Shown here in pieces: positions 1-64,000 of a DNA stretch of 64,000 nucleotides. This DNA is from Actinotalea sp. JY-7876 (GTDB lineage: Bacteria; Actinomycetota; Actinomycetes; Actinomycetales; Cellulomonadaceae): the NCBI RefSeq assembly GCF_014042015.1, contig NZ_CP059493.1, positions 1,550,001 through 1,614,000 on the forward strand. Reading direction: 5' to 3'. The notes beneath the pieces are model-generated. The model was not told the origin of the DNA. It saw only the letters and a program-made list of their open reading frames with translations, and did no database searches. Within the stretch, counting starts at the first letter, position 1; every line of letters begins with the position of its first letter. A program made the translations under genes and the position numbers.

Positions 1-87
1 TGGGCGCTCTGGACCGTCGTGGTGGCGATGGTCGTGTTCACCGTGGGCCGGAATGTGCCCGCGCTCGCCCCGTGGCTGGCGCCCTGA
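1..87 (+). CDS. C-terminal end of a membrane protein, probably DUF2752 family (partial)
   Basis: The window opens inside a reading frame that ends with TGA at 85-87. The visible 28 residues are a hydrophobic segment (WALWTVVVAMVVFTVGRN) followed by a proline-rich tail ending LAPWLAP. In actinobacteria a small DUF2752 membrane protein commonly sits just upstream of trpC, and this tail (hydrophobic helix, RN, then PxLxxWLAP) fits that family. The function of DUF2752 proteins is not established. Too little is present for a firm assignment; the family name is inference from context and the tail pattern. Confidence 0.5.
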   Translation, partial: WALWTVVVAMVVFTVGRNVPALAPWLAP

Positions 88-215
88 CGCGCCGGTGACC
101 GCCGCTCGCCCGGTCGTCGCGGTCCCAGCAGATGGGCGTGACGGGGCCGGTCCCCGGTCGGCCCTACGATGACCCGGACGGGTTCGCGGGGTTGGACCCA
201 CGGGGGAGGTGGGAC

Positions 216-1022
216 ATGACGGTCCTCGAGGACATCATCGCTGGGGTACGGATCGACCTCGCCGCGCGCGAGGAGCAGACGCCGCTGGCGCTCGTGAAGG
301 AGCGCGCCGCGCGGCAGCCGGCGGCCAAGGAGTGCCACCTGCACGACGAGGAGGCGGTCGCGGTCATCGCGGAGGTCAAGCGCTCGAGCCCGAGCAAGGG
401 CTCGCTGGCGTCGATCGACGACCCGGCCGCGCTCGCGTCCGAGTACGAGGCCGGCGGCGCCACGGCGATCTCGGTGCTCACCGAGGAGCGGCGCTTCGGC
501 GGCAGCCTCGCCGACCTCACGGCGGTGCGCGCGGCGGTCGACGTGCCGGTGCTGCGCAAGGACTTCGTCGTCACGCCGTACCAGGTGTGGGAGGCGCGCG
601 CCCACGGGGCGGACCTGTGCCTGCTCATCGTGGCCGCGCTCTCGCAGACGGTGCTGACGTCGCTGGTGGAGCGCGTGCACTCGCTCGGCATGACCGCGCT
701 GGTCGAGGTGCACGACGTCGACGAGGTCGGGCGCGCGCTCGACGCCGGCGCGCGCTGCATCGGCGTCAACGCCCGCAACCTCAAGACGCTCGAGGTGGAC
801 CGCACGACCTTCGCGCGGCTCGCCCCGATGATCCCCGACGGCGTGGTCCGCGTCGCCGAGTCCGGTGTGCGCGGTCCGCACGACGTCATGGACTACGCGC
901 GCTCCGGCGCCGACGCCGTCCTGGTCGGCGAGACCCTGGTCACCGGGCGCGACCCGCGGGCCGCGGTCGCCGACCTCGTGGCCGCCGGCGCCCACCCCTC
1001 GCTGCGGGCGGTGCGCCAGTGA
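216..1022 (+). CDS. trpC: Indole-3-glycerol phosphate synthase TrpC
   Basis: This cytoplasmic TIM-barrel enzyme converts carboxyphenylaminodeoxyribulose 5-phosphate to indole-3-glycerol phosphate in tryptophan synthesis. The 268-residue product has the family signature [12 protein letters not shown] near residues 50-61 and the later barrel motifs VLRKDF, NARNL and VAESGV. The ATG at 216 is preceded by GGGGGAGGTGGG with good spacing; an upstream in-frame start at 132 would add 28 unconserved residues. The stop overlaps the GTG of trpB (GTGA), so translation is probably coupled. It is the first visible gene of trpC-trpB-trpA-lgt. A TACGAT at 165-170 could be the -10 of a promoter just upstream, but no good -35 is visible. 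Confidence 0.97.
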
Positions 1023-2359
1023 CCGCGACGCCCGGCCAAGAGCAGGCCGGCACGGCCGTGCCCGAGGCGCCCGGGGTGGGCGTGACGGGCGACCAGCCGT
1101 CGGCCCCGGACTTCCACGACCAGCCCGAGACGCACGGCCCGGTGACCGCCGAGGCGGGCTCCGGCCCGTACTTCGGGGACTTCGGCGGGCGCTTCGTGCC
1201 GGAGGCCCTCATCGAGGCGCTCGACGAGCTCGACGCCGAGTACGCGAAGGCCAAGGCCGACCCGACGTTCGGCGAGGAGCTGGCGCGCCTGCACCGCACC
1301 TACACGGGCCGGCCGAGCATCATCACCGAGGTGCCACGCTTCGCCCGGCACTGCGGCGGCGTGCGCGTGATCCTCAAGCGCGAGGACCTCAACCACACGG
1401 GCTCACACAAGATCAACAACGTGCTGGGCCAGGCGCTGCTCACCAAGCGCCTGGGCAAGAAGCGCGTGATCGCCGAGACGGGCGCCGGCCAGCACGGCGT
1501 CGCCACCGCGACGGCTGCCGCGCTCTTCGACCTCGACTGCGTCATCTACATGGGCGAGGAGGACACGCGGCGCCAGGCGCTCAACGTCGCGCGCATGCGG
1601 CTCCTCGGCGCCGAGGTCGTCCCGGTCACGACGGGGTCGCGCACCCTCAAGGACGCCATCAACGAGGCCCTGCGCGACTGGGTCACCAACGTCGGGACGA
1701 CCAACTACGTCTTCGGCACGGTCGCCGGACCGCACCCGTTCCCGGCCATGGTCCGCGACCTCCAGCGGATCATCGGCGTGGAGGCGAGGCAGCAGGTGCT
1801 CGAGCTCGCCGGCCGGCTGCCCGACGTCGTCGCCGCGTGCGTCGGCGGCGGGTCCAACGCCATCGGGATCTTCCACGCGTTCCTCGACGACCCCTCCGTG
1901 CGCCTCGTCGGCCTGGAGGCCGGCGGCGACGGGGTCGACACCGGCCGCCACGCCGCGACGCTGACCGGCGGCGCCCCCGGGGTCCTGCACGGCGCGCGCT
2001 CGTTCCTGCTCCAGGACGACGACGGCCAGACGATCGAGAGCCACTCGATCTCGGCGGGGCTCGACTACCCGGGCGTCGGGCCCGAGCACTCGTGGCTCGC
2101 CACGACCGGACGCGCGGAGTACCGGCCCGTGACCGACGCGCAGGCCATGGAGGCGTTCCGCCTGATGTGCCGCACCGAGGGCATCATCCCGGCGATCGAG
2201 TCGTCGCACGCGCTGGCGGGCGCCATGCAGCTCGGCCAGGAGGCCGCAGCCGCCGGTCGCCACGACGAGATCATCCTCGTGAACCTGTCGGGACGCGGGG
2301 ACAAGGACGTCGAGACCGCCGCCGAGTGGTTCTCGTTGCTCGAGGAGGGCACCGCGTGA
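1019..2359 (+). CDS. trpB: Tryptophan synthase beta chain TrpB
   Basis: The beta subunit condenses indole with L-serine to give L-tryptophan, using pyridoxal phosphate, and works in an alpha2beta2 complex with TrpA. The 446-residue product contains the PLP-lysine motif HTGSHKINN, the ETGAGQHG segment, the phosphate-binding loop GGGSNAIG and the C-terminal SGRGDKD. The GTG start at 1019 overlaps the trpC stop. The first 45 or so residues are a low-complexity, Gly/Pro-rich extension before the conserved [14 protein letters not shown] block, so a slightly later start cannot be excluded, although the overlap arrangement favours this one. Confidence 0.98.
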
Positions 2360-3225
2360 CCCAGGACGCCGTCTCCCGGACCGCCGCGACGCTCGACAGC
2401 ACCCGGGCCGCGGGGCGCCCCGCGCTCGTCGGCTACCTGCCCGTCGGCTTCCCCGACGTGGCGGGCTCGATCGAGGCCGCCCGGGTCATGGTCGACGCGG
2501 GGGTCGACGTCGTCGAGCTCGGGCTGCCGTACTCCGACCCGGTGATGGACGGGCCGGTGATCCAGCGCGCCGTCGAGAGCGCCCTGTCCGGTGGCGTGCG
2601 CGTGCGCGACACGCTGCGCGCGATCGAGGGCGTCGCGGCCACGGGCGCCCCGGTCCTCGTCATGACCTACTGGAACCCCGTGCTGCGGTACGGCGTCGAC
2701 GCGTTCGCGCGCGACGTCGCCGCGGCGGGGGGCGCCGGCCTGATCACGCCCGACCTGATCCCGGACGAGGCGGGGGAGTGGCTCGCGGCCTCGGACGCCC
2801 ACGGGCTCGACCGCGTGTTCCTGGTCGCACCGAGCTCCACGCCCGAGCGCCTCGCGCTCACGGCCGCGGCCTCGCGGGGCTTCGTCTACGCGGCGTCCAC
2901 CATGGGCGTCACGGGGACCCGTGCGTCCGTCGGCGAGGACGCGGAGCGTCTCGTGGCCGACACCCGGCGTGCCGGTGCCGAGCGCGTGTGCGTCGGCCTG
3001 GGCGTGAGCACGGGGGCGCAGGCCGCCGAGGTGGGCGCGTACGCCGACGGCGTCATCGTCGGCAGCGCGTTCGTGCGCCCCATGGTGGAGGCCGCGACGC
3101 CGAGCGAGGGCCTGACCGCGCTCGCCGACGCCGTCGGGCGGATCGCCGAGGGCGTGCGCTCCGCGCGGACACCGAGCCCGCGGACGGCGAGCCCACGGAC
3201 ACCCAGCACGGCGGCGTTGCCATGA
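2356..3225 (+). CDS. trpA: Tryptophan synthase alpha chain TrpA
   Basis: The alpha subunit cleaves indole-3-glycerol phosphate to indole and glyceraldehyde 3-phosphate; indole is channelled to TrpB. The 289-residue product carries the catalytic motif [15 protein letters not shown], containing the catalytic Glu and Asp, then TYWNPV and the phosphate-binding [11 protein letters not shown] and GVIVGSAFV. The GTG at 2356 overlaps the trpB stop by four bases. The C-terminal 20 residues are a degenerate Arg/Thr/Pro/Ser repeat ([14 protein letters not shown]), which looks like a non-structural tail. The stop overlaps the lgt ATG, keeping the operon continuous. Confidence 0.97.
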
Positions 3226-4205
3226 CCCTGGTCCCGGCCGGCCTGGTCGCGCTCGGGGCACGGCTGCCGGCCGAGATCCCGAGCCCGTCCGAGCACACCT
3301 GGTACCTGGGCCCGCTCCCGGTCCGCGCCTACGCGCTGGCGATCCTCGCGGGGATCGCGGCGGCGTTCTGGCTCACCCGCCGCCGCTGGGTCGAGCGTGG
3401 GGGCGACCCGGACACGGTCATGGAGATCGTCTTCTGGGCCGTGCCGTTCGGCATCGTCGGCGGCCGGCTGTACCACGTGATCAGCTCGCCGGACGCGTAC
3501 TTCGGCCCGGACGGGAACCCCTGGCGCGCCTTCGCGATCTGGGAGGGCGGCCTGGGCATCTGGGGCGCGATCGCCCTGGGTGCGCTCGGCGCGTGGATCG
3601 GCACCCGACGCGAGGGCGTGCGCTTCGCCGTGTTCGCCGACGCGGTCGCCCCGGGCCTGCTCGTCGCGCAGGCGATCGGCCGGCTCGGCAACTGGTTCAA
3701 CCAGGAGCTCTTCGGCGGACCCACCACCGCGCCGTGGGGCCTGCGGATCGACCCGCTGGCCCCGACGTTCCCGAGCGGCTACCCGCCCGAGACGCTGTTC
3801 CACCCGACCTTCCTCTACGAGATGGTCTGGAACCTGGCCGCGGCCGCGCTGCTCATCGTGCTCGACCGGCGCCTGCGGCTCGGCCACGGTCGCGTCTTCC
3901 TGCTCTACGTCGTGCTCTACACGGCGGGCCGGCTGTGGATCGAGCTGCTCCGGATCGACCCCGCCGAGCAGGTCCTCGGGCTGCGCCTCAACGTCTGGAC
4001 CTCGATCCTGCTGGGGGGTGCGGCACTGATAGCATTCGTGCTGGTCGGGCGCCGTCACCCAGGGCGTGAGACCACCGTGCTGAGCACCCCTGACAGCACG
4101 GCGCAGCACGCGCAGCCGGTGACCGAGGACGCGCCGTCGGACGAGACGGTGGCTCCGGACGGTGTCGGGCCCGTAGGCCCGGGAACCGACGACACCCTCC
4201 GTTGA
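3222..4205 (+). CDS. lgt: Phosphatidylglycerol-prolipoprotein diacylglyceryl transferase Lgt
   Basis: Lgt is an integral inner-membrane enzyme. It transfers diacylglycerol from phosphatidylglycerol to the lipobox cysteine of prolipoproteins, the first step of lipoprotein maturation. The 327-residue product has about seven hydrophobic segments, the family motifs EGGLGIWG and the signature GRLGNWFNQE, followed by FHPTFLYE. The last 50 residues are a hydrophilic Thr/Asp/Pro-rich tail typical of actinobacterial Lgt. The ATG overlaps the trpA stop. Substrates encoded in this window include the liv binding protein (29672-30946, lipobox LTAC) and the repeat lipoprotein (52613-53290, LGGC). Confidence 0.97.
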   Translation: MTLVPAGLVALGARLPAEIPSPSEHTWYLGPLPVRAYALAILAGIAAAFWLTRRRWVERGGDPDTVMEIVFWAVPFGIVGGRLYHVISSPDAYFGPDGNPWRAFAIWEGGLGIWGAIALGALGAWIGTRREGVRFAVFADAVAPGLLVAQAIGRLGNWFNQELFGGPTTAPWGLRIDPLAPTFPSGYPPETLFHPTFLYEMVWNLAAAALLIVLDRRLRLGHGRVFLLYVVLYTAGRLWIELLRIDPAEQVLGLRLNVWTSILLGGAALIAFVLVGRRHPGRETTVLSTPDSTAQHAQPVTEDAPSDETVAPDGVGPVGPGTDDTLR

Positions 4206-4364
4206 CCACAGGCTCCTGCCGACGGTGAAGCTCATCATTCGTCGAGATGGCAGACGCCCGTGGCCGCGGCCGGTATCGTCGCAACGCTTTGGGCCGATGG
4301 CGTCCCGGTACTTCTCCGATCACCGACCCGTGCCGCGTGCCCGGGCCCAGCGAGGACGGTGCAC

Positions 4365-8913
<4,549 letters not shown>

Positions 8914-8921
<8 letters not shown>

Positions 8922-10395
8922 CCCCCGCGGCTTCCTGAAGGTCAGGGACCGGGAGCTCCCGCCCAGCCGTCCGGTGCCCGTCCGCCTCATGGACTGGCGC
9001 GAGGTCGTCGAGCACCGCACCGCCGCCGAGAGCGCCGAGCACGCCACCATGCTGCACGCCCAGGCGGGCCGGTGCATGGACTGCGGGATCCCCTTCTGCC
9101 ACCAGGGCTGCCCCCTGGGCAACCTCATCCCGGACTGGAACGACCTGGTCCGCAAGGGGCAGTGGGCCGAGGCCAGCGACCGGCTGCACCAGACCAACAA
9201 CTTCCCCGAGTTCACGGGGCGCATCTGCCCGGCGCCCTGCGAGTCGTCCTGCGTGCTGGGGATCAGCCAGCCGCCCGTCACGATCAAGAACATCGAGGTC
9301 TCGATCGCCGACGAGGCGTTCGAGCGGGGCCACGTCACCCCGCAGGTGCCGCACTTCCTGACGGGCAGCACGGTCGCGGTCGTCGGCTCGGGTCCGGCCG
9401 GGCTCGCCGCCGCCCAGCAGCTCACCCGGGCGGGGCACACCGTCGCCGTCTTCGAGCGGGACGCGCGCATCGGCGGCCTGCTGCGGTTCGGCGTGCCGGA
9501 CTTCAAGCTCGAGAAGCAGCTCATCGACCGCCGCGTGGCGCAGATGGAGGCCGAGGGCACGCGCTTCCGCCCCGGTGTCGAGATCGGCCGCGACATCACC
9601 TGGAAGGAGCTGCGCGCCCGGTACGACGCCGTCGTCGTCGCGACCGGCGCGCCGGTGCCGCGCGCGCTGCCGGTGCCGGGTGCCGACCTGAGCGGCGTGC
9701 ACCCCGCGATGGAGTACCTGCACCAGGCGAACGACGTCGTCGCGGGCGTCGAGGTGCCCGACCAGATCGTCGCGACCGGCAAGCACGTCGTCATCATCGG
9801 CGGCGGCGACACCGGGTCCGACTGCCTGGGCACGGCCCTGCGCCAGGGCGCGGCGTCGGTCACGACGCTCGCGATCGGCCTGCAGCCGCCGCTCGACCGG
9901 CCCGAGAACCAGCCGTGGCCCACGGACCCGCTGCTCTTCGAGGTCTCGACCTCCCACGAGGAGGGCGGCGAGCGCGCCTACCTCGCGTCGACGGTCGCGC
10001 TGCTCGGTGACGACGAGGGGCGCGTCACCGCGCTCCGCGTCGCGACGACGGAGTACCTGCCGGACGGCCGGCGCGTGCCCACCGCCGGGACCGAGCGCGA
10101 CATCCCGGCCGACCTCGTGCTGGTGGCGATGGGCTTCACCGGGCCCGAGACGGACGTGCTCGTCGAGCAGACCGGCGCCGACGTGACCGGTCGGGGCGCC
10201 ATCGCCCGCGGCGAGGACTACGCGTCGTCGGTCCCCGGCGTCTTCGTCGCCGGCGACGCCGGACGCGGCCAGTCGCTCATCGTGTGGGCGATCGCCGAGG
10301 GGCGCGCCGCCGCCGCCGAGGTCGACGCCTACCTGCGCGGGAGCACGGAGCTGCCCGCTCCCGTGCGGCCGAGCGACCGGGCCATGCGCCCCTGA
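8914..10395 (+). CDS. gltD: Glutamate synthase (NADPH) small subunit GltD
   Basis: GltD is the FAD- and NADPH-binding, iron-sulfur electron input subunit for GltB. The 493-residue product has N-terminal cysteine clusters ([14 protein letters not shown] and CPAPCESSC) for [4Fe-4S] centres. The FAD-binding dinucleotide fold follows ([17 protein letters not shown], around residue 150), then a second Rossmann fold for NADPH ([13 protein letters not shown]), and the C-terminal FAD motif [14 protein letters not shown]. The GTG start at 8914 lies inside the end of gltB, so the two subunits are translationally coupled. A short GC hairpin (10492-10508) lies between gltD and pyk. Confidence 0.98.
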
Positions 10396-10568
10396 CACCG
10401 TCGTGACGGCCCCCCCGGCCGCCACGGTACGACGCCCCCACGGGCGGCCCGCTCGCAGCACCGCCCGCGAGCAGGCATCGTGGGACCGCCCCCCGCCGTC
10501 GCGGCGGGCGACATGATGGCGCCCCCGGGCGCCGACCCCGGGGCCGAAAGGTCCCGGTGCCGAGGACA

Positions 10569-10574
10569 TAGGCT
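10569..10574 (+). promoter_or_regulatory. -10 box (TAGGCT) of a probable leaderless pyk transcript
   Basis: TAGGCT ends six bases before the pyk ATG. A transcript initiated the usual 6-7 bases downstream would begin at or next to the start codon. No -35 match is obvious. The same arrangement recurs in front of several other genes here. Confidence 0.6.
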
Positions 10575-10580
10575 GGAGAC

Positions 10581-12008
10581 ATGCGTAGAGCCAAGATCGT
10601 CTGCACCATCGGACCCGCGACCGAGTCGCCCGAGCAGATCCAGGCGCTCGTCGACGCCGGCATGGACGTGGCGCGGATCAACCGCAGCCACGGCGACGCG
10701 TCGGAGCACGAGGCCGTCATCAACCGGGTGCGTGCCGCCGCGACGGCCTCGGGCCGCGCCGTCGCCGTGCTCGTGGACCTGCAGGGCCCCAAGATCCGCC
10801 TGGGCCGCTTCACCGAGGGCAAGCACGAGCTCGCCGACGGTGACGTCTTCACCATCACGACGGACGAGGTCCCGGGCACCAAGGAGCGCGTGTCCACGAC
10901 CTACAAGGGTCTGCCGGGCGACGCCAAGATCGGCGACCGGATCCTCATCGACGACGGCCGCGTGGCCGTCCGGATCACCGACGTGACCGCGACCGACGTC
11001 GTGACGCGCGTCGAGGTCGGCGGACCCGTCTCGAACAACAAGGGCCTCAACCTCCCGGGCGTCGCCGTGAGCGTCCCCGCCATGTCGGACAAGGACGAGG
11101 AGGACCTGCGCTGGGCGCTGCGCCTGGGCGCGGACCTCATCGCCCTGTCGTTCGTGCGCAGCGCGGCCGACTACGACGACGTCGCGCGGATCATGGCCGA
11201 GGAGGGCCGCACGGTCCCCGTCATCGCCAAGGTCGAGAAGCCGCAGGCGGTCGAGAACCTCGTCGAGATCGTCGACGCGTTCGACGGCATCATGGTCGCG
11301 CGTGGCGACCTCGGCGTGGAGCTGCCGCTGGAGCAGGTGCCGCTCGTCCAGAAGCGCGCCATCGAGCTCGCGCGCCGGTCGGCCAAGCCGGTCATCGTCG
11401 CGACCCAGGTGCTCGAGTCGATGATCTCGGCGCCGCGCCCGACCCGCGCCGAGACGTCCGACTGCGCCAACGCCGTGCTCGACGGCGCGGACGCGGTGAT
11501 GCTCTCGGGCGAGACCAGCGTGGGCGAGTACCCGATCGAGGCCGTGCGCACGATGGCGCGGATCATCGAGAACACCGAGGAGCACGGCCACGACCGCATG
11601 GCCCCCCTCGGCTGGAGCCCGAAGACCCGAGGTGGCGCCATCACCCGCGCCGCGGCCGAGGTCGCCGAGACGCTCGGTGTGAAGTACCTCGTGACCTTCA
11701 CGCAGAGCGGCGACTCCGCCCGCCGGGTCTCGCGGCTGCGTTCCGGGATCCCGATGCTGGCGTTCACGCCCGACCCGCACGTGCGCAACACCCTCGCGCT
11801 CACGTGGGGCGTGCAGACGTACGAGGTGCCGACGGTCGCCCACACGGACGCGATGGTCGTGCAGGTCGACCAGACGCTGCGCGCCAACGGCCTGGCCGAG
11901 GACGGCGACCTCGTGGTCATCGTCTTCGGTGCGCCGGTGGGCGTCCCGGGCACGACGAACTCGCTGCTCGTCCACAAGATCGGGACCGAGGTCAGCGCGA
12001 CGCACTGA
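10581..12008 (+). CDS. pyk: Pyruvate kinase
   Basis: This glycolytic enzyme transfers phosphate from phosphoenolpyruvate to ADP. The 475-residue product begins MRRAKIVCTIGPA and has the substrate and metal sites (INRSHGD, VDLQGPKIRLG), the active-site signature IIAKVEKPQAVEN and VARGDLGVE, and the ATQVLESM and SDCANAVLDGADAVMLSGE segments, followed by the C-terminal allosteric domain. The start follows TAGGCT by six bases and is probably leaderless. The gene is followed by a strong hairpin terminator. It is a single-gene unit downstream of gltBD. Confidence 0.98.
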   Translation: MRRAKIVCTIGPATESPEQIQALVDAGMDVARINRSHGDASEHEAVINRVRAAATASGRAVAVLVDLQGPKIRLGRFTEGKHELADGDVFTITTDEVPGTKERVSTTYKGLPGDAKIGDRILIDDGRVAVRITDVTATDVVTRVEVGGPVSNNKGLNLPGVAVSVPAMSDKDEEDLRWALRLGADLIALSFVRSAADYDDVARIMAEEGRTVPVIAKVEKPQAVENLVEIVDAFDGIMVARGDLGVELPLEQVPLVQKRAIELARRSAKPVIVATQVLESMISAPRPTRAETSDCANAVLDGADAVMLSGETSVGEYPIEAVRTMARIIENTEEHGHDRMAPLGWSPKTRGGAITRAAAEVAETLGVKYLVTFTQSGDSARRVSRLRSGIPMLAFTPDPHVRNTLALTWGVQTYEVPTVAHTDAMVVQVDQTLRANGLAEDGDLVVIVFGAPVGVPGTTNSLLVHKIGTEVSATH

Positions 12009-12046
12009 CGCGGCCGCCGAGGCGGTGCCTCGGCACGACCGACACG

Positions 12047-12086
12047 CGCCCCGGGCGCTCAGCCTTCCGGCTGGGCACCCGGGGCG
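12047..12086. terminator. Bidirectional hairpin terminator between pyk and the convergent reductase gene
   Basis: A stem of about 18 bp with one mismatch (left arm 12047-12064, loop TTCC at 12065-12068, right arm 12069-12086) sits 38 bp after the pyk stop. It contains the stop codon of the convergent gene at 12059-12061, so the reductase C-terminus is encoded within the hairpin. Confidence 0.8.
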
Positions 12087-13057
12087 TCGTCGTGCCCACC
12101 GGCGGCGGATCGTCGGACCGCGGCCTCGACGTCCTCGTCGATGAGGTCGTGGTCCACGGCGAGGGCGGTGCGGTAACCGGCAGCGGCCGCCATGACGACC
12201 TGGCTCGAGGGGTCGGTGACGTTGCCGGCCGCGAAGACGTGGGGCACGCCGGTGCGCCCGTCGGGCTCGGCCACGACCGTGTGCCCGGACGGGCCGGCCT
12301 GCACGTGGGCGCCGAGCGCGGTCAGGAGGGCGTCGCTCGCCACCAGGCGCGGCTGCACCACGAGGGCGCCCAGCCGGACCTCGCCCGCGGGCGTGCGCAC
12401 AGCCACGAGGGCGTCGTCCTCGAGCACGAGTGCGGTCACCGGGCCGGGGAGGACCGGGATGTCGAGCGCGTCCAGGCGCCGCCGGACGGCGGGTTCGACG
12501 TCGTCCGGGTCGACGCCGTGCAGCACCACCGTGACGGCGTCCGTCCACTGCGTCATCGTGAACGCCTTGACGGCGTCCTCCGGGCGGTCGACGAGCACGC
12601 CCACCGCGGCCTCACGCACCTCCCAGCCGTGGCAGTACGGGCAGTGCAGGACGTCGCGTCCCCAGCGGTCGGACAGGCCCGGGACGGCGGGCAGCTCGTC
12701 GCGCAGACCCGTGGCGAGCACGACGCGCCGCGCCGCGAGGCTCGTCCCGTCGTCCAGCTCGACCGTGACCCGTGCCCGGGACGTCTCGGCCGCGCCCGGT
12801 GGGATCGGCGTGACGTCCACGACACGCCCGTGCCTGACCTCGACGCCGTACCGACGCACCTCCTCGACCCCGAGGCTGAGCAGCTCGGCGGGCGGGACGC
12901 CGTCACGCGTGAGGAAGCCCTGCACGTGGCCCGCGGCGGCGTTGCGCGGCTCGCCCGCATCGACCACGACGACCGAGCGACGCGACCGGCCCAGCAGGAG
13001 GGCGGCGCTCAACCCGGCGGGGCCGGCGCCCACCACGACGACGTCGGTGACGGACAC
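12059..13057 (-). CDS. Thioredoxin-reductase-like NAD(P)/FAD-dependent oxidoreductase
   Basis: This 332-residue flavoprotein belongs to the low-molecular-weight thioredoxin reductase class. The FAD fold is at the N-terminus (VVVVGAGPAGLSAALLLGRS), the redox motif CPYCHGWE follows around residue 130, and the second FAD contact is GVPHVFAAGNVTDPS near the C-terminus. The CPYC pair could cycle as a disulfide. The nucleotide-binding half lacks an obvious GGGDSA motif, so the physiological substrate need not be thioredoxin, and no thioredoxin gene is adjacent. The GTG at 13057 is chosen because the FAD fold starts three residues later; its Shine-Dalgarno is weak. A 13-bp inverted repeat lies 38 bp upstream. 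Confidence 0.85.
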   Translation of the reverse strand: MSVTDVVVVGAGPAGLSAALLLGRSRRSVVVVDAGEPRNAAAGHVQGFLTRDGVPPAELLSLGVEEVRRYGVEVRHGRVVDVTPIPPGAAETSRARVTVELDDGTSLAARRVVLATGLRDELPAVPGLSDRWGRDVLHCPYCHGWEVREAAVGVLVDRPEDAVKAFTMTQWTDAVTVVLHGVDPDDVEPAVRRRLDALDIPVLPGPVTALVLEDDALVAVRTPAGEVRLGALVVQPRLVASDALLTALGAHVQAGPSGHTVVAEPDGRTGVPHVFAAGNVTDPSSQVVMAAAAGYRTALAVDHDLIDEDVEAAVRRSAAGGHDDAPGAQPEG

Positions 13058-13366
13058 GCGACCACTGTGCCCGTCGGGCGACCGGCTGTCGCGCCGGACG
13101 CCGATCGGGCCCGCAGGAGCCGTCCCACGATCGGCGTCCGTCCCCACCGTCACGGACACCCGCGTCCCGTTCAGGTGGCGGACCCCCTGGTGCGCGCCTA
13201 GCGTCCAAGCATCGAGAGCGCCGGGACACCCGTGTCGCGGGGCTGAATGGTCAGAGCACGGGCACGGCGCGCCGGGAGGCGGGCCCTGCGCAACCGGCGG
13301 CGCCGGCGGTCCCCCAGACCAGCCGGACGCACGCCGGACCGACCGCACGAACGGATGGAGGACGAG
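13058..13366. other. Divergent intergenic region with a long inverted repeat
   Basis: This 309-bp stretch separates the reductase gene (-) from the three-gene DUF3618-type cluster (+). No convincing coding frame is seen. It contains the inverted repeat at 13095-13140 and a Shine-Dalgarno (GGAGG) at its right end for the + strand operon. I see no clear -10/-35 pair for either direction. Confidence 0.6.
13095..13140. repeat. 13-bp perfect inverted repeat, operator or leader hairpin candidate
   Basis: Left arm 13095-13107 and right arm 13128-13140 are exact reverse complements (core GGACGCCGATCG), separated by 20 bases. It lies 38 bp upstream of the reductase GTG. On the minus strand it could be a leader hairpin; as DNA it could be a regulator site. 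The function is inference only. Confidence 0.5.
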
Positions 13367-14266
13367 ATGACGTACGAGAACTCGACGGGTACCACCTCGA
13401 CGTCCCAGGGCTCCTCGACCGCGCAGACGGCGCGTGACGAGGCCTCGGGGGTCGCGCACAGCGCTGCTGAGAGCGGCAAGTACCTCGCGGGCGAGGCCGG
13501 CGCGCAGGCCAAGGGCGTCGCCTCGGAGGCCGGCCGCCAGGCGAAGGACCTGCTCGACCAGGGGCGCAGCCAGCTCGCCTCGAGCGCCCAGAGCCAGCAG
13601 CAGCGCCTCACGGACGGGCTGCGCGCCTTCAGCGACGACCTCGGCCGGATGGCCGAGTCGTCGGAGAGCGGCGTGGCGGCGGGCGTCGCCCGCACGGTCG
13701 CCGACCAGGCGGGCAGCGTCGCCACGTGGTTCGAGGGGCGCGAGCCCGCGGAGCTGCTCGACGAGGTCAAGCAGTTCGCACGGCGCAAGCCGGGCACGTT
13801 CCTCCTCATCGCCGCGGGCGCCGGCCTCGTCGCCGGGCGCCTCATGCGCGGGGTGAAGGACGCGTCGAGCGACGACGCTCCGGCTGCGCTCACGTCGGGC
13901 GTGCCGACCTCCGGCGGTGCCCACCGGGCACCCGGGGTGCCGTCGACGCCGCCGCCGCCGACCGGCGGCTACGGCCTCGGCGACACCGCCTCGACCACGG
14001 CGCAGACCTACGGCACCACCGGCACGACGTCGACCTACGGCACGACCGGCACGCCCGGCACGTACGGCACGCCCGCGGCGGCCACGGGCGCCTATGGCGA
14101 CTCCGGCTACTCCAGCGGCGGGTACGGCTCGGGCGTGGGTGGCCCGGCGCCGGTCGCCTCCACCCCCGGCGCCACGCCGGCGGCGGACGACCTCGCGGGC
14201 ACGGCGACGGGCGACCCGGTCGCCGGCCTCGAGTCGGAGGATCCGTGGACCGGGGAGAACCGGTGA
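13367..14266 (+). CDS. Hypothetical Ala/Gly-rich protein with one membrane segment, DUF3618-cluster
   Basis: The product is 299 residues of unknown function. The first 150 residues are hydrophilic and predicted helical with many Ala/Gln/Ser. The segment RRKPGTFLLIAAGAGLVAGRLMRG (around 140-165) is a short hydrophobic, possibly membrane-associating helix, similar to those in YqjD/ElaB-like and DUF3618 proteins. The C-terminal 120 residues are low-complexity Gly/Thr/Tyr/Pro repeats (TYGTTGT-type). ATG 13367 is preferred over 13355 because GGAGGACGAG precedes it at proper spacing. The stop overlaps the next gene (GTGA), and all three genes form one operon. I infer a role in envelope or stress physiology from family resemblance only. 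Confidence 0.8.
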   Translation: MTYENSTGTTSTSQGSSTAQTARDEASGVAHSAAESGKYLAGEAGAQAKGVASEAGRQAKDLLDQGRSQLASSAQSQQQRLTDGLRAFSDDLGRMAESSESGVAAGVARTVADQAGSVATWFEGREPAELLDEVKQFARRKPGTFLLIAAGAGLVAGRLMRGVKDASSDDAPAALTSGVPTSGGAHRAPGVPSTPPPPTGGYGLGDTASTTAQTYGTTGTTSTYGTTGTPGTYGTPAAATGAYGDSGYSSGGYGSGVGGPAPVASTPGATPAADDLAGTATGDPVAGLESEDPWTGENR

Positions 14267-14718
14267 GCGGCAACGTCGACCCGACGGTCGCCGCGGGACG
14301 CCCGGCCGCCGACCCCGGCCAGGGGTCGGCGGGGCAGGCGTCGCTCGGGGAGCTCTTCAGCAACGTGACGCGTGACCTGTCGACGCTCATGCGCCAGGAG
14401 GTCGCGCTCGCCAAGGCGGAGCTCGCCGACTCGGGCAAGAAGGCCGGCAAGGGCGCGGGGATGCTCTCGGGCGCGGCCGTCGCCGGGCACTTCGTGCTGA
14501 TCTTCCTCTCGGTCGCGCTGTGGTGGGGCCTCGGGGACCTCATGGACAACTGGACCATCTCGGCGATCATCGTCGCGGTCCTCTGGGGCGTCGTGGCCGC
14601 CGTGCTTGCCCTCAAGGGCAGGACCGAGCTCCAGAAGGTCAAGGGCGTACCGCAGACGCAGGAGACGGTCGCCATGATCCCCAACGCACTCAAGGGACAC
14701 GAGGAGGAGAACCGATGA
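14263..14718 (+). CDS. Phage holin family (DUF1469 / YqjE-like) membrane protein
   Basis: The 151-residue product has an N-terminal amphipathic region with the family-typical block LFSNVTRDLSTLMRQEVALAKAE, two transmembrane segments (about 70-95 and 100-120) separated by a short turn, and a basic C-terminus. This matches the actinobacterial holin-superfamily/YqjE group found beside DUF3618 genes. The name reflects fold similarity; there is no lysis cassette or phage context here. The GTG overlaps the previous stop and the stop overlaps the next ATG, so translation of the three genes is coupled. Confidence 0.85.
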   Translation: MSGNVDPTVAAGRPAADPGQGSAGQASLGELFSNVTRDLSTLMRQEVALAKAELADSGKKAGKGAGMLSGAAVAGHFVLIFLSVALWWGLGDLMDNWTISAIIVAVLWGVVAAVLALKGRTELQKVKGVPQTQETVAMIPNALKGHEEENR

Positions 14719-15449
14719 GCGACCCGGACGAGATCCGCGCCGAGATCGAGCGTACGAGGGCCGAGCTGAGCCAGGACGTCGACGCCCTCGAGGAGAAGGT
14801 CAGCCCCAGCCAGATCGCGCACCGCAGGGTCGAGGCGGTCAAGGACCGGGCGACGAGTCTGAAGGACAGGGTGATGGGTGTGTCGGACAGCACGAAGGAC
14901 CACGCGGCGGGCCTCGGGGACTCGGTCTCCGGCACCACGCACAGCGTCGGCGGCAACGTGGCCGGCGCCGCGCAGGGTGCGGCCGGGAGCGTCAGGGGTG
15001 CGGCGCAGGGCGCCGCCCACGGCGTGTCCGGCGCGGCGCAGAGCGTGGCGTCGTCGGCGTCCTCGCTCGCCTCGAGCGCGGGGAGCGCCGTCCGCGGCGT
15101 GCCGGGCACGGTGCAGCGTCAGGCCGAGGGCAACCCCCTGGCCGCCGGGCTGGTTGCCTTCGGGCTCGGCTGGCTCGTCGGGTCCCTAATCCCGAGCACC
15201 AGCAAGGAGCAGCAGGTCGCGGGCAAGGTGAAGGACCAGGCGGCGCCGCTGGTCGACGAGGCCAAGTCCGTCGCCCAGTCCGTCGCCGCGGACTTCCGCG
15301 AGCCCGCGCAGGAGGCGGTGCAGGCGGTCAAGGACGCCGCGGCCGACGCCGCGCACACGCTCAAGGAGGAGGGCCAGCAGGCCGCGCAGGACCTCAAGGG
15401 CGAGGCGCAGGGCGCCAAGGAGTCGGTCCAGGAGTCCCGCGAGTCCTGA
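14715..15449 (+). CDS. DUF3618 domain-containing protein
   Basis: The 244-residue protein starts with the DUF3618 signature (PDEIRAEIERTRAELSQDVDALEEKV, split by residues 4-29) and continues with long Ala/Gly/Ser-rich helices. A hydrophobic segment at about residues 143-160 (PLAAGLVAFGLGWLVGSLI) could insert in the membrane. The C-terminus is a charged LEA-like helical region with repeated AAxDxK patterns. Its function is unknown; abundance of such helices suggests a membrane-tethered coiled-coil or stress-protection role, which is inference. It is the last gene of the cluster, followed 7 bp later by a perfect palindromic terminator. Confidence 0.85.
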   Translation: MSDPDEIRAEIERTRAELSQDVDALEEKVSPSQIAHRRVEAVKDRATSLKDRVMGVSDSTKDHAAGLGDSVSGTTHSVGGNVAGAAQGAAGSVRGAAQGAAHGVSGAAQSVASSASSLASSAGSAVRGVPGTVQRQAEGNPLAAGLVAFGLGWLVGSLIPSTSKEQQVAGKVKDQAAPLVDEAKSVAQSVAADFREPAQEAVQAVKDAAADAAHTLKEEGQQAAQDLKGEAQGAKESVQESRES

Positions 15450-15456
15450 GCGACGT

Positions 15457-15494
15457 CACGCGAGCCCCGGCCGGTCCCGGCCGGGGCTCGCGTG
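15457..15494 (+). terminator. Perfect 18-bp stem terminator
   Basis: CACGCGAGCCCCGGCCGG (15457-15474) is followed by TC and the exact reverse complement (15477-15494). It directly follows the DUF3618 stop. No T-run follows, as usual in high-GC actinobacteria. Confidence 0.85.
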
Positions 15495-15528
15495 CGTGCG
15501 CGACGGGTGCACGGTCCGTCGTCGGCAG

Positions 15529-15534
15529 TAGCGT
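15529..15534 (+). promoter_or_regulatory. -10 box (TAGCGT), probable leaderless pxpA
   Basis: TAGCGT ends seven bases before the pxpA GTG, and no Shine-Dalgarno is present between them. Confidence 0.5.
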
Positions 15535-15541
15535 CGGGGCC

Positions 15542-16315
15542 GTGACGACCGATCTCAACGCCGACCTGGGCGAGGGCCTGGGCCCCTGGCCGATGGGCCA
15601 CGACCACGCGCTGCTCGACCTCGTGTCGAGCGCCAACGTCGCCTGCGGCTTCCACGCGGGCGACCCAGCCACGATGCGCCGCACGTGCGCCGCCGCCGGG
15701 GAGCGCGGGGTCGTGGTCGGAGCGCACGTGGGCTACCGGGACCTCGTGGGGTTCGGTCGCCGCTTCCTCGACGTGGAGCCCGCGGAGCTCGCCGACGAGG
15801 TGGTCTACCAGGTCGGTGCGCTGCAGGCCGTCGCCCGGGCGGCCGGGAGCGACGTGCGCTACGTCAAACCGCACGGCGCGCTCTACCACGCCATCCTGCG
15901 GCACGAGGGACAGGCGGCCGCGGTCGTCGACGCCCTCCGTGCGCTCGACGCGTCGCTCCCGCTCGTGACGATGCCGGGCAGCGTCGTCGCGGGCCTCGCG
16001 CAGGAGGCGGGGGTCCGGGTGGTCGGCGAGGCCTTCGTCGACCGTGCCTACCGGCCCGACGGCACCCTGGTGCCGCGCACGGAGCCGGGCGCGAACGTGA
16101 CGGATCCCGGCGACGTGGCCGCGCGTGCGGTCCGCCTCGCCACCGAGGGCGTCGTCGTCGCCGTCGACGGCACCCCGGTCCGCCTCGACGTCGAGACCCT
16201 CTGCCTGCACGGGGACGCCCGCGGCGCGGTGGCCGCGGCGCGGGCGGTCCGCCGGGCCCTGGCCGCCGCGGACGTCGGGGTCGGGCCCTTCGTGCCCGGC
16301 GGCGCAGGTGGGTGA
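15542..16315 (+). CDS. pxpA: 5-oxoprolinase subunit A (LamB/YcsF family) PxpA
   Basis: PxpA is part of the bacterial ATP-dependent 5-oxoprolinase PxpABC, which opens pyroglutamate to glutamate. The 257-residue product has the family N-terminus DLNADLGEGLGPW and the conserved NVACGFHAGDP, GAHVGYRD and VKPHGALYH motifs. The GTG start is set by TAGCGT seven bases upstream and by the family start. It overlaps the fused pxpB-pxpC gene by 8 bp. Pcp (47507-48154) elsewhere in this window can generate the pyroglutamate substrate. Confidence 0.96.
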   Translation: MTTDLNADLGEGLGPWPMGHDHALLDLVSSANVACGFHAGDPATMRRTCAAAGERGVVVGAHVGYRDLVGFGRRFLDVEPAELADEVVYQVGALQAVARAAGSDVRYVKPHGALYHAILRHEGQAAAVVDALRALDASLPLVTMPGSVVAGLAQEAGVRVVGEAFVDRAYRPDGTLVPRTEPGANVTDPGDVAARAVRLATEGVVVAVDGTPVRLDVETLCLHGDARGAVAAARAVRRALAAADVGVGPFVPGGAGG

Positions 16316-17915
16316 GCCGACCGCCCGGGTCAGGCGCGTCGGGGACCGGGCGCTCCTGGTCGCCTGCCGGGACGTCGGCGAGGTGCAGGCGGTGGTGGCC
16401 CACCTGCGACAGCACCCCGTGCCCGGCCAGGAGGACCTCCAGGCGGGCGCGCTGACGGTGCTCGTCGTCCTGCGGGACCGGCGGCTGCAGGCACGCGCCG
16501 CCGCGCTGCTCGGGACGCTCGAGGTCCCGGCGCGGGCGGCGGCGGACGGTCGCCTCGTGGAGGTCGACACCGTGTACGACGGCGAGGACCTCGCCGACGT
16601 CGCCCGGCTCACCGGGCGCAGCGTCGAGGCGGTCGTCGCGGCGCACGCGGCCACGCCCTGGACCGCCGCGTTCGCGGGCTTCGCGCCCGGGTTCGTGTAC
16701 CTGGTCGGCGACGGGCGAGGCGTGCCCCGCCGCGAGACGCCGCGGGCCGCGGTGCCCGCGGGCGCCGTCGCCGTGGGCGGCCCGTACTCCGCCGTCTACC
16801 CGCGGCGCAGCCCCGGCGGCTGGCGGCTCCTCGGGCGCACCGAGGCCGCCGTGTGGGATCTCGCGGCCGACCCGCCCGCGCTGCTGCGGCCGGGGGACCG
16901 GGTGCGCTTCCGACCCGTGCGCGCCACGGCTCCCACGGCGTCCGGTGCGGGCGCCGCCGCCGCGGCGGCGCCCGTCGTCCCGAGTGTCGCACCGCGCGCG
17001 GAGCATCCCGTCCGCGACGGCGACGGCGACGGCGACGGGGCCGCGCTCGAGGTGCTGCACCCGGGGCCGCTGACGCTGGTCGAGGACCTCGGGCGGCCGG
17101 GCCGGCGCGATCTCGGCGTCTCTCCGGGCGGTGCGGCCGACCGGGCGGCCGCGCGCGCGGCGAACCGCCTCGTGGGCAACCGTCGCGACGCCGCGCTGCT
17201 GGAGACCGTGCTGGGAGGACTGCGGCTGCGGGCGGCGCGCCCCGTCGTCGTCGCGGTCACGGGTGCGGCACGGGAGGCCGAGGTCGCCACGGCCCGCGGC
17301 GGGAGGACGGTGTCCGCGTGGCACGCCGTGGGCCTGGCCGAGGGTGATGTCCTGACGGTGCCGGAGCCGCCGTCGGGGCTGCGGTCCTACGTCGCGGTGC
17401 GCGGGGGACTGGACGGTGCTCGGGTCCTGGGCAGCCGGTCGAGCGACGTGCTCGGTGGGCTCGGCCCGGGTCCCGTGGCCGCGGGCGCGGTCCTGGGGGT
17501 GCGCGGGGAGGTGTCCGGCGCCGTCGGAGCTCCCGAGCCGCCCGTCGTCCCCGAGGCGGGCGCGGTGCGCGTGCGCGCCGTCCCGGGCCCGGACGTCCCG
17601 CGTCCGGGGCGGGACGGGGCGACGGGACCCGCGCTGTGGCACGTGCCGTGGACCGTCGCGACGGCGTCGAACCGGATCGGGCTGCGCCTCGAGGGTCGCG
17701 CGCTGCCGCCGGCCGACGCGGGGGAGCGCCCGAGCCAGGGCGTCCTGGCGGGCGGGGTGCAGCTGCCCCCGTCGGGTCTGCCCGTCGTCTTCCTGGTCGA
17801 CCACCCGGTCACGGGCGGCTACCCGGTGGTCGCCACGGTGGTCGACGCCGACCTGGACCGGCTCGCGCAGCTGCGGCCCGGCCAGACCCTGGTGCTGGTC
17901 CCGGAGGACCGATGA
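16308..17915 (+). CDS. pxpBC: Fused 5-oxoprolinase subunits B and C (PxpB-PxpC)
   Basis: A single 535-residue protein carries both remaining 5-oxoprolinase subunits. Residues 1-205 are the PxpB (KipI-like) domain, with TPWTAAFAGFAPGFVYL and PAGAVAVGGPYSAVYP. An Ala/Asp-rich linker with a (GD)n run follows at about 225-245. Residues about 250-535 are the PxpC (KipA-like) carboxylase-type domain, starting LEVLHPGPLTLVEDLGRPG and ending with GVLAGGVQLPPSGLP and DHPVTGGYP. B and C are separate genes in many bacteria; fusions are known in this superfamily. The GTG lies inside the pxpA end and the stop overlaps the phosphoesterase ATG. Confidence 0.95.
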   Translation: MGEPTARVRRVGDRALLVACRDVGEVQAVVAHLRQHPVPGQEDLQAGALTVLVVLRDRRLQARAAALLGTLEVPARAAADGRLVEVDTVYDGEDLADVARLTGRSVEAVVAAHAATPWTAAFAGFAPGFVYLVGDGRGVPRRETPRAAVPAGAVAVGGPYSAVYPRRSPGGWRLLGRTEAAVWDLAADPPALLRPGDRVRFRPVRATAPTASGAGAAAAAAPVVPSVAPRAEHPVRDGDGDGDGAALEVLHPGPLTLVEDLGRPGRRDLGVSPGGAADRAAARAANRLVGNRRDAALLETVLGGLRLRAARPVVVAVTGAAREAEVATARGGRTVSAWHAVGLAEGDVLTVPEPPSGLRSYVAVRGGLDGARVLGSRSSDVLGGLGPGPVAAGAVLGVRGEVSGAVGAPEPPVVPEAGAVRVRAVPGPDVPRPGRDGATGPALWHVPWTVATASNRIGLRLEGRALPPADAGERPSQGVLAGGVQLPPSGLPVVFLVDHPVTGGYPVVATVVDADLDRLAQLRPGQTLVLVPEDR

Positions 17916-18451
17916 CGACACGCCTGCTGCTGCTCGCCGACACCCACGTGCCCGCCCGCTCCCGCGGGCTGCCGCGGGCGGTGTGGGACCTCGTCGAGCA
18001 GGCCGACCTGGTGGTGCACGCGGGCGACTGGGTGGACGTCGCCCTGCTCGACGAGCTCGCGGCGCGGTCCCGCGACCTCCTCGCCTGCTGGGGCAACAAC
18101 GACGGGCCGGCGCTGCGGACCCGCCTGCCCGAGGTCGCCCGGCGCACCGTCGAGGGGGTGCGGTTCGCCGTGGTCCACGAGACGGGGGCCGCGGCCGGCA
18201 GGGAGCGCCGCGCCGACGCCGCCTACCCGGACGCGGACGTCCTCGTGTTCGGGCACAGCCACATCCCGTGGGACACGACGACGCCGTCCGGCCTGCGGCT
18301 GCTCAACCCCGGCTCGCCGACCGACCGACGCCGCCAGCCGGTGTGCACCGTCATGACGGCCGTCGTGCCGTCGCGGGGCGGCGACGCGTCGCGGGGCGAG
18401 CGCGCCGCGAGCGTCGAGGTGCGCCTGCTGCCCGTCGACCGGAGCGTGTGA
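17912..18451 (+). CDS. YfcE-type metallophosphoesterase
   Basis: The 179-residue cytoplasmic protein has the calcineurin-like metal-ligand motifs in order: ADTHVPA (residues 9-15), HAGDWVD, CWGNND, and the C-terminal VFGHSHIPWD plus NPGSP. These match the YfcE/MJ0936 phosphodiesterase group. The substrate is not predictable. The ATG overlaps the pxpBC stop, so it is co-transcribed with the 5-oxoprolinase genes, but no functional link is known to me. The last 30 residues are a nonconserved Arg/Ser-rich tail. Confidence 0.92.
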   Translation: MTTRLLLLADTHVPARSRGLPRAVWDLVEQADLVVHAGDWVDVALLDELAARSRDLLACWGNNDGPALRTRLPEVARRTVEGVRFAVVHETGAAAGRERRADAAYPDADVLVFGHSHIPWDTTTPSGLRLLNPGSPTDRRRQPVCTVMTAVVPSRGGDASRGERAASVEVRLLPVDRSV

Positions 18452-18476
18452 CCGGTCGACGGGGCGACGCCTCTCC

Positions 18477-19700
18477 TCAGAAGGTGTCCCGCGGCGGGGC
18501 GTCGGCCGGCGTGCTGGTCAGCGGGTGGGCGCGGTGCTCGGCGTGCGCCCGGGCGATCAGCTCGCGCAGCTCGTCCTGGCCCTTGGTCACCGACGAGTGG
18601 TCGGCGGCCATGCGCTTGAGCTCCGCCTCCTCCTCGAGGAGCTCGGCGTAGATCCGCTCGCGCTCGGCCGGGTCCGCCGTGTACTCGAGGTCGAGGTACT
18701 CGGTCGCGTGGCGTTGGGCGCTGTTGAGCGCGTTCTGGGCTCGACCACGAGGGCTGGCGAGCGACGCCAGGACCGTGACGATCAGGACGCCGACGATGAC
18801 ACCCAGGGACAGCGGGGTGCTCACCTCGACCACGTCGATCGGCTCGCCGTCGTTGACCCAGGGGATGTTGTTCTTGTGCATCGCGTGCAGGATCAGCTTG
18901 ACGCCGATGAAGCCGAGGATCACCGCGAGCCCGTACGACAGGTAGATGAGGCGGTCCAGCAGGCCGTCGATGAGGAAGTACAGCTGGCGCAGCCCGAGCA
19001 GCGAGAACGCCGTCGCGGTGAAGACGATGTACACGTCCTGGGTCAGGCCGAAGATCGCGGGGATCGAGTCGAGCGCGAACAGGATGTCCGTGCCGCCGAT
19101 GGCGACCATCACCAGGAGCATCGGCGTCAGGGCCCGGCGGCCGTCGACCCGCGTGAACATCTTGTCGCCGTCGTAGTGCTCGGTGGTGTGGAACACCCGG
19201 CGCGCCAGCCGGATGACGAAGTTGTCCGCCGTGTGGGAGTCCGAGGACTCGGGCTTGAGCAGGTTGCCCGCCGTGATGAGCAGGATGAGCCCGAACGCGT
19301 AGAAGACCCACGCGAACGAGTTGATCAGCGCGGCACCGAGCAGGATGAAGGCGGTCCGGGCGATGAGCGAGAAGGTGATGCCGAAGAGCAGCACCTTCTG
19401 CTGGTCCTCGCGCGGCACGCGGAAGCTGCTCATGATGATGAGGAAGACGAAGAGGTTGTCGACGGACAGCGCCTTCTCCGTGATGTAGCCGGCGAAGTAC
19501 TCCGAGCCGGCGTCGCCGCCCCCGAGCACGAGCACGCCCACGCCGAAGAGCAGGGCGATGCCGACGTACAGCGCCGACCAGATGCTGGCCTCGCGCAGGG
19601 TGGGGGTGTGGGCCTTGCGGACGTGGAAGACGTAGTCGAACGCCAGGAGACCGACGATCGCCGCGATCGTCAGGATCCAGACCAGGGGTGAGACAACCAT
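18477..19700 (-). CDS. TerC family integral membrane protein
   Basis: The 407-residue product has at least eight transmembrane helices and the TerC/Alx hallmarks: FAGYITEKALSVDNLFVFLIIMSSF with the conserved DN pair, and GGTDILFALDSIPAIFG with the acidic residues. TerC proteins are linked to tellurite resistance and, for Alx/MeeF/MeeY, to manganese export; the substrate here is inferred. A cytoplasmic C-terminal region (about 330-407) is charged and helical. ATG 19700 is preceded by CTGGAGGACT. I looked for the Mn-sensing yybP-ykoY aptamer often found before such genes and did not recognise one in 19701-19860. Confidence 0.92.
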   Translation of the reverse strand: MVVSPLVWILTIAAIVGLLAFDYVFHVRKAHTPTLREASIWSALYVGIALLFGVGVLVLGGGDAGSEYFAGYITEKALSVDNLFVFLIIMSSFRVPREDQQKVLLFGITFSLIARTAFILLGAALINSFAWVFYAFGLILLITAGNLLKPESSDSHTADNFVIRLARRVFHTTEHYDGDKMFTRVDGRRALTPMLLVMVAIGGTDILFALDSIPAIFGLTQDVYIVFTATAFSLLGLRQLYFLIDGLLDRLIYLSYGLAVILGFIGVKLILHAMHKNNIPWVNDGEPIDVVEVSTPLSLGVIVGVLIVTVLASLASPRGRAQNALNSAQRHATEYLDLEYTADPAERERIYAELLEEEAELKRMAADHSSVTKGQDELRELIARAHAEHRAHPLTSTPADAPPRDTF

Positions 19701-19872
19701 CGGGCGCGAGTCCTCCAGAGCTTCATGCGGGTACCGACGCCCGCGGTTCGCGCGCGCCCTGCGGGAGCAACGTCGGCCGCCCCGTCGAGGTTCCGACACG
19801 CGGGGTCCGGCCTCGTCGTCCTGCCCGCAAGCGTAACGGCGGCACCCGGGCGACGCCTGCAAGGATGGCGGT

Positions 19873-20232
19873 GTGACGCCCGATGCCGCCGCCCGCGTCA
19901 CCGCTGTGCGTGACGGTGCCCTCGCCCGCCTCCGCGGGCTCGGTGCGGCCTTCGACGAGGTCGTCGAGGCGTCCGCCTGGTCCAACGCCGACGACGAGCA
20001 CGACCCCGAGGGCGCCACCGTCGCCTTCGAGCGCGCACAGCTCGCGGCGCTGGTGCGCCAGGCCCGCGCGGACCTCGCCGACGCGGACGCCGCCCTCGAC
20101 CGCCTGGAGGCGGGCACCTACGGCACCTGCGAGCGGTGCGGCGGGCCGGTGGGCGACGACCGGCTCGCTGTGCGGCCGACGGCGCGGCGCTGCGTCGGGT
20201 GCGCCGCGTCGCAGGCACGCGAGCGGGGCTGA
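19873..20232 (+). CDS. TraR/DksA-type C4 zinc finger protein
   Basis: The 119-residue product has an N-terminal helical coiled-coil region with many acidic residues (about 20-75) and a C-terminal C4 zinc finger, CERCGGPV...RCVGC, around residues 91-113. This is the architecture of DksA/TraR proteins, which reach into the RNA polymerase secondary channel. Actinobacterial members are mostly uncharacterised, so a role in transcription control is inference from the fold. The acidic tip (NADDEHDPE) is plausible for that role. The GTG at 19873 follows AAGGAT, a near -10-like hexamer, and lacks a good Shine-Dalgarno. Confidence 0.88.
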   Translation: MTPDAAARVTAVRDGALARLRGLGAAFDEVVEASAWSNADDEHDPEGATVAFERAQLAALVRQARADLADADAALDRLEAGTYGTCERCGGPVGDDRLAVRPTARRCVGCAASQARERG

Positions 20233-20308
20233 AGGTCCTACGTCCGACGGCTCGCGGTCGCCGATGGTGGAGGTGCTGGACATCCCCCACCGATCCGAGA
20301 GGTCAGCT

Positions 20309-20371
20309 GTGAACGAGCACACCGCGCCCGCCGCCATCGACGAGGACGACCTGCCCCCGTTCTGGGACTGA
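20309..20371 (+). CDS. Possible 20-residue peptide ending DDLPPFWD
   Basis: A GTG at 20309 preceded by GAGAGG (eight bases spacing) opens a 20-codon frame encoding an acidic peptide with an unusual C-terminus (EDDLPPFWD). An in-frame ATG at 20264 would make it 35 residues. It is followed nine bases later by a terminator-like hairpin, which suggests a transcribed unit. I do not recognise the peptide; coding status is uncertain. Confidence 0.3.
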   Translation: MNEHTAPAAIDEDDLPPFWD

Positions 20372-20380
20372 CGCGCCTGC

Positions 20381-20408
20381 GGCACCGACGGGAGCACCCA
20401 TCGGTGCC
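20381..20408. terminator. Hairpin terminator, possibly bidirectional
   Basis: GGCACCGA at 20381-20388 pairs with TCGGTGCC at 20401-20408, and three more base pairs inside give a 4-base AGCA loop. It lies between the tiny ORF (+) and the convergent phosphatase gene (-). Confidence 0.6.
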
Positions 20409-20496
20409 ACTCAGGGCTCCTGAGCCCCCGCATCACCGGGACGGCCGGCGGTCCCGACGCCGTTGACGCCCGCAAGCCCGACCGCACCGCGACCGG

Positions 20497-22659
20497 TCAG
20501 CCGCCCTGCACGCGGTTCGAGAAGCGGGTCGGCTGACGGGCCGGTCGCGGTGCGGCCGAGCCCTGCAGACGCACCGCGACCAGGGCGACGTCGTCGTCGG
20601 CGTGGACGGGGAGCATGCGCGCGAGCACCTGGTCGCAGATGGTCTCGGGGTCGGCGGGCGCGAGCTCGCCGAGGGTCCGGCGCAGGAGTGCGATCCCCTC
20701 CCGCAGGCCGCGGTCCCGGCGCTCGACCAGGCCGTCCGTGTACAGCAGCAGCGTCGCTCCACGCTCGAGGGTGGCGACGGTCTCCCTGCGCTCGGTGTCC
20801 GGGCGCACCCCGAGCAGGATGTCGGGTCGCCCCGCGGTGAGGGCCGCGACGCTCCCGTCGGGGTGGAGGACGAGCGGGGTGGGGTGCCCCGCGTTCGAGA
20901 GGCGCACCCGCGTCAGCCCGCGCCCGCGGTCGTCGTCCGTCTGCTCGATCGTGGCCACGACCGCCGTCGCGAGCGCGTCGAGCCGCAGCGACCGCAGCGC
21001 GCGGTCGACCCGTTCGAGCACCGCCGCGGGTGTCGCGCCGCAGGTCACAGCCACGCCACGCAGGATCGAGCGGACCTGGCTCATGGTCGCGGCGGCGGCG
21101 CCGTCGTGGCCGACGACGTCACCGATCACGATCACCGTCGCGCCGTCCGGCTCCACGAACGCGTCGTACCAGTCGCCGCCCACCTTGGCGGCCTCGGCGG
21201 CAGGCACGTAGCGCACGGCGACCTGCAGGTGGTCCGCCTGGGGCGGCTCCGTGAGCAACGAGCGCTGGAACGCCTCCGCCAGCTGGCGCTGCTGGCGGTA
21301 GAGGCGGGCGTTGTCCAGCGCCAGGCCGGCGCGTCCGGCGACCTCGCGGGCGGCGGCGAGGTCCGCCGCGGACATCGGCGCGCGCTCGGGGCCACGGAAG
21401 AGGCTGATCGCGCCCACCGTGCGTCCTCGCGCCCTCATCGGCAGGGCGGCCGCCGACTCGGGTGCGAGCAGCCGCAGGGCCTCGAGCGCCTCCCCGGGCC
21501 GCAGCATCGCCGCGATGCGCTCCGTCGCCTCCGCGGGCACGGCCACCGGCTCTCTGCGGTCCAGCGCGCGCCCCGGGAACGACTCGTCCGCGAGCGCCGC
21601 GAGCCGGGTCGTCGCGTACCGGGCGACCAGCGGGCGCGCGACCTCGTCCGCGTGCCACGTCGCGATGTCCCGGAGCCGGCGGCGCGGGGCCCGTCCGTCG
21701 CTCGGGAACTCGGCCAGGGTGACCACGCACCAGTCGGCGAGCTCCGGCACCACGAGCTGCACGAGGCGGCCCATGGCCGTCTCGGCGTCCATGGTCTCGG
21801 CGAGCTCGTGCGTGACCCGCGCCGTCAGCCGTGCGCGGCGCGCCGCGTCCTCGGCGACGGCCTGCGCGGTGTGCCTGGCGGTGACGTCGAGGAACGACAC
21901 GCCGAGGCCGTCCGCGTGCGGCCACGCCCGCACCTCGTACCACCGGTCGGACGGCGGCGGCAGGTGGGCCTCGAGCAGCCCCGTCGTGCCGGTGCGCACC
22001 GCCTCGTCGCAGGCTGCCTGGAGGGCGGCCGCGACGGGGTCCGGGAACGCCCGCCACAGCGCCGTGCCGGCGAGCTCGTGGCGGCTCCGGCCCAGCATCC
22101 GCTCGGCCTCGGCGTTGACGTACGTCACCCGTGCCGCGAGGTCCAGCCCGACGAATGCCGTCGGGATCGACTCGAGCACGCGTGCCACGCGCGCCTCGGT
22201 GTCCCGCCGCGCCGTGCTGTCGTACCCGACGCCCAGGACCCGCGCGGGCGTCCCGTCCGAGCCGCTCAGGACGTGGCCGCGCACGGTCAACCACCGCATC
22301 GCCCGCCCGGGCACGACCACCCGGCAGTCGAGCTCGACCTCGCCGCGCGCGTCGACGGCCCGCTGGACCGTGCGCCCGACGACGGGCCGGTCGTCCGGGT
22401 GCAGGCGTGCCTTGAACTGGGCGACGCTGCCCCGGAACTCCTGGCGCGTGTAGCCGAAGAGGCGCAGCATCCGGTCGTCCCAGTGCAGCTGCCCGGTGGC
22501 CAGGTCCCACTCGAAGGTCCCGACGTCGGCCGCCGCGAGCGCCAGCTCGGCGATGACCTCGGAGGGGTCCACCACCGGGCGGCGGGGGCCACGGGGCCGG
22601 CCCGCGCCGGACGTCGGACGGTCCCGCCGGGAGCCTCGTACGCGTCGCTCGTCGGCCAC
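20497..22659 (-). CDS. PAS-PAS-GAF-SpoIIE (PP2C-type) serine phosphatase
   Basis: This 720-residue cytoplasmic signalling protein has an N-terminal PAS/PAC domain (FEWDLATGQLHWDDRMLRLFGYT, about 50-170), a second PAS domain (SIPTAFVGLDLAARVTYVNAEAERMLG, about 170-290), a GAF-like region (about 310-475), and a C-terminal SpoIIE phosphatase domain. The phosphatase domain has the metal-binding AKVGGDWYDAF, VIGDVVGHDGAAA and LLLYTDGLVERR motifs. Such proteins dephosphorylate anti-anti-sigma factors in partner-switching systems. GTG 22659 is chosen: a GGGGG run six bases upstream can serve as ribosome site, while the GTG at 22674 would abut AGGTGA with no spacing. An HATPase kinase gene lies upstream on the same strand. 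Confidence 0.9.
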   Translation of the reverse strand: MADERRVRGSRRDRPTSGAGRPRGPRRPVVDPSEVIAELALAAADVGTFEWDLATGQLHWDDRMLRLFGYTRQEFRGSVAQFKARLHPDDRPVVGRTVQRAVDARGEVELDCRVVVPGRAMRWLTVRGHVLSGSDGTPARVLGVGYDSTARRDTEARVARVLESIPTAFVGLDLAARVTYVNAEAERMLGRSRHELAGTALWRAFPDPVAAALQAACDEAVRTGTTGLLEAHLPPPSDRWYEVRAWPHADGLGVSFLDVTARHTAQAVAEDAARRARLTARVTHELAETMDAETAMGRLVQLVVPELADWCVVTLAEFPSDGRAPRRRLRDIATWHADEVARPLVARYATTRLAALADESFPGRALDRREPVAVPAEATERIAAMLRPGEALEALRLLAPESAAALPMRARGRTVGAISLFRGPERAPMSAADLAAAREVAGRAGLALDNARLYRQQRQLAEAFQRSLLTEPPQADHLQVAVRYVPAAEAAKVGGDWYDAFVEPDGATVIVIGDVVGHDGAAAATMSQVRSILRGVAVTCGATPAAVLERVDRALRSLRLDALATAVVATIEQTDDDRGRGLTRVRLSNAGHPTPLVLHPDGSVAALTAGRPDILLGVRPDTERRETVATLERGATLLLYTDGLVERRDRGLREGIALLRRTLGELAPADPETICDQVLARMLPVHADDDVALVAVRLQGSAAPRPARQPTRFSNRVQGG

Positions 22660-22931
22660 CGCAAACCCCCGCACTCACCTCGGTCGTCGCCCATCATCGA
22701 CCAGGGCGGGTCCGCGGCGCCAGGCTGGGCGCGCGTTCGGGCGACCACGCCGCGGCGCCGGGCTGCCCGTGCGCCGGTGCGACGGGCGGGTGATCCTGGA
22801 CGAGGGCCGCCGCGTGTCGGCCGGGTGTGCCCGCGCTGCGACGCCGGTACCGGGCACCGTCGTGACGAGCGCCCGTGGCGGCGTGTCGACCCACGCCCCT
22901 GAGGCGTCCGTCCGGGCGCGCCCCTGCGGGC
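22660..22931 (-). other. Intergenic region upstream of the phosphatase gene
   Basis: These 272 bp of GC-rich DNA lie between two minus-strand signalling genes. I see no supported gene, tRNA or strong hairpin. It presumably holds the phosphatase promoter and leader. Confidence 0.4.
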
Positions 22932-23351
22932 TCAGCTCAGGGGTGACTCGCCGTCGGTCCGCACCGCGAACCAGACGGTCTTGCCGCCATCGCGGTGCGG
23001 CTCGACGCCCCAGGCCTCCGCCAGGCGCTCGACCAGCCGCAGCCCGTGCCCGCCGGGCACCTCGGGCCCGGTGGAGCGCACGACCGGCAGGTCGTCGCCC
23101 GCGTCGACGACGTGCACGAGGAACCGGTCGCCCGCCAGCCCGGCCCGCACCCGGACGGGCTCGGTGGGGCCGTGTGCCAGCGCGTTGGCGGCGAGCTCGC
23201 TGGTCAGGAGCTCGATCACGCGGACCATGCCCGGTGCGACCTCGCAGTCCCGGGCGTGCTTGACGGCCCACTGCCGCGCGGCCCGGATGGAGGAGGGTCG
23301 CGCCTCGAGGAAGAGCTCGGCGACGGCCATCGGGTCAGCATGGGTCATCAT
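22932..23351 (-). CDS. ATP-binding anti-sigma-factor-type kinase (HATPase_c_2, RsbW-like)
   Basis: The 139-residue protein is a single GHKL ATPase domain. The N box is ELLTSELAANALAHG, the G1 box is VVDAGDDLPVV, and the G2 box is GGHGLRLVERLAEAWGV. Small single-domain members of this kind act as anti-sigma kinases or partners of SpoIIE-type phosphatases. The adjacent PAS-GAF-SpoIIE gene on the same strand supports a partner-switch module, but no STAS anti-anti-sigma or sigma gene is in the window. The ATG at 23351 (tandem ATG at 23348) is chosen; a GTG at 23390 would extend into poorly conserved sequence. Confidence 0.88.
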   Translation of the reverse strand: MMTHADPMAVAELFLEARPSSIRAARQWAVKHARDCEVAPGMVRVIELLTSELAANALAHGPTEPVRVRAGLAGDRFLVHVVDAGDDLPVVRSTGPEVPGGHGLRLVERLAEAWGVEPHRDGGKTVWFAVRTDGESPLS

Positions 23352-23391
23352 GCGTCCGCTCGCCTGCCGAACCGGCTCCGCGGTGCCCACG

Positions 23392-23832
23392 TCAGCTTCC
23401 CAGCCTGGTTCGGAGCACCTCGGCGATCTCCTGGATGTACTCGTCCATGGCGAGCAGCGGCTCCTGGCCCCACGGATCGGTCAGGTCCGAGTACAGGTTG
23501 ATCGCGACAGTGGTGTGGTCGTCGACGACGGCGGGCAGCGCGGCGGCCGACCGGAAACCCGCGTCGAGCGCCGCCTGTCGCCAGACCGGCCAGCGGGCCT
23601 CGGGCTGGAGGTCGGGGACCAGGACGCCGTGCAGCTGCTCCATGGCCTCGACGCACGGGCCCTCGCCGACGTGCACCTCGACCTCGTCGCAGCGCCGGGC
23701 ACGGTCGTTGCTGCTCGCGACGTAGGCGAGGGTGCCGCGGCTGCGCAGCGTGATGCTGCAGTGCGTGTCATCGCCGAGCCGGCCGGCCGCCGCGCGTGCG
23801 TAGTCGTCGAGGCTCGAGCTCAGGGCGGGCAT
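23392..23832 (-). CDS. GAF domain-containing protein
   Basis: This 146-residue soluble protein consists of one GAF sensor domain: CSITLRSRGTLAYVASSNDRA, then the VGEGPCVEAM loop and the ATTVAINLYSD-like beta strand near residue 110. Actinobacterial GAF-ANTAR regulators share this GAF type, but here the protein ends before any ANTAR helix, so it is GAF only. It may sense a ligand and act through protein contact. ATG 23832 is preceded by GAGGTC. TACGAT on the minus strand (23876-23881) is a reasonable -10 with a leader of about 40 bases. Confidence 0.85.
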   Translation of the reverse strand: MPALSSSLDDYARAAAGRLGDDTHCSITLRSRGTLAYVASSNDRARRCDEVEVHVGEGPCVEAMEQLHGVLVPDLQPEARWPVWRQAALDAGFRSAAALPAVVDDHTTVAINLYSDLTDPWGQEPLLAMDEYIQEIAEVLRTRLGS

Positions 23833-24050
23833 GGTGACCTCGGTGGTCAGAGGGCGGGCGCCGGGTGGCGCCACGATCGTAGCGGCGACGGAGCGGCCGG
23901 CGTGCGCGGCGTTCGGGTGTCGCGTGTCCCGGCGACGGCACGTCGCGCCGCCACACGCCTCCTGACCTGCCACAATCGCGGCCGACGACGGCAGTCGGCG
24001 CACCGCGCGGGCCCGTCACCACGTGACCCTGCGCCCCGGTGAGGAGACCG

Positions 24051-25634
24051 ATGTCCAGCACCGGCCGGGTCGGCGCGACCCTCGTCCCCGTGCCGGTCTT
24101 CGGGCCGCTCGACGCGCTCACCGACGTCGCCCACGAGCAGTACGCGACGGGGTTCTCGGAGCACGCCGTGCGGCTCGCGCGGACCGGTCGGGCGTTCGCC
24201 GCGGCGGCGGACGACGTCGTCTCCGTCAGGTACTTCCGCTACATCGAGGCCATCGCCCTGCAGGAGCTCGGCAGGCACACCGACGCGGTGGTCGCCGCCG
24301 AGGCGATCCTGCGCGAGCTGGGCGACGAGGTGCACCCGGCGTGGCGCGCGAAGGCGCTCTCCGTGCTCGTGGAGTCGCGGACCCGGCTGGGTCGGCACTC
24401 CGCGGCGATCGCCGCCGCGGCGGAGGCGCACTTCCTGCTGCGCGCCGTGCCCGTGCAGACCTACGACCACCTGTCGGCGAGCGTCGCCGTCGGCCTCGCG
24501 CTGCGCTCCATCAACCTCCTCGAGGAGGCCGACGTCGTCCTGGCGACGATCCGGTACGGGGGACGCCCGGAGGTCGACGCCCTCGTGGCGGGCGAGGTCG
24601 CGCTGCTGAGCGCGTTCTGGGCGGCGAGCCTGCTGCTCATCGGACGCACCGCCGACGCGCGGGAGCGTCTCGTCCAGTGCGCGTCGCGGGCCCGCCGCAT
24701 GGTCGCCGCGGCGCGCACGGACGGCAACGACGCCCTCGTCGCCCGCGGCGAGGTGGTCGAGGCGTACGCGATGCTCCACCTGGGGGAGCGAGGGCTCGCG
24801 GCCGCGCGGGCAGCGGCCGCCGCCACCCGCTTCGCGCCGCGGTCCGAGCTCGTCGAGACCCACCTGCTCCAGCTCGTGCTGGCCCAGTCCGCCGCCGACG
24901 ACGGTCGCCTCGACGAGGCGGTCCGGCTGCTGACGACCCTGGTCGGCGACGCGGACGCGGCGGGCCGGGACGTGTGGGCCGCGACGGCGCGTTCGGACCT
25001 CGCCGACGTGCACGAGGCGATCACCGGGCCCCACCCCGCGCTGGCTCTCGTGCGGCGGGTGGCGCGGGACGCGCTGGCACGGCTGTGGTCGGAGCAGGAG
25101 GGCCGCTTCGCCGCCCTCAACGACCGCCACCAGCTGCGCGAGCTCACGGCGGAGACCACCCGCATCGGTGAGGTGCTCATGCAGGACCCGCTGACGCGCC
25201 TGGGCAACCGGCGCCTCATCGACGCGGCCGCGGAGCAGCACGTCGTCGACCGCTGGGCGGTGTTCGTCGACGTCGACGACTTCAAGGCGATCAACGACGG
25301 TCACTCGCACGCGACGGGCGACCGGGTGCTGCGCCGGGTGGCGGGCATCCTGCGGTCGCAGGCCCGCGAGTCCGACGTGGTCGCGCGCTTCGGCGGTGAC
25401 GAGTTCCTGGTCCTGCTCACCGGCGGGAGCGACGCGGCCGTGGCGCTGGCCGAGCGGGTCCACGCGACGGTGCGGCAGCACCCGTGGGAGGAGCTCGCCC
25501 CCGGGCTCCGGGTCACCGTGTCGGTCGGTGCCGGCCCCACGACGGACACCCCGGGGGACCGCTGGGCGGAGGCCGACGCCGCCCTGCTCGCGGCCAAGCG
25601 GGCGGGACGTGACCGGGTGGTCGTCGCCTCCTAA
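24051..25634 (+). CDS. TPR-like sensor with C-terminal GGDEF diguanylate cyclase domain
   Basis: The 527-residue product has an Ala/Leu-rich all-helical N-terminal region (about 20-350) with TPR-like helix pairs and no membrane segment. A linker follows, then a GGDEF domain starting DPLTRLGNRRLID (about 378) with the intact active site RFGGDEFLV at about 447. Diguanylate cyclases make cyclic di-GMP from two GTP. No RxxD inhibitory site is seen at the expected place (QARESDVVARFGGDEF reads E-S-D). ATG 24051 has GAGGAG six bases upstream. A c-di-GMP-type riboswitch precedes bldC in this same window. The cyclase activity itself is inferred. Confidence 0.9.
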   Translation: MSSTGRVGATLVPVPVFGPLDALTDVAHEQYATGFSEHAVRLARTGRAFAAAADDVVSVRYFRYIEAIALQELGRHTDAVVAAEAILRELGDEVHPAWRAKALSVLVESRTRLGRHSAAIAAAAEAHFLLRAVPVQTYDHLSASVAVGLALRSINLLEEADVVLATIRYGGRPEVDALVAGEVALLSAFWAASLLLIGRTADARERLVQCASRARRMVAAARTDGNDALVARGEVVEAYAMLHLGERGLAAARAAAAATRFAPRSELVETHLLQLVLAQSAADDGRLDEAVRLLTTLVGDADAAGRDVWAATARSDLADVHEAITGPHPALALVRRVARDALARLWSEQEGRFAALNDRHQLRELTAETTRIGEVLMQDPLTRLGNRRLIDAAAEQHVVDRWAVFVDVDDFKAINDGHSHATGDRVLRRVAGILRSQARESDVVARFGGDEFLVLLTGGSDAAVALAERVHATVRQHPWEELAPGLRVTVSVGAGPTTDTPGDRWAEADAALLAAKRAGRDRVVVAS

Positions 25635-25637
25635 GGC

Positions 25638-27503
25638 TCAGGCCGCGGTGAGCCGCCCGCCGCCGGACCGCGCGGCGTCGGCCGGCACGCTCGCGGCGGG
25701 CACGTCGTCCGGGGTCTCGGCGCCGCGGGCGCGGGCGGCCTCGAGCACGTCCGTGATCTGGTCGCCGACGAGCTCGTGCCGTTCCAGCAGCGCGTCGCGC
25801 AGGGCCTCGACCAGGTGCCGGTTCTCGCTCAGCAGCCACAGCACCCGGTGCCGGGCGTCCTCCAGGACGCTCTCGAGCTGCGCCCGCGCGGTGCGGTCGC
25901 CCAGGACGCCCTCGACGACGTCGTGCCCGGTCGCGAGGAACGACACCAGCGAGCCCGTCATCCCGGCGGCCCCGACCATCTGCGCGGCGGTGCGGGTGGC
26001 CGCGGCCAGGTCGCTCGCGGGCCCGGTCGTCGTCTGGCCGAAGAAGAGCTCCTCCGCGACCAGGCCGCCCATCGCGATCTCGACGAGGCCGCGGAGGTCC
26101 GACGCGGAGTGGGTGTAGACCTCCTCGGCGTCGCCGTGCGCCAGCAGGCCCAGCGCGTCGCCCCGCTTGACGATCGTGAGGACCTCGAGCTGCCGCTGCG
26201 GGGCCACGAGCCACGCGACGACCGCGTGCCCCGCCTCGTGGGTGGCGATGAGACGCTGCTCGGCGGGCGTGTAGGCGACGGGCTGCCCGATGCCCACCAT
26301 CTCGGTCAGGCGGGCGGTCTCGACGTCGGCGTAGCACATCGCCTCCGAGCCGCGGCGCAGCGCGTTGACGAGCGCCTCGTCGAGCACGTGCTCGATCATC
26401 ACGGGGGTCCAGCCGTTGGTCGCCGCGGCGAGCCGGTCACGCAGGCGCGGGTCGTCGAGGTCGGCCTCGTGCGCCCGGCGGGCCAGGAAGTGGTCCACCA
26501 GGGCCCGCCGGCCGTGGACGTCGGGGGCGGCGAAGGTCAGCCGGCGGTCGAACCGCCCGGGGCGCAGCAGCGCGGGGTCCAGCGAGTCGGCGCGGTTCGT
26601 CGCGGCGATGAGCAGGATCGGGACGCGCTGCGGCCGGATCTGGGGGATCTGACGGTCCGCGGGGAGCAGCAGGTTGACCGCCGCCACGAGCCGGTTGACG
26701 AGGCGCTCGGTCCCCGTCGGCTCGTCGAAGGACTGCATCTGCACGAGGAGCTCGTTGACGACGCCGCCGGTGCCCTCGCTCGTGATCCGGTCGTGGACCA
26801 GGCCCGGGCGGGGCAGGCCACCCGCATGGGCGCGACCGCTCGGGTCCGCCGCGAGCATGCCGCCGCGCCGCAGGGCGATGGCGTCGATCTCCTCGATGAA
26901 GCCGATCGCGCCGCCCTCCCGGCGAGCGGCCTTGCGGAGCGCGCCGAAGTACCGGCGGATCTTGCGCGCGGTCGCTCCGTAGTACATCGATTGGAAGGAC
27001 GTCGCGGACACGAAGAGGAACGGGACCCCGGCCTCGGCCGCCATGGCCTTGGCCGTCATCGTCTTGCCGGTGCCGGGCAGGCCCTCGAAGAGCAGGCCCC
27101 GCCGGGCGGCGCCGCCCATGCGGTCCGCGAAGCGCCGGTGCATCTGGAACAGGTCGATGGAGCGCCGGACGTCCTCCTTCACCGGGTCGATCCCGATGAC
27201 GTCGTCGAGGGTCACGTCCACCTGCTCCGGCCGGTACGTCAGGTGCGGCGACCGGCTGCTGACGACCTGCGTCCCGACGACGACCGCGAGCATCGCGGCG
27301 AAGAAGACGATGATGGTCACGAGGAACGGGTCGACCGCGGGCAGCGCCGGCAGCGGCGAGCGGCCGGTGAGCGGCACCACGATGAACCACGCCTCCACCA
27401 GCAGCACCACGGCGGCGAGCCGGTAGAACCGCCGCCGACGCAGCCGGTCCCGGTCGAGGGCGATGTCGTGCTGCGAGGTGCGGAGCGGGTTCAGGTCGGT
27501 CAC
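25638..27503 (-). CDS. FtsH-like membrane AAA ATPase with M41 zinc protease domain
   Basis: The 621-residue protein has two N-terminal transmembrane helices (about 27-45 and 60-82) joined by only about 15 residues. FtsH proper has a periplasmic domain of roughly 70 residues there. The AAA module has Walker A FEGLPGTGKT, pore-loop region FQSMYYG, Walker B FIEEIDAI, and second region of homology ATNRADSLDPALLRPGRFD. The peptidase has HEAGH as zinc ligands and ASDL as the third-ligand segment. Walker B reads E-E instead of the usual D-E. It is probably a divergent actinobacterial FtsH paralogue. GTG 27503 follows GAAGGA. Its stop lies 4 bp from the convergent GGDEF gene stop. Confidence 0.9.
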   Translation of the reverse strand: MTDLNPLRTSQHDIALDRDRLRRRRFYRLAAVVLLVEAWFIVVPLTGRSPLPALPAVDPFLVTIIVFFAAMLAVVVGTQVVSSRSPHLTYRPEQVDVTLDDVIGIDPVKEDVRRSIDLFQMHRRFADRMGGAARRGLLFEGLPGTGKTMTAKAMAAEAGVPFLFVSATSFQSMYYGATARKIRRYFGALRKAARREGGAIGFIEEIDAIALRRGGMLAADPSGRAHAGGLPRPGLVHDRITSEGTGGVVNELLVQMQSFDEPTGTERLVNRLVAAVNLLLPADRQIPQIRPQRVPILLIAATNRADSLDPALLRPGRFDRRLTFAAPDVHGRRALVDHFLARRAHEADLDDPRLRDRLAAATNGWTPVMIEHVLDEALVNALRRGSEAMCYADVETARLTEMVGIGQPVAYTPAEQRLIATHEAGHAVVAWLVAPQRQLEVLTIVKRGDALGLLAHGDAEEVYTHSASDLRGLVEIAMGGLVAEELFFGQTTTGPASDLAAATRTAAQMVGAAGMTGSLVSFLATGHDVVEGVLGDRTARAQLESVLEDARHRVLWLLSENRHLVEALRDALLERHELVGDQITDVLEAARARGAETPDDVPAASVPADAARSGGGRLTAA

Positions 27504-27873
27504 GAGCGAGTCCTTCGCGCCGGGGCCGTCGCACCAGGAGCGGCGGCCGCAAGGCGCCATCGTCGCGGGAATCGGACAATCCGGGCAACCGGCGCGGCGT
27601 CGCTCACCCGTTCGGCCCACGCCTCCGCGCAGCGGCCGGGCCGTTGGGCCCCTGCACCCACGAGTGCTACGTCCACGACCTCGGCAGCTGCCAGGGCGAG
27701 CTCGTCGGCCAGGACGTCCACGTGCGGATCGCCACCGACGACGCCTAGCGCCCGGAGCCCGGGCGGGACGTGGGCCGGGCCCGGGCCTTTGGACCCTCGC
27801 CATCGACGCCGGACCGCCGGAGGCTGGTGACGCCCGGGACCGTCGGACCCGGCGCGACGCGCGAGGAGGGGCG
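27504..27873. other. Intergenic region holding a CueP-like remnant
   Basis: This 370-bp region lies between the FtsH-like gene (-) and the universal stress gene (+). Apart from the CueP-like fragment at 27644-27748 and a 7-bp GC hairpin just after its stop (27749-27765, loop AGC), I find no supported gene. The FtsH-like promoter must lie in its left part. Confidence 0.5.
27644..27748 (+). pseudogene. Remnant of a CueP-like metal-binding protein gene
   Basis: In one frame the sequence reads LGPCTHECYVHDLGSCQGEL and continues VGQDVHVRIATDDA before TAG at 27746-27748. The CxxxC plus HDL...CQGEL pattern followed by a VHV strand matches, from memory, the second half of CueP, a periplasmic copper-binding protein. 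No start codon, signal peptide or N-terminal domain is present, and the frame ends before the usual C-terminal strands. A small GC hairpin follows the stop. I read it as the relic of a deleted cueP gene; the family call is by eye only. Confidence 0.45.
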
Positions 27874-28707
27874 ATGGCAGCCACGGTGGTCGTCGGGGTG
27901 GACGGGACGGCGAACGGCGAGGAGGCGCTCGCGTGGGCGGCCGACGCGGCCGCGACGCGGGGCGCGCTCCTCGAGGTGGTGCACGCGGTGGGGCAGCCGG
28001 CGTGGGGGTTCGACGTGGACCTCGACCACGCGATCGAGCAGCAGGGCAAGAACCTCGTCGAGGCGTGCGCCGACCGGGCGGAGCAGCTCGTGCCCGGCCT
28101 GCGGGTGCGTTCCGTCCTGGTCACCGACCCGCCGCGGCGCGCGCTCCTGGAGCGCTCGCGCGACGCCGCCCTGCTCGTGGTGCCCGCGGGCGAGGGCGCC
28201 GGCGCGTGGCTGGCCTACCGCCTCGCCGCGTCCGCGCGGTGCCCCGTCGCACTGGTGCCCGCACGGCGGCCGTCGGGCGTGCGCTCCGTCGTCGTCGGGG
28301 TCGACGGCTCGCCGGACGGGCGCGCCGCCCTGGCGTTCGCCCTCGCCGAGGCGGTCCGGTCCGGCGCCCGCCTCGAGGTGCTGCGCGCGTGGGACGCGCC
28401 GACGGTGCCGCCGGCCGCGATCCTGCCCACGCACGGGCTGGCGGACGCGCTGCGGGAGTCGGAGGTGGTCGCCCTGCGCGAGATGCTGGCCCCGTTCGAG
28501 GGTGCGGGCGTGCCGCTCAGCCGGCGCCTGGTACGCGGCCGGCCCGCTCGCGCGCTGCTCGAGGCGGCGCGCGACGCCCAGCTGCTCGTCGTCGGCGCGC
28601 ACGGCGACGAGGGTCTCGACGGGGCGGCGCTCGGTTCGGTCAGCCACGAGGTGGTGCTGCACGCGCCGTGCCCGGTGGTCGTCGCGCACGCGGGCGGCCC
28701 GGTCTGA
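27874..28707 (+). CDS. Tandem universal stress protein (two UspA domains)
   Basis: The 277-residue soluble protein contains two Usp domains. The first begins VVVGVDGTANGEEALAWAADAA (residues 5-26) and the second SVVVGVDGSPDGRAALAFALAEA (about 148-170). The second ends with the nucleotide-binding-like LLVVGAHGDEGLDGAALGSVS and a final CPVVVAH strand; the first lacks a clear GxxGxxxxxxG(S/T) loop. Proteins of this layout bind ATP and respond to stress or dormancy in mycobacteria; a similar role is inferred. ATG 27874 is preceded by GAGGAGGGGCG. Confidence 0.9.
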   Translation: MAATVVVGVDGTANGEEALAWAADAAATRGALLEVVHAVGQPAWGFDVDLDHAIEQQGKNLVEACADRAEQLVPGLRVRSVLVTDPPRRALLERSRDAALLVVPAGEGAGAWLAYRLAASARCPVALVPARRPSGVRSVVVGVDGSPDGRAALAFALAEAVRSGARLEVLRAWDAPTVPPAAILPTHGLADALRESEVVALREMLAPFEGAGVPLSRRLVRGRPARALLEAARDAQLLVVGAHGDEGLDGAALGSVSHEVVLHAPCPVVVAHAGGPV

Positions 28708-28718
28708 CGGCGCGGGGG

Positions 28719-28792
28719 TGCCCCGAGTGGGATTCGAACCCACACTGGATCGGGTTTGAGCCGAACGCCTCTGCCGGTTGGGCTATCGGGGC
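28719..28792 (-). tRNA. tRNA-Leu (anticodon CAA), short variable arm
   Basis: The minus strand folds as a 74-nt cloverleaf. The acceptor is GCCCCGA/TCGGGGC with discriminator A. The D arm has a three-base-pair core (GCC/GGC). The anticodon stem is TTCGG/CCGAT with a T-T mismatch at the top. The loop is CTCAAAC (anticodon CAA), and the T arm is GTGGG-TTCGAAT-CCCAC. CCA is not encoded (next bases CCC). The anticodon predicts leucine (codon UUG), yet the variable region is only about five bases (CCAGT). Bacterial tRNA-Leu normally has a long variable arm. It lies antisense between the stress gene and pdtaR. Confidence 0.88.
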
Positions 28793-28815
28793 ACTGCCGG
28801 CGGCGCCGACTCCAC

Positions 28816-28821
28816 TAGGCT
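28816..28821 (+). promoter_or_regulatory. -10 box (TAGGCT), probable leaderless pdtaR
   Basis: TAGGCT ends six bases before the pdtaR GTG, with no Shine-Dalgarno. It sits only 24 bp upstream of the 5' end of the oppositely oriented tRNA, so the two promoters overlap. Confidence 0.6.
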
Positions 28822-28827
28822 ATCGCC

Positions 28828-29496
28828 GTGACCGAGAAGGACGTGCCGCAGACACCCGACCTCGACCTGCCGATGGGCGGTCCCGGGCCGGCCCCCGACG
28901 CGCCGGGGGCGAGGCCCGCGCGACGCGCCGTCGTCGCCGAGGACGAGGCGCTGATCCGCATGGACGTCGTCGAGACCCTGCGCGACGCGGGCTTCGACGT
29001 CGTCGGCGAGGCGGGTGACGGCGAGACGGCCGTGAACCTCGCGGTCGAGCTCCGGCCCGACGTCGTCGTCATGGACGTGAAGATGCCCGTCATGGACGGC
29101 ATCACGGCCGCCGAGCGGATCGGCAAGGAGCACGCCGCGCCGGTGGTGCTCCTGACCGCCTTCTCGCAGAAGGAGCTCGTCGAGCGCGCGCGCGACGCCG
29201 GCGCGATGGCGTACGTCATCAAGCCGTTCACGCCCGCCGACCTCCTGCCCGCCGTCGAGATCGCGATCTCGCGGTACAGCCAGATCAGCGCGCTCGAGGC
29301 CGAGGTCGCCGACCTCGCGGACCGGTTCGAGACGCGCAAGCGGGTCGACCGCGCCAAGGGCCTGCTCATGACGAAGATGGGCCTGACGGAGCCCGAGTCG
29401 TTCCGCTGGATCCAGAAGACGTCGATGGACCGCCGTCTGACGATGCGCGAGGTGGCAGACGCCGTCATCGAGCAGGTCGGTGGCGCGTCCTCCTGA
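28828..29496 (+). CDS. pdtaR: ANTAR-domain response regulator, PdtaR family
   Basis: The 222-residue protein has a 30-residue Pro/Gly-rich N-terminal extension and a receiver domain (AVVAEDEALIRMDVVETL, phosphoacceptor Asp in VVVMDVKMPVMDG, LLTAFSQ, YVIKPF). A C-terminal ANTAR RNA-binding domain follows (about 155-218, RVDRAKGLLMTKMGLTEPESFRWIQ). PdtaR is phosphorylated by the histidine kinase PdtaS and acts as an antiterminator by binding dual hairpins in nascent RNA. The partner kinase is not in this window. The position beside pyk, liv genes and polA is a conserved actinobacterial neighbourhood. GTG 28828 is set by the leaderless -10. Confidence 0.95.
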   Translation: MTEKDVPQTPDLDLPMGGPGPAPDAPGARPARRAVVAEDEALIRMDVVETLRDAGFDVVGEAGDGETAVNLAVELRPDVVVMDVKMPVMDGITAAERIGKEHAAPVVLLTAFSQKELVERARDAGAMAYVIKPFTPADLLPAVEIAISRYSQISALEAEVADLADRFETRKRVDRAKGLLMTKMGLTEPESFRWIQKTSMDRRLTMREVADAVIEQVGGASS

Positions 29497-29671
29497 CACC
29501 TGCGCGTGACATCGCCGTAGGACGTTGGTCACAACTCGGCAACGACGCCGACTGATACGACGCATGTCACACTTCGGACACACTTCCGGGGTACGTTTCC
29601 GAGCACAGTCCGGCGCCGGGGCCTCCAAGCCGGTGCGGGAGAACACAGTGCTCAGAAGAGGGAGCTCCCGT

Positions 29672-30946
29672 ATGAAGCGTTCCACTCACGCGGCTCGTGC
29701 CGCTGCTCTGGTAGGTGCCGTCGCTCTCGTGCTCACGGCGTGCGCCGGCGGTGGCGAGGAGGGCGGTGGCGAGGAGACCGGCAGCACCGGGGGCGGCGGC
29801 TCGTCGAGCGAGCCGCTGATCATCGGCTCCCTGCTCCCGCAGACCGGGTCGCTCGCCTACCTCGGCCCGCCCGAGATCGCCGGTGTCGACCTCGCGATCA
29901 AGGAGATCAACGAGGCCGGCGGCGTGCTCGGCAACGACGTCGAGGTCGTCCACGCGGACTCGTCCGACGCCGACAACGCCGAGGTCGCCACGCAGTCGGT
30001 CACCGACCTCCTGAGCCAGGAAGTCCAGGTCATCGTGGGCGCGGCGTCGTCCTCGGTGACGCTCAACGTCGTCGACGACATCACGGGCTCCGACGTCGTG
30101 CAGATCTCCCCGGCGAACACGGCGACCAGCCTCAGCGGCTACTCGGACTTCTACTTCCGGACCGCACCGTCGGACCTCATCCAGGGCCGCGCCCTCGCGA
30201 ACGCGATCATCAACGACGGCCACTCCAACGTCGCCTTCCTCGTCTTCAACGACGACTACGGCGTCACGCTGCGGGACGTCGCGAAGGGTGAGCTCGAGGA
30301 GGCCGGCGTCACCGTCACGTACGGCAACCCCGGCGAGGAGTTCGACCCGGCGTCCGACGACGTCATCCCGTCGGCCGTGACCGCGGCCCTGTCGACGTCC
30401 CCGGACGCCGTCGTGGTCATCGCCTTCGACCAGACGAAGCTCCTGATCCCGGCCCTGAGCTCGGCCGGCTTCGACACGTCCAAGCTCTACCTGGTCGACG
30501 GCAACCTCGCCGACTACTCGGCGGACTTCGAGCCCGGCACGCTCGAGGGCGCGAAGGGGACCCAGCCCGGGGCCAACGCGAGCGAGGAGTTCCGCGAGCG
30601 ACTGCTCGAGGTCAACCCCGACCTCAAGGACTACAACTACGCCGGCGAGTCCTACGACGCCGTCGTGCTCGCCGCGCTGGCCGCGGTCAAGGGCGGTGGC
30701 ACGGACGGCCCGACCATCCAGGCCAACCTGCACGCCGTGTCCGGCGCGGACGGTGGCACCGAGTGCGAGACGTTCGCGGACTGCGTCGAGCTCATCGAGA
30801 GCGGCGAGGACATCGACTACGTCGCCGTCTCGGGCGTGGGCGCGTTCAACGAGGACAACGACCCGTCGTCGGCCTGGGTGGGCATCTACCAGTTCGACGC
30901 GGAGAACAAGAACGCCTGGATCTCGCAGGAGTTCGGCGAGCTCTGA
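29672..30946 (+). CDS. Branched-chain amino acid ABC transporter substrate-binding lipoprotein (LivJ-like)
   Basis: The 424-residue product has a lipoprotein signal peptide (MKRSTHAARAAALVGAVAL then lipobox LTAC). A Gly/Glu/Ser-rich linker leads into a type I periplasmic binding protein fold: PLIIGSLLPQTGSLAYLGPPE, ALAVKEIN-like DLAIKEINEAGGVLG, and VIVGAASSSVTLNVVDDI. It should capture leucine/isoleucine/valine-type ligands outside the membrane for the LivHMGF complex encoded convergently at 31072-35286; actual ligand specificity is inferred. ATG 29672 follows GGGAG at proper spacing. The 175-bp upstream region is less GC-rich than average. Transcription ends in an unusually long hairpin. 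Confidence 0.93.
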   Translation: MKRSTHAARAAALVGAVALVLTACAGGGEEGGGEETGSTGGGGSSSEPLIIGSLLPQTGSLAYLGPPEIAGVDLAIKEINEAGGVLGNDVEVVHADSSDADNAEVATQSVTDLLSQEVQVIVGAASSSVTLNVVDDITGSDVVQISPANTATSLSGYSDFYFRTAPSDLIQGRALANAIINDGHSNVAFLVFNDDYGVTLRDVAKGELEEAGVTVTYGNPGEEFDPASDDVIPSAVTAALSTSPDAVVVIAFDQTKLLIPALSSAGFDTSKLYLVDGNLADYSADFEPGTLEGAKGTQPGANASEEFRERLLEVNPDLKDYNYAGESYDAVVLAALAAVKGGGTDGPTIQANLHAVSGADGGTECETFADCVELIESGEDIDYVAVSGVGAFNEDNDPSSAWVGIYQFDAENKNAWISQEFGEL

Positions 30947-30977
30947 GCGCTGGTCAGCGCTGAGCAGTAGTCAGCAC

Positions 30978-31025
30978 AGCACGACGAAGCCCCGGCCGGG
31001 GAACCGGCCGGGGCTTCGTCGTGCT
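30978..31025. terminator. 22-bp perfect stem, GGAA tetraloop, bidirectional terminator
   Basis: Left arm 30978-30999 and right arm 31004-31025 are exact complements flanking GGAA. It lies between the convergent livJ-like and livF genes. The left half read 5' to 3' starts AGCACGACGAAGCCCCGG. Confidence 0.9.
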
Positions 31026-31071
31026 GGCTGGGACTGCTGTGCGGGCAGGGACTGCCGTGCTCGCGGGGACG

Positions 31072-31893
31072 TCAGGCGACGGGCGGGGTGCCCGTGGCCG
31101 GCCCCGTGTCCTTGACCGCGTCCTGGTCCGCGGCGAGCGTGCCGAGGTAGAGCTCGATGACCTTGGGGTCGTGCATCAGCTCGCGACCCGTCGCGGTGTA
31201 GGCGTTGCGGCCCTGGTCGAGCACGTACCCGCGGTCGCAGATCTGCAGGCACCGGCGGGCGTTCTGCTCGACCATGATGATCGAGACGCCGGTCTTGTTG
31301 ATCTTCCGGGTCCGGATGAACGTCTCGTCCTGGCGCACCGGGGACAGCCCCGCCGACGGCTCGTCGAGCAGCAGCACCGACGGGTTCATCATGAGCGCTC
31401 GCGCCATCGCGACCATCTGGCGCTCACCGCCGGACAGCGAGCCGGCGCGCTGCTTGCGCCGGTCGCCCAGCGTCGGGAACAGGTCGACGATCGCGTCGAA
31501 CCGCTCCCCGAACGTGCGGGGCGCCTGGAAGCTGCCCATCTGCAGGTTCTCCTCGATGGTCAGCGAGGGGAACACGTTGTTGTTCTGGGGGACGAAGCCC
31601 ACGCCGCGCTTGACGAGCGTGTCGGCGCGCGCGTTCGTGATGTCCTCGCCGTGCAGGGTGACCGACCCGGACCGGACCGTGACCAGGCCGAAGAGGGCCT
31701 TGAGCAGGGTCGACTTGCCCGCGCCGTTCGGGCCGATGATGCCGATGAGCTCGCCCGGGCGGACGACCAGGTCGCAGCCGTTGAGGATGTTGACGCCCGG
31801 GAGGTAGCCCGCGACCAGGTCGGTGGCCTCCAGGACGGGGTCCTGCGTGGTCCCGCCCGGCGTGGCGGGCATCGGCGCGGTCGTGGTGCTCAT
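31072..31893 (-). CDS. livF: Branched-chain amino acid ABC transporter ATP-binding protein LivF
   Basis: The 273-residue ATPase has Walker A GPNGAGKST, Q-loop FVPQNNNVFPSL, signature LSGGERQM and Walker B SVLLLDEPSAGLSP, followed by the H-loop region IIMVEQNA, which lacks the usual His (Gln replaces it, as is typical of LivF). It energises import with LivG on the cytoplasmic face of LivHM. The ATG overlaps the livG stop (ATGA) and has GAGGAG upstream. The gene is last in the livHMGF operon and is followed by the bidirectional terminator. Confidence 0.95.
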   Translation of the reverse strand: MSTTTAPMPATPGGTTQDPVLEATDLVAGYLPGVNILNGCDLVVRPGELIGIIGPNGAGKSTLLKALFGLVTVRSGSVTLHGEDITNARADTLVKRGVGFVPQNNNVFPSLTIEENLQMGSFQAPRTFGERFDAIVDLFPTLGDRRKQRAGSLSGGERQMVAMARALMMNPSVLLLDEPSAGLSPVRQDETFIRTRKINKTGVSIIMVEQNARRCLQICDRGYVLDQGRNAYTATGRELMHDPKVIELYLGTLAADQDAVKDTGPATGTPPVA

Positions 31894-32816
31894 CGTGACT
31901 CCTCGTCGTGGGCGCGGGCCTCGGCCGCGGCCTCCGCCTCGAGCTCCTGCGCCACCTCGTCCGACAGCAGCGCGTCGTCGCCCAGGTCCGTGTCGTGGTG
32001 CGCGCCCAGGTAGGCGTCGACGACGGCCGGGTTGCCCATGACGGAGCCGGGCGGCCCTTCGGCGACCAGGCGGCCCTCGGCCATCACGGCCACCCAGTCC
32101 GAGATGTGCCGGACCATGTGCATGTCGTGCTCGACGAACAGGACGGTCGTGCCGCCGTCGCGCAGCGCCTGGATGTGCCCGAGGAGCGACTGCGTCAGCG
32201 CGGGGTTCACGCCGGCCATCGGCTCGTCGAGCATGACCATCTCCGGGTCGCTCATGAGCGCGCGGGCCATCTCCAGGAGCTTGCGCTGACCGCCGGACAG
32301 GCTGCCCGCGAACTCGTCCTTCTTGTCGAGCAGCCGGAACCGGTCGAGCAGCTCCTCGGCCTTGGCGGTGATCGCCCGCTCCCGCGGCCGCCAGAGCGGG
32401 GGCACGAGGGCCCGCGCGAACGTCTCGCCCGGCTGGTCGGCGGCGCCCAGGCGCATGTTCTCCATCACCGTCATCCGGCTCAGCGCCTTGGTGAGCTGGA
32501 AGGTGCGGACCATGCCGGCCCGCGCGACCTTCGCCGCCGGGACGCCGGCGAGCGAGCGCCCGCCGAACGACCACCGCCCGGAGTTCGGCTGGTCGAAGCC
32601 CGTGAGGAGGTTGAACAACGTCGTCTTGCCGGCGCCGTTCGGGCCGATGAGTGCCGTGATCGCGCCGCGCTGCACCTCCAGGTGCCCGACGTCGACGGCT
32701 GTCATGCCCCCGAACCGGCGGACGACGTCGTCGGCCACGAGGATCGGGTCCGGCTTCGGCGCGCCCGGCTCCGCCGGGACGGTGGCGAGGGCCTCGGCTG
32801 CGGTCTCAGCGGACAT
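31890..32816 (-). CDS. livG: Branched-chain amino acid ABC transporter ATP-binding protein LivG
   Basis: The 308-residue ATPase has Walker A GPNGAGKTT, a Q-loop in RTFQLTKAL, signature LSGGQRKLLEMARAL, Walker B MVMLDEPMAGVNP and the H-loop VEHDMHMV. The first 25 residues are a variable extension. The last 40 residues form an acidic Ala/Glu-rich tail. It overlaps livM by 11 bp and livF by 4 bp, consistent with a coupled operon. It partners LivF under the LivHM permease. Confidence 0.95.
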   Translation of the reverse strand: MSAETAAEALATVPAEPGAPKPDPILVADDVVRRFGGMTAVDVGHLEVQRGAITALIGPNGAGKTTLFNLLTGFDQPNSGRWSFGGRSLAGVPAAKVARAGMVRTFQLTKALSRMTVMENMRLGAADQPGETFARALVPPLWRPRERAITAKAEELLDRFRLLDKKDEFAGSLSGGQRKLLEMARALMSDPEMVMLDEPMAGVNPALTQSLLGHIQALRDGGTTVLFVEHDMHMVRHISDWVAVMAEGRLVAEGPPGSVMGNPAVVDAYLGAHHDTDLGDDALLSDEVAQELEAEAAAEARAHDEESR

Positions 32817-33792
32817 TGATCGCCAGCTCCTTCTTGTCGCCGAGGATGCCCTGCGGCCGGTAGATCACCAGGAGCATGAGCGTCACCCCGACGACGATCC
32901 AGCCGAACTGCTCGATCTGCTCGGTCCGCATGACGGTCGACGGGATGAGCTCGCGGCCGACGGTCTTGATGAGCATGAGCGTCGCCCAGAAGAGCATCGA
33001 GCCCAGGACCGGCCCGAAGACCGTCGCGGCGCCGCCGAGGAGCAGGATCGTCCACACCCAGAACGTCATCGGGCGACCCATCGAGTCCGGCTGGACGGCG
33101 CGGGGGAGCACGTAGATGATCCCGGCGACCGCCCCGATGACGCCGCCGAGGACGAGTGCCTGCATCTTGTACCCGTACACGTTCTTGCCGAGCGAGCGCA
33201 CCGCGTCCTCGTCCTCGCGGATCCCCTTGAGGACCCGGCCCCACGGGCTGTTCAGCAGGCGCCACACGAGCAGGCACGCGAGCAGCACGACCACCCACGC
33301 GACGATCCGGATCCACCAGCTGTTCGACGCGTTGTTGGAGTACGAGAAGGGCCCGACCGCTGTCGTGCCGTCCTCGAACGGCGACAGCTCCTGGAACGTC
33401 TCCTTGTAGCTGTTGCCGCGCAGGCCGGACGACGCCCCCGTGAGGGGCGTCAGCGCCGTGGAGCGGCCGATGATGCGCACGATCTCGGCGGCCGCGATCG
33501 TGACGATGGCGAGGTAGTCGCCCCGCAGCTTGAGCGTCGGGACGCCGAGGATGAGCGCGAAGACCACGGCGCACGCGATGGCGACGAGCACGGCGAGCCA
33601 CACCGGGGCCCCGGCGATCGTGGAGATCGCGAAGCCGTAGGCGCCCAGGAGCATGAACCCGGCCTGGCCGAAGTTGAGCAGACCCGTGAGGCCGAAGTGG
33701 ACGTTGAGGCCGATCGCCGCGAGGGCGTAGGCCGCGGTCGTGGGAGCGAAGAGCTCGCCGACGACGTTGGTGAGGATGCGTTCCCAGTCCAT
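32806..33792 (-). CDS. livM: Branched-chain amino acid ABC transporter permease LivM
   Basis: The 328-residue inner-membrane permease has about nine to ten hydrophobic helices and LivM landmarks: NVHFGLTGLLNFGQAGFMLLGAY near the N-terminus, then the ALILGVPTLKLRGDYLAIVTIAAAEI coupling segment (two adjacent stretches), and LLNSPWGRVLKGIREDEDA, the cytoplasmic loop that contacts the ATPases. The C-terminus IYRPQGILGDKKE matches the family end. The start ATG at 33792 is 12 bp from the livH stop and preceded by a purine-rich AGGAGAT. Confidence 0.95.
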   Translation of the reverse strand: MDWERILTNVVGELFAPTTAAYALAAIGLNVHFGLTGLLNFGQAGFMLLGAYGFAISTIAGAPVWLAVLVAIACAVVFALILGVPTLKLRGDYLAIVTIAAAEIVRIIGRSTALTPLTGASSGLRGNSYKETFQELSPFEDGTTAVGPFSYSNNASNSWWIRIVAWVVVLLACLLVWRLLNSPWGRVLKGIREDEDAVRSLGKNVYGYKMQALVLGGVIGAVAGIIYVLPRAVQPDSMGRPMTFWVWTILLLGGAATVFGPVLGSMLFWATLMLIKTVGRELIPSTVMRTEQIEQFGWIVVGVTLMLLVIYRPQGILGDKKELAINVR

Positions 33793-33804
33793 GTCGATCT
33801 CCTG

Positions 33805-35286
33805 TCAGCCGATCCGCTCGGCGCGGCCGAGGATGCCCTGCGGCCGCAGCAGCAGGACGAGGATGAGGATCACCAGGGCACCCGCGTAGCGCATGTCCGA
33901 CGGGATCACGAGGTTGGAGAGCTCGACGACGAGCCCGATGACGACCGACCCCACCAGCGCACCGAACGCCGTGCCGAGGCCGCCGAGCGTGACGGCGGCG
34001 AACATGAGCAGCAGGAGGGTCGAGCCCATGTTCCAGGCCGTCGCGTTGAGGTAGAGGCCCATCGTGACGCCGCCGAGGCCCGCCAGCCCCGCCCCGAGCG
34101 TCCACACGAGCCGGATGATCCGGTCCACCGAGATGCCCGACGCGGCGGCGAGCGCCGGGTTGTCGGACACCGCACGGGTGGCCCGGCCGATCCGCGTCCC
34201 GACGAGGAAGTAGGAGACGGCGCCGAGGGCGAGGACCGCCAGGCCGACCGAGACCAGCGACTGCTGCGTGATGAACACGGGGCCGAAGGTGACCGTCGCG
34301 GGGTTGGACCGCACGATCCGCAGGGAGCTGCCGCCGAGGAAGAACTGGTAGACGTACTGCAGCGTGATCGCGAGGCCGATCGTGACGATGAGCTGCTGCG
34401 TCATGCCGACCCGCTTGGTGCGCAGCGGCTTCCAGATCGCCGCGTCCTGCAACCAGCCGGATGCGGCGGCGAGGACCACGGCCAGCGCCCCGGACACGAG
34501 GAGCGGGAGCCCGACGAGCTGGGTGAACACGTAGGCGAGGATGCCGCCGAGGGTCACCTGCTCCCCGTGGGCGAAGTTGCTCAGCCCTGTGGTCCCGAAG
34601 ATCAGGGAGAGGCCGACGGAGGCCAGCGCCAGGAGCAGGCCGAAGACGAGGCCGGCCACGGTCTGCTGCGCGACGCGGTCCCAGTTGACGCCGCCCGAGG
34701 TCGAGGTGCCGGGCACGGGCGTGTCCAGGCCGGGCTCGTCGCCCCCGGGTGCCGGCGGCGCGGTCGCGGTCTCGCCGTCGCCGCCCTCGTCGCCGCCGTC
34801 CCCGCCGTCGTCCGCGCCGGGGGCCGGGGCGGTCGGCGCGCCGAGCGGGAACAGGGCGCCACGGTTGGCCCCGAGCTCGACCTCGACGGTGCGGGGGTTG
34901 CCGGTCGGGTCGCGGAGCGTCTCCCCGGCGGGCAGCGTCGCCTCGTCGAGCGTCACCGTGTAGGCGCCCGCCGCGGTCACCGCGACGGACCACCGGCCCT
35001 CGGCGTTCGTCGTCGCCTCGGCCGACGCGCCCTGACCCTCGACCACCAGGGCGACCCCGACCGCGGGCTCGCCCGCGGCGGTCCGGATGGTGCCGCCCAC
35101 GCACGCGCGGTCGGTGCCCGGCTGGCACGCCTCGCCCGTCGCGGCCGAGGCGGCGGGGGCCAGGAGGAGCGCGACCGACGTCGTCAGGAGGGCCACCAGC
35201 AGCACGAGCCAGCGCCTGGCTCCCTGGGCGACACCTGGGGCGGTCGTGCTCGAGGACCGGGCCTGCGATGTCGCAGCTGGTCGCAC
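33805..35286 (-). CDS. livH: LivH-type permease with an N-terminal exported carboxypeptidase-regulatory-like domain
   Basis: The 493-residue protein combines a cleavable-looking signal segment (RRWLVLLVALLTTSVALLLA then APAASA), an exported domain of about 90 residues, a Gly/Asp/Pro-rich linker and a LivH permease. The exported domain reads as a CNA-B/carboxypeptidase-regulatory-like beta fold (CVGGTIRTAAGEPAVGVALV, EGRWSVAV, YTVTLDEATLP). The permease starts about residue 205, with FGTTGLSNFAHGEQVTLG and GRATRAVSDNPALAAASGI. Usual LivH is about 290-310 residues without the extra domain. The GTG at 35286 is favoured over 35307 because GGAG lies seven bases upstream. Confidence 0.92.
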   Translation of the reverse strand: MRPAATSQARSSSTTAPGVAQGARRWLVLLVALLTTSVALLLAPAASAATGEACQPGTDRACVGGTIRTAAGEPAVGVALVVEGQGASAEATTNAEGRWSVAVTAAGAYTVTLDEATLPAGETLRDPTGNPRTVEVELGANRGALFPLGAPTAPAPGADDGGDGGDEGGDGETATAPPAPGGDEPGLDTPVPGTSTSGGVNWDRVAQQTVAGLVFGLLLALASVGLSLIFGTTGLSNFAHGEQVTLGGILAYVFTQLVGLPLLVSGALAVVLAAASGWLQDAAIWKPLRTKRVGMTQQLIVTIGLAITLQYVYQFFLGGSSLRIVRSNPATVTFGPVFITQQSLVSVGLAVLALGAVSYFLVGTRIGRATRAVSDNPALAAASGISVDRIIRLVWTLGAGLAGLGGVTMGLYLNATAWNMGSTLLLLMFAAVTLGGLGTAFGALVGSVVIGLVVELSNLVIPSDMRYAGALVILILVLLLRPQGILGRAERIG

Positions 35287-35628
35287 GTGTGGTCTCCGTC
35301 CGTTCACGCGCGGGTGCGCGGTTCGAGCCCGCGCACCGTCGCGCGGGTGAGTCGGGATCAGGCGTCACCCGGCCCTCGTGCGCCGCCCGGGACGCGACGG
35401 CGTCGGGCGAGGCGTGGGGGGACGAGGTGACCGGAACGATAGGCAGCGGATGTGTCGGGGGCATTTCGTGACACGCCACACCTTGGCAGCAATCGCTCCG
35501 AGGCCCAAGGCCCTCGCCGCTGCGCGAACCGGGACTTTGCTCCGGCCCGCCGGACCGTTATCTTTTCGTCATCTACCGGCCCCGTCCCCCGCGGCGACCG
35601 GAGCCCTGCACCGGAGGAGGCCGTCGAC
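35287..35628. other. Divergent intergenic region upstream of livH and the acetyltransferase gene
   Basis: This 342-bp region lies between livH (-) and the acetyltransferase (+). It contains a 9-bp hairpin (35313-35321 with 35329-35337) in the livH leader, a TATCGT -10 candidate on the minus strand (35436-35441), and an AT-richer TTATCTTTTCG near 35558-35570 that could be part of the + strand promoter. No coding frame is supported. Confidence 0.45.
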
Positions 35629-36366
35629 GTGCGTCCCGGGATCGAGGTAGGGCCGGCGACACCGGCCGACATGGACGGTCTCGTCGCCCTGTGCCTGGCC
35701 GCGAGGGCCGAGTCCTCCGTCGGTTCGCAGGTCTGCACCTCCGACGGGGCCACGCTCGCCCAGCAGCTCGGCGCCCTCACGGCGATCCCCGGGGGGACGG
35801 TCCTCGTGGCGCGCACCGAGGGCGCGGTGGTCGGGCTCCTCCTCGGCCGGCTGCTCGGTCCGAACCCCTTCACCGACGACGTCAGCCTCGCGGTCGAGGC
35901 GCTGTACGTGGACACGCGGCACCGACGCCGCGGCGTCGGCCACGCCCTCATGGTGGGAGCAGCGGAGGTCGCCTCGAGCGCCGGTGCGCAGCACGTCTAC
36001 GCGGCGCCCATCCCCGGGGCCCGCGGCATGCAGCGCTTCTTCGTCCAGCTCGGCTTCGCGGCCGCGGCGGCACACCGCGTCACCAGCACCGTGGCGCTGC
36101 AGCGCCGGCTCGCGGTCGACGGGGCGATGGTGCGGCGCGCGGGGTCGCGGGGCCTGGAGGACCTGATCGCGCGGCGGCGTCAGTCCCGCGCGGGCCGGGC
36201 GGCCGACAAGGCCGGGGTGGGGGACGTCGTCCGCGTCGGGGACAAGGAGAACGTCCCCTTCGCCGAGGACGCGCCGGCTCAGCCCTCTCGCCTGTCCATC
36301 AGCAAGCAGGTCAAGCGGGCGGTGCAGACCCGGCGCGACGCCGAGTCCTCGACGACGACCTCGTAG
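35629..36366 (+). CDS. GNAT family N-acetyltransferase
   Basis: The 245-residue protein has a GNAT fold: VGPATPADMDGLVALCLAA at the N-terminus, the central strand LAVEALYVDTRHRRRGVGHALM containing the acetyl-CoA pyrophosphate-binding R-R-R-G-V-G-H-A motif (about residues 98-106), and the final FFVQLGF motif. A C-terminal extension of about 75 residues, rich in Arg/Lys then Ser/Thr, is not part of the fold. The substrate is unknown. GTG 35629 has an excellent ribosome site (GGAGGAGG, eight bases away). The last 88 bp overlap the convergent thioesterase gene. Confidence 0.88.
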   Translation: MRPGIEVGPATPADMDGLVALCLAARAESSVGSQVCTSDGATLAQQLGALTAIPGGTVLVARTEGAVVGLLLGRLLGPNPFTDDVSLAVEALYVDTRHRRRGVGHALMVGAAEVASSAGAQHVYAAPIPGARGMQRFFVQLGFAAAAAHRVTSTVALQRRLAVDGAMVRRAGSRGLEDLIARRRQSRAGRAADKAGVGDVVRVGDKENVPFAEDAPAQPSRLSISKQVKRAVQTRRDAESSTTTS

Positions 36367-36740
36367 CTCGCCGTCGTGCGGCCCAGGTGCAGAGCCGTCG
36401 CGACGCCGGTGACCAGGCCCTCGCGCGCGGCGCGGTGGTGCGTGGCGCCGACCTCGATCCCGACCGCCTGCCGGTCCGGGCCCGCGTGGAGCATCGCGGC
36501 GTAGGAGCCCAGCGTCTCGGCGAGCACCACCGACGCGCCGCCGTGCAGCAGGCCGTAGGGCTGCGTGTTGCCGGCGACCGGCATGGTGGCCACCGCCCGG
36601 GCGGGGGAGGCCTCGAGGATCTCGATGCCCATGCGCTCGATGAGGGTGCCGGCCGTCGAGGCCCGCACCGCGGCGAGCACCGCCTCGGCGTCGGCGGGGG
36701 CTCGGGTGCTGGCGTCGTCGCGCCGGGCTGTGTCGGACAT
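36279..36740 (-). CDS. PaaI-type hotdog-fold thioesterase
   Basis: The 153-residue protein has the hotdog thioesterase pattern of the PaaI/YdiI group: TLIERMGIEILEASPARAVA, then the conserved QPYGLLHGGASVVLAETLGS (catalytic acid region), VGIEVGATHHRAAREG and the final strand VCTARLTCLL. It should hydrolyse acyl-CoA or a related thioester; the substrate is not predictable. The ATG at 36740 faces the polA start head to head, with only 19 bp between coding ends. The gene's 3' end overlaps the acetyltransferase gene convergently by 88 bp. Confidence 0.92.
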   Translation of the reverse strand: MSDTARRDDASTRAPADAEAVLAAVRASTAGTLIERMGIEILEASPARAVATMPVAGNTQPYGLLHGGASVVLAETLGSYAAMLHAGPDRQAVGIEVGATHHRAAREGLVTGVATALHLGRTTASYEVVVEDSASRRVCTARLTCLLMDRREG

Positions 36741-36746
36741 GGCCGA

Positions 36747-36752
36747 TAGGTT
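36747..36752 (+). promoter_or_regulatory. -10 box (TAGGTT), probable leaderless polA
   Basis: TAGGTT ends seven bases before GTG 36760. This supports GTG 36760, not the in-frame ATG at 36739, as the polA start. Confidence 0.6.
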
Positions 36753-36759
36753 GGCACCC

Positions 36760-39447
36760 GTGGACGACCTGGCGCGAACCCGACCCCTGCTGCTGCTGAT
36801 CGACGGTCACTCGATGGCCTACCGCGCGTTCTTCGCGCTCCCGGTGGAGAACTTCTCGACGACGACCGGTCAGCCGACCAACGCCGTCTACGGCTTCACG
36901 GCCATGCTCGCGAACCTGCTCCGGGACGAGCAGCCGACCCACGTGGCGGTGGCCTTCGACGCCGGCCGGACGACGTTCCGCACCGAGCAGTACCCGCAGT
37001 ACAAGGGCACCCGCGACGCGACGCCCTCGGAGTTCAAGGGCCAGGTCCCGCTCATCCAGGAGATCCTCGAGAGCATGCGGGTCGTCACGGTGCAGAAGGA
37101 CAACTTCGAGGCCGACGACGTCATCGCGACCCTGACGCGCCAGGCCGTCGGCCGCGGCATGGACGTGCTCGTCTGCACCGGGGACCGCGACGCGCTGCAG
37201 CTCGTGGGCGACGCCGTGACGGTCCTGTACCCGCGTAAGGGCGTCTCGGACCTGGTCCGCTTCACCCCGGCTGCCGTCGAGGAGAAGTACGGGGTCGCGC
37301 CGGAGCGCTACCCCGACCTCGCCGCCCTGGTGGGGGAGACGAGCGACAACCTGCCCGGCGTGCCGGGCGTCGGCCCCAAGACGGCCGCGAAGTGGATCAC
37401 GGCGTACGGGGGCCTCGACGGCGTCCTGGCCGCGGCCGGGCAGATCACCGGCAAGGCCGGCGAGAGCCTGCGCCTCAACCTCGACCAGGTGCGCATCAAC
37501 CGCATGCTCAACGCGGCTGTCACGGACGTCGAGCTGCCGATCGGCGTCGACGACGCGGCGCTGCAGCCGTGGGACCGCGAGGCGATGCACCGGGTCTTCG
37601 ACGCGCTGCAGTTCCGGACCCTGCGCGAGCGGCTCTTCGCGATGGTGCCCGAGGACGCGCCCGAGACCACGGGCTTCGAGCTCGAGGTCACCGTGCCGGA
37701 GCCGGGCGCGCTGGCGGCCTGGCTGGAGCCCCGACGCGGGCGCCTGCTCGCGCTGGACGTGTCCGGGCGAGCGACCCCGGCGTCCGGCGACGCGTGGACG
37801 CTGGCCATCGCCGACGGTCCGGGCGAGGCGGTCGGGATCGACCTCGCGGCCGTGGCCCCGGCGGACGAGGCCGTGCTCGCGGCGTGGCTCGCCGACCCCG
37901 GCGCGCGCAAGACGCTGCACGGCTCGAAGGAGGCGTGGCACGCGCTCGCCGGCCGAGGTCTCGCGCTCGACGGCGTCGCGTTCGACACCCTCCTCGCGTC
38001 CTACCTGTGCCACCCCGACCAGCGCTCGTACGAGCTGGGCGACCTCAGCGTCCGGCACCTGCACCGCGAGCTCCGCTCGGAGGCCGGCGCGGCCGACGCC
38101 GCGCAGGGGGCGCTCGACCTCGACCTCGAGGACAGCTCGGAGATCCGGCGGACGGGGCTGCGCGCCGCCGCGGTCGCCGAGCTGACCGAGATCCTCGGCC
38201 AGGAGCTGGCGGACCGGGAGTCCCAGCGCCTGCTCGAGGACCTCGAGCTGCCCCTCGTGGGGGTCCTCGCGCGCATGGAGGCCGCCGGCATCGCGGCCGA
38301 CGTCGACTACCTCGGCGCGCTCGAGCGCGAGTTCGCGGCGGCCGTGAACGACGCCGCGGCCGAGGCCTACGCCGTCATCGGCCGCGAGGTGAACCTCGGC
38401 TCGCCGAAGCAGCTCCAGGAGGTGCTCTTCGACCAGCTGGGCATGCCCAAGACCAAGAAGATCAAGACCGGCTGGACGACGGACGCCGCGTCGCTCACCG
38501 ACCTGTTCGAGCGCACGCAGCACCCCTTCCTCGCGCACCTGCTCGCGCACCGGGACGCGTCACGGCTGCGCCAGACGGTCGAGGGCCTGCTGCGGTCGGT
38601 CGCCGCGGACGGCCGGATCCACACGACCTTCCAGCAGACCATCGCGGCGACGGGCCGGATCTCCTCGACCGAGCCGAACCTGCAGAACATCCCGATCCGG
38701 ACCGAGGCCGGGCGCCAGATCCGCCGCGCCTTCGTCGTCGGACCGGGGTACGAGACCCTGCTGACCGCCGACTACAGCCAGATCGAGATGCGGATCATGG
38801 CGCACCTCTCGGGGGACGCGGGCCTCATCGCCGCGTTCCGGTCGGGGGAGGACCTGCACAGCTTCGTCGGGTCGCGCGTGTTCGGGGTGCCGACCGACGA
38901 GGTCACCCCCGCGATGCGGTCCAAGATCAAGGCGATGTCGTACGGCCTCGCCTACGGGCTCTCGGCCTTCGGGCTCTCCAAGCAGCTCGCGATCCCGGTG
39001 AGCGAGGCCGCGACCCTCATGGAGGACTACTTCGCGCGGTTCGGCGGCGTCCGGGACTACCTCGCGGGGGTCGTCGACGAGGCGCGGCGGACGGGCTACA
39101 CGGCGACCATCCTCGGGCGCCGGCGGTACCTGCCGGACCTGACGAGCGACAACCGGCAGCGCCGGGAGATGGCCGAGCGGATGGCCCTCAACGCACCGAT
39201 CCAGGGCAGCGCGGCAGACCTGATCAAGGTCGCCATGCTCGGCGTCGAGCGACGCCTGCGCGAGGAAGGCCTGCGGTCGCGGATGCTCCTGCAGGTCCAC
39301 GACGAGCTGGTGCTCGAGGTGGCACCGGGGGAGCGGGAGGTCGCCGAGGCGATCGTGCGCCACGAGATGGGCTCGGCGGCGGAGCTGTCCGTGCCGCTCG
39401 ACGTGTCCGTCGGCACCGGCACCAGCTGGCACGAGGCGGGCCACTGA
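36760..39447 (+). CDS. polA: DNA polymerase I
   Basis: The 895-residue repair and Okazaki-processing polymerase has an N-terminal 5'-3' exonuclease domain (LLLIDGHSMAYRAFFAL, TNAVYGF, EADDVIATL, VCTGDRDALQL, GETSDNLPGVPGVGPKTA). A degenerate 3'-5' exonuclease-like domain follows (about 300-480; LALDVS and TLHGSKE lack the full acidic set, suggesting no proofreading). The family A polymerase domain has DYSQIEMRIMAHLS, KAMSYGLAYG and QVHDELVLE. GTG 36760 is chosen by the leaderless -10. It is a single gene facing the thioesterase gene. Confidence 0.97.
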   Translation: MDDLARTRPLLLLIDGHSMAYRAFFALPVENFSTTTGQPTNAVYGFTAMLANLLRDEQPTHVAVAFDAGRTTFRTEQYPQYKGTRDATPSEFKGQVPLIQEILESMRVVTVQKDNFEADDVIATLTRQAVGRGMDVLVCTGDRDALQLVGDAVTVLYPRKGVSDLVRFTPAAVEEKYGVAPERYPDLAALVGETSDNLPGVPGVGPKTAAKWITAYGGLDGVLAAAGQITGKAGESLRLNLDQVRINRMLNAAVTDVELPIGVDDAALQPWDREAMHRVFDALQFRTLRERLFAMVPEDAPETTGFELEVTVPEPGALAAWLEPRRGRLLALDVSGRATPASGDAWTLAIADGPGEAVGIDLAAVAPADEAVLAAWLADPGARKTLHGSKEAWHALAGRGLALDGVAFDTLLASYLCHPDQRSYELGDLSVRHLHRELRSEAGAADAAQGALDLDLEDSSEIRRTGLRAAAVAELTEILGQELADRESQRLLEDLELPLVGVLARMEAAGIAADVDYLGALEREFAAAVNDAAAEAYAVIGREVNLGSPKQLQEVLFDQLGMPKTKKIKTGWTTDAASLTDLFERTQHPFLAHLLAHRDASRLRQTVEGLLRSVAADGRIHTTFQQTIAATGRISSTEPNLQNIPIRTEAGRQIRRAFVVGPGYETLLTADYSQIEMRIMAHLSGDAGLIAAFRSGEDLHSFVGSRVFGVPTDEVTPAMRSKIKAMSYGLAYGLSAFGLSKQLAIPVSEAATLMEDYFARFGGVRDYLAGVVDEARRTGYTATILGRRRYLPDLTSDNRQRREMAERMALNAPIQGSAADLIKVAMLGVERRLREEGLRSRMLLQVHDELVLEVAPGEREVAEAIVRHEMGSAAELSVPLDVSVGTGTSWHEAGH

Positions 39448-39573
39448 CGGCGGTCCGCCCCGTGGTCCGCGGGCCGAGCAATATCGGCGTGGGGGGTCGC
39501 CTCCGAAGGTGACCTAGGACACACTTTGTCGCGCGGTGGCAGTGTCGCCACCGCCCGACACGACGGAGGCGCC

Positions 39574-39909
39574 ATGTCCGAGGTCATCGACCCGGCAGAG
39601 ACCGACTACCAACGGGTGCAGCGGTCGCAGGAGTTCCAGGACCTGAGGCGACGGTTCCGGAACTTCGTCTTCCCCATGACCGCGTTCTTTCTCGTCTGGT
39701 ACTTCCTCTACGTCCTGCTCGCCGCGTACGCCCACGACTTCATGAGCATCCGCGTCGCGGGGACGATCACGGTGGGGCTCCTCATGGGCCTGGGCCAGTT
39801 CGTGACCACGTTCGCGATCACGATGATCTACGCGAACTGGGCGAACAAGAAGCAGGACGCCGTCGCCGACCGGCTCCGCGAGAGCATCGAGGCGGGTGAG
39901 GTCCGATGA
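39574..39909 (+). CDS. DUF485 domain membrane protein (ActP-associated)
   Basis: The 111-residue protein has two transmembrane helices (about 30-52 and 63-88) and the DUF485 layout: YQRVQRSQEFQDLRRRFRNFVFPMTAFFL in two blocks, then the C-terminal ITMIYANWANKKQDAVADRLR. In many bacteria the equivalent gene (yjcH) is cotranscribed with the acetate/solute:sodium symporter gene actP, as here. The function of DUF485 is not settled; an accessory role for the symporter is inferred. ATG 39574 follows GGAGGC. Confidence 0.93.
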   Translation: MSEVIDPAETDYQRVQRSQEFQDLRRRFRNFVFPMTAFFLVWYFLYVLLAAYAHDFMSIRVAGTITVGLLMGLGQFVTTFAITMIYANWANKKQDAVADRLRESIEAGEVR

Positions 39910-41549
39910 TCGTGCGCGCCGCAGCCGAGTCCCAGCAGGTGGGTTCCCCGGGCGTCAACATCGCCATCTTCGGGGCCTTCGTGCTCGTCACGCTCGTGAT
40001 CGTCTTCCGGGCGTCCCGCAACAACAAGACCGCCGCCGACTACTACGCCGCGGGTCGCTCCTTCACCGGCCCCCAGAACGGCACCGCCATCGCGGGCGAC
40101 TACCTGTCGGCCGCGAGCTTCCTCGGCATCGCCGGCGCGATCGCGGTCAACGGCTACGACGGGTTCCTCTACTCCATCGGCTTCCTTGTCGCCTGGCTCG
40201 TCGCGCTGCTGCTGGTCGCGGAGCTCCTGCGCAACACCGGGCGCTTCACGATGGCGGACGTGCTGTCGTTCCGCCTCCGCCAGCGGCCCGTGCGCATGGC
40301 GGCGGCGCTGGCGACGCTCATGGTGGTGTTCTTCTACCTGCTCGCGCAGATGGCGGGCGCGGGCGGCCTCGTCGCCCTCCTGCTCGGCATCGAGACGACC
40401 AGCGGGCAGGGCGCCGTCATCGCCGTGGTGGGTGCCCTGATGATCCTCTACGTCCTCGTCGGCGGGATGAAGGGCACCACCTGGGTGCAGATCGTCAAGG
40501 CCATCCTGCTCATCGCCGGTGCACTGGTCATGAGCGTCTGGGTCATGGCGAAGTTCGGCCTCAACCTCTCGGCGCTGCTGCAGGCCGCGGTCGACGCGGG
40601 CGGCGAGGGGGGCGAGGCGCTCATCGAGCCGGGCAAGCAGTACGGCCTCTCGGCGCTGACGCGGCTCGACTTCCTCTCCCTGGCCCTCGCGCTCGTGCTC
40701 GGCACCGCCGGTCTGCCGCACGTGCTGATGCGGTTCTACACGGTGCCGTCGGCCAAGGAGGCGCGTCGGTCGGTGGTCTGGGCGATCTGGCTCATCGGCG
40801 CGTTCTACCTCTTCACGCTCGTGCTGGGCTACGGCGCCGGCGCGCTCGTCGGCCCGGAGGCCATCACGAGCGCCCCGGGCGGCGTGAACTCGGCGGCGCC
40901 GCTGCTCGCGTACGAGCTGGGCGGGGTGCTCCTGCTGGGGTTCATCTCCGCGGTCGCGTTCGCGACCATCCTCGCGGTCGTGGCCGGCCTGACGATCACG
41001 GCGGCGGCGTCGTTCGCGCACGACATCTACGCCAACGTCATCAAGCACGGCGAGGTCAACCCGGACGGCGAGGTGAAGGTCGCGCGCATGACGGTGGTCG
41101 TCATCGGCCTGCTCGCGATCGTGGGCGGCATCTTCGCCCAGGGGCAGAACATCGCCTTCCTCGTCGCGCTGGCCTTCGCGGTCGCCGCGAGCGCCAACCT
41201 GCCGACCATCATCTACTCGCTGTTCTGGCGGCGGTTCAACACCGCCGGAGCCCTGTGGAGCATGTACGGCGGTCTGCTCTCGTGCATCGTCCTCATCGCG
41301 CTCTCGCCGGTCGTCTCGGGCAAGGTCGACCCGGTGACCGGCGCGAGCCTCTCGATGATCAAGGACACGTCGGTGGACTTCGCCGTGTTCCCGCTGTCGA
41401 ACCCCGGCATCGTCTCGATCCCGCTCGCCTTCCTGCTGGGCGTCGTCGGCACCCTCCTCAGCAAGGAGCGGTCGGACGACGCGAAGTTCGCCGAGATGGA
41501 GGTGCGGTCCCTCACGGGCGCCGGCGCGGAGAAGGCGACCGTGCACTGA
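39906..41549 (+). CDS. Solute:sodium symporter family protein (ActP-like monocarboxylate/acetate permease)
   Basis: The 547-residue protein has about 13 membrane helices of the SSS family. Landmarks are AADYYAAGRSFTGPQNGTAIAGDYLSAASFLG (in two stretches) at helix 1, GTAGLPHVLMRFYTVPSAKEAR, and ILAVVAGLTITAAASFAHDIYANV, which match ActP and related acetate/propionate/pyruvate permeases. Monocarboxylate specificity is inferred from these motifs and the DUF485 partner. The ATG overlaps the DUF485 stop. The gene is followed by a strong hairpin terminator. Confidence 0.92.
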   Translation: MIVRAAAESQQVGSPGVNIAIFGAFVLVTLVIVFRASRNNKTAADYYAAGRSFTGPQNGTAIAGDYLSAASFLGIAGAIAVNGYDGFLYSIGFLVAWLVALLLVAELLRNTGRFTMADVLSFRLRQRPVRMAAALATLMVVFFYLLAQMAGAGGLVALLLGIETTSGQGAVIAVVGALMILYVLVGGMKGTTWVQIVKAILLIAGALVMSVWVMAKFGLNLSALLQAAVDAGGEGGEALIEPGKQYGLSALTRLDFLSLALALVLGTAGLPHVLMRFYTVPSAKEARRSVVWAIWLIGAFYLFTLVLGYGAGALVGPEAITSAPGGVNSAAPLLAYELGGVLLLGFISAVAFATILAVVAGLTITAAASFAHDIYANVIKHGEVNPDGEVKVARMTVVVIGLLAIVGGIFAQGQNIAFLVALAFAVAASANLPTIIYSLFWRRFNTAGALWSMYGGLLSCIVLIALSPVVSGKVDPVTGASLSMIKDTSVDFAVFPLSNPGIVSIPLAFLLGVVGTLLSKERSDDAKFAEMEVRSLTGAGAEKATVH

Positions 41550-41593
41550 CGGACCGTCTGCTGTCCGCCGGCGGGACCCACGGTCCTGCGGCG

Positions 41594-41627
41594 CCGCGCC
41601 CGTCCGGCTCCGGCCGGGCGGGCGCGG
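41594..41627 (+). terminator. 15-bp stem terminator after the symporter gene
   Basis: CCGCGCCCGTCCGGC (41594-41608), loop TCCG, then GCCGGGCGGGCGCGG (41613-41627), with one G-T wobble. The methyltransferase gene converges from the right, so it may serve both directions. Confidence 0.75.
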
Positions 41628-41645
41628 TCGTCCGGCGGGGCGTCC

Positions 41646-42449
41646 TCAGCCGGGCAGGCGGCACACGAAGATGGCCGTGCCCGGGAGCAGGGCGCCGCGC
41701 ACCGGGCCCCAGCCGCCCCAGGTCCGGTCGTGCCCGGCGGGCCACTCGGGCTCCACGAGCCGCTCGAGGACGAAGCCGGCGGCCGCCAGGTCGCCGACGT
41801 GGTCGCCGAGGGTGCGGTGGTACTCGGCGTAGTGGACGTGCCCGTCGTCGTCCGCCTCGACGTAGGGCCGGCGGTCGAAGTACGAGCGGGTGGCGGTGAG
41901 CCCGCGCTCGCTCGGGTCGTCAGGGAACGCCCAGCGGATCGGGTGCGTCACGGAGAACACCCAGGGCGCGCCGGGGCGCAGCACCCGGGCGGCCTCGCGG
42001 TGCACGGCGTGGGCGTCCGGCACGAACGGCAGCGCGCCGAAGGCCGTGAACGCGGCGTCGAACGCGGCGTCGGGGAAGGGGAGCCGGCGCGCGTCGGCCT
42101 GGACCACGGGCGTCGTGACCGCACCGTCGAGCTCCCTGCCGCGCGCGAGCATGCCCCACGACACGTCCGTCGCCACGACGTGGGCGCCCTGCGTCGCGAG
42201 CCACCGCGAGCACTGCGCGGCACCGGCGCCGACCTCCAGCACCCGGCGCCCCGCCACGTCGCCCAGCAGCCGTGCGTCGCTCTCACGAAGGCCCTCGGGG
42301 CACCAGCAGAAGTCCGCGCTGCCGAGGAAGTCGCCGTGCTCGGCGAGGTACTCGGCGGCGTTCGCGTCCCACCACCCCCGGGCGGCGGCGCCCCCGACGT
42401 CGTCGGGAACAGACGTGAAGCCGGCGTGCGTAGGCACAAAGTCCTCCAT
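41646..42449 (-). CDS. Class I SAM-dependent methyltransferase (UbiE/YcgJ-like)
   Basis: The 267-residue protein has SAM motif I VLEVGAGAAQCSRWLA (residues about 82-97), motif II VVATDVSWGML, and a post-II QADARRLPFPDAAFDAAFTAFG segment followed by EAARVLRPGAPWVFSVTHPIRW. This is the typical small-molecule methyltransferase fold. The substrate cannot be told. ATG 42449 is used; there is no good ribosome site. The gene ends 18 bp from the symporter terminator. Its 5' end lies 49 bp from the broken start of the ABC ATPase gene, so it may mark one side of an old rearrangement. Confidence 0.85.
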   Translation of the reverse strand: MEDFVPTHAGFTSVPDDVGGAAARGWWDANAAEYLAEHGDFLGSADFCWCPEGLRESDARLLGDVAGRRVLEVGAGAAQCSRWLATQGAHVVATDVSWGMLARGRELDGAVTTPVVQADARRLPFPDAAFDAAFTAFGALPFVPDAHAVHREAARVLRPGAPWVFSVTHPIRWAFPDDPSERGLTATRSYFDRRPYVEADDDGHVHYAEYHRTLGDHVGDLAAAGFVLERLVEPEWPAGHDRTWGGWGPVRGALLPGTAIFVCRLPG

Positions 42450-42498
42450 GTGCAGTAGTTTCGCCGAGTCCTCGATGTGACTGCCCAGTAACAGCGAT

Positions 42499-43893
42499 GT
42501 GACACGGCGTGGGGCGCAGATCGCCGAGGCGCTCGAGGACAACGGCATCGCCCACGGCGCCGCGGCGCGGCGGCGGACGGTCGAGCTGCTTGAGGAGGCC
42601 GGGCTGCCCGACGCGGTGCGCCGCGCCGAGCAGTACCCCCACGAGTTCTCGGGCGGCATGCGCCAGCGCGCGCTCATCGCCATGGGCCTGGCCTGCCGAC
42701 CGCGACTGCTGATCGCTGACGAGCCGACGTCGGCCCTGGACGTGAGGGTCCAGCGCGTCATCCTCGACCGGCTCGAAGGGCTCACGAGCGAGCTGGGTAC
42801 CGCGGTCCTGCTCATCACGCACGACCTCGGGCTGGCCGCCGAGCGCGCGAGCCGCGTCGTGGTGATGTACCGCGGCGAGGTGGTGGAGACCGGGCCCGCC
42901 GCGCAGCTCCTCACCGACCCGCAGCACGAGTACACCAAGCGACTGCTCGCCGCGGCGCCGTCGCTCGCGTCCCGCCGCATCCAGCTCGCCAAGCGCGCCG
43001 GTGCGACGGACGCGGTGCAGGACGACCTGCTCTCCGGTGCGGCCGACGCCCCGACCTCGACGGTCGCCGAGGACCCGATCGTCGAGGTGGACGACGTCAC
43101 CAAGGTGTTCCACCTGCGCGGACGCGGGCTGTTCGCGCGCCGCACGGAGTTCACCGCGGTGGACGGCGTCAGCTTCGCGATCCCGCGCGGGACGACGACG
43201 GCCATCGTGGGGGAGTCGGGTTCCGGCAAGTCCACCGTCGCCCGGATGATGCTGGCCCTGACCGCGCCGACGTCGGGCAGCATCCGGTTCAACGGGGCGG
43301 AGGTCGGCCCCGGGCGGTCGGGCGGCGCCGGCCGCGCTGCCGAGGTGGAGTTCCGGCGCAAGGTGCAGCCGATCTTCCAGGACCCGTACGCGTCCCTCGA
43401 CCCGCTCTACACGATCTACCGGACCATCGAGGAGCCGCTGCGCGCGCACGGCATGGGCTCGCCGGCCGAGCGCCGGGCCCGCGTGCTCGAGCTCATGTCC
43501 GACGTCGCGCTGCCGGAGGATCTGCTGCGCCGCTACCCGGGCGAGCTGTCGGGCGGGCAGCGTCAGCGGGTCGCGATCGCCCGTGCCCTGGCGCTCAACC
43601 CCGACCTCGTGGTCTGCGACGAGGCCGTGTCCGCGCTCGACGTCATCGTGCAGTCGCAGATCCTGCACCTCCTGGCGGACCTGCAGCACCGCCTCGGGCT
43701 CAGCTACCTGTTCATCAGCCACGACCTCGCCGTCGTGCGCCAGATCGCGGACCAGGTCTGCGTCATGGAGCACGGCCGGATCGTCGAGCAGGGCACCGTC
43801 GACGACGTCTTCGACCGGCCGCAGCAGGACTACACGCGGGCGCTGCTGGACGCGATCCCGGGCCGCAGCCTCGAGCTGGCCGTGGGCGCCTGA
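42499..43893 (+). pseudogene. 5'-truncated dipeptide/oligopeptide ABC transporter ATPase (fused DppD-DppF type)
   Basis: A 464-residue frame contains two Dpp/Opp-type ATPase halves. The second half is complete: Walker A GESGSGKST, Q-loop IFQDPYASLDP, LSGGQRQRVAIARAL, Walker B and SHDLAVV. The first half starts only at AQIAEALEDNGI, shortly before its signature FSGGMRQRALIAMGL. Its Walker A and Q-loop, about 150 residues, are missing. A stop lies seven codons before GTG 42499, which has no ribosome site, and similarity begins about four codons in. No permease or binding protein genes accompany it. It is either a decaying pseudogene or an N-terminally deleted protein with one intact ATPase. Confidence 0.75.
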
Positions 43894-43972
43894 GGCCCCC
43901 GGTCCCGGGCGCAGCACAGGCCCGGGCCGCTTCCCGGGGACCGACGGCCCGGCGCACGTCCACCGTCCTCGG

Positions 43973-43978
43973 TAGTGT
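43973..43978 (+). promoter_or_regulatory. -10 box candidate (TAGTGT) for pfkA
   Basis: TAGTGT lies about 60 bp upstream of the pfkA GTG, which unlike many genes here has a proper Shine-Dalgarno (AAGGAG). This would give a leadered transcript. No clear -35. Confidence 0.35.
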
Positions 43979-44038
43979 GGTCCTCGCGGGCGCGCGTCGG
44001 GGCGCCGGACCCGCCCCCCTCACAACGAAGGAGCTCGC

Positions 44039-45064
44039 GTGCGCGTCGGACTGCTGACCGGAGGGGGCGACTGCCCGGGCCTCAACGCGGCGATCCGCGC
44101 CGTGGTGAAGCACGGGGAGGGCACCTACGGGCACTCGATCATCGGGTTCCGCAACGGCTGGAAGGGCGTCGTCGACGGCGACGTCATGCCGCTCGGCCGA
44201 CCGCACATCCGCAACGTGCTGCCCACGGGCGGCACCCTGCTCGGGACGGCGCGGTTCCACCCCGACGAGGAGAACGGCGGCATCGAGGCGGTGATGGCGA
44301 CCCTCGAGGCGGAGCGCATCGAGGCGCTGATCTGCATCGGCGGTGACGGCACCCTCCACGCCGCGAGCAAGGTCGCCGAGGCGGGCGTGCGGATCGTGGC
44401 CATCCCCAAGACCATCGACAACGACGTCGAGGGCACCGACCTGTCGATCGGCTTCCACACCGCGGTGAACATCGCGACCGAGGCGATCGACCGCGTGCAC
44501 ACCACGGCCGAGAGCCACAACCGCGTGATGGTCGTCGAGGTCATGGGGCGACACGCGGGATGGATCGCGGTCAACGCGGGTATGGCGGGCGGCGCGGAGC
44601 TGGTCCTGGCGCCCGAGGAGCCGTTCGACATCGACCAGGTCGTGAGGTTCCTCAAGCACCGCCACCGGGCCCACGCGAACTTCTCCATCGTCGTCGTCGC
44701 CGAGGGCGCGATGCCGCGCGAGGGCGGGTCGATGGACTACCGCACGCAGCTCGGCAAGTTCGGGGAGATCGTCGCCGGCGCGATCGGCGAGCGGGTGGCG
44801 AGCGAGATCGAGAGCCGCACGGGCTTCGACACGCGCGTCACGATCCTCGGGCACGTGCAGCGCGGCGGCTCGCCCACCCCGACGGACCGGATCCTCGGCA
44901 GCCGGTTCGGCGTCGCGGCGATGGACGCGATCTCCGCGGGCACCACCGGCGTCATGACGGCGCTGCGCGGCGAGCGCATCGAGCTGGTCCCGCTGGCGGA
45001 GGTCGCCGGGCGGGTCAAGCACGTGCCCGCGGACATGCTCCGCACGGCGCAGGTCCTCGCCTGA
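44039..45064 (+). CDS. pfkA: 6-phosphofructokinase (group III, mixed ATP/PPi active-site signature)
   Basis: This 341-residue glycolytic enzyme phosphorylates fructose 6-phosphate. Motifs are GLLTGGGDCPGLNAAIR, the phosphoryl-donor loop CIGGDGTL, the catalytic region IPKTIDNDVEGTD, and VMGRHAGWIA. GGDGT (Gly at the position equivalent to E. coli 104) is the ATP-type residue. PKTIDND (Lys in place of Gly at 124) is the residue seen in pyrophosphate-dependent enzymes. Actinobacterial group III enzymes combine these, and cofactor use varies among them, so donor choice is undecided from sequence. GTG 44039 has AAGGAG five bases away. Confidence 0.95.
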   Translation: MRVGLLTGGGDCPGLNAAIRAVVKHGEGTYGHSIIGFRNGWKGVVDGDVMPLGRPHIRNVLPTGGTLLGTARFHPDEENGGIEAVMATLEAERIEALICIGGDGTLHAASKVAEAGVRIVAIPKTIDNDVEGTDLSIGFHTAVNIATEAIDRVHTTAESHNRVMVVEVMGRHAGWIAVNAGMAGGAELVLAPEEPFDIDQVVRFLKHRHRAHANFSIVVVAEGAMPREGGSMDYRTQLGKFGEIVAGAIGERVASEIESRTGFDTRVTILGHVQRGGSPTPTDRILGSRFGVAAMDAISAGTTGVMTALRGERIELVPLAEVAGRVKHVPADMLRTAQVLA

Positions 45065-45086
45065 GGCGGAGGGGGGCGCGTCCTCT

Positions 45087-45116
45087 TTGACCACCCTTCA
45101 CCACGGCCCGTAGGAT
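45087..45116 (+). promoter_or_regulatory. rpsA promoter, TTGACC-N18-TAGGAT
   Basis: A -35 TTGACC (45087-45092) and -10 TAGGAT (45111-45116) with 18-bp spacing form the clearest housekeeping-type promoter in the window. Initiation near 45123 gives a leader of about 167 nt before rpsA. Confidence 0.8.
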
Positions 45117-45204
45117 GGTCGGTGGTGTGGCGTGCCTCGTCATGCTGGTCTGTCGGTCCGACCACGCACGTCTCGCGCGCTCCTCGTCGGCTCCTCCGGG
45201 GGCA

Positions 45205-45238
45205 GGGGTGGTCCGCGCCGGTCGTGCCGGCGCACCCC
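45205..45238 (+). promoter_or_regulatory. Stem-loop in the long rpsA leader
   Basis: GGGGT (45205-45209) pairs with ACCCC (45234-45238), and GCGCCGG (45215-45221) pairs with CCGGCGC (45227-45233), with a five-base left-hand bulge. It lies about 50 nt upstream of the start codon within the roughly 167-nt leader. A role in S1 autoregulation is a hypothesis only. Confidence 0.35.
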
Positions 45239-45289
45239 GATCGATCCCTGTCCGCCCTACTCCCTGTCCGCATCGGAGCTCGAAACTCA

Positions 45290-46774
45290 ATGACCATCTC
45301 CACCCCGACGAAGTCGGCCCCTCAGGTCGCGATCAACGACATCGGCTCGAGTGAGGACTTCCTCGCCGCGATCGACGCGACCATCAAGTACTTCAACGAC
45401 GGCGACATCGTCGAAGGCACCATCGTCAAGGTCGACCGGGACGAGGTGCTCCTGGACATCGGCTACAAGACCGAGGGTGTCATCCCGTCCCGCGAGCTCT
45501 CGATCAAGCACGACGTCGACCCGGACGAGGTCGTCAAGGTCGGGGACGCCGTCGAGGCGCTCGTCCTCCAGAAGGAGGACAAGGAGGGTCGCCTGATCCT
45601 GTCCAAGAAGCGTGCGCAGTACGAGCGCGCCTGGGGCACGATCGAGAAGATCAAGGAGGAGGACGGCGTCGTCACCGGCACCGTCATCGAGGTCGTCAAG
45701 GGCGGCCTCATCCTCGACATCGGCCTGCGCGGCTTCCTGCCCGCGTCGCTCGTCGAGATGCGTCGCGTCCGCGACCTCCAGCCGTACGTCGGCAAGGAGA
45801 TCGAGGCGAAGATCATCGAGCTCGACAAGAACCGCAACAACGTCGTCCTCTCGCGCCGTGCCTGGCTCGAGCAGACGCAGTCCGAGGTGCGCTCGACCTT
45901 CCTGCAGACCCTGCAGAAGGGCCAGGTCCGCCCGGGCGTCGTCTCCTCGATCGTCAACTTCGGTGCGTTCGTGGACCTCGGCGGGGTCGACGGCCTCGTC
46001 CACGTCTCCGAGCTGTCCTGGAAGCACATCGACCACCCGTCCGAGGTCGTCGAGGTCGGCCAGGAGGTCACGGTCGAGGTGCTCGACGTCGACTTCGACC
46101 GCGAGCGCGTCTCGCTGTCGCTCAAGGCGACGCAGGAGGACCCGTGGCAGGCGTTCGCCCGGACGCACGCCATCGGTCAGGTCGTGCCCGGCAAGGTCAC
46201 CAAGCTCGTCCCGTTCGGTGCGTTCGTGCGCGTCGAGGACGGCATCGAGGGTCTGGTCCACATCTCGGAGCTGGCCGTGCGCCACGTCGAGCTGCCGGAG
46301 CAGGTCGTCAACGTCGGTGACGACACGTTCGTCAAGGTCATCGACATCGACCTCGAGCGTCGCCGCATCTCGCTGTCGCTCAAGCAGGCCAACGAGGGTC
46401 TCGACCCCACCAGCGAGGACTTCGACCCCGCGCTGTACGGCATGGCCGCCGAGTACGACGAGAAGGGGAACTACAAGTACCCCGAGGGCTTCGACCCGGA
46501 GACCAACGAGTGGCTCGAGGGCTTCGAGGCGCAGCGCGAGACGTGGGAGGCGCAGTACGCCGCCGCGCACGCCCGCTGGGAGGCGCACAAGAAGCAGGTC
46601 CTCGAGGCCGTGCAGGCCGACGCGGACGCGTCGAGCAGCACCTCGGAGTCGAGCTCCAGCTCCAGCAGCAGCAGCGCGTCGACGTACTCGTCGGCTCCCG
46701 TCGAGGAGGCCGCGGGCACGCTCGCGTCCGACGAGGCGCTCGCCGCTCTGCGCGAGAAGCTCACCGGCAACTGA
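45290..46774 (+). CDS. rpsA: 30S ribosomal protein S1
   Basis: The 494-residue protein has four S1 RNA-binding repeats: GTIVKVDRDEVLLDIGYKTEG (about 40), GTVIEVVKGGLILDIGLRGFLP (about 128), GVVSSIVNFGAFVDLGGVDGLVH (about 213) and GKVTKLVPFGAFVRVEDGIEGLVH (about 298). This is the four-domain actinobacterial form, shorter than the six-domain E. coli S1. The C-terminus has a poly-Ser/Ala tail (SSSSSSSSSAS) of low complexity. ATG 45290 follows CGGAG at slightly long spacing. The gene has a consensus promoter, a long leader and a UUCG-loop terminator, so it is a monocistron. Confidence 0.97.
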   Translation: MTISTPTKSAPQVAINDIGSSEDFLAAIDATIKYFNDGDIVEGTIVKVDRDEVLLDIGYKTEGVIPSRELSIKHDVDPDEVVKVGDAVEALVLQKEDKEGRLILSKKRAQYERAWGTIEKIKEEDGVVTGTVIEVVKGGLILDIGLRGFLPASLVEMRRVRDLQPYVGKEIEAKIIELDKNRNNVVLSRRAWLEQTQSEVRSTFLQTLQKGQVRPGVVSSIVNFGAFVDLGGVDGLVHVSELSWKHIDHPSEVVEVGQEVTVEVLDVDFDRERVSLSLKATQEDPWQAFARTHAIGQVVPGKVTKLVPFGAFVRVEDGIEGLVHISELAVRHVELPEQVVNVGDDTFVKVIDIDLERRRISLSLKQANEGLDPTSEDFDPALYGMAAEYDEKGNYKYPEGFDPETNEWLEGFEAQRETWEAQYAAAHARWEAHKKQVLEAVQADADASSSTSESSSSSSSSSASTYSSAPVEEAAGTLASDEALAALREKLTGN

Positions 46775-46810
46775 CGCCCGCGCCTCGGCGCGACGTCGGC
46801 ACGGCCGCAC

Positions 46811-46844
46811 GACGGGCCGGTCACCTTCGGGTGGCCGGCCCGTC
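46811..46844 (+). terminator. rpsA terminator, 15-bp stem with TTCG loop
   Basis: GACGGGCCGGTCACC (46811-46825), TTCG, GGTGGCCGGCCCGTC (46830-46844), with one wobble pair. It ends six bases before the coaE -10 box. Confidence 0.85.
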
Positions 46845-46850
46845 GGCGTC

Positions 46851-46856
46851 TAGGCT
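46851..46856 (+). promoter_or_regulatory. -10 box (TAGGCT), probable leaderless coaE
   Basis: TAGGCT ends six bases before the coaE GTG. The rpsA terminator stem occupies the region where a -35 would lie. Confidence 0.6.
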
Positions 46857-46862
46857 GGATCC

Positions 46863-47510
46863 GTGACCGTCGACGAGGAGCTCACGGGCGATCGCGCCAG
46901 GACGGTTCGGCGGATCGGCCTCACGGGCGGGATCGCCGCCGGCAAGTCCGTCGTGGCCGCGCGTCTGGCGTGGCTCGGTGCGGCCGTGGTGGACCACGAC
47001 GTGCTCGCGCGGCAGGTCGTCGCCCCGGGGAGCCCCGGCCTGGCCGCCGTCGTGGCCGCCTTCGGCGGGGGTGTCCTGACCGCGGCCGGCGAGCTCGACC
47101 GGCCTGCCCTCGGCCGGGTGGTGTTCGCGGACCCGGCGGCGCGCGAGCGGCTGAACGGCCTGGTGCACCCGCTCATCCGGGCGGCGGCCCACGCCGCGGA
47201 GGCCGCCGCGGTGGCGGCCGGGTACGACGTCGTGGTCCACGACATCCCGCTGCTGGTGGAGACCGGCCAGGCCGGACGCTTCGACGAGGTCGTCGTGGTG
47301 GACGCCCCGGCCCAGCTGCGCCTGCGGCGTCTCGTCGAGGGGCGTGGGCTGGACGCGGAGGAGGCCTGGGCGCGCCTCGCCGCGCAGGCGGACGACGAGG
47401 CCCGGATCGAGGCGGCGGACGTCGTGCTCGACGGCGCGGGCTCCGTCATGGACCTGCAGGCCCAGGTGGACCGGCTCTGGGAGCGCTGGCGCACGGCGGC
47501 ACCCGCGTGA
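46863..47510 (+). CDS. coaE: Dephospho-CoA kinase CoaE
   Basis: CoaE phosphorylates dephospho-CoA in the last step of coenzyme A synthesis. The 215-residue P-loop kinase has Walker A IGLTGGIAAGKSVVAARL (residues 19-36; GGIAAGKS), the VVDHDVLARQVV segment typical of CoaE (Asp-His/Asp substrate site), and the HPLIRAAA and DIPLLVETG lid and substrate motifs. GTG 46863 is defined by the leaderless -10. The stop overlaps the pcp start by four bases. Some actinobacterial CoaE proteins carry a C-terminal GrpB-like domain; this one does not. Confidence 0.95.
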   Translation: MTVDEELTGDRARTVRRIGLTGGIAAGKSVVAARLAWLGAAVVDHDVLARQVVAPGSPGLAAVVAAFGGGVLTAAGELDRPALGRVVFADPAARERLNGLVHPLIRAAAHAAEAAAVAAGYDVVVHDIPLLVETGQAGRFDEVVVVDAPAQLRLRRLVEGRGLDAEEAWARLAAQADDEARIEAADVVLDGAGSVMDLQAQVDRLWERWRTAAPA

Positions 47511-48154
47511 GCCGGACGGTGCTCCTCACGGGCTTCGAGCCGTTCGACGGGCAGGTGGCGAACGCGTCCTGGGACGCCGTGCGTGCGGTGGCTCAGGGCT
47601 GGGACCGCGACGAGCAGGTCGTGGTCGCGCGGCTGCCGGTCTCGTTCCGCGGTGCACGCCAGCGGCTGCGGGACGCGGTCCGGGAGCACGCGCCCGACGT
47701 CGTCGTGCTCGTCGGGGAGGCGGGCGGCCGGTCCGCCGTCGGCGTGGAGCGCGTGGCGCTCAACGTCATCGACGCGCGGATCCCGGACAACGACGGCTCC
47801 GCGCCGGTGGACGTGCCCGTCGTGGCCGGCGGTCCGACGGCGCTCCTGAGCGGTCTGCCCGTCAAGGCGTGCCTCGCGGCGGTGCGCGCGGCGGGCGTCC
47901 CGGCGGAGGTCTCGAACACCGCCGGCACCTACGTGTGCAACGCGACGTTCTACGCGCTCATGCACCTGCTGGCGTGCTCACCCGGCCTCCCGGGCGTGCG
48001 CGGCGGCCTCGTGCACGTCCCGCGCGACGTCGCGCAGGTGCGTCCCGGTGAGGCGTCGCTGCCGGTGGGGCAGTCGGCGGTGGCGCTGTGGGCCGTCCTC
48101 GGGGCGTGTCTCGACGGCAGCGAGATCACGATGGCCGCCGGGTCCGAGGCGTGA
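47507..48154 (+). CDS. pcp: Pyroglutamyl-peptidase I (pyrrolidone-carboxylate peptidase)
   Basis: Pcp removes N-terminal pyroglutamate from peptides. The 215-residue protein begins TVLLTGFEPFDGQVANASWDA. It has the catalytic Glu in GEAGGRSAVGVERVALN, the nucleophilic Cys in SNTAGTYVCNATFY (about residue 145) and the His in GGLVHVPRD (about 170), so the triad is complete. The GTG overlaps the coaE stop. The freed pyroglutamate can be opened by PxpABC encoded at 15542-17915. A hairpin terminator separates it from convergent bldC. Confidence 0.94.
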   Translation: MSRTVLLTGFEPFDGQVANASWDAVRAVAQGWDRDEQVVVARLPVSFRGARQRLRDAVREHAPDVVVLVGEAGGRSAVGVERVALNVIDARIPDNDGSAPVDVPVVAGGPTALLSGLPVKACLAAVRAAGVPAEVSNTAGTYVCNATFYALMHLLACSPGLPGVRGGLVHVPRDVAQVRPGEASLPVGQSAVALWAVLGACLDGSEITMAAGSEA

Positions 48155-48175
48155 GTCGGCAGGCGGGGTGACGCG

Positions 48176-48217
48176 GGTCGGCCCGGCCCGGCCCGGCGCT
48201 CGCGCGTCGGGCCGACC
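48176..48217. terminator. Hairpin between convergent pcp and bldC
   Basis: GGTCGGCCCG (48176-48185) pairs exactly with CGGGCCGACC (48208-48217). The intervening region contains repeated GGCCC units and could form alternative pairs. Confidence 0.65.
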
Positions 48218-48233
48218 GGGCCGGTCGCCGGTG

Positions 48234-48440
48234 TCAGTTCTGCTGCGTCGGCACCATCGAGAGCAGGCCCTCGATCTCGGCAGCGACGAAGCGGCGGTGA
48301 CCGCCGAGGGTGCGCACGGCGCTGATCTTGCCGGCGTTGGCCCAGCGCGTGACGGTCTTGGGGTCGACCCGGAACATCGTCGCGACCTCGCCGGGCGTGA
48401 GCAGGGCGTTGGTCGTCGTGGTGGTGGGGGCTGTCTGCAT
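48234..48440 (-). CDS. bldC: BldC family MerR-like helix-turn-helix regulator
   Basis: This 68-residue DNA-binding protein is a single winged helix. LLTPGEVATMFRVDPKTVTRW is the helix-turn-helix (about 14-34) and ISAVRTLGGHRRF is the wing. This is the near-invariant BldC sequence. BldC controls development in Streptomyces; in non-sporulating actinobacteria its targets are less defined. The N-terminus is a Thr-rich tail. The ATG at 48440 has AAGGA six bases upstream. That ribosome site lies about 8 nt beyond a c-di-GMP-type aptamer, so expression is probably riboswitch-controlled. A palindrome and a Crp-type site lie further upstream. Confidence 0.95.
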   Translation of the reverse strand: MQTAPTTTTTNALLTPGEVATMFRVDPKTVTRWANAGKISAVRTLGGHRRFVAAEIEGLLSMVPTQQN

Positions 48441-48455
48441 GTCGTGTCCTTGTCA

Positions 48456-48534
48456 TCTGGTGGCTGGGCTGCCCTGGTCGGGCCCCTGGCTTTGCGTCCC
48501 CGCCTTGCGGCGGGTTTGCCCTTGTCTGTGACGA
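48456..48534 (-). promoter_or_regulatory. c-di-GMP-I (GEMM-type) riboswitch upstream of bldC
   Basis: On the minus strand the RNA reads GGGCAAACC (48513-48521), a six-base-pair stem closed by a GCAA GNRA tetraloop (48505-48508), then GGGACGCAAAGCC (48488-48500). A second hairpin follows (GCCC-GACCA-GGGC, with a conserved-type CAGCC) and then GCCACC. These are the ordered core motifs of the GEMM-I aptamer: the GGGCAAACC strand, the GNRA-capped P1b hairpin, and ACGCAAAGCC. The 3' edge is about 8 nt from the bldC Shine-Dalgarno. Ligand identity (c-di-GMP versus the cGAMP-selective variants) cannot be settled by eye. Confidence 0.9.
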
Positions 48535-48541
48535 GGCGGTG

Positions 48542-48558
48542 GTCCGGATGATCCGGAC
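48542..48558. repeat. 17-bp perfect palindrome upstream of the bldC riboswitch
   Basis: GTCCGGAT-G-ATCCGGAC is an exact dyad around one central base. It is just upstream of the aptamer and about 15 bp downstream of a TACCGT -10 candidate (minus strand, 48574-48579). It looks like an operator. Confidence 0.55.
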
Positions 48559-48615
48559 TCCGTGCCTCACAACACGGTATCGGGGACGAACCGGACAGGC
48601 TTGAGGGCGCGCCGA

Positions 48616-48631
48616 TGTGATCTACGTCACA
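48616..48631. promoter_or_regulatory. Crp/GlxR-type binding site
   Basis: TGTGATCTACGTCACA matches the consensus TGTGA-N6-TCACA in both half sites and has the central TA of the actinobacterial GlxR form. It is centred about 56 bp upstream of the inferred bldC start of transcription and about 85 bp upstream of the uvrB start. This spacing makes activation of bldC the likelier role. Confidence 0.75.
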
Positions 48632-48696
48632 CGAGATCGTCGCGCGGCTGTGCCGGCCGGACCGACCCCGGGACGGGCCGTGTCGGACCCGCGACG

Positions 48697-48702
48697 TACC
48701 GT
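48697..48702 (+). promoter_or_regulatory. -10 box (TACCGT), probable leaderless uvrB
   Basis: TACCGT ends six bases before the uvrB ATG at 48709; no LexA-type box is seen in the uvrB upstream region. Confidence 0.5.
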
Positions 48703-48708
48703 GGAGCC

Positions 48709-50811
<2,103 letters not shown>

Positions 50812-50848
50812 GCTTCCCCGCGCCGCGCGGCGGCGCAGGGAGGCCCCG

Positions 50849-51151
50849 TCAGTCCCAGGGGCCGAAGACCGGCTGCCACGGGCGCACGTCGCGTGCCGCG
50901 ACCAGGCCCGCGACGGCGAACGGGTCCGGGTCGAGCAGCGCGCGGACGGCCGACGCGTCGTCCGCGCGGACGAGGAGCAGGGCGCCGTCCGGCTCGTGGT
51001 CGCTGCCCTCGGTCGGACCGGTGAACGGTCCGCTGGCGAGCAGCCGGCCCGCCGCGTAGAGGTCGGCGAGGAACCTGCGGTGCTCCGGTCGGACGCGGTC
51101 GCGGTCGGCGACCTGGTCGTCGTAGGTGTAGAGGACGGCGAAGACGGTCAT
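50849..51151 (-). CDS. YciI family protein
   Basis: The 100-residue protein has the YciI ferredoxin-like fold: VFAVLYTYDDQ at the N-terminus, the conserved RPEHRRFLADLYAAGRLLASGPFTG (His and Asp region, in two stretches), and the DPFAVAGLV motif followed by WQPVFG. YciI proteins are small putative enzymes of unknown substrate. ATG 51151 is preceded by CAGGAT six bases away, another leaderless-like arrangement. It faces the kinase gene across 136 bp. Confidence 0.9.
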   Translation of the reverse strand: MTVFAVLYTYDDQVADRDRVRPEHRRFLADLYAAGRLLASGPFTGPTEGSDHEPDGALLLVRADDASAVRALLDPDPFAVAGLVAARDVRPWQPVFGPWD

Positions 51152-51287
51152 GACCCGATCCTGCCCTCTGGTTCACCCGCCCGGGGAGGCCCCTCGACAT
51201 GCGGGACGGGCCCTCCGCGCCTAGTTTCGTGGGAAGGGTCCCGCGGCGGGCGGCGTCACGTCCGGTCACAGGTGCACGAGGAGGCAG

Positions 51288-52616
51288 ATGGTGACGCCAG
51301 GGGCGGACGTAGCCCGAGGTGTTCTCCTCGACGACAGGTACCGCCTGGAGGACGTGCTCGGCCAGGGCGGGATGGCGACGGTCTACCGCGCCCACGACCT
51401 GGTCCTGGACCGTGACGTCGCGGTCAAGCTCTTCCCCCCCGTGGCCGAGGACGCCGAGGACCTGCTGCGGCACCAGTCCGAGATGCGGGTGCTCGCCCAG
51501 CTGAGCCACCCCGGCCTGGTCACCCTGCACGACGCCGGCCTCGCGCACGCCGAGGGCCCGATGCGTCAGACGTACCTCGTCATGGAGCTCGTGGACGGAC
51601 CGACCCTCGCCGACCGGCTCGCCGGCGGGCCGCTGAGCCCGCGCCGCGCCGCGCGCCTGGGCCGGCAGGTCGCCGAGGCGCTGGCGACCGTCCACGCCGC
51701 GGGCGTCGTCCACCGTGACGTGAAGCCGGCCAACGTGCTCCTCGTCGAGCCCGCCGGCGCGGGGGACGAGGACCGGGACGCGGTCTCCACGACGGGGCCC
51801 ATCGCCAAGCTCGCCGACTTCGGCATCGCCCGGCTCGCCGACGGTGCACGGCTCACGGTCACGGGCACCACCCTGGGCACGGCGACGTACCTGAGTCCCG
51901 AGCAGGCGGCGGGAGCGCCCGTCGCGGCGCCCACCGACGTCTACGCGCTCGGGCTCGTGCTGCTCGAGTGCCTCACCGGCCGCAAGGCGTTCACCGGCAC
52001 GATGGTCGAGGTGGCCGCGGCCCGGCTCAACACGTCGCCCGCGGTCCCGACCACGTTCGGCCCCGAGTGGGCCGACCTGCTGGAGGCCATGACCCGCCGG
52101 CGGCCCGAGGACCGGCCGACCGCGGCCGAGGTCGCGGTCCGGCTGGCGGACCTGGTCGTGGACGGCGTCACGACCGGCGAGGTCGCGACCGGCCTGCTCG
52201 CCACCGTCGCCCTCGACGCGGCCGGTGCGGCCCCGGCCGGGCACGCGATGCCCGAGGCCATCCCCCCGCTCGTGCCGCCGCCGCCGCCCCGGCGCCGCAA
52301 CACGGGCGAGGTGCCGGTCCCGGACGCCACCCACCCGTACTCGCCGGCGGAGCTGCGCGCGGCCGCCGAGCGCGCCGCGCGCAGCCCGCGCCGACGCCCG
52401 ACGGCCTCCGAGGTCACCGGGCCGCAGGGCAGCGCCGGCGGTCACCCGCGGCGGCGTGCGGCGCTCGTCATCGTCGGGGTGGTCGTCCTCGGCGCCGGTG
52501 CCCTCCTGGTGGGGCAGATGGGCGGGGCCGACCCGGCGACGCCGCCGGACTACCCCGTCGTGGAGGGCCCGCTGGGCGCCACGCTCGAGGAGCTGCAGCG
52601 GAGCGTGACGCCGTGA
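51288..52616 (+). CDS. Membrane-anchored serine/threonine protein kinase (PknB-type)
   Basis: The 442-residue protein has an N-terminal Hanks-type kinase domain (about 16-285): glycine loop [12 protein letters not shown], catalytic Lys in VAVKLF, catalytic loop [20 protein letters not shown], and activation segment [11 protein letters not shown] Pro/Arg-rich cytoplasmic juxtamembrane region follows (about 315-385), then one transmembrane helix ([21 protein letters not shown]) and a short extracellular tail of about 35 residues without PASTA repeats. The activating input is therefore not a muropeptide-binding PASTA array. ATG 51288 has GAGGAGG upstream. The stop overlaps the following lipoprotein gene start, so the two are likely co-expressed. 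Confidence 0.94.
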
Positions 52617-53290
52617 CGGCCGCGCGTCGGCGCGGCGCGTCGGCGGACGGCGCCCGCGGAGCGCGTCCGCGCGGCGTCACCGCGGGTGGCGCGGCGCTCG
52701 TGGGGGTCGTCCTCGTGCTCGGCGGGTGCGGATCGGGATCCGGGCTCGCGAACGACGCGGCGGCGACGCTCCAGGCCGGCGTCCTCACCGTGACCGAGGC
52801 CGTGGCCGACGGGCGGTACGACGACGCCGAGGCCGAGCTCGCCGAGGTGCGTGCCGACCTGGAGGCGGGCGTCGACTCCGGGCAGGTCTCGGCGACGCGC
52901 TACCGCCTCATCGACGACGCGCTCGACCGCACCGCGCTCGAGCTCGCGGCCACGCGGGACGCGGTCGTGGCGCAGCAGGCCGCGGAACAGCTCGCCGCCG
53001 AGCAGGCAGCCGCCGAGCAGGCAGCCGCCGAGCAGGCGGCGGCGGAGCAGGCAGCCGCCGAGCAGGCAGCCGCCGAGCAGGCAGCCGCCGAGCAGGCGGC
53101 GGCGGAGCAGGCAGCCGCCGAGCAGGCAGCCGCCGAGCAGGCAGCCGCCGAGCAGGCGGCGGCGGAGCAGGCGGCCGCCGAGCAGGCAGCGTCGGGTCCG
53201 GCCGGACCGCGGGGCGACGGTGGCCCTGGCAAGGACGACGGGCCCGGCAAGGGCCACGGCAAGGGCAAGGGCCCCGGCGGCGACGACTGA
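52613..53290 (+). CDS. Lipoprotein with 13 tandem AEQAA repeats
   Basis: The 225-residue product has an Arg-rich N-terminus, a hydrophobic signal segment and a lipobox LGGC (Cys about residue 39). An acidic helical domain follows (about 50-115), then a low-complexity stalk of 13 AEQAA pentapeptides (about 129-193), and a Gly/Lys/Asp-rich tail ([13 protein letters not shown]). The repeat should form a long alanine/glutamate helix. GTG 52613 overlaps the kinase stop, suggesting the lipoprotein works with, or is phosphorylated near, the kinase pathway; that is inference. I do not recognise a family. Confidence 0.85.
52997..53191 (+). repeat. 13 x 15-bp tandem repeat in a 60-bp higher-order array
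   Basis: The 15-bp unit GCCGAGCAGGCAGCC (AEQAA) repeats 13 times. Synonymous variants recur with a 60-bp period, because every fourth unit uses GCGGAGCAG with GCGGCG. This indicates amplification of blocks of four units after divergence. Confidence 0.95.
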
Positions 53291-53303
53291 GCGCCGGCGG
53301 CCG

Positions 53304-53996
53304 TCACCAGCCGCGCGCCCACCACCCCTCGACCTGCGGCCGCTCGGCACCGAGGGTCGTCCCGCGGCCGTGACCGGGGTGCACGCAGGTCCGGTCGTCG
53401 AAGCGGTCCAGGACGCGTTCGGTGAGGTCCGTCATGAGCGACCGGAAGGACTCCGGGTCGAGCGTGCGCCCCGGACCCCCGGGGAAGAGGCTGTCCCCGG
53501 TGAACAGGTGGACACGCCCGGGGGCGCCGCCGGGCGTGCGCGCCGACGTCGGCTCCCGGTAGGCGAGCGCGACGGACCCGGGTGTGTGCCCGCGCAGGGC
53601 CACGACCGTCAGCTCGAGCGCGCCGAGGCGGATCACGTCGCCGTCCTCCAGCCGGCGGTCGACGGGCACCGGCAGGTGGTCGGCGTCGGCCGCGCCGGCG
53701 AGCGTCGCCGCGCCCGTCAGGGCCACCAGGCGCTCGAGCGCGCCGTGGTGGTCGGCGTGGCGGTGCGTGGTCACGATCGCCGAGAGCGGCGCCCGCGCGC
53801 CGCCGCCCTCGCGCACGAGGGCGAGGAGCCGGCCCGGGTCGGCCGCGGCGTCGACCAGCAGCTGCTCGCCGCTGTGCCGGCAGGTGAGCAGGTAGGCGTT
53901 GTTGTCCATCGGGCCCACCGACGCCTTCCGGACGACGACCTCGTCCAGCTCCAGCACGGCGCTCGGCCCGCCCGGGGTCACGTCACCCCACGCCAC
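53304..53996 (-). CDS. Metallo-beta-lactamase fold hydrolase (glyoxalase II-like)
   Basis: The 230-residue protein has [13 protein letters not shown] near the N-terminus and the metal-binding motif [12 protein letters not shown] (HxHxDH). The second-site His is in [11 protein letters not shown], an acidic ligand in [12 protein letters not shown], and the final His in [13 protein letters not shown]. This matches the MBL-fold group of glyoxalase II-like hydrolases. The substrate is unknown. GTG 53996 is used because GGAG lies seven bases upstream; internal starts would shorten it by up to 30 residues. It follows the GH15 gene with a 2-bp gap and is probably co-transcribed. Confidence 0.88.
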
Positions 53997-53998
53997 GA

Positions 53999-55876
53999 TC
54001 AGCTCCGCACCGGCGCGCGACGGGCGGCCCGGCGCTCGCGCTCGACCGCGAGGTCGTGGCTGTGCACGGCGCGCACGAGCGCCAGGTGCGAGAGCGCCTG
54101 CGGGAAGTTGCCGGCCATCCGTTCGCCGTGGACGTCGTACTCCTCCGACAGCAGGCCCAGGTCGTTGCGCAGCCCGGTGAGCCGGTCCAGGACGCGGGTC
54201 GCCCCGTCGACGTCGCCGCAGCGCGCGAGCGCGTCGGCGAGCCAGAAGGAGCACGCGAGGAACGGGTGCTCGTCCCCCTCGAGCCCGTCGTCGGTCTCGG
54301 CCGGCAGGTAACGGTGCACGAGGCCCTCCTCGACCTCCAGCTCCGCGCGGATGGCCGCCAGGGTGCCGAGGAAGCGCTCGTCGTCGGGCGGAAGGAACCC
54401 CACCTGCACCATCTGCAGCAGCGCCGCGTCGGTGTTCGTGCCGCCGTAGTACTGCACGAACGTGCCCAGCTCGGCGTCGTAGCCGTGCTCGAGCACGTCG
54501 GCGTGGATCTCCTCGCGCACCCTGCGCCAGCGCTCGACCGGTCCCGTGAGGCCGTGCTCCTCGACCGCCCGCACGGCACGGTCGACGGCGGCCCACGCCA
54601 TGATCTTCGAGTGGGTGAAGTGGCGTGGCTCGCCGCGGACCTCCCAGATCCCACGGTCCGCGTGGTGCCACGTCCGGGTGAGGTCGTCGACGAGCAGCCG
54701 CTGGAGCGCCCAGGTGTCGGGGGTGTCCTCGAGGCCGCACGACCGGGCGAGGTGCAGGGCGGTCATGACCTCGCCCAGCACGTCGAGCTGGATCTGGTCG
54801 ACGGCGGCGTTCCCGACGCGCACGGGACGCGAGCCCGCGTAGCCGGGGAGGTGGTCGAGCTCGACCTCCGGCAGCTCGCGGCGGCCGTCGGTGCCGTACA
54901 TCACCTGCAGGTCCGAGGCGTCGCCCGCGACCGCGCGGAGCAGCCAGTCGCGCCAGTCGGTGGCCTCGGCCCGGTAGCCGTGCTCGAGGAGCGCCTCCAG
55001 GGTCAGCGCGGCGTCGCGCAGCCACACGAAGCGGTAGTCCCAGTTGCGCTCGCCGCCGAAGTCCTCGGGCAGGGACGTCGTGGGCGCCGCGATGATGCCG
55101 CCGGTCCGGGCGTCCGTCAGCAGGCGCAGCACGAGCAGGGACCGCACGACCGCGTCGCGATACGGGCCTTCGTAGTCCGACGCGCGCGCCCACTGCGCCC
55201 ACCGGATGCGGGTCGCCTCGAGGCGTTCCCCGATGGGCAGCCGCGCCGGTACCGGGTCCCAGGAGGCGGTCCACGTGAGCCCGAACTCGAGGGGAGGGCC
55301 CGCGCCGAGCTCGAACACGTCCCGGTGCCGGTGGTCCTCGGCGCGCGGCAGGGGGTCGCCCCGGAGCAGGAGGGCGTCGGGGCCGGCGATTGCGCGGATC
55401 GCCGGGATCCCGTGCGGATCACGGACCCGGTTCACCCAGGGCTCGATCTTCCCGTAGCCGAAGCGCACCACCCACTCGTGCTCCACGGTGACGGTCCCGG
55501 AGAGCACCTGCAGGGTACGCACCAGGTCCGCCCGGTCGTCGGCGAGCGGCATGGCGTCGACCACCACAGCGGTGCCCGTGGGCGTCTCGTACGTCGTCTC
55601 CAGGACGAAGGAGTCGTCCTGGTACCGCCGGGTGATGCGGGTGGCGTCGCGGACCGTGAGGAGCCAGCGGCCGTGCTCGGGGGTGCCGAGGAGGGCCGCG
55701 AAGCACGCCTGCGAGTCGAAGTGCGGCAGGCACAGCCAGTCGACGGACCCGGTGCGCGAGACGAGGGCGGCGGTGCGGCCGTCGCCGAGCACGGCGTAGT
55801 CGGCGATCGGGGTCGGGACCACCGGCCTGCGAACGGGAGGGGGCGGGGGAGCGGGGGGTCGCGGCGTCGTCGTCAC
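53999..55876 (-). CDS. Glycoside hydrolase family 15 protein (glucoamylase/trehalase-like)
   Basis: The 625-residue cytoplasmic protein (no signal peptide) starts with a Pro-rich tail. A domain of about 200 residues follows ([31 protein letters not shown], in two stretches), then the (alpha/alpha)6 catalytic domain with [31 protein letters not shown] and [17 protein letters not shown]-like blocks. In actinobacteria this GH15 subgroup includes trehalases and glucoamylase-like hydrolases, so alpha-glucoside or trehalose hydrolysis is likely; the precise substrate is uncertain. GTG 55876 lies 99 bp from the divergent uvrA start. Confidence 0.9.
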
Positions 55877-55930
55877 GCGGACCAGTCTCGCCGCGGGCCG
55901 TCCGGCCCGCCACCGTGGGGACCCGTGGCT

Positions 55931-55946
55931 TCGAACGCCTGTACGC
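55931..55946. promoter_or_regulatory. LexA (SOS) box candidate before uvrA
   Basis: TCGAACGCCTGTACGC fits the actinobacterial LexA consensus TCGAAC-N4-GTTCGA perfectly in the left half and in 4 of 6 positions in the right half. It ends 17 bp before the uvrA -10 box, where it would overlap the -35 region and block transcription. Confidence 0.5.
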
Positions 55947-55963
55947 TCGGCGCCCGCCCGACG

Positions 55964-55969
55964 TAGGAT
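55964..55969 (+). promoter_or_regulatory. -10 box (TAGGAT), probable leaderless uvrA
   Basis: TAGGAT ends six bases before the uvrA GTG; the LexA-like box lies just upstream. Confidence 0.6.
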
Positions 55970-55975
55970 GATCCG

Positions 55976-58840
<2,865 letters not shown>

Positions 58841-58847
58841 CCCGGGG

Positions 58848-59342
58848 TCAGCGCAGCACGCTCGGCTCGACCGCCAGGGGTACCGGCTCGGTGCGGACGG
58901 GGAAGTTCACCGAGCGGCTGATGAAGCAGTGCTCACCGGCGCCGCGGTGCAGTGCCGCGAGCTCGGCGTCGTCGACCGGGCGCGTGGCACGCACCGTGAC
59001 GCGCGGGCGCAGGACGACCGTCGTGAACTGCCCCGCGCCGGCCGCCTCGACGCGCATCGTGCCCACGGGCTCGTCGACGTAGCCGACCACGACGACGCCC
59101 GCGCGCGCCGCGAGGTGCAGGAACCACAGCATGTGGCACTGCGCGAGCGCGGCGACGAGCAGCTGCTCGGGGTTCCACCGCTCCGGGTCCCCCCGGAAGG
59201 CCGGGTCGGAGGAGCCCAGCAGCGGCGGCCTGCCCTCGGCGTGGATCTCGTGGTCCCGGCTGTAGGCGGTGTAGCTCGACGTCCCCGCCTCGCCCGCGCC
59301 GGTCCAGCGCACCGTCGCCCCGTACGTGTGCAGGATCCCCAT
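58848..59342 (-). CDS. OsmC family protein (organic hydroperoxide/stress-type)
   Basis: The 164-residue protein has the OsmC/Ohr fold. The conserved Cys of OsmC helix 1 appears in LVAALAQCHMLWFLHLAARAG, and a basic C-terminal strand region includes HCFISRSVNFPV. OsmC/Ohr proteins reduce organic hydroperoxides. The second redox Cys of Ohr would be the Cys in EHCFISRS, so the pair is present, but the subgroup is not certain. ATG 59342 is preceded by TAGGTT and GAGGC on the minus strand, probably leaderless. It faces uvrC across 66 bp. Confidence 0.9.
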   Translation of the reverse strand: MGILHTYGATVRWTGAGEAGTSSYTAYSRDHEIHAEGRPPLLGSSDPAFRGDPERWNPEQLLVAALAQCHMLWFLHLAARAGVVVVGYVDEPVGTMRVEAAGAGQFTTVVLRPRVTVRATRPVDDAELAALHRGAGEHCFISRSVNFPVRTEPVPLAVEPSVLR

Positions 59343-59347
59343 GCCTC

Positions 59348-59353
59348 AACCTA
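59348..59353 (-). promoter_or_regulatory. -10 box (TAGGTT) of the OsmC-like gene
   Basis: On the minus strand TAGGTT ends five bases before the ATG at 59342. It is 42 bp from the divergent uvrC -10. Confidence 0.5.
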
Positions 59354-59395
59354 GCGCGGCGCCCGCCGACGTCGGGGTCTGTCGGAGGGCTGGCT

Positions 59396-59401
59396 TAGGC
59401 T
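59396..59401 (+). promoter_or_regulatory. -10 box (TAGGCT), probable leaderless uvrC
   Basis: TAGGCT ends seven bases before ATG 59409, favouring this start over the in-frame GTG at 59403. Confidence 0.6.
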
Positions 59402-59408
59402 CGTGGTC

Positions 59409-61586
59409 ATGGCAGACCCGGCGACGTATCGTCCGCGGCCGGGCGAGATCCCCGACTCCCCGGGCGTCTACCGGTTCCGCGACAACCACGGCCGCGTCGT
59501 CTACGTCGGCAAGGCGAAGAGCCTCCGCTCGCGGCTCAACAGCTACTTCCAGGACCTGTCCGCGCTGCACCCGCGCACGCAGCAGATGGTCACCACCGCC
59601 GCGTCGGTGGAGTGGACGGTGGTGGGCACCGAGGTCGAGGCGCTCGCCCTCGAGTACTCCTGGATCAAGGAGTTCGACCCGCGCTTCAACGTCAAGTACC
59701 GGGACGACAAGTCGTACCCGTACCTCGCGGTGACGCTCGGCGAGGAGTACCCGCGCGTGCAGGTGATGCGGGGCGCCAAGCGGCCGGGCACGCGCTACTT
59801 CGGCCCCTACGGCCACGCCTGGGCGATCCGCGAGACCGTCGACCTGCTGCTGCGCGTCTTCCCCGTGCGCACGTGCTCGGCCGGCGTCTTCAAACGCGCC
59901 GCGCAGGCCGGGCGGCCGTGCCTGCTCGGGTACATCGACAAGTGCTCGGCGCCCTGCGTGGGACGCATCTCCGCGGCGGACCACCGCACGCTCGCCGAGG
60001 ACTTCTGCGACTTCATGGCGGGCGACACGGCGCGCTTCGTGCGCCGCCTCGACAAGCGCATGCGCGAGGCGTCGGCGGAGCTGGACTTCGAGACCGCCGC
60101 CCGGCTCCGGGACGACATCGGCGCGCTCCAGCGCGCGACCGAGAAGAACGCCGTCGTGCTGCCCGACGGCACCGACGCGGACGTCTTCGCCCTGGTCGGG
60201 GACGAGCTCGAGGCGGCCGTGCAGGTGTTCCACGTGCGGGGCGGGCGGATCCGCGGACAGCGCGGCTGGGTCGTGGAGAAGGTCGAGGACGTCACGGACG
60301 CCGAGCTGGTCGAGCACCTCCTGCAGCAGGTCTACGGCGAGGGGGAGGTGCCCGCGACGCCGCCCAGCGCGAGCGCGAGCAAGGCACGTCCCGAGCGCAC
60401 CGTCGAGACGGCGAGCGCCGTGCCGCGCGAGGTGCTCGTGCCGGTGCTGCCGCCCGACGTCGACCAGGTCAGCGCGTGGCTCGCGGGGCTGCGCGGCTCG
60501 CGCGTCGAGGTGCGGGTCCCGCAGCGGGGGGACAAGCGGGCGCTCGCCGACACGGTGCGCCGCAACGCGGAGCAGTCCCTGGTCCTGCACCGGACCAAGC
60601 GCGCCTCCGACCTCACCACGCGGAGCCAGGCGCTGCGCGAGATCCAGGAGGCCCTCGGGCTCGACAGCGCCCCGCTGCGCATCGAGTGCTACGACATCTC
60701 GACCACCCAGGGCACCCACCAGGTGGGGTCGATGGTGGTCTTCGAGGACGGGCTCGCCCGCAAGTCCGAGTACCGGCAGTTCGCCGTGCGCGGGCCCGAC
60801 GGTCAGGGCGCGCGCGACGACACGGCGGCGATGTACGAGGTCATCACGCGCCGCTTCCGGCGCTACCTGGAGGACCAGGCGCGGTCCGGTGGCGCGCCCG
60901 ACCTGGGGGACGGCGAGGACGCGGTCGCCGACGGGCACCCGTTCCCGTCGGGGCCCGCCCGCTCGGGGGAGGTCTCCGGCGAGGTGGAGGGCCAGCGCGG
61001 GCGCTTCGCGTACCCGCCGAACCTCGTGGTGGTCGACGGCGGGCCGCCGCAGGTCGCGGCCGCCGCGCGCGCGCTCGCCGACCTGGGGATCGAGGACGTC
61101 GCGCTCTGCGGGCTGGCCAAGCGGCTCGAGGAGGTGTGGCTGCCGGGGGAGGAGTACCCGGTGATCCTCCAGCGCTCGTCCGAAGGGCTGTACCTGCTGC
61201 AGCGCGTGCGCGACGAGGCCCACCGGTTCGCGATCCGGCACCACCGCGCGCGCCGCAGCAAGGGCATGACCGTCTCGGCGCTCGACGCCGTACCGGGCCT
61301 CGGCCCGACCCGCACCGCGGCGCTGCTCAAGCACTTCGGCAGCGTCACGCGCCTCAAGGCGGCGACGGTGGAGGAGATCGCGCAGGTCAAGGGCATGGGC
61401 CCGCGCACCGCGGCCGCCGTGCTCACGGCGCTCGGGGTGGGTGCCGCCGGGCCCGCGGCGCCCGCCACGCCCGACGAGGCCCCTGCGACGGACCAGGCGC
61501 CCGCGACCGACCGGGCGCCCGCGACGGACGAGGCACCGGCGACCGACGAGGCGGTGACGCAGCGGGCTGGCATGCTGGAACCATGA
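59409..61586 (+). CDS. uvrC: Excinuclease ABC subunit C
   Basis: UvrC makes the two incisions in nucleotide excision repair. The 725-residue protein has an N-terminal GIY-YIG nuclease ([22 protein letters not shown], about 16-37), a UVR domain ([22 protein letters not shown]), the RNase H-like domain ([34 protein letters not shown]) and a C-terminal helix-hairpin-helix pair ([27 protein letters not shown]). An extra tail of about 40 residues is a degenerate repeat of APATD units. The stop overlaps the rapZ ATG, starting the uvrC-rapZ-yvcK-whiA operon. Confidence 0.97.
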
Positions 61587-62521
61587 CCGCAGAGCCGCCC
61601 CCCACGACCGTGCCGTCAGGCATCCCCGCGCTCGAGGCCACCACCCCGACCCCCCGCGCGGAGCTCCCCGAGCTCCTCATCATCACCGGGATGTCGGGCG
61701 CCGGCCGCACGCGCGCGGCCGCCGTGCTCGAGGACCTCGACTGGTACGTCGTCGACAACCTCCCGGCGCGGCTGCTGCCGGAGGTGGTGGGGATGATGAC
61801 GCGCAGCGCCGGCGGGGTGCAGCGCCTCGCCGCCGTCGTCGACGTGCGCGGGCGCGAGCTCTTCGGCGACCTCGCCGAGGTGGTCGACACCCTGCGGACG
61901 GCGGGCATCGCCTACCGGATCCTCTTCCTCGACGCGTCCGACCAGGTGCTCGTGCAGCGGTTCGAGGCCGTGCGTCGCCCGCACCCGCTCCAGGGCGAGG
62001 GGCGCATCCTGGACGGGATCGCCGCCGAGCGCGAGATCATGCACTCCGTCCGCGAGCGCGCCGACGTGGTCATCGACACCAGCGACCTCAACGTCCACGA
62101 CCTGGCCCGTGCCGTGCGGCTCGCCGTGGTGGGCGGCGACGAGGACGCGCTGCGGATCAACGTGCTGTCCTTCGGGTTCAAGTACGGGATCCCCCTGGAC
62201 GCGGACCACGTCGCCGACGTGCGGTTCCTCGCCAACCCGTACTGGGTCACCGAGCTGCGGCACCTCACCGGCAAGGACGAACCCGTGCGTGACTACGTGC
62301 TCGGCCTGGACGGCGCCCGCGTCTTCGTCGACCGGTACGCCTTCGCGCTCGAGCCGGTGCTGAGCGGCTACGTCGAGGAGGACAAGCGGTACGCGACCAT
62401 CGCGGTCGGCTGCACGGGCGGCAAGCACCGCTCGGTCGCGCTCTCCGAGGCCCTCGCCGCTGTGCTCCGCGAGCGCGGGCACCGCGTCGTCGTCAGCCAC
62501 CGCGACCTGGGGCGCGAGTGA
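61583..62521 (+). CDS. rapZ: RNase adapter / nucleotide-binding protein RapZ
   Basis: The 312-residue protein has the P-loop [19 protein letters not shown] (about 34-52), the [11 protein letters not shown] segment, RRPHPLQG (after VRF/VQRFEAV) and the C-terminal domain with [23 protein letters not shown] and [10 protein letters not shown]-type [12 protein letters not shown]. In E. coli RapZ directs RNase E to GlmZ sRNA. In Gram-positives its role differs and is poorly known. The P-loop lysine is replaced by Arg (GAGRT). The operon uvrC-rapZ-yvcK-whiA is conserved in Gram-positive bacteria. A variable 28-residue Pro-rich N-terminus precedes the fold. Confidence 0.95.
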
Positions 62522-63561
62522 CCACCCCGGACGACGGGGACCGGCGCCCGCACCGCTCCGACGATGCCGCGACGCGGCTCCTGACCACGCCGCTGCACAG
62601 CGGCGGCGTGGGGCCGGCGGTGGTCGCCCTCGGCGGCGGGCACGGCCTGTACGCGAGCCTGTCGGCCCTGCGGCTCATGTCGGACCGGCTGACCGCGGTC
62701 GTCACGGTCGCGGACGACGGCGGCTCGTCCGGCCGTCTGCGCCAGGAGATGGACGTGCTGCCGCCGGGGGACCTGCGGATGGCCCTGTCCGCCCTGTGCG
62801 ACGACTCCGACTGGGGACGGACGTGGCGCGACGTCCTGCAGCACCGGTTCAGCTCGCAGGGGTCGCTGGACCAGCACGCCGTCGGCAACCTGCTCATCGT
62901 CGCCCTGTGGGAGCTGCTCGGGGACACCGTCGGCGGACTCGACTGGGTGGCACGGCTGCTCGGCGCGCGCGGCCGCGTGCTGCCGATGGCCTCGGTCCCG
63001 CTGGCGATCGAGGCCGACGTGGAGGGGCCCGACGGGGTCAGCCGCCTCGTGCGGGGCCAGAGCCAGGTCGCGGTGGCCGAGGGGCGCATCCGCCGGGTGC
63101 GGCTGCTCCCGGAGGCCCCGCCGGCGTCCCAGGAGGCCGTGGCCGCGGTCGACGCCGCCGACTGGGTGGTGCTCGGGCCGGGATCGTGGTTCACCTCCGT
63201 GATGCCCCACCTGCTGGTGCCCGAGCTCTCCCACGCGCTGCACCGCACCCCGGCGCGGCGGTGCGTCACCCTCAACCTGCGGCCGGCGGCCGACGAGGGC
63301 GGCATGACGTGCTTCGAGCACCTCGCCGCGCTCCAGCAGCACGCCCCCGAGCTGCGGGTCGACGTCGTGGTGGCCGATCCGACGGCCGTCGACGACCTCG
63401 ACGCGCTCGAGGCCAAGGCCCGCGAGATGGGGGCGTCGGTGCTGCTCCGGCAGGTGCACGTGGGTGACGGGAGCGCCCGTCACGACGCGCTGCGGCTGGC
63501 CGCCGCGTACCGCGACGCCTTCGAGGGCGTGCTGGGTGACGTGGGGAGCACCGCCCGGTGA
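62518..63561 (+). CDS. yvcK: Gluconeogenesis factor YvcK/CofD family protein
   Basis: The 347-residue protein has the YvcK/CofD-like fold: [18 protein letters not shown] (about 38-55), [28 protein letters not shown], the NLLIVAL segment, [14 protein letters not shown] and a C-terminal [20 protein letters not shown]. YvcK binds UDP-sugars and is needed for cell morphology and gluconeogenic growth in Bacillus and mycobacteria (CuvA). The GTG overlaps the rapZ stop by four bases. A 30-residue disordered N-terminus precedes the fold. Confidence 0.95.
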
Positions 63562-63578
63562 ATGGCAGGATGACGCCC

Positions 63579-64000
63579 ATGGCGCTGACGGCACAGGTGA
63601 AGGACGAGCTCGCCCGGTTGACCGTCGACAAGACGTCGTGCCGCAAGGCGGAGGTCTCGGCGACCCTGCGGTTCGCGGGCGGGCTGCACATCATCTCGGG
63701 CCGCATCGTCATCGAGGCGGAGCTGGACACGGGGATCGCGGCCCGGCGCCTGCGGCAGTTCATCGCCGAGGTCTACGGGCACACGAGCGACGTCGTCGTC
63801 GTGAGCGGTGGCGGGCTGCGGCGCGGCACGCGCTACGTCGTGCGCGTCGTCAAGGACGGCGAGTCCCTGGCCCGCCAGACGGGTCTGCTGGACGCTCGTG
63901 GCCGGCCCGTGCGGGGCCTGCCCCCGCAGGTCGTCTCGGCGGGCATCGGTGAGGCCGAGGCCGCGTGGCGCGGGGCGTTCCTCGCGCACGGGTCGCTGAC
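63579..64000 (+). CDS. whiA: DNA-binding protein WhiA, N-terminal part (runs off window)
   Basis: The 140 visible codons start [16 protein letters not shown] and continue with [21 protein letters not shown] and [17 protein letters not shown], matching the N-terminal LAGLIDADG-like domain of WhiA. The C-terminal helix-turn-helix lies beyond the window. WhiA controls sporulation division in Streptomyces and is widely conserved in Gram-positives. ATG 63579 is the canonical start; AGGATG upstream can serve as the ribosome site. It closes the uvrC-rapZ-yvcK-whiA cluster. Confidence 0.95.

Follow-up and report, generated by a model that had tools for sequence, protein, structure and literature searches.

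The window analysed here, a stretch of 64,000 nt from the genome of Actinotalea sp. JY-7876, carries on its minus strand a short regulatory gene preceded by a series of closely spaced control elements (Table 1). In a profile search the gene product matches NF033787 HTH_BldC at 96.1 bits (cut-off 77), which places it in the BldC family as the preliminary description of this DNA had proposed; the assignment can be refined in that this is one of three bldC genes in the genome among the matches listed, two of them with a riboswitch and the third, at G000:C1:362514, with no aptamer match. Read towards the gene, the elements are a Crp-type site, a promoter box that was absent from the preliminary description and sits between the Crp site and a hairpin, the hairpin itself, and an aptamer that ends 15 nt before the start codon. 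From the expected transcription start, the leader would be ~130 nt long.

Table 1. Elements of the bldC control region and flanking genes, in window coordinates.
Feature	Position	Strand	Basis or remark
Crp-type site, perfect TGTGA-N6-TCACA	48616..48631	.	pattern match
WhiG/sigma28-type promoter box CTCAAG-N16-CCGATA	48578..48605	-	exact pattern; PWM 16.6
-35 of promoter box	48600..48605	-	
-10 of promoter box	48578..48583	-	
Expected transcription start, ~7 nt past -10	48569..48573	-	predicted from promoter class
Leader hairpin GUGAGGC...GCCUC(GU)CAC	48528..48570	-	fold -22.1 kcal/mol, z -2.8
17-bp dyad GTCCGGATCATCCGGAC	48542..48558		tip of leader hairpin
c-di-GMP-I aptamer (RF01051; RF03167-like), G20/A47/C92 present	48456..48530	-	Rfam match; covariation in relatives
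P1 3' strand TGAC	48452..48455	-	can pair with GTCA 48529-48532; abuts Shine-Dalgarno
Shine-Dalgarno AAGGA	48447..48451	-	read from sequence
bldC paralogue, 68 aa, ATG at 48440	48234..48440	-	NF033787 HTH_BldC
uvrB-like gene, divergent neighbour, ATG 48709	48709..50811	+	outside module; named from own sequence

All of the GEMM-I core elements named in the preliminary description can be seen on the minus strand, and a cmscan search of the 64-kb window returned a significant match to RF01051 of 45.7 bits against a gathering score of 35 (E 9.9e-6). On the short stretch, RF03167 (c-di-GMP-I-GGC), a model of the same aptamer, scored 57.3 bits, above the RF01051 score but 1.7 bits below its own cut-off of 59. 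This puts the window aptamer within the class I clan and on the border of a variant that Rfam already lists. Among 13 aptamers scanned in loci of relatives, the best match over cut-off was RF03167 in 8 (L012, L052, L044, L032, L042, L066, L063, and one of the two aptamers in L075) and RF01051 in 5. The positions G20, A47, and C92, which we take to be ligand contacts in Vc2 numbering, are all present in the window aptamer; an alignment of 45 distinct leaders has them in 43/45, 45/45, and 45/45, respectively, and the consensus fold of these leaders contains 20 pairs, 8 of which show two-sided changes. These features point to a class I aptamer whose ligand would be c-di-GMP. An A at position 20 shifts class I riboswitches towards cGAMP, a specificity that we rejected for the window copy on account of its G20. 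Elsewhere among the 45 leaders, position 20 is A in the sub-type S leader of G063 (L042; sub-types are defined below) and C in a leader of G047 (L058). One detail had to be corrected: the aptamer had been described as ending about 8 nt before the Shine-Dalgarno sequence, but the Rfam match stops 4 nt before it and the P1 strand TGAC touches AAGGA.

The bldC leaders were compared across the Cellulomonadaceae by running an aptamer search and a BldC search over the same 121 genomes and intersecting the tables, an aptamer and a BldC match being counted as a pair when they lay on one strand with the aptamer upstream by no more than 80 nt. Aptamer matches, 125 in all, occurred in 38 genomes and BldC matches in 119. 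Among the matches listed, 47 aptamer-bldC pairs were counted, and they cover every aptamer genome except G022 (37 of 38); a predicted riboswitch on a bldC-class gene is in this respect a feature of the aptamer-bearing genomes as well as of the window. Six aptamers of the window genome exceed the cut-off, and two of these are paired with bldC; G066 and G050, which recur below, fall in the same genus group (g1). Numbers of bldC copies lacking an aptamer were counted among the matches listed and are to be read as "at least" values. Of 80 named BldC loci among the matches listed, 14 have an aptamer (9 Cellulomonas, 4 Actinotalea, and 1 Micrococcales MAG) and the other 66, which include Streptomyces, Actinomadura, and Nocardiopsis as well as three Cellulomonas loci (L159, L162, and L163), have no aptamer match. 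In a wider draw from the class, the aptamer was present in 43 of 394 genomes, window genome included, and a BldC motif was found in 0 of 29 class-draw aptamer loci from other genomes (L110-L138), with three positive controls found. The DNA-binding core of the BldC proteins is closely similar over the 80 rows compared, which suggests that the paralogues may share targets. Class I aptamers also lie before very short ORFs of 49 and 30 aa (L001 1501-1577, ~11 kb from flhA, and L002 1501-1575) and before an EAL (phosphodiesterase) gene (L006 1501-1577), where feedback on c-di-GMP is possible.

The 47 pairs were divided by script into sub-type S, in which the leader contains TCAAG...CCGAT or a Crp site followed by TCAAG, and sub-type L, which takes in the rest. 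Eight pairs in 7 genomes are S, including the bldC gene of the window with its Crp site, CTCAAG-N16-CCGATA-type box, hairpin, and aptamer, and 39 are L; the features of S are partly circular in that the promoter box or Crp plus TCAAG was used for picking. The whole S arrangement is also found in A. solisilvae (L147), a locus recovered by protein likeness alone and outside this picking. A BldC tree built on 59 columns, most of its forks weak, places 7 of the 9 S rows together (95/89) and those of G050 and G099 apart from them. Many L leaders have, by eye, a housekeeping-like promoter of the TTGC-N17-CATAGT type with its start beside the aptamer. The window genome's second riboswitch-bearing bldC (L004/L067, G000:C1:2446694-2446997, minus strand) is of sub-type L, its leader having a PWM score of 0.1 and no Crp-type site within 250 nt. 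A motif like ATGTCCGG was seen by eye in many S and L leaders (e.g., L050, L071, and L005), where it falls between -35 and -10, and is possibly a site for a further regulator.

In excerpts of PMC8325347, WhiG is described as sharing the flagellar promoter consensus TAAA / GCCGATAA, with a rule that allows at most two mismatches, and pili and DGC/PDE genes are under WhiG control in Rubrobacter. The window box has three mismatches to this consensus and matches the family box CTCAAG-N16-CCGATA exactly; three of the eight S boxes pass the two-mismatch rule. Searching for TCAAG-N(13-18)-CCGATA gave 8 matches in the window genome versus 0 for the reversed pattern, and 30 versus 3 in the six other S genomes. 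The 27-nt form stands before pilM and before a LuxR-type gene in 7/7 genomes, and the set further includes two GGDEF genes of the window genome and a pilT-like gene of G063; the proteins were named by Pfam for the window genome and the G063 gene, and by sequence likeness for the others. The individual loci are L092, L227, L234, L236, L237, L250, and L255 for pilM, and L094, L230, L231, L240, L247, L251, and L254 for the unnamed LuxR-type regulator. The remaining box matches resemble chance (e.g., L089, which lies within a coding frame or at its end).

A PWM was built from 20 pilM, luxR, GGDEF, and pilT promoters with bldC excluded, the training set consisting of exact pattern matches. It scored the eight S leaders at 20.6, 19.3, 16.8, 16.6 (window), 14.9 (the far copy of G099), 8.5, 6.0, and -0.3, the low values belonging to the second copy of G066, G063, and G119, respectively; the 39 L leaders reached at most 5.2, in a split between S and L that is partly by construction. 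Across 80 kb around the flagellar cluster of the window genome, one site scores above 13, namely 15.6 at 39601, and this is at the flagellar sigma gene itself. This lone WhiG-type box at the start of the gene (G000:C1:39601, L096) may reflect a link between WhiG and swimming, or chance. The recurrence of the box before pilM and LuxR-type genes in all 7 genomes points to WhiG, which we favour on balance as the sigma factor that would use it. A WhiG-type sigma factor (TIGR02479 over cut-off) is present in 56 of the 121 genomes, comprising 38/38 aptamer genomes and 18/83 others, an association for which the Fisher test ignores ancestry. RsiG-like matches occur in 26 of the 121 genomes, all of them among these 56, with 8 over cut-off; the window genome's RsiG-like protein scores 20.9-21.1 bits against PF22802, below the cut-off of 27, and the c-di-GMP motif E(X)3S(X)2R(X)3Q(X)3D was not found in five candidate RsiG loci (L142-L146).

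The preliminary description had also noted a perfect TGTGA-N6-TCACA, which we take to be the Crp site consensus. The site is there, and it is the only match in the window at up to one mismatch, though at that tolerance a match turns up in 35 of 100 shuffles as well (mean 0.49); taken alone it is weak evidence. The 3.55-Mb genome contains 7 perfect sites and the reversed control 1, those other than the bldC and flagellar sigma sites being judged by reading ORFs. Comparison adds to this, as a Crp-type site is present in 8/8 S leaders and in 7/7 of those picked by promoter box alone. The promoter-adjacent copy is perfect in 7 of the 8, the near copy of G099 having one mismatch. The spacing is conserved: 11 nt separate the Crp site and TCAAG in seven of the eight S leaders, the window included (one G066 copy was read by eye), and 10 nt do so in G119. 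By comparison, only 3 of 39 L leaders have such a site (≤1 mismatch, within 250 nt). In G099 (L100, G099:C19) the Crp site and WhiG-type box occur in tandem before one bldC, and the far Crp copy is perfect.

Crp-type sites are also found near flagellar genes. The window genome has a perfect site ~180-200 bp before its flagellar sigma gene (L096, G000:C1:39460-39475), and the corresponding stretch in 15 other genomes contains one at up to one mismatch in 14, of which 12 are perfect; the total, window genome counted, is 15/16, with none before the flagellar sigma gene of G013. As background, 88 kb contained 2 sites, one of them the window genome's own flagellar site. Within 150 nt of the 20 PWM training promoters, there was no Crp-type site (0/20). 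Crp thus appears to be tied to motility in these genomes.

The 17-bp dyad reported earlier is present, but it is better described as the tip of an RNA hairpin than as a DNA operator, because the hairpin, and not the letters of the dyad, is common to the S leaders; the operator reading was dropped as first choice. A hairpin ahead of the aptamer, its fold ends chosen by us, is found in nine S leaders (the eight plus L147), with z-scores of -2.8, -2.5, -2.0, -3.6, -2.0, -2.3, -1.7, -0.9, and -2.3. By eye, the stem letters vary with matching changes in their partners (GAGGC/GCCUC, GAGGU/ACCUC), but the hairpin was not recovered when RNAalifold was run on a sequence alignment of the S leaders. We regard its presence in S leaders as likely.

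The distance between aptamer and start codon is 12 to 22 nt in 45 of the 47 pairs, and 2 and 5 nt in two for which an upstream ATG was taken. An intrinsic terminator platform was rejected, there being too little room for one in the 15 nt of the window or the 12 to 22 nt of those 45 pairs. P1 meets the Shine-Dalgarno sequence without a gap in 26 of the 41 leaders scored, and this, combined with the lack of room for a terminator, makes translation the likely regulated step. Imposing P1-P3 lowered the predicted accessibility of the Shine-Dalgarno in 0/6 S leaders and raised it in 2/6, and in sub-type L lowered it in 13/35 and raised it in 3/35. This analysis covers 41 of the 47 leaders, with assumed starts 66 nt (S) or 14 nt (L) before the aptamer; the chosen start codon gave no Shine-Dalgarno in G115, G102, G063 (L042), and G089 (L039), and in G053 and G008 the aptamer is identical to that of another row with unmatched flanks. 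Since accessibility is not lowered in the S leaders, the OFF sign rests on the precedent of tfoY, a motility transcription factor in Vibrio cholerae whose Vc2 riboswitch is, in excerpts of PMC7371385, a translation-level OFF switch, c-di-GMP acting at the promoter as well. By analogy, c-di-GMP probably lowers translation of the bldC paralogue.

The explanation we prefer, and hold with reasonable but not high confidence, is that the locus is a multi-input control region in which a WhiG- and Crp-linked bldC paralogue is switched OFF by c-di-GMP. The WhiG-type promoter would drive transcription with cAMP-Crp, sitting 11 nt ahead of the -35, as a helper or gate, and the leader would fold into the hairpin and then the class I aptamer, with the closing helix P1 ending against the Shine-Dalgarno. 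Binding of c-di-GMP would close P1 and bring translation down, such that the BldC paralogue would be made at high cAMP and low c-di-GMP, the state expected of a motile actinobacterium as it leaves a surface. As type IV pilus, GGDEF, and LuxR-type genes of this family are preceded by WhiG-type promoters, BldC would join a pilus and motility programme as one more regulator. The two features behind the dual readout that had been suggested for bldC, a c-di-GMP-I riboswitch on a bldC-class gene and a Crp-type site at conserved spacing, hold as far as the sequence tells. Comparison among genomes shows the aptamer, its linkage to bldC, the arrangement of promoter and Crp site, and the presence of this promoter family at pilus genes, whereas the ligand, the OFF direction, use by WhiG, activation by Crp, and the targets of BldC are inferences.

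Parts of this scheme could be read differently. The sign might be reversed, with c-di-GMP freeing the Shine-Dalgarno or stabilising the message and the paralogue made at high c-di-GMP, as the rise in accessibility in two of six S leaders and its fall in none would favour; the contact of P1 with the Shine-Dalgarno in most leaders scored, the hiding of that sequence upon closure in 13 of 35 L leaders, and the OFF behaviour of Vc2-tfoY (PMC7371385, in part) all argue against it, and we consider it unlikely, if still a real contender. That a flagellar FliA-like sigma factor uses the promoter, which would put the gene in the flagellar regulon, seems improbable to us. Such a factor recognises the same promoter class as WhiG in excerpts of PMC8325347, G066 has two of these bldC genes ~7 kb away from its flagellar sigma gene, and 33 of the 38 aptamer genomes have FlhA, as do 22 of the 83 others, numbers that like our other genome counts are inflated by shared ancestry. 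The flagellar cluster itself, however, offers just the one site above 13 described above, and TCAAG-N16-CCGATA is kept before pilM in 4 of 6 genomes without FlhA or a flagellar-type sigma match, although in two of those four (G004 and G046) the reversed pattern is as frequent or more so (4 versus 4 and 11 versus 7).

We see very little chance that the Crp-type site serves the divergent uvrB-like gene in place of bldC: the two start codons are 268 bp apart on opposite strands, but in G066, G089, G063, G119, G050, and G099 the module stays with bldC, and the 2-6 kb read there showed no UvrB motif. Decay of the aptamer with loss of c-di-GMP sensing, to which its rank as second-lowest in score of the genome's six might point, is given hardly any weight here, the three ligand-contact positions being kept and all eight S aptamers reaching a class I Rfam cut-off. 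Beyond the preferred reading of an OFF-switched, WhiG- and Crp-linked paralogue, we offer only tentatively, at less than even confidence, a broader one in which c-di-GMP would act twice, at the promoter through an RsiG-like protein and WhiG and, by way of the riboswitch, on the message, cAMP-Crp supplying a third input. The Streptomyces sporulation circuit of WhiG, BldC, and c-di-GMP would then be wired in motile relatives for the choice between pili or surface life and swimming, and BldC paralogues would compete for ordinary BldC targets.

In Streptomyces, c-di-GMP enters the developmental network through the protein BldD. RsiG-WhiG is a further protein route into that network in excerpts of PMC8325347, and the genomes studied here resemble that system in that their type IV pilus and GGDEF genes stand behind WhiG-type promoters; they differ from it, as far as those excerpts go, in the addition of a bldC paralogue with its own RNA sensor of c-di-GMP and in that the RsiG-like protein of the window genome is under cut-off and the strict c-di-GMP motif was not found in it. 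The paralogue shares a closely similar DNA-binding core with Streptomyces BldC (NF033787) but is fronted by an aptamer, which no Streptomyces locus has among the 80 named in the matches listed. As in Vc2/tfoY, a class I aptamer stands in the leader of a transcription factor (PMC7371385, in part), but the phylum and the regulator are different, P1 itself abuts the Shine-Dalgarno, and the locus has an additional hairpin before the aptamer and a sigma28/WhiG-type box with a Crp site a fixed distance away.

The aptamer and protein families are already known; what looks new is to find a Crp site, a WhiG-type box, a hairpin, and a class I aptamer together before a bldC paralogue. A search of the open literature, to which two possible source papers of RF03167 were external, found no description of a riboswitch at a bldC gene, in agreement with what had been stated before; in the parts of PMC11678152 and PMC2374992 consulted, bldC and riboswitch both occur, in passages unrelated to each other. 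A conserved riboswitch on BldC-family genes would constitute an RNA route into the bld/whi network in the Cellulomonas-like clade, where one regulator would be controlled by two signals and probably by a special sigma factor as well. The locus offers a compact promoter-leader for studying how cAMP and c-di-GMP combine, and it links bld/whi genes to pili and swimming, suggesting a role for this network outside sporulation.
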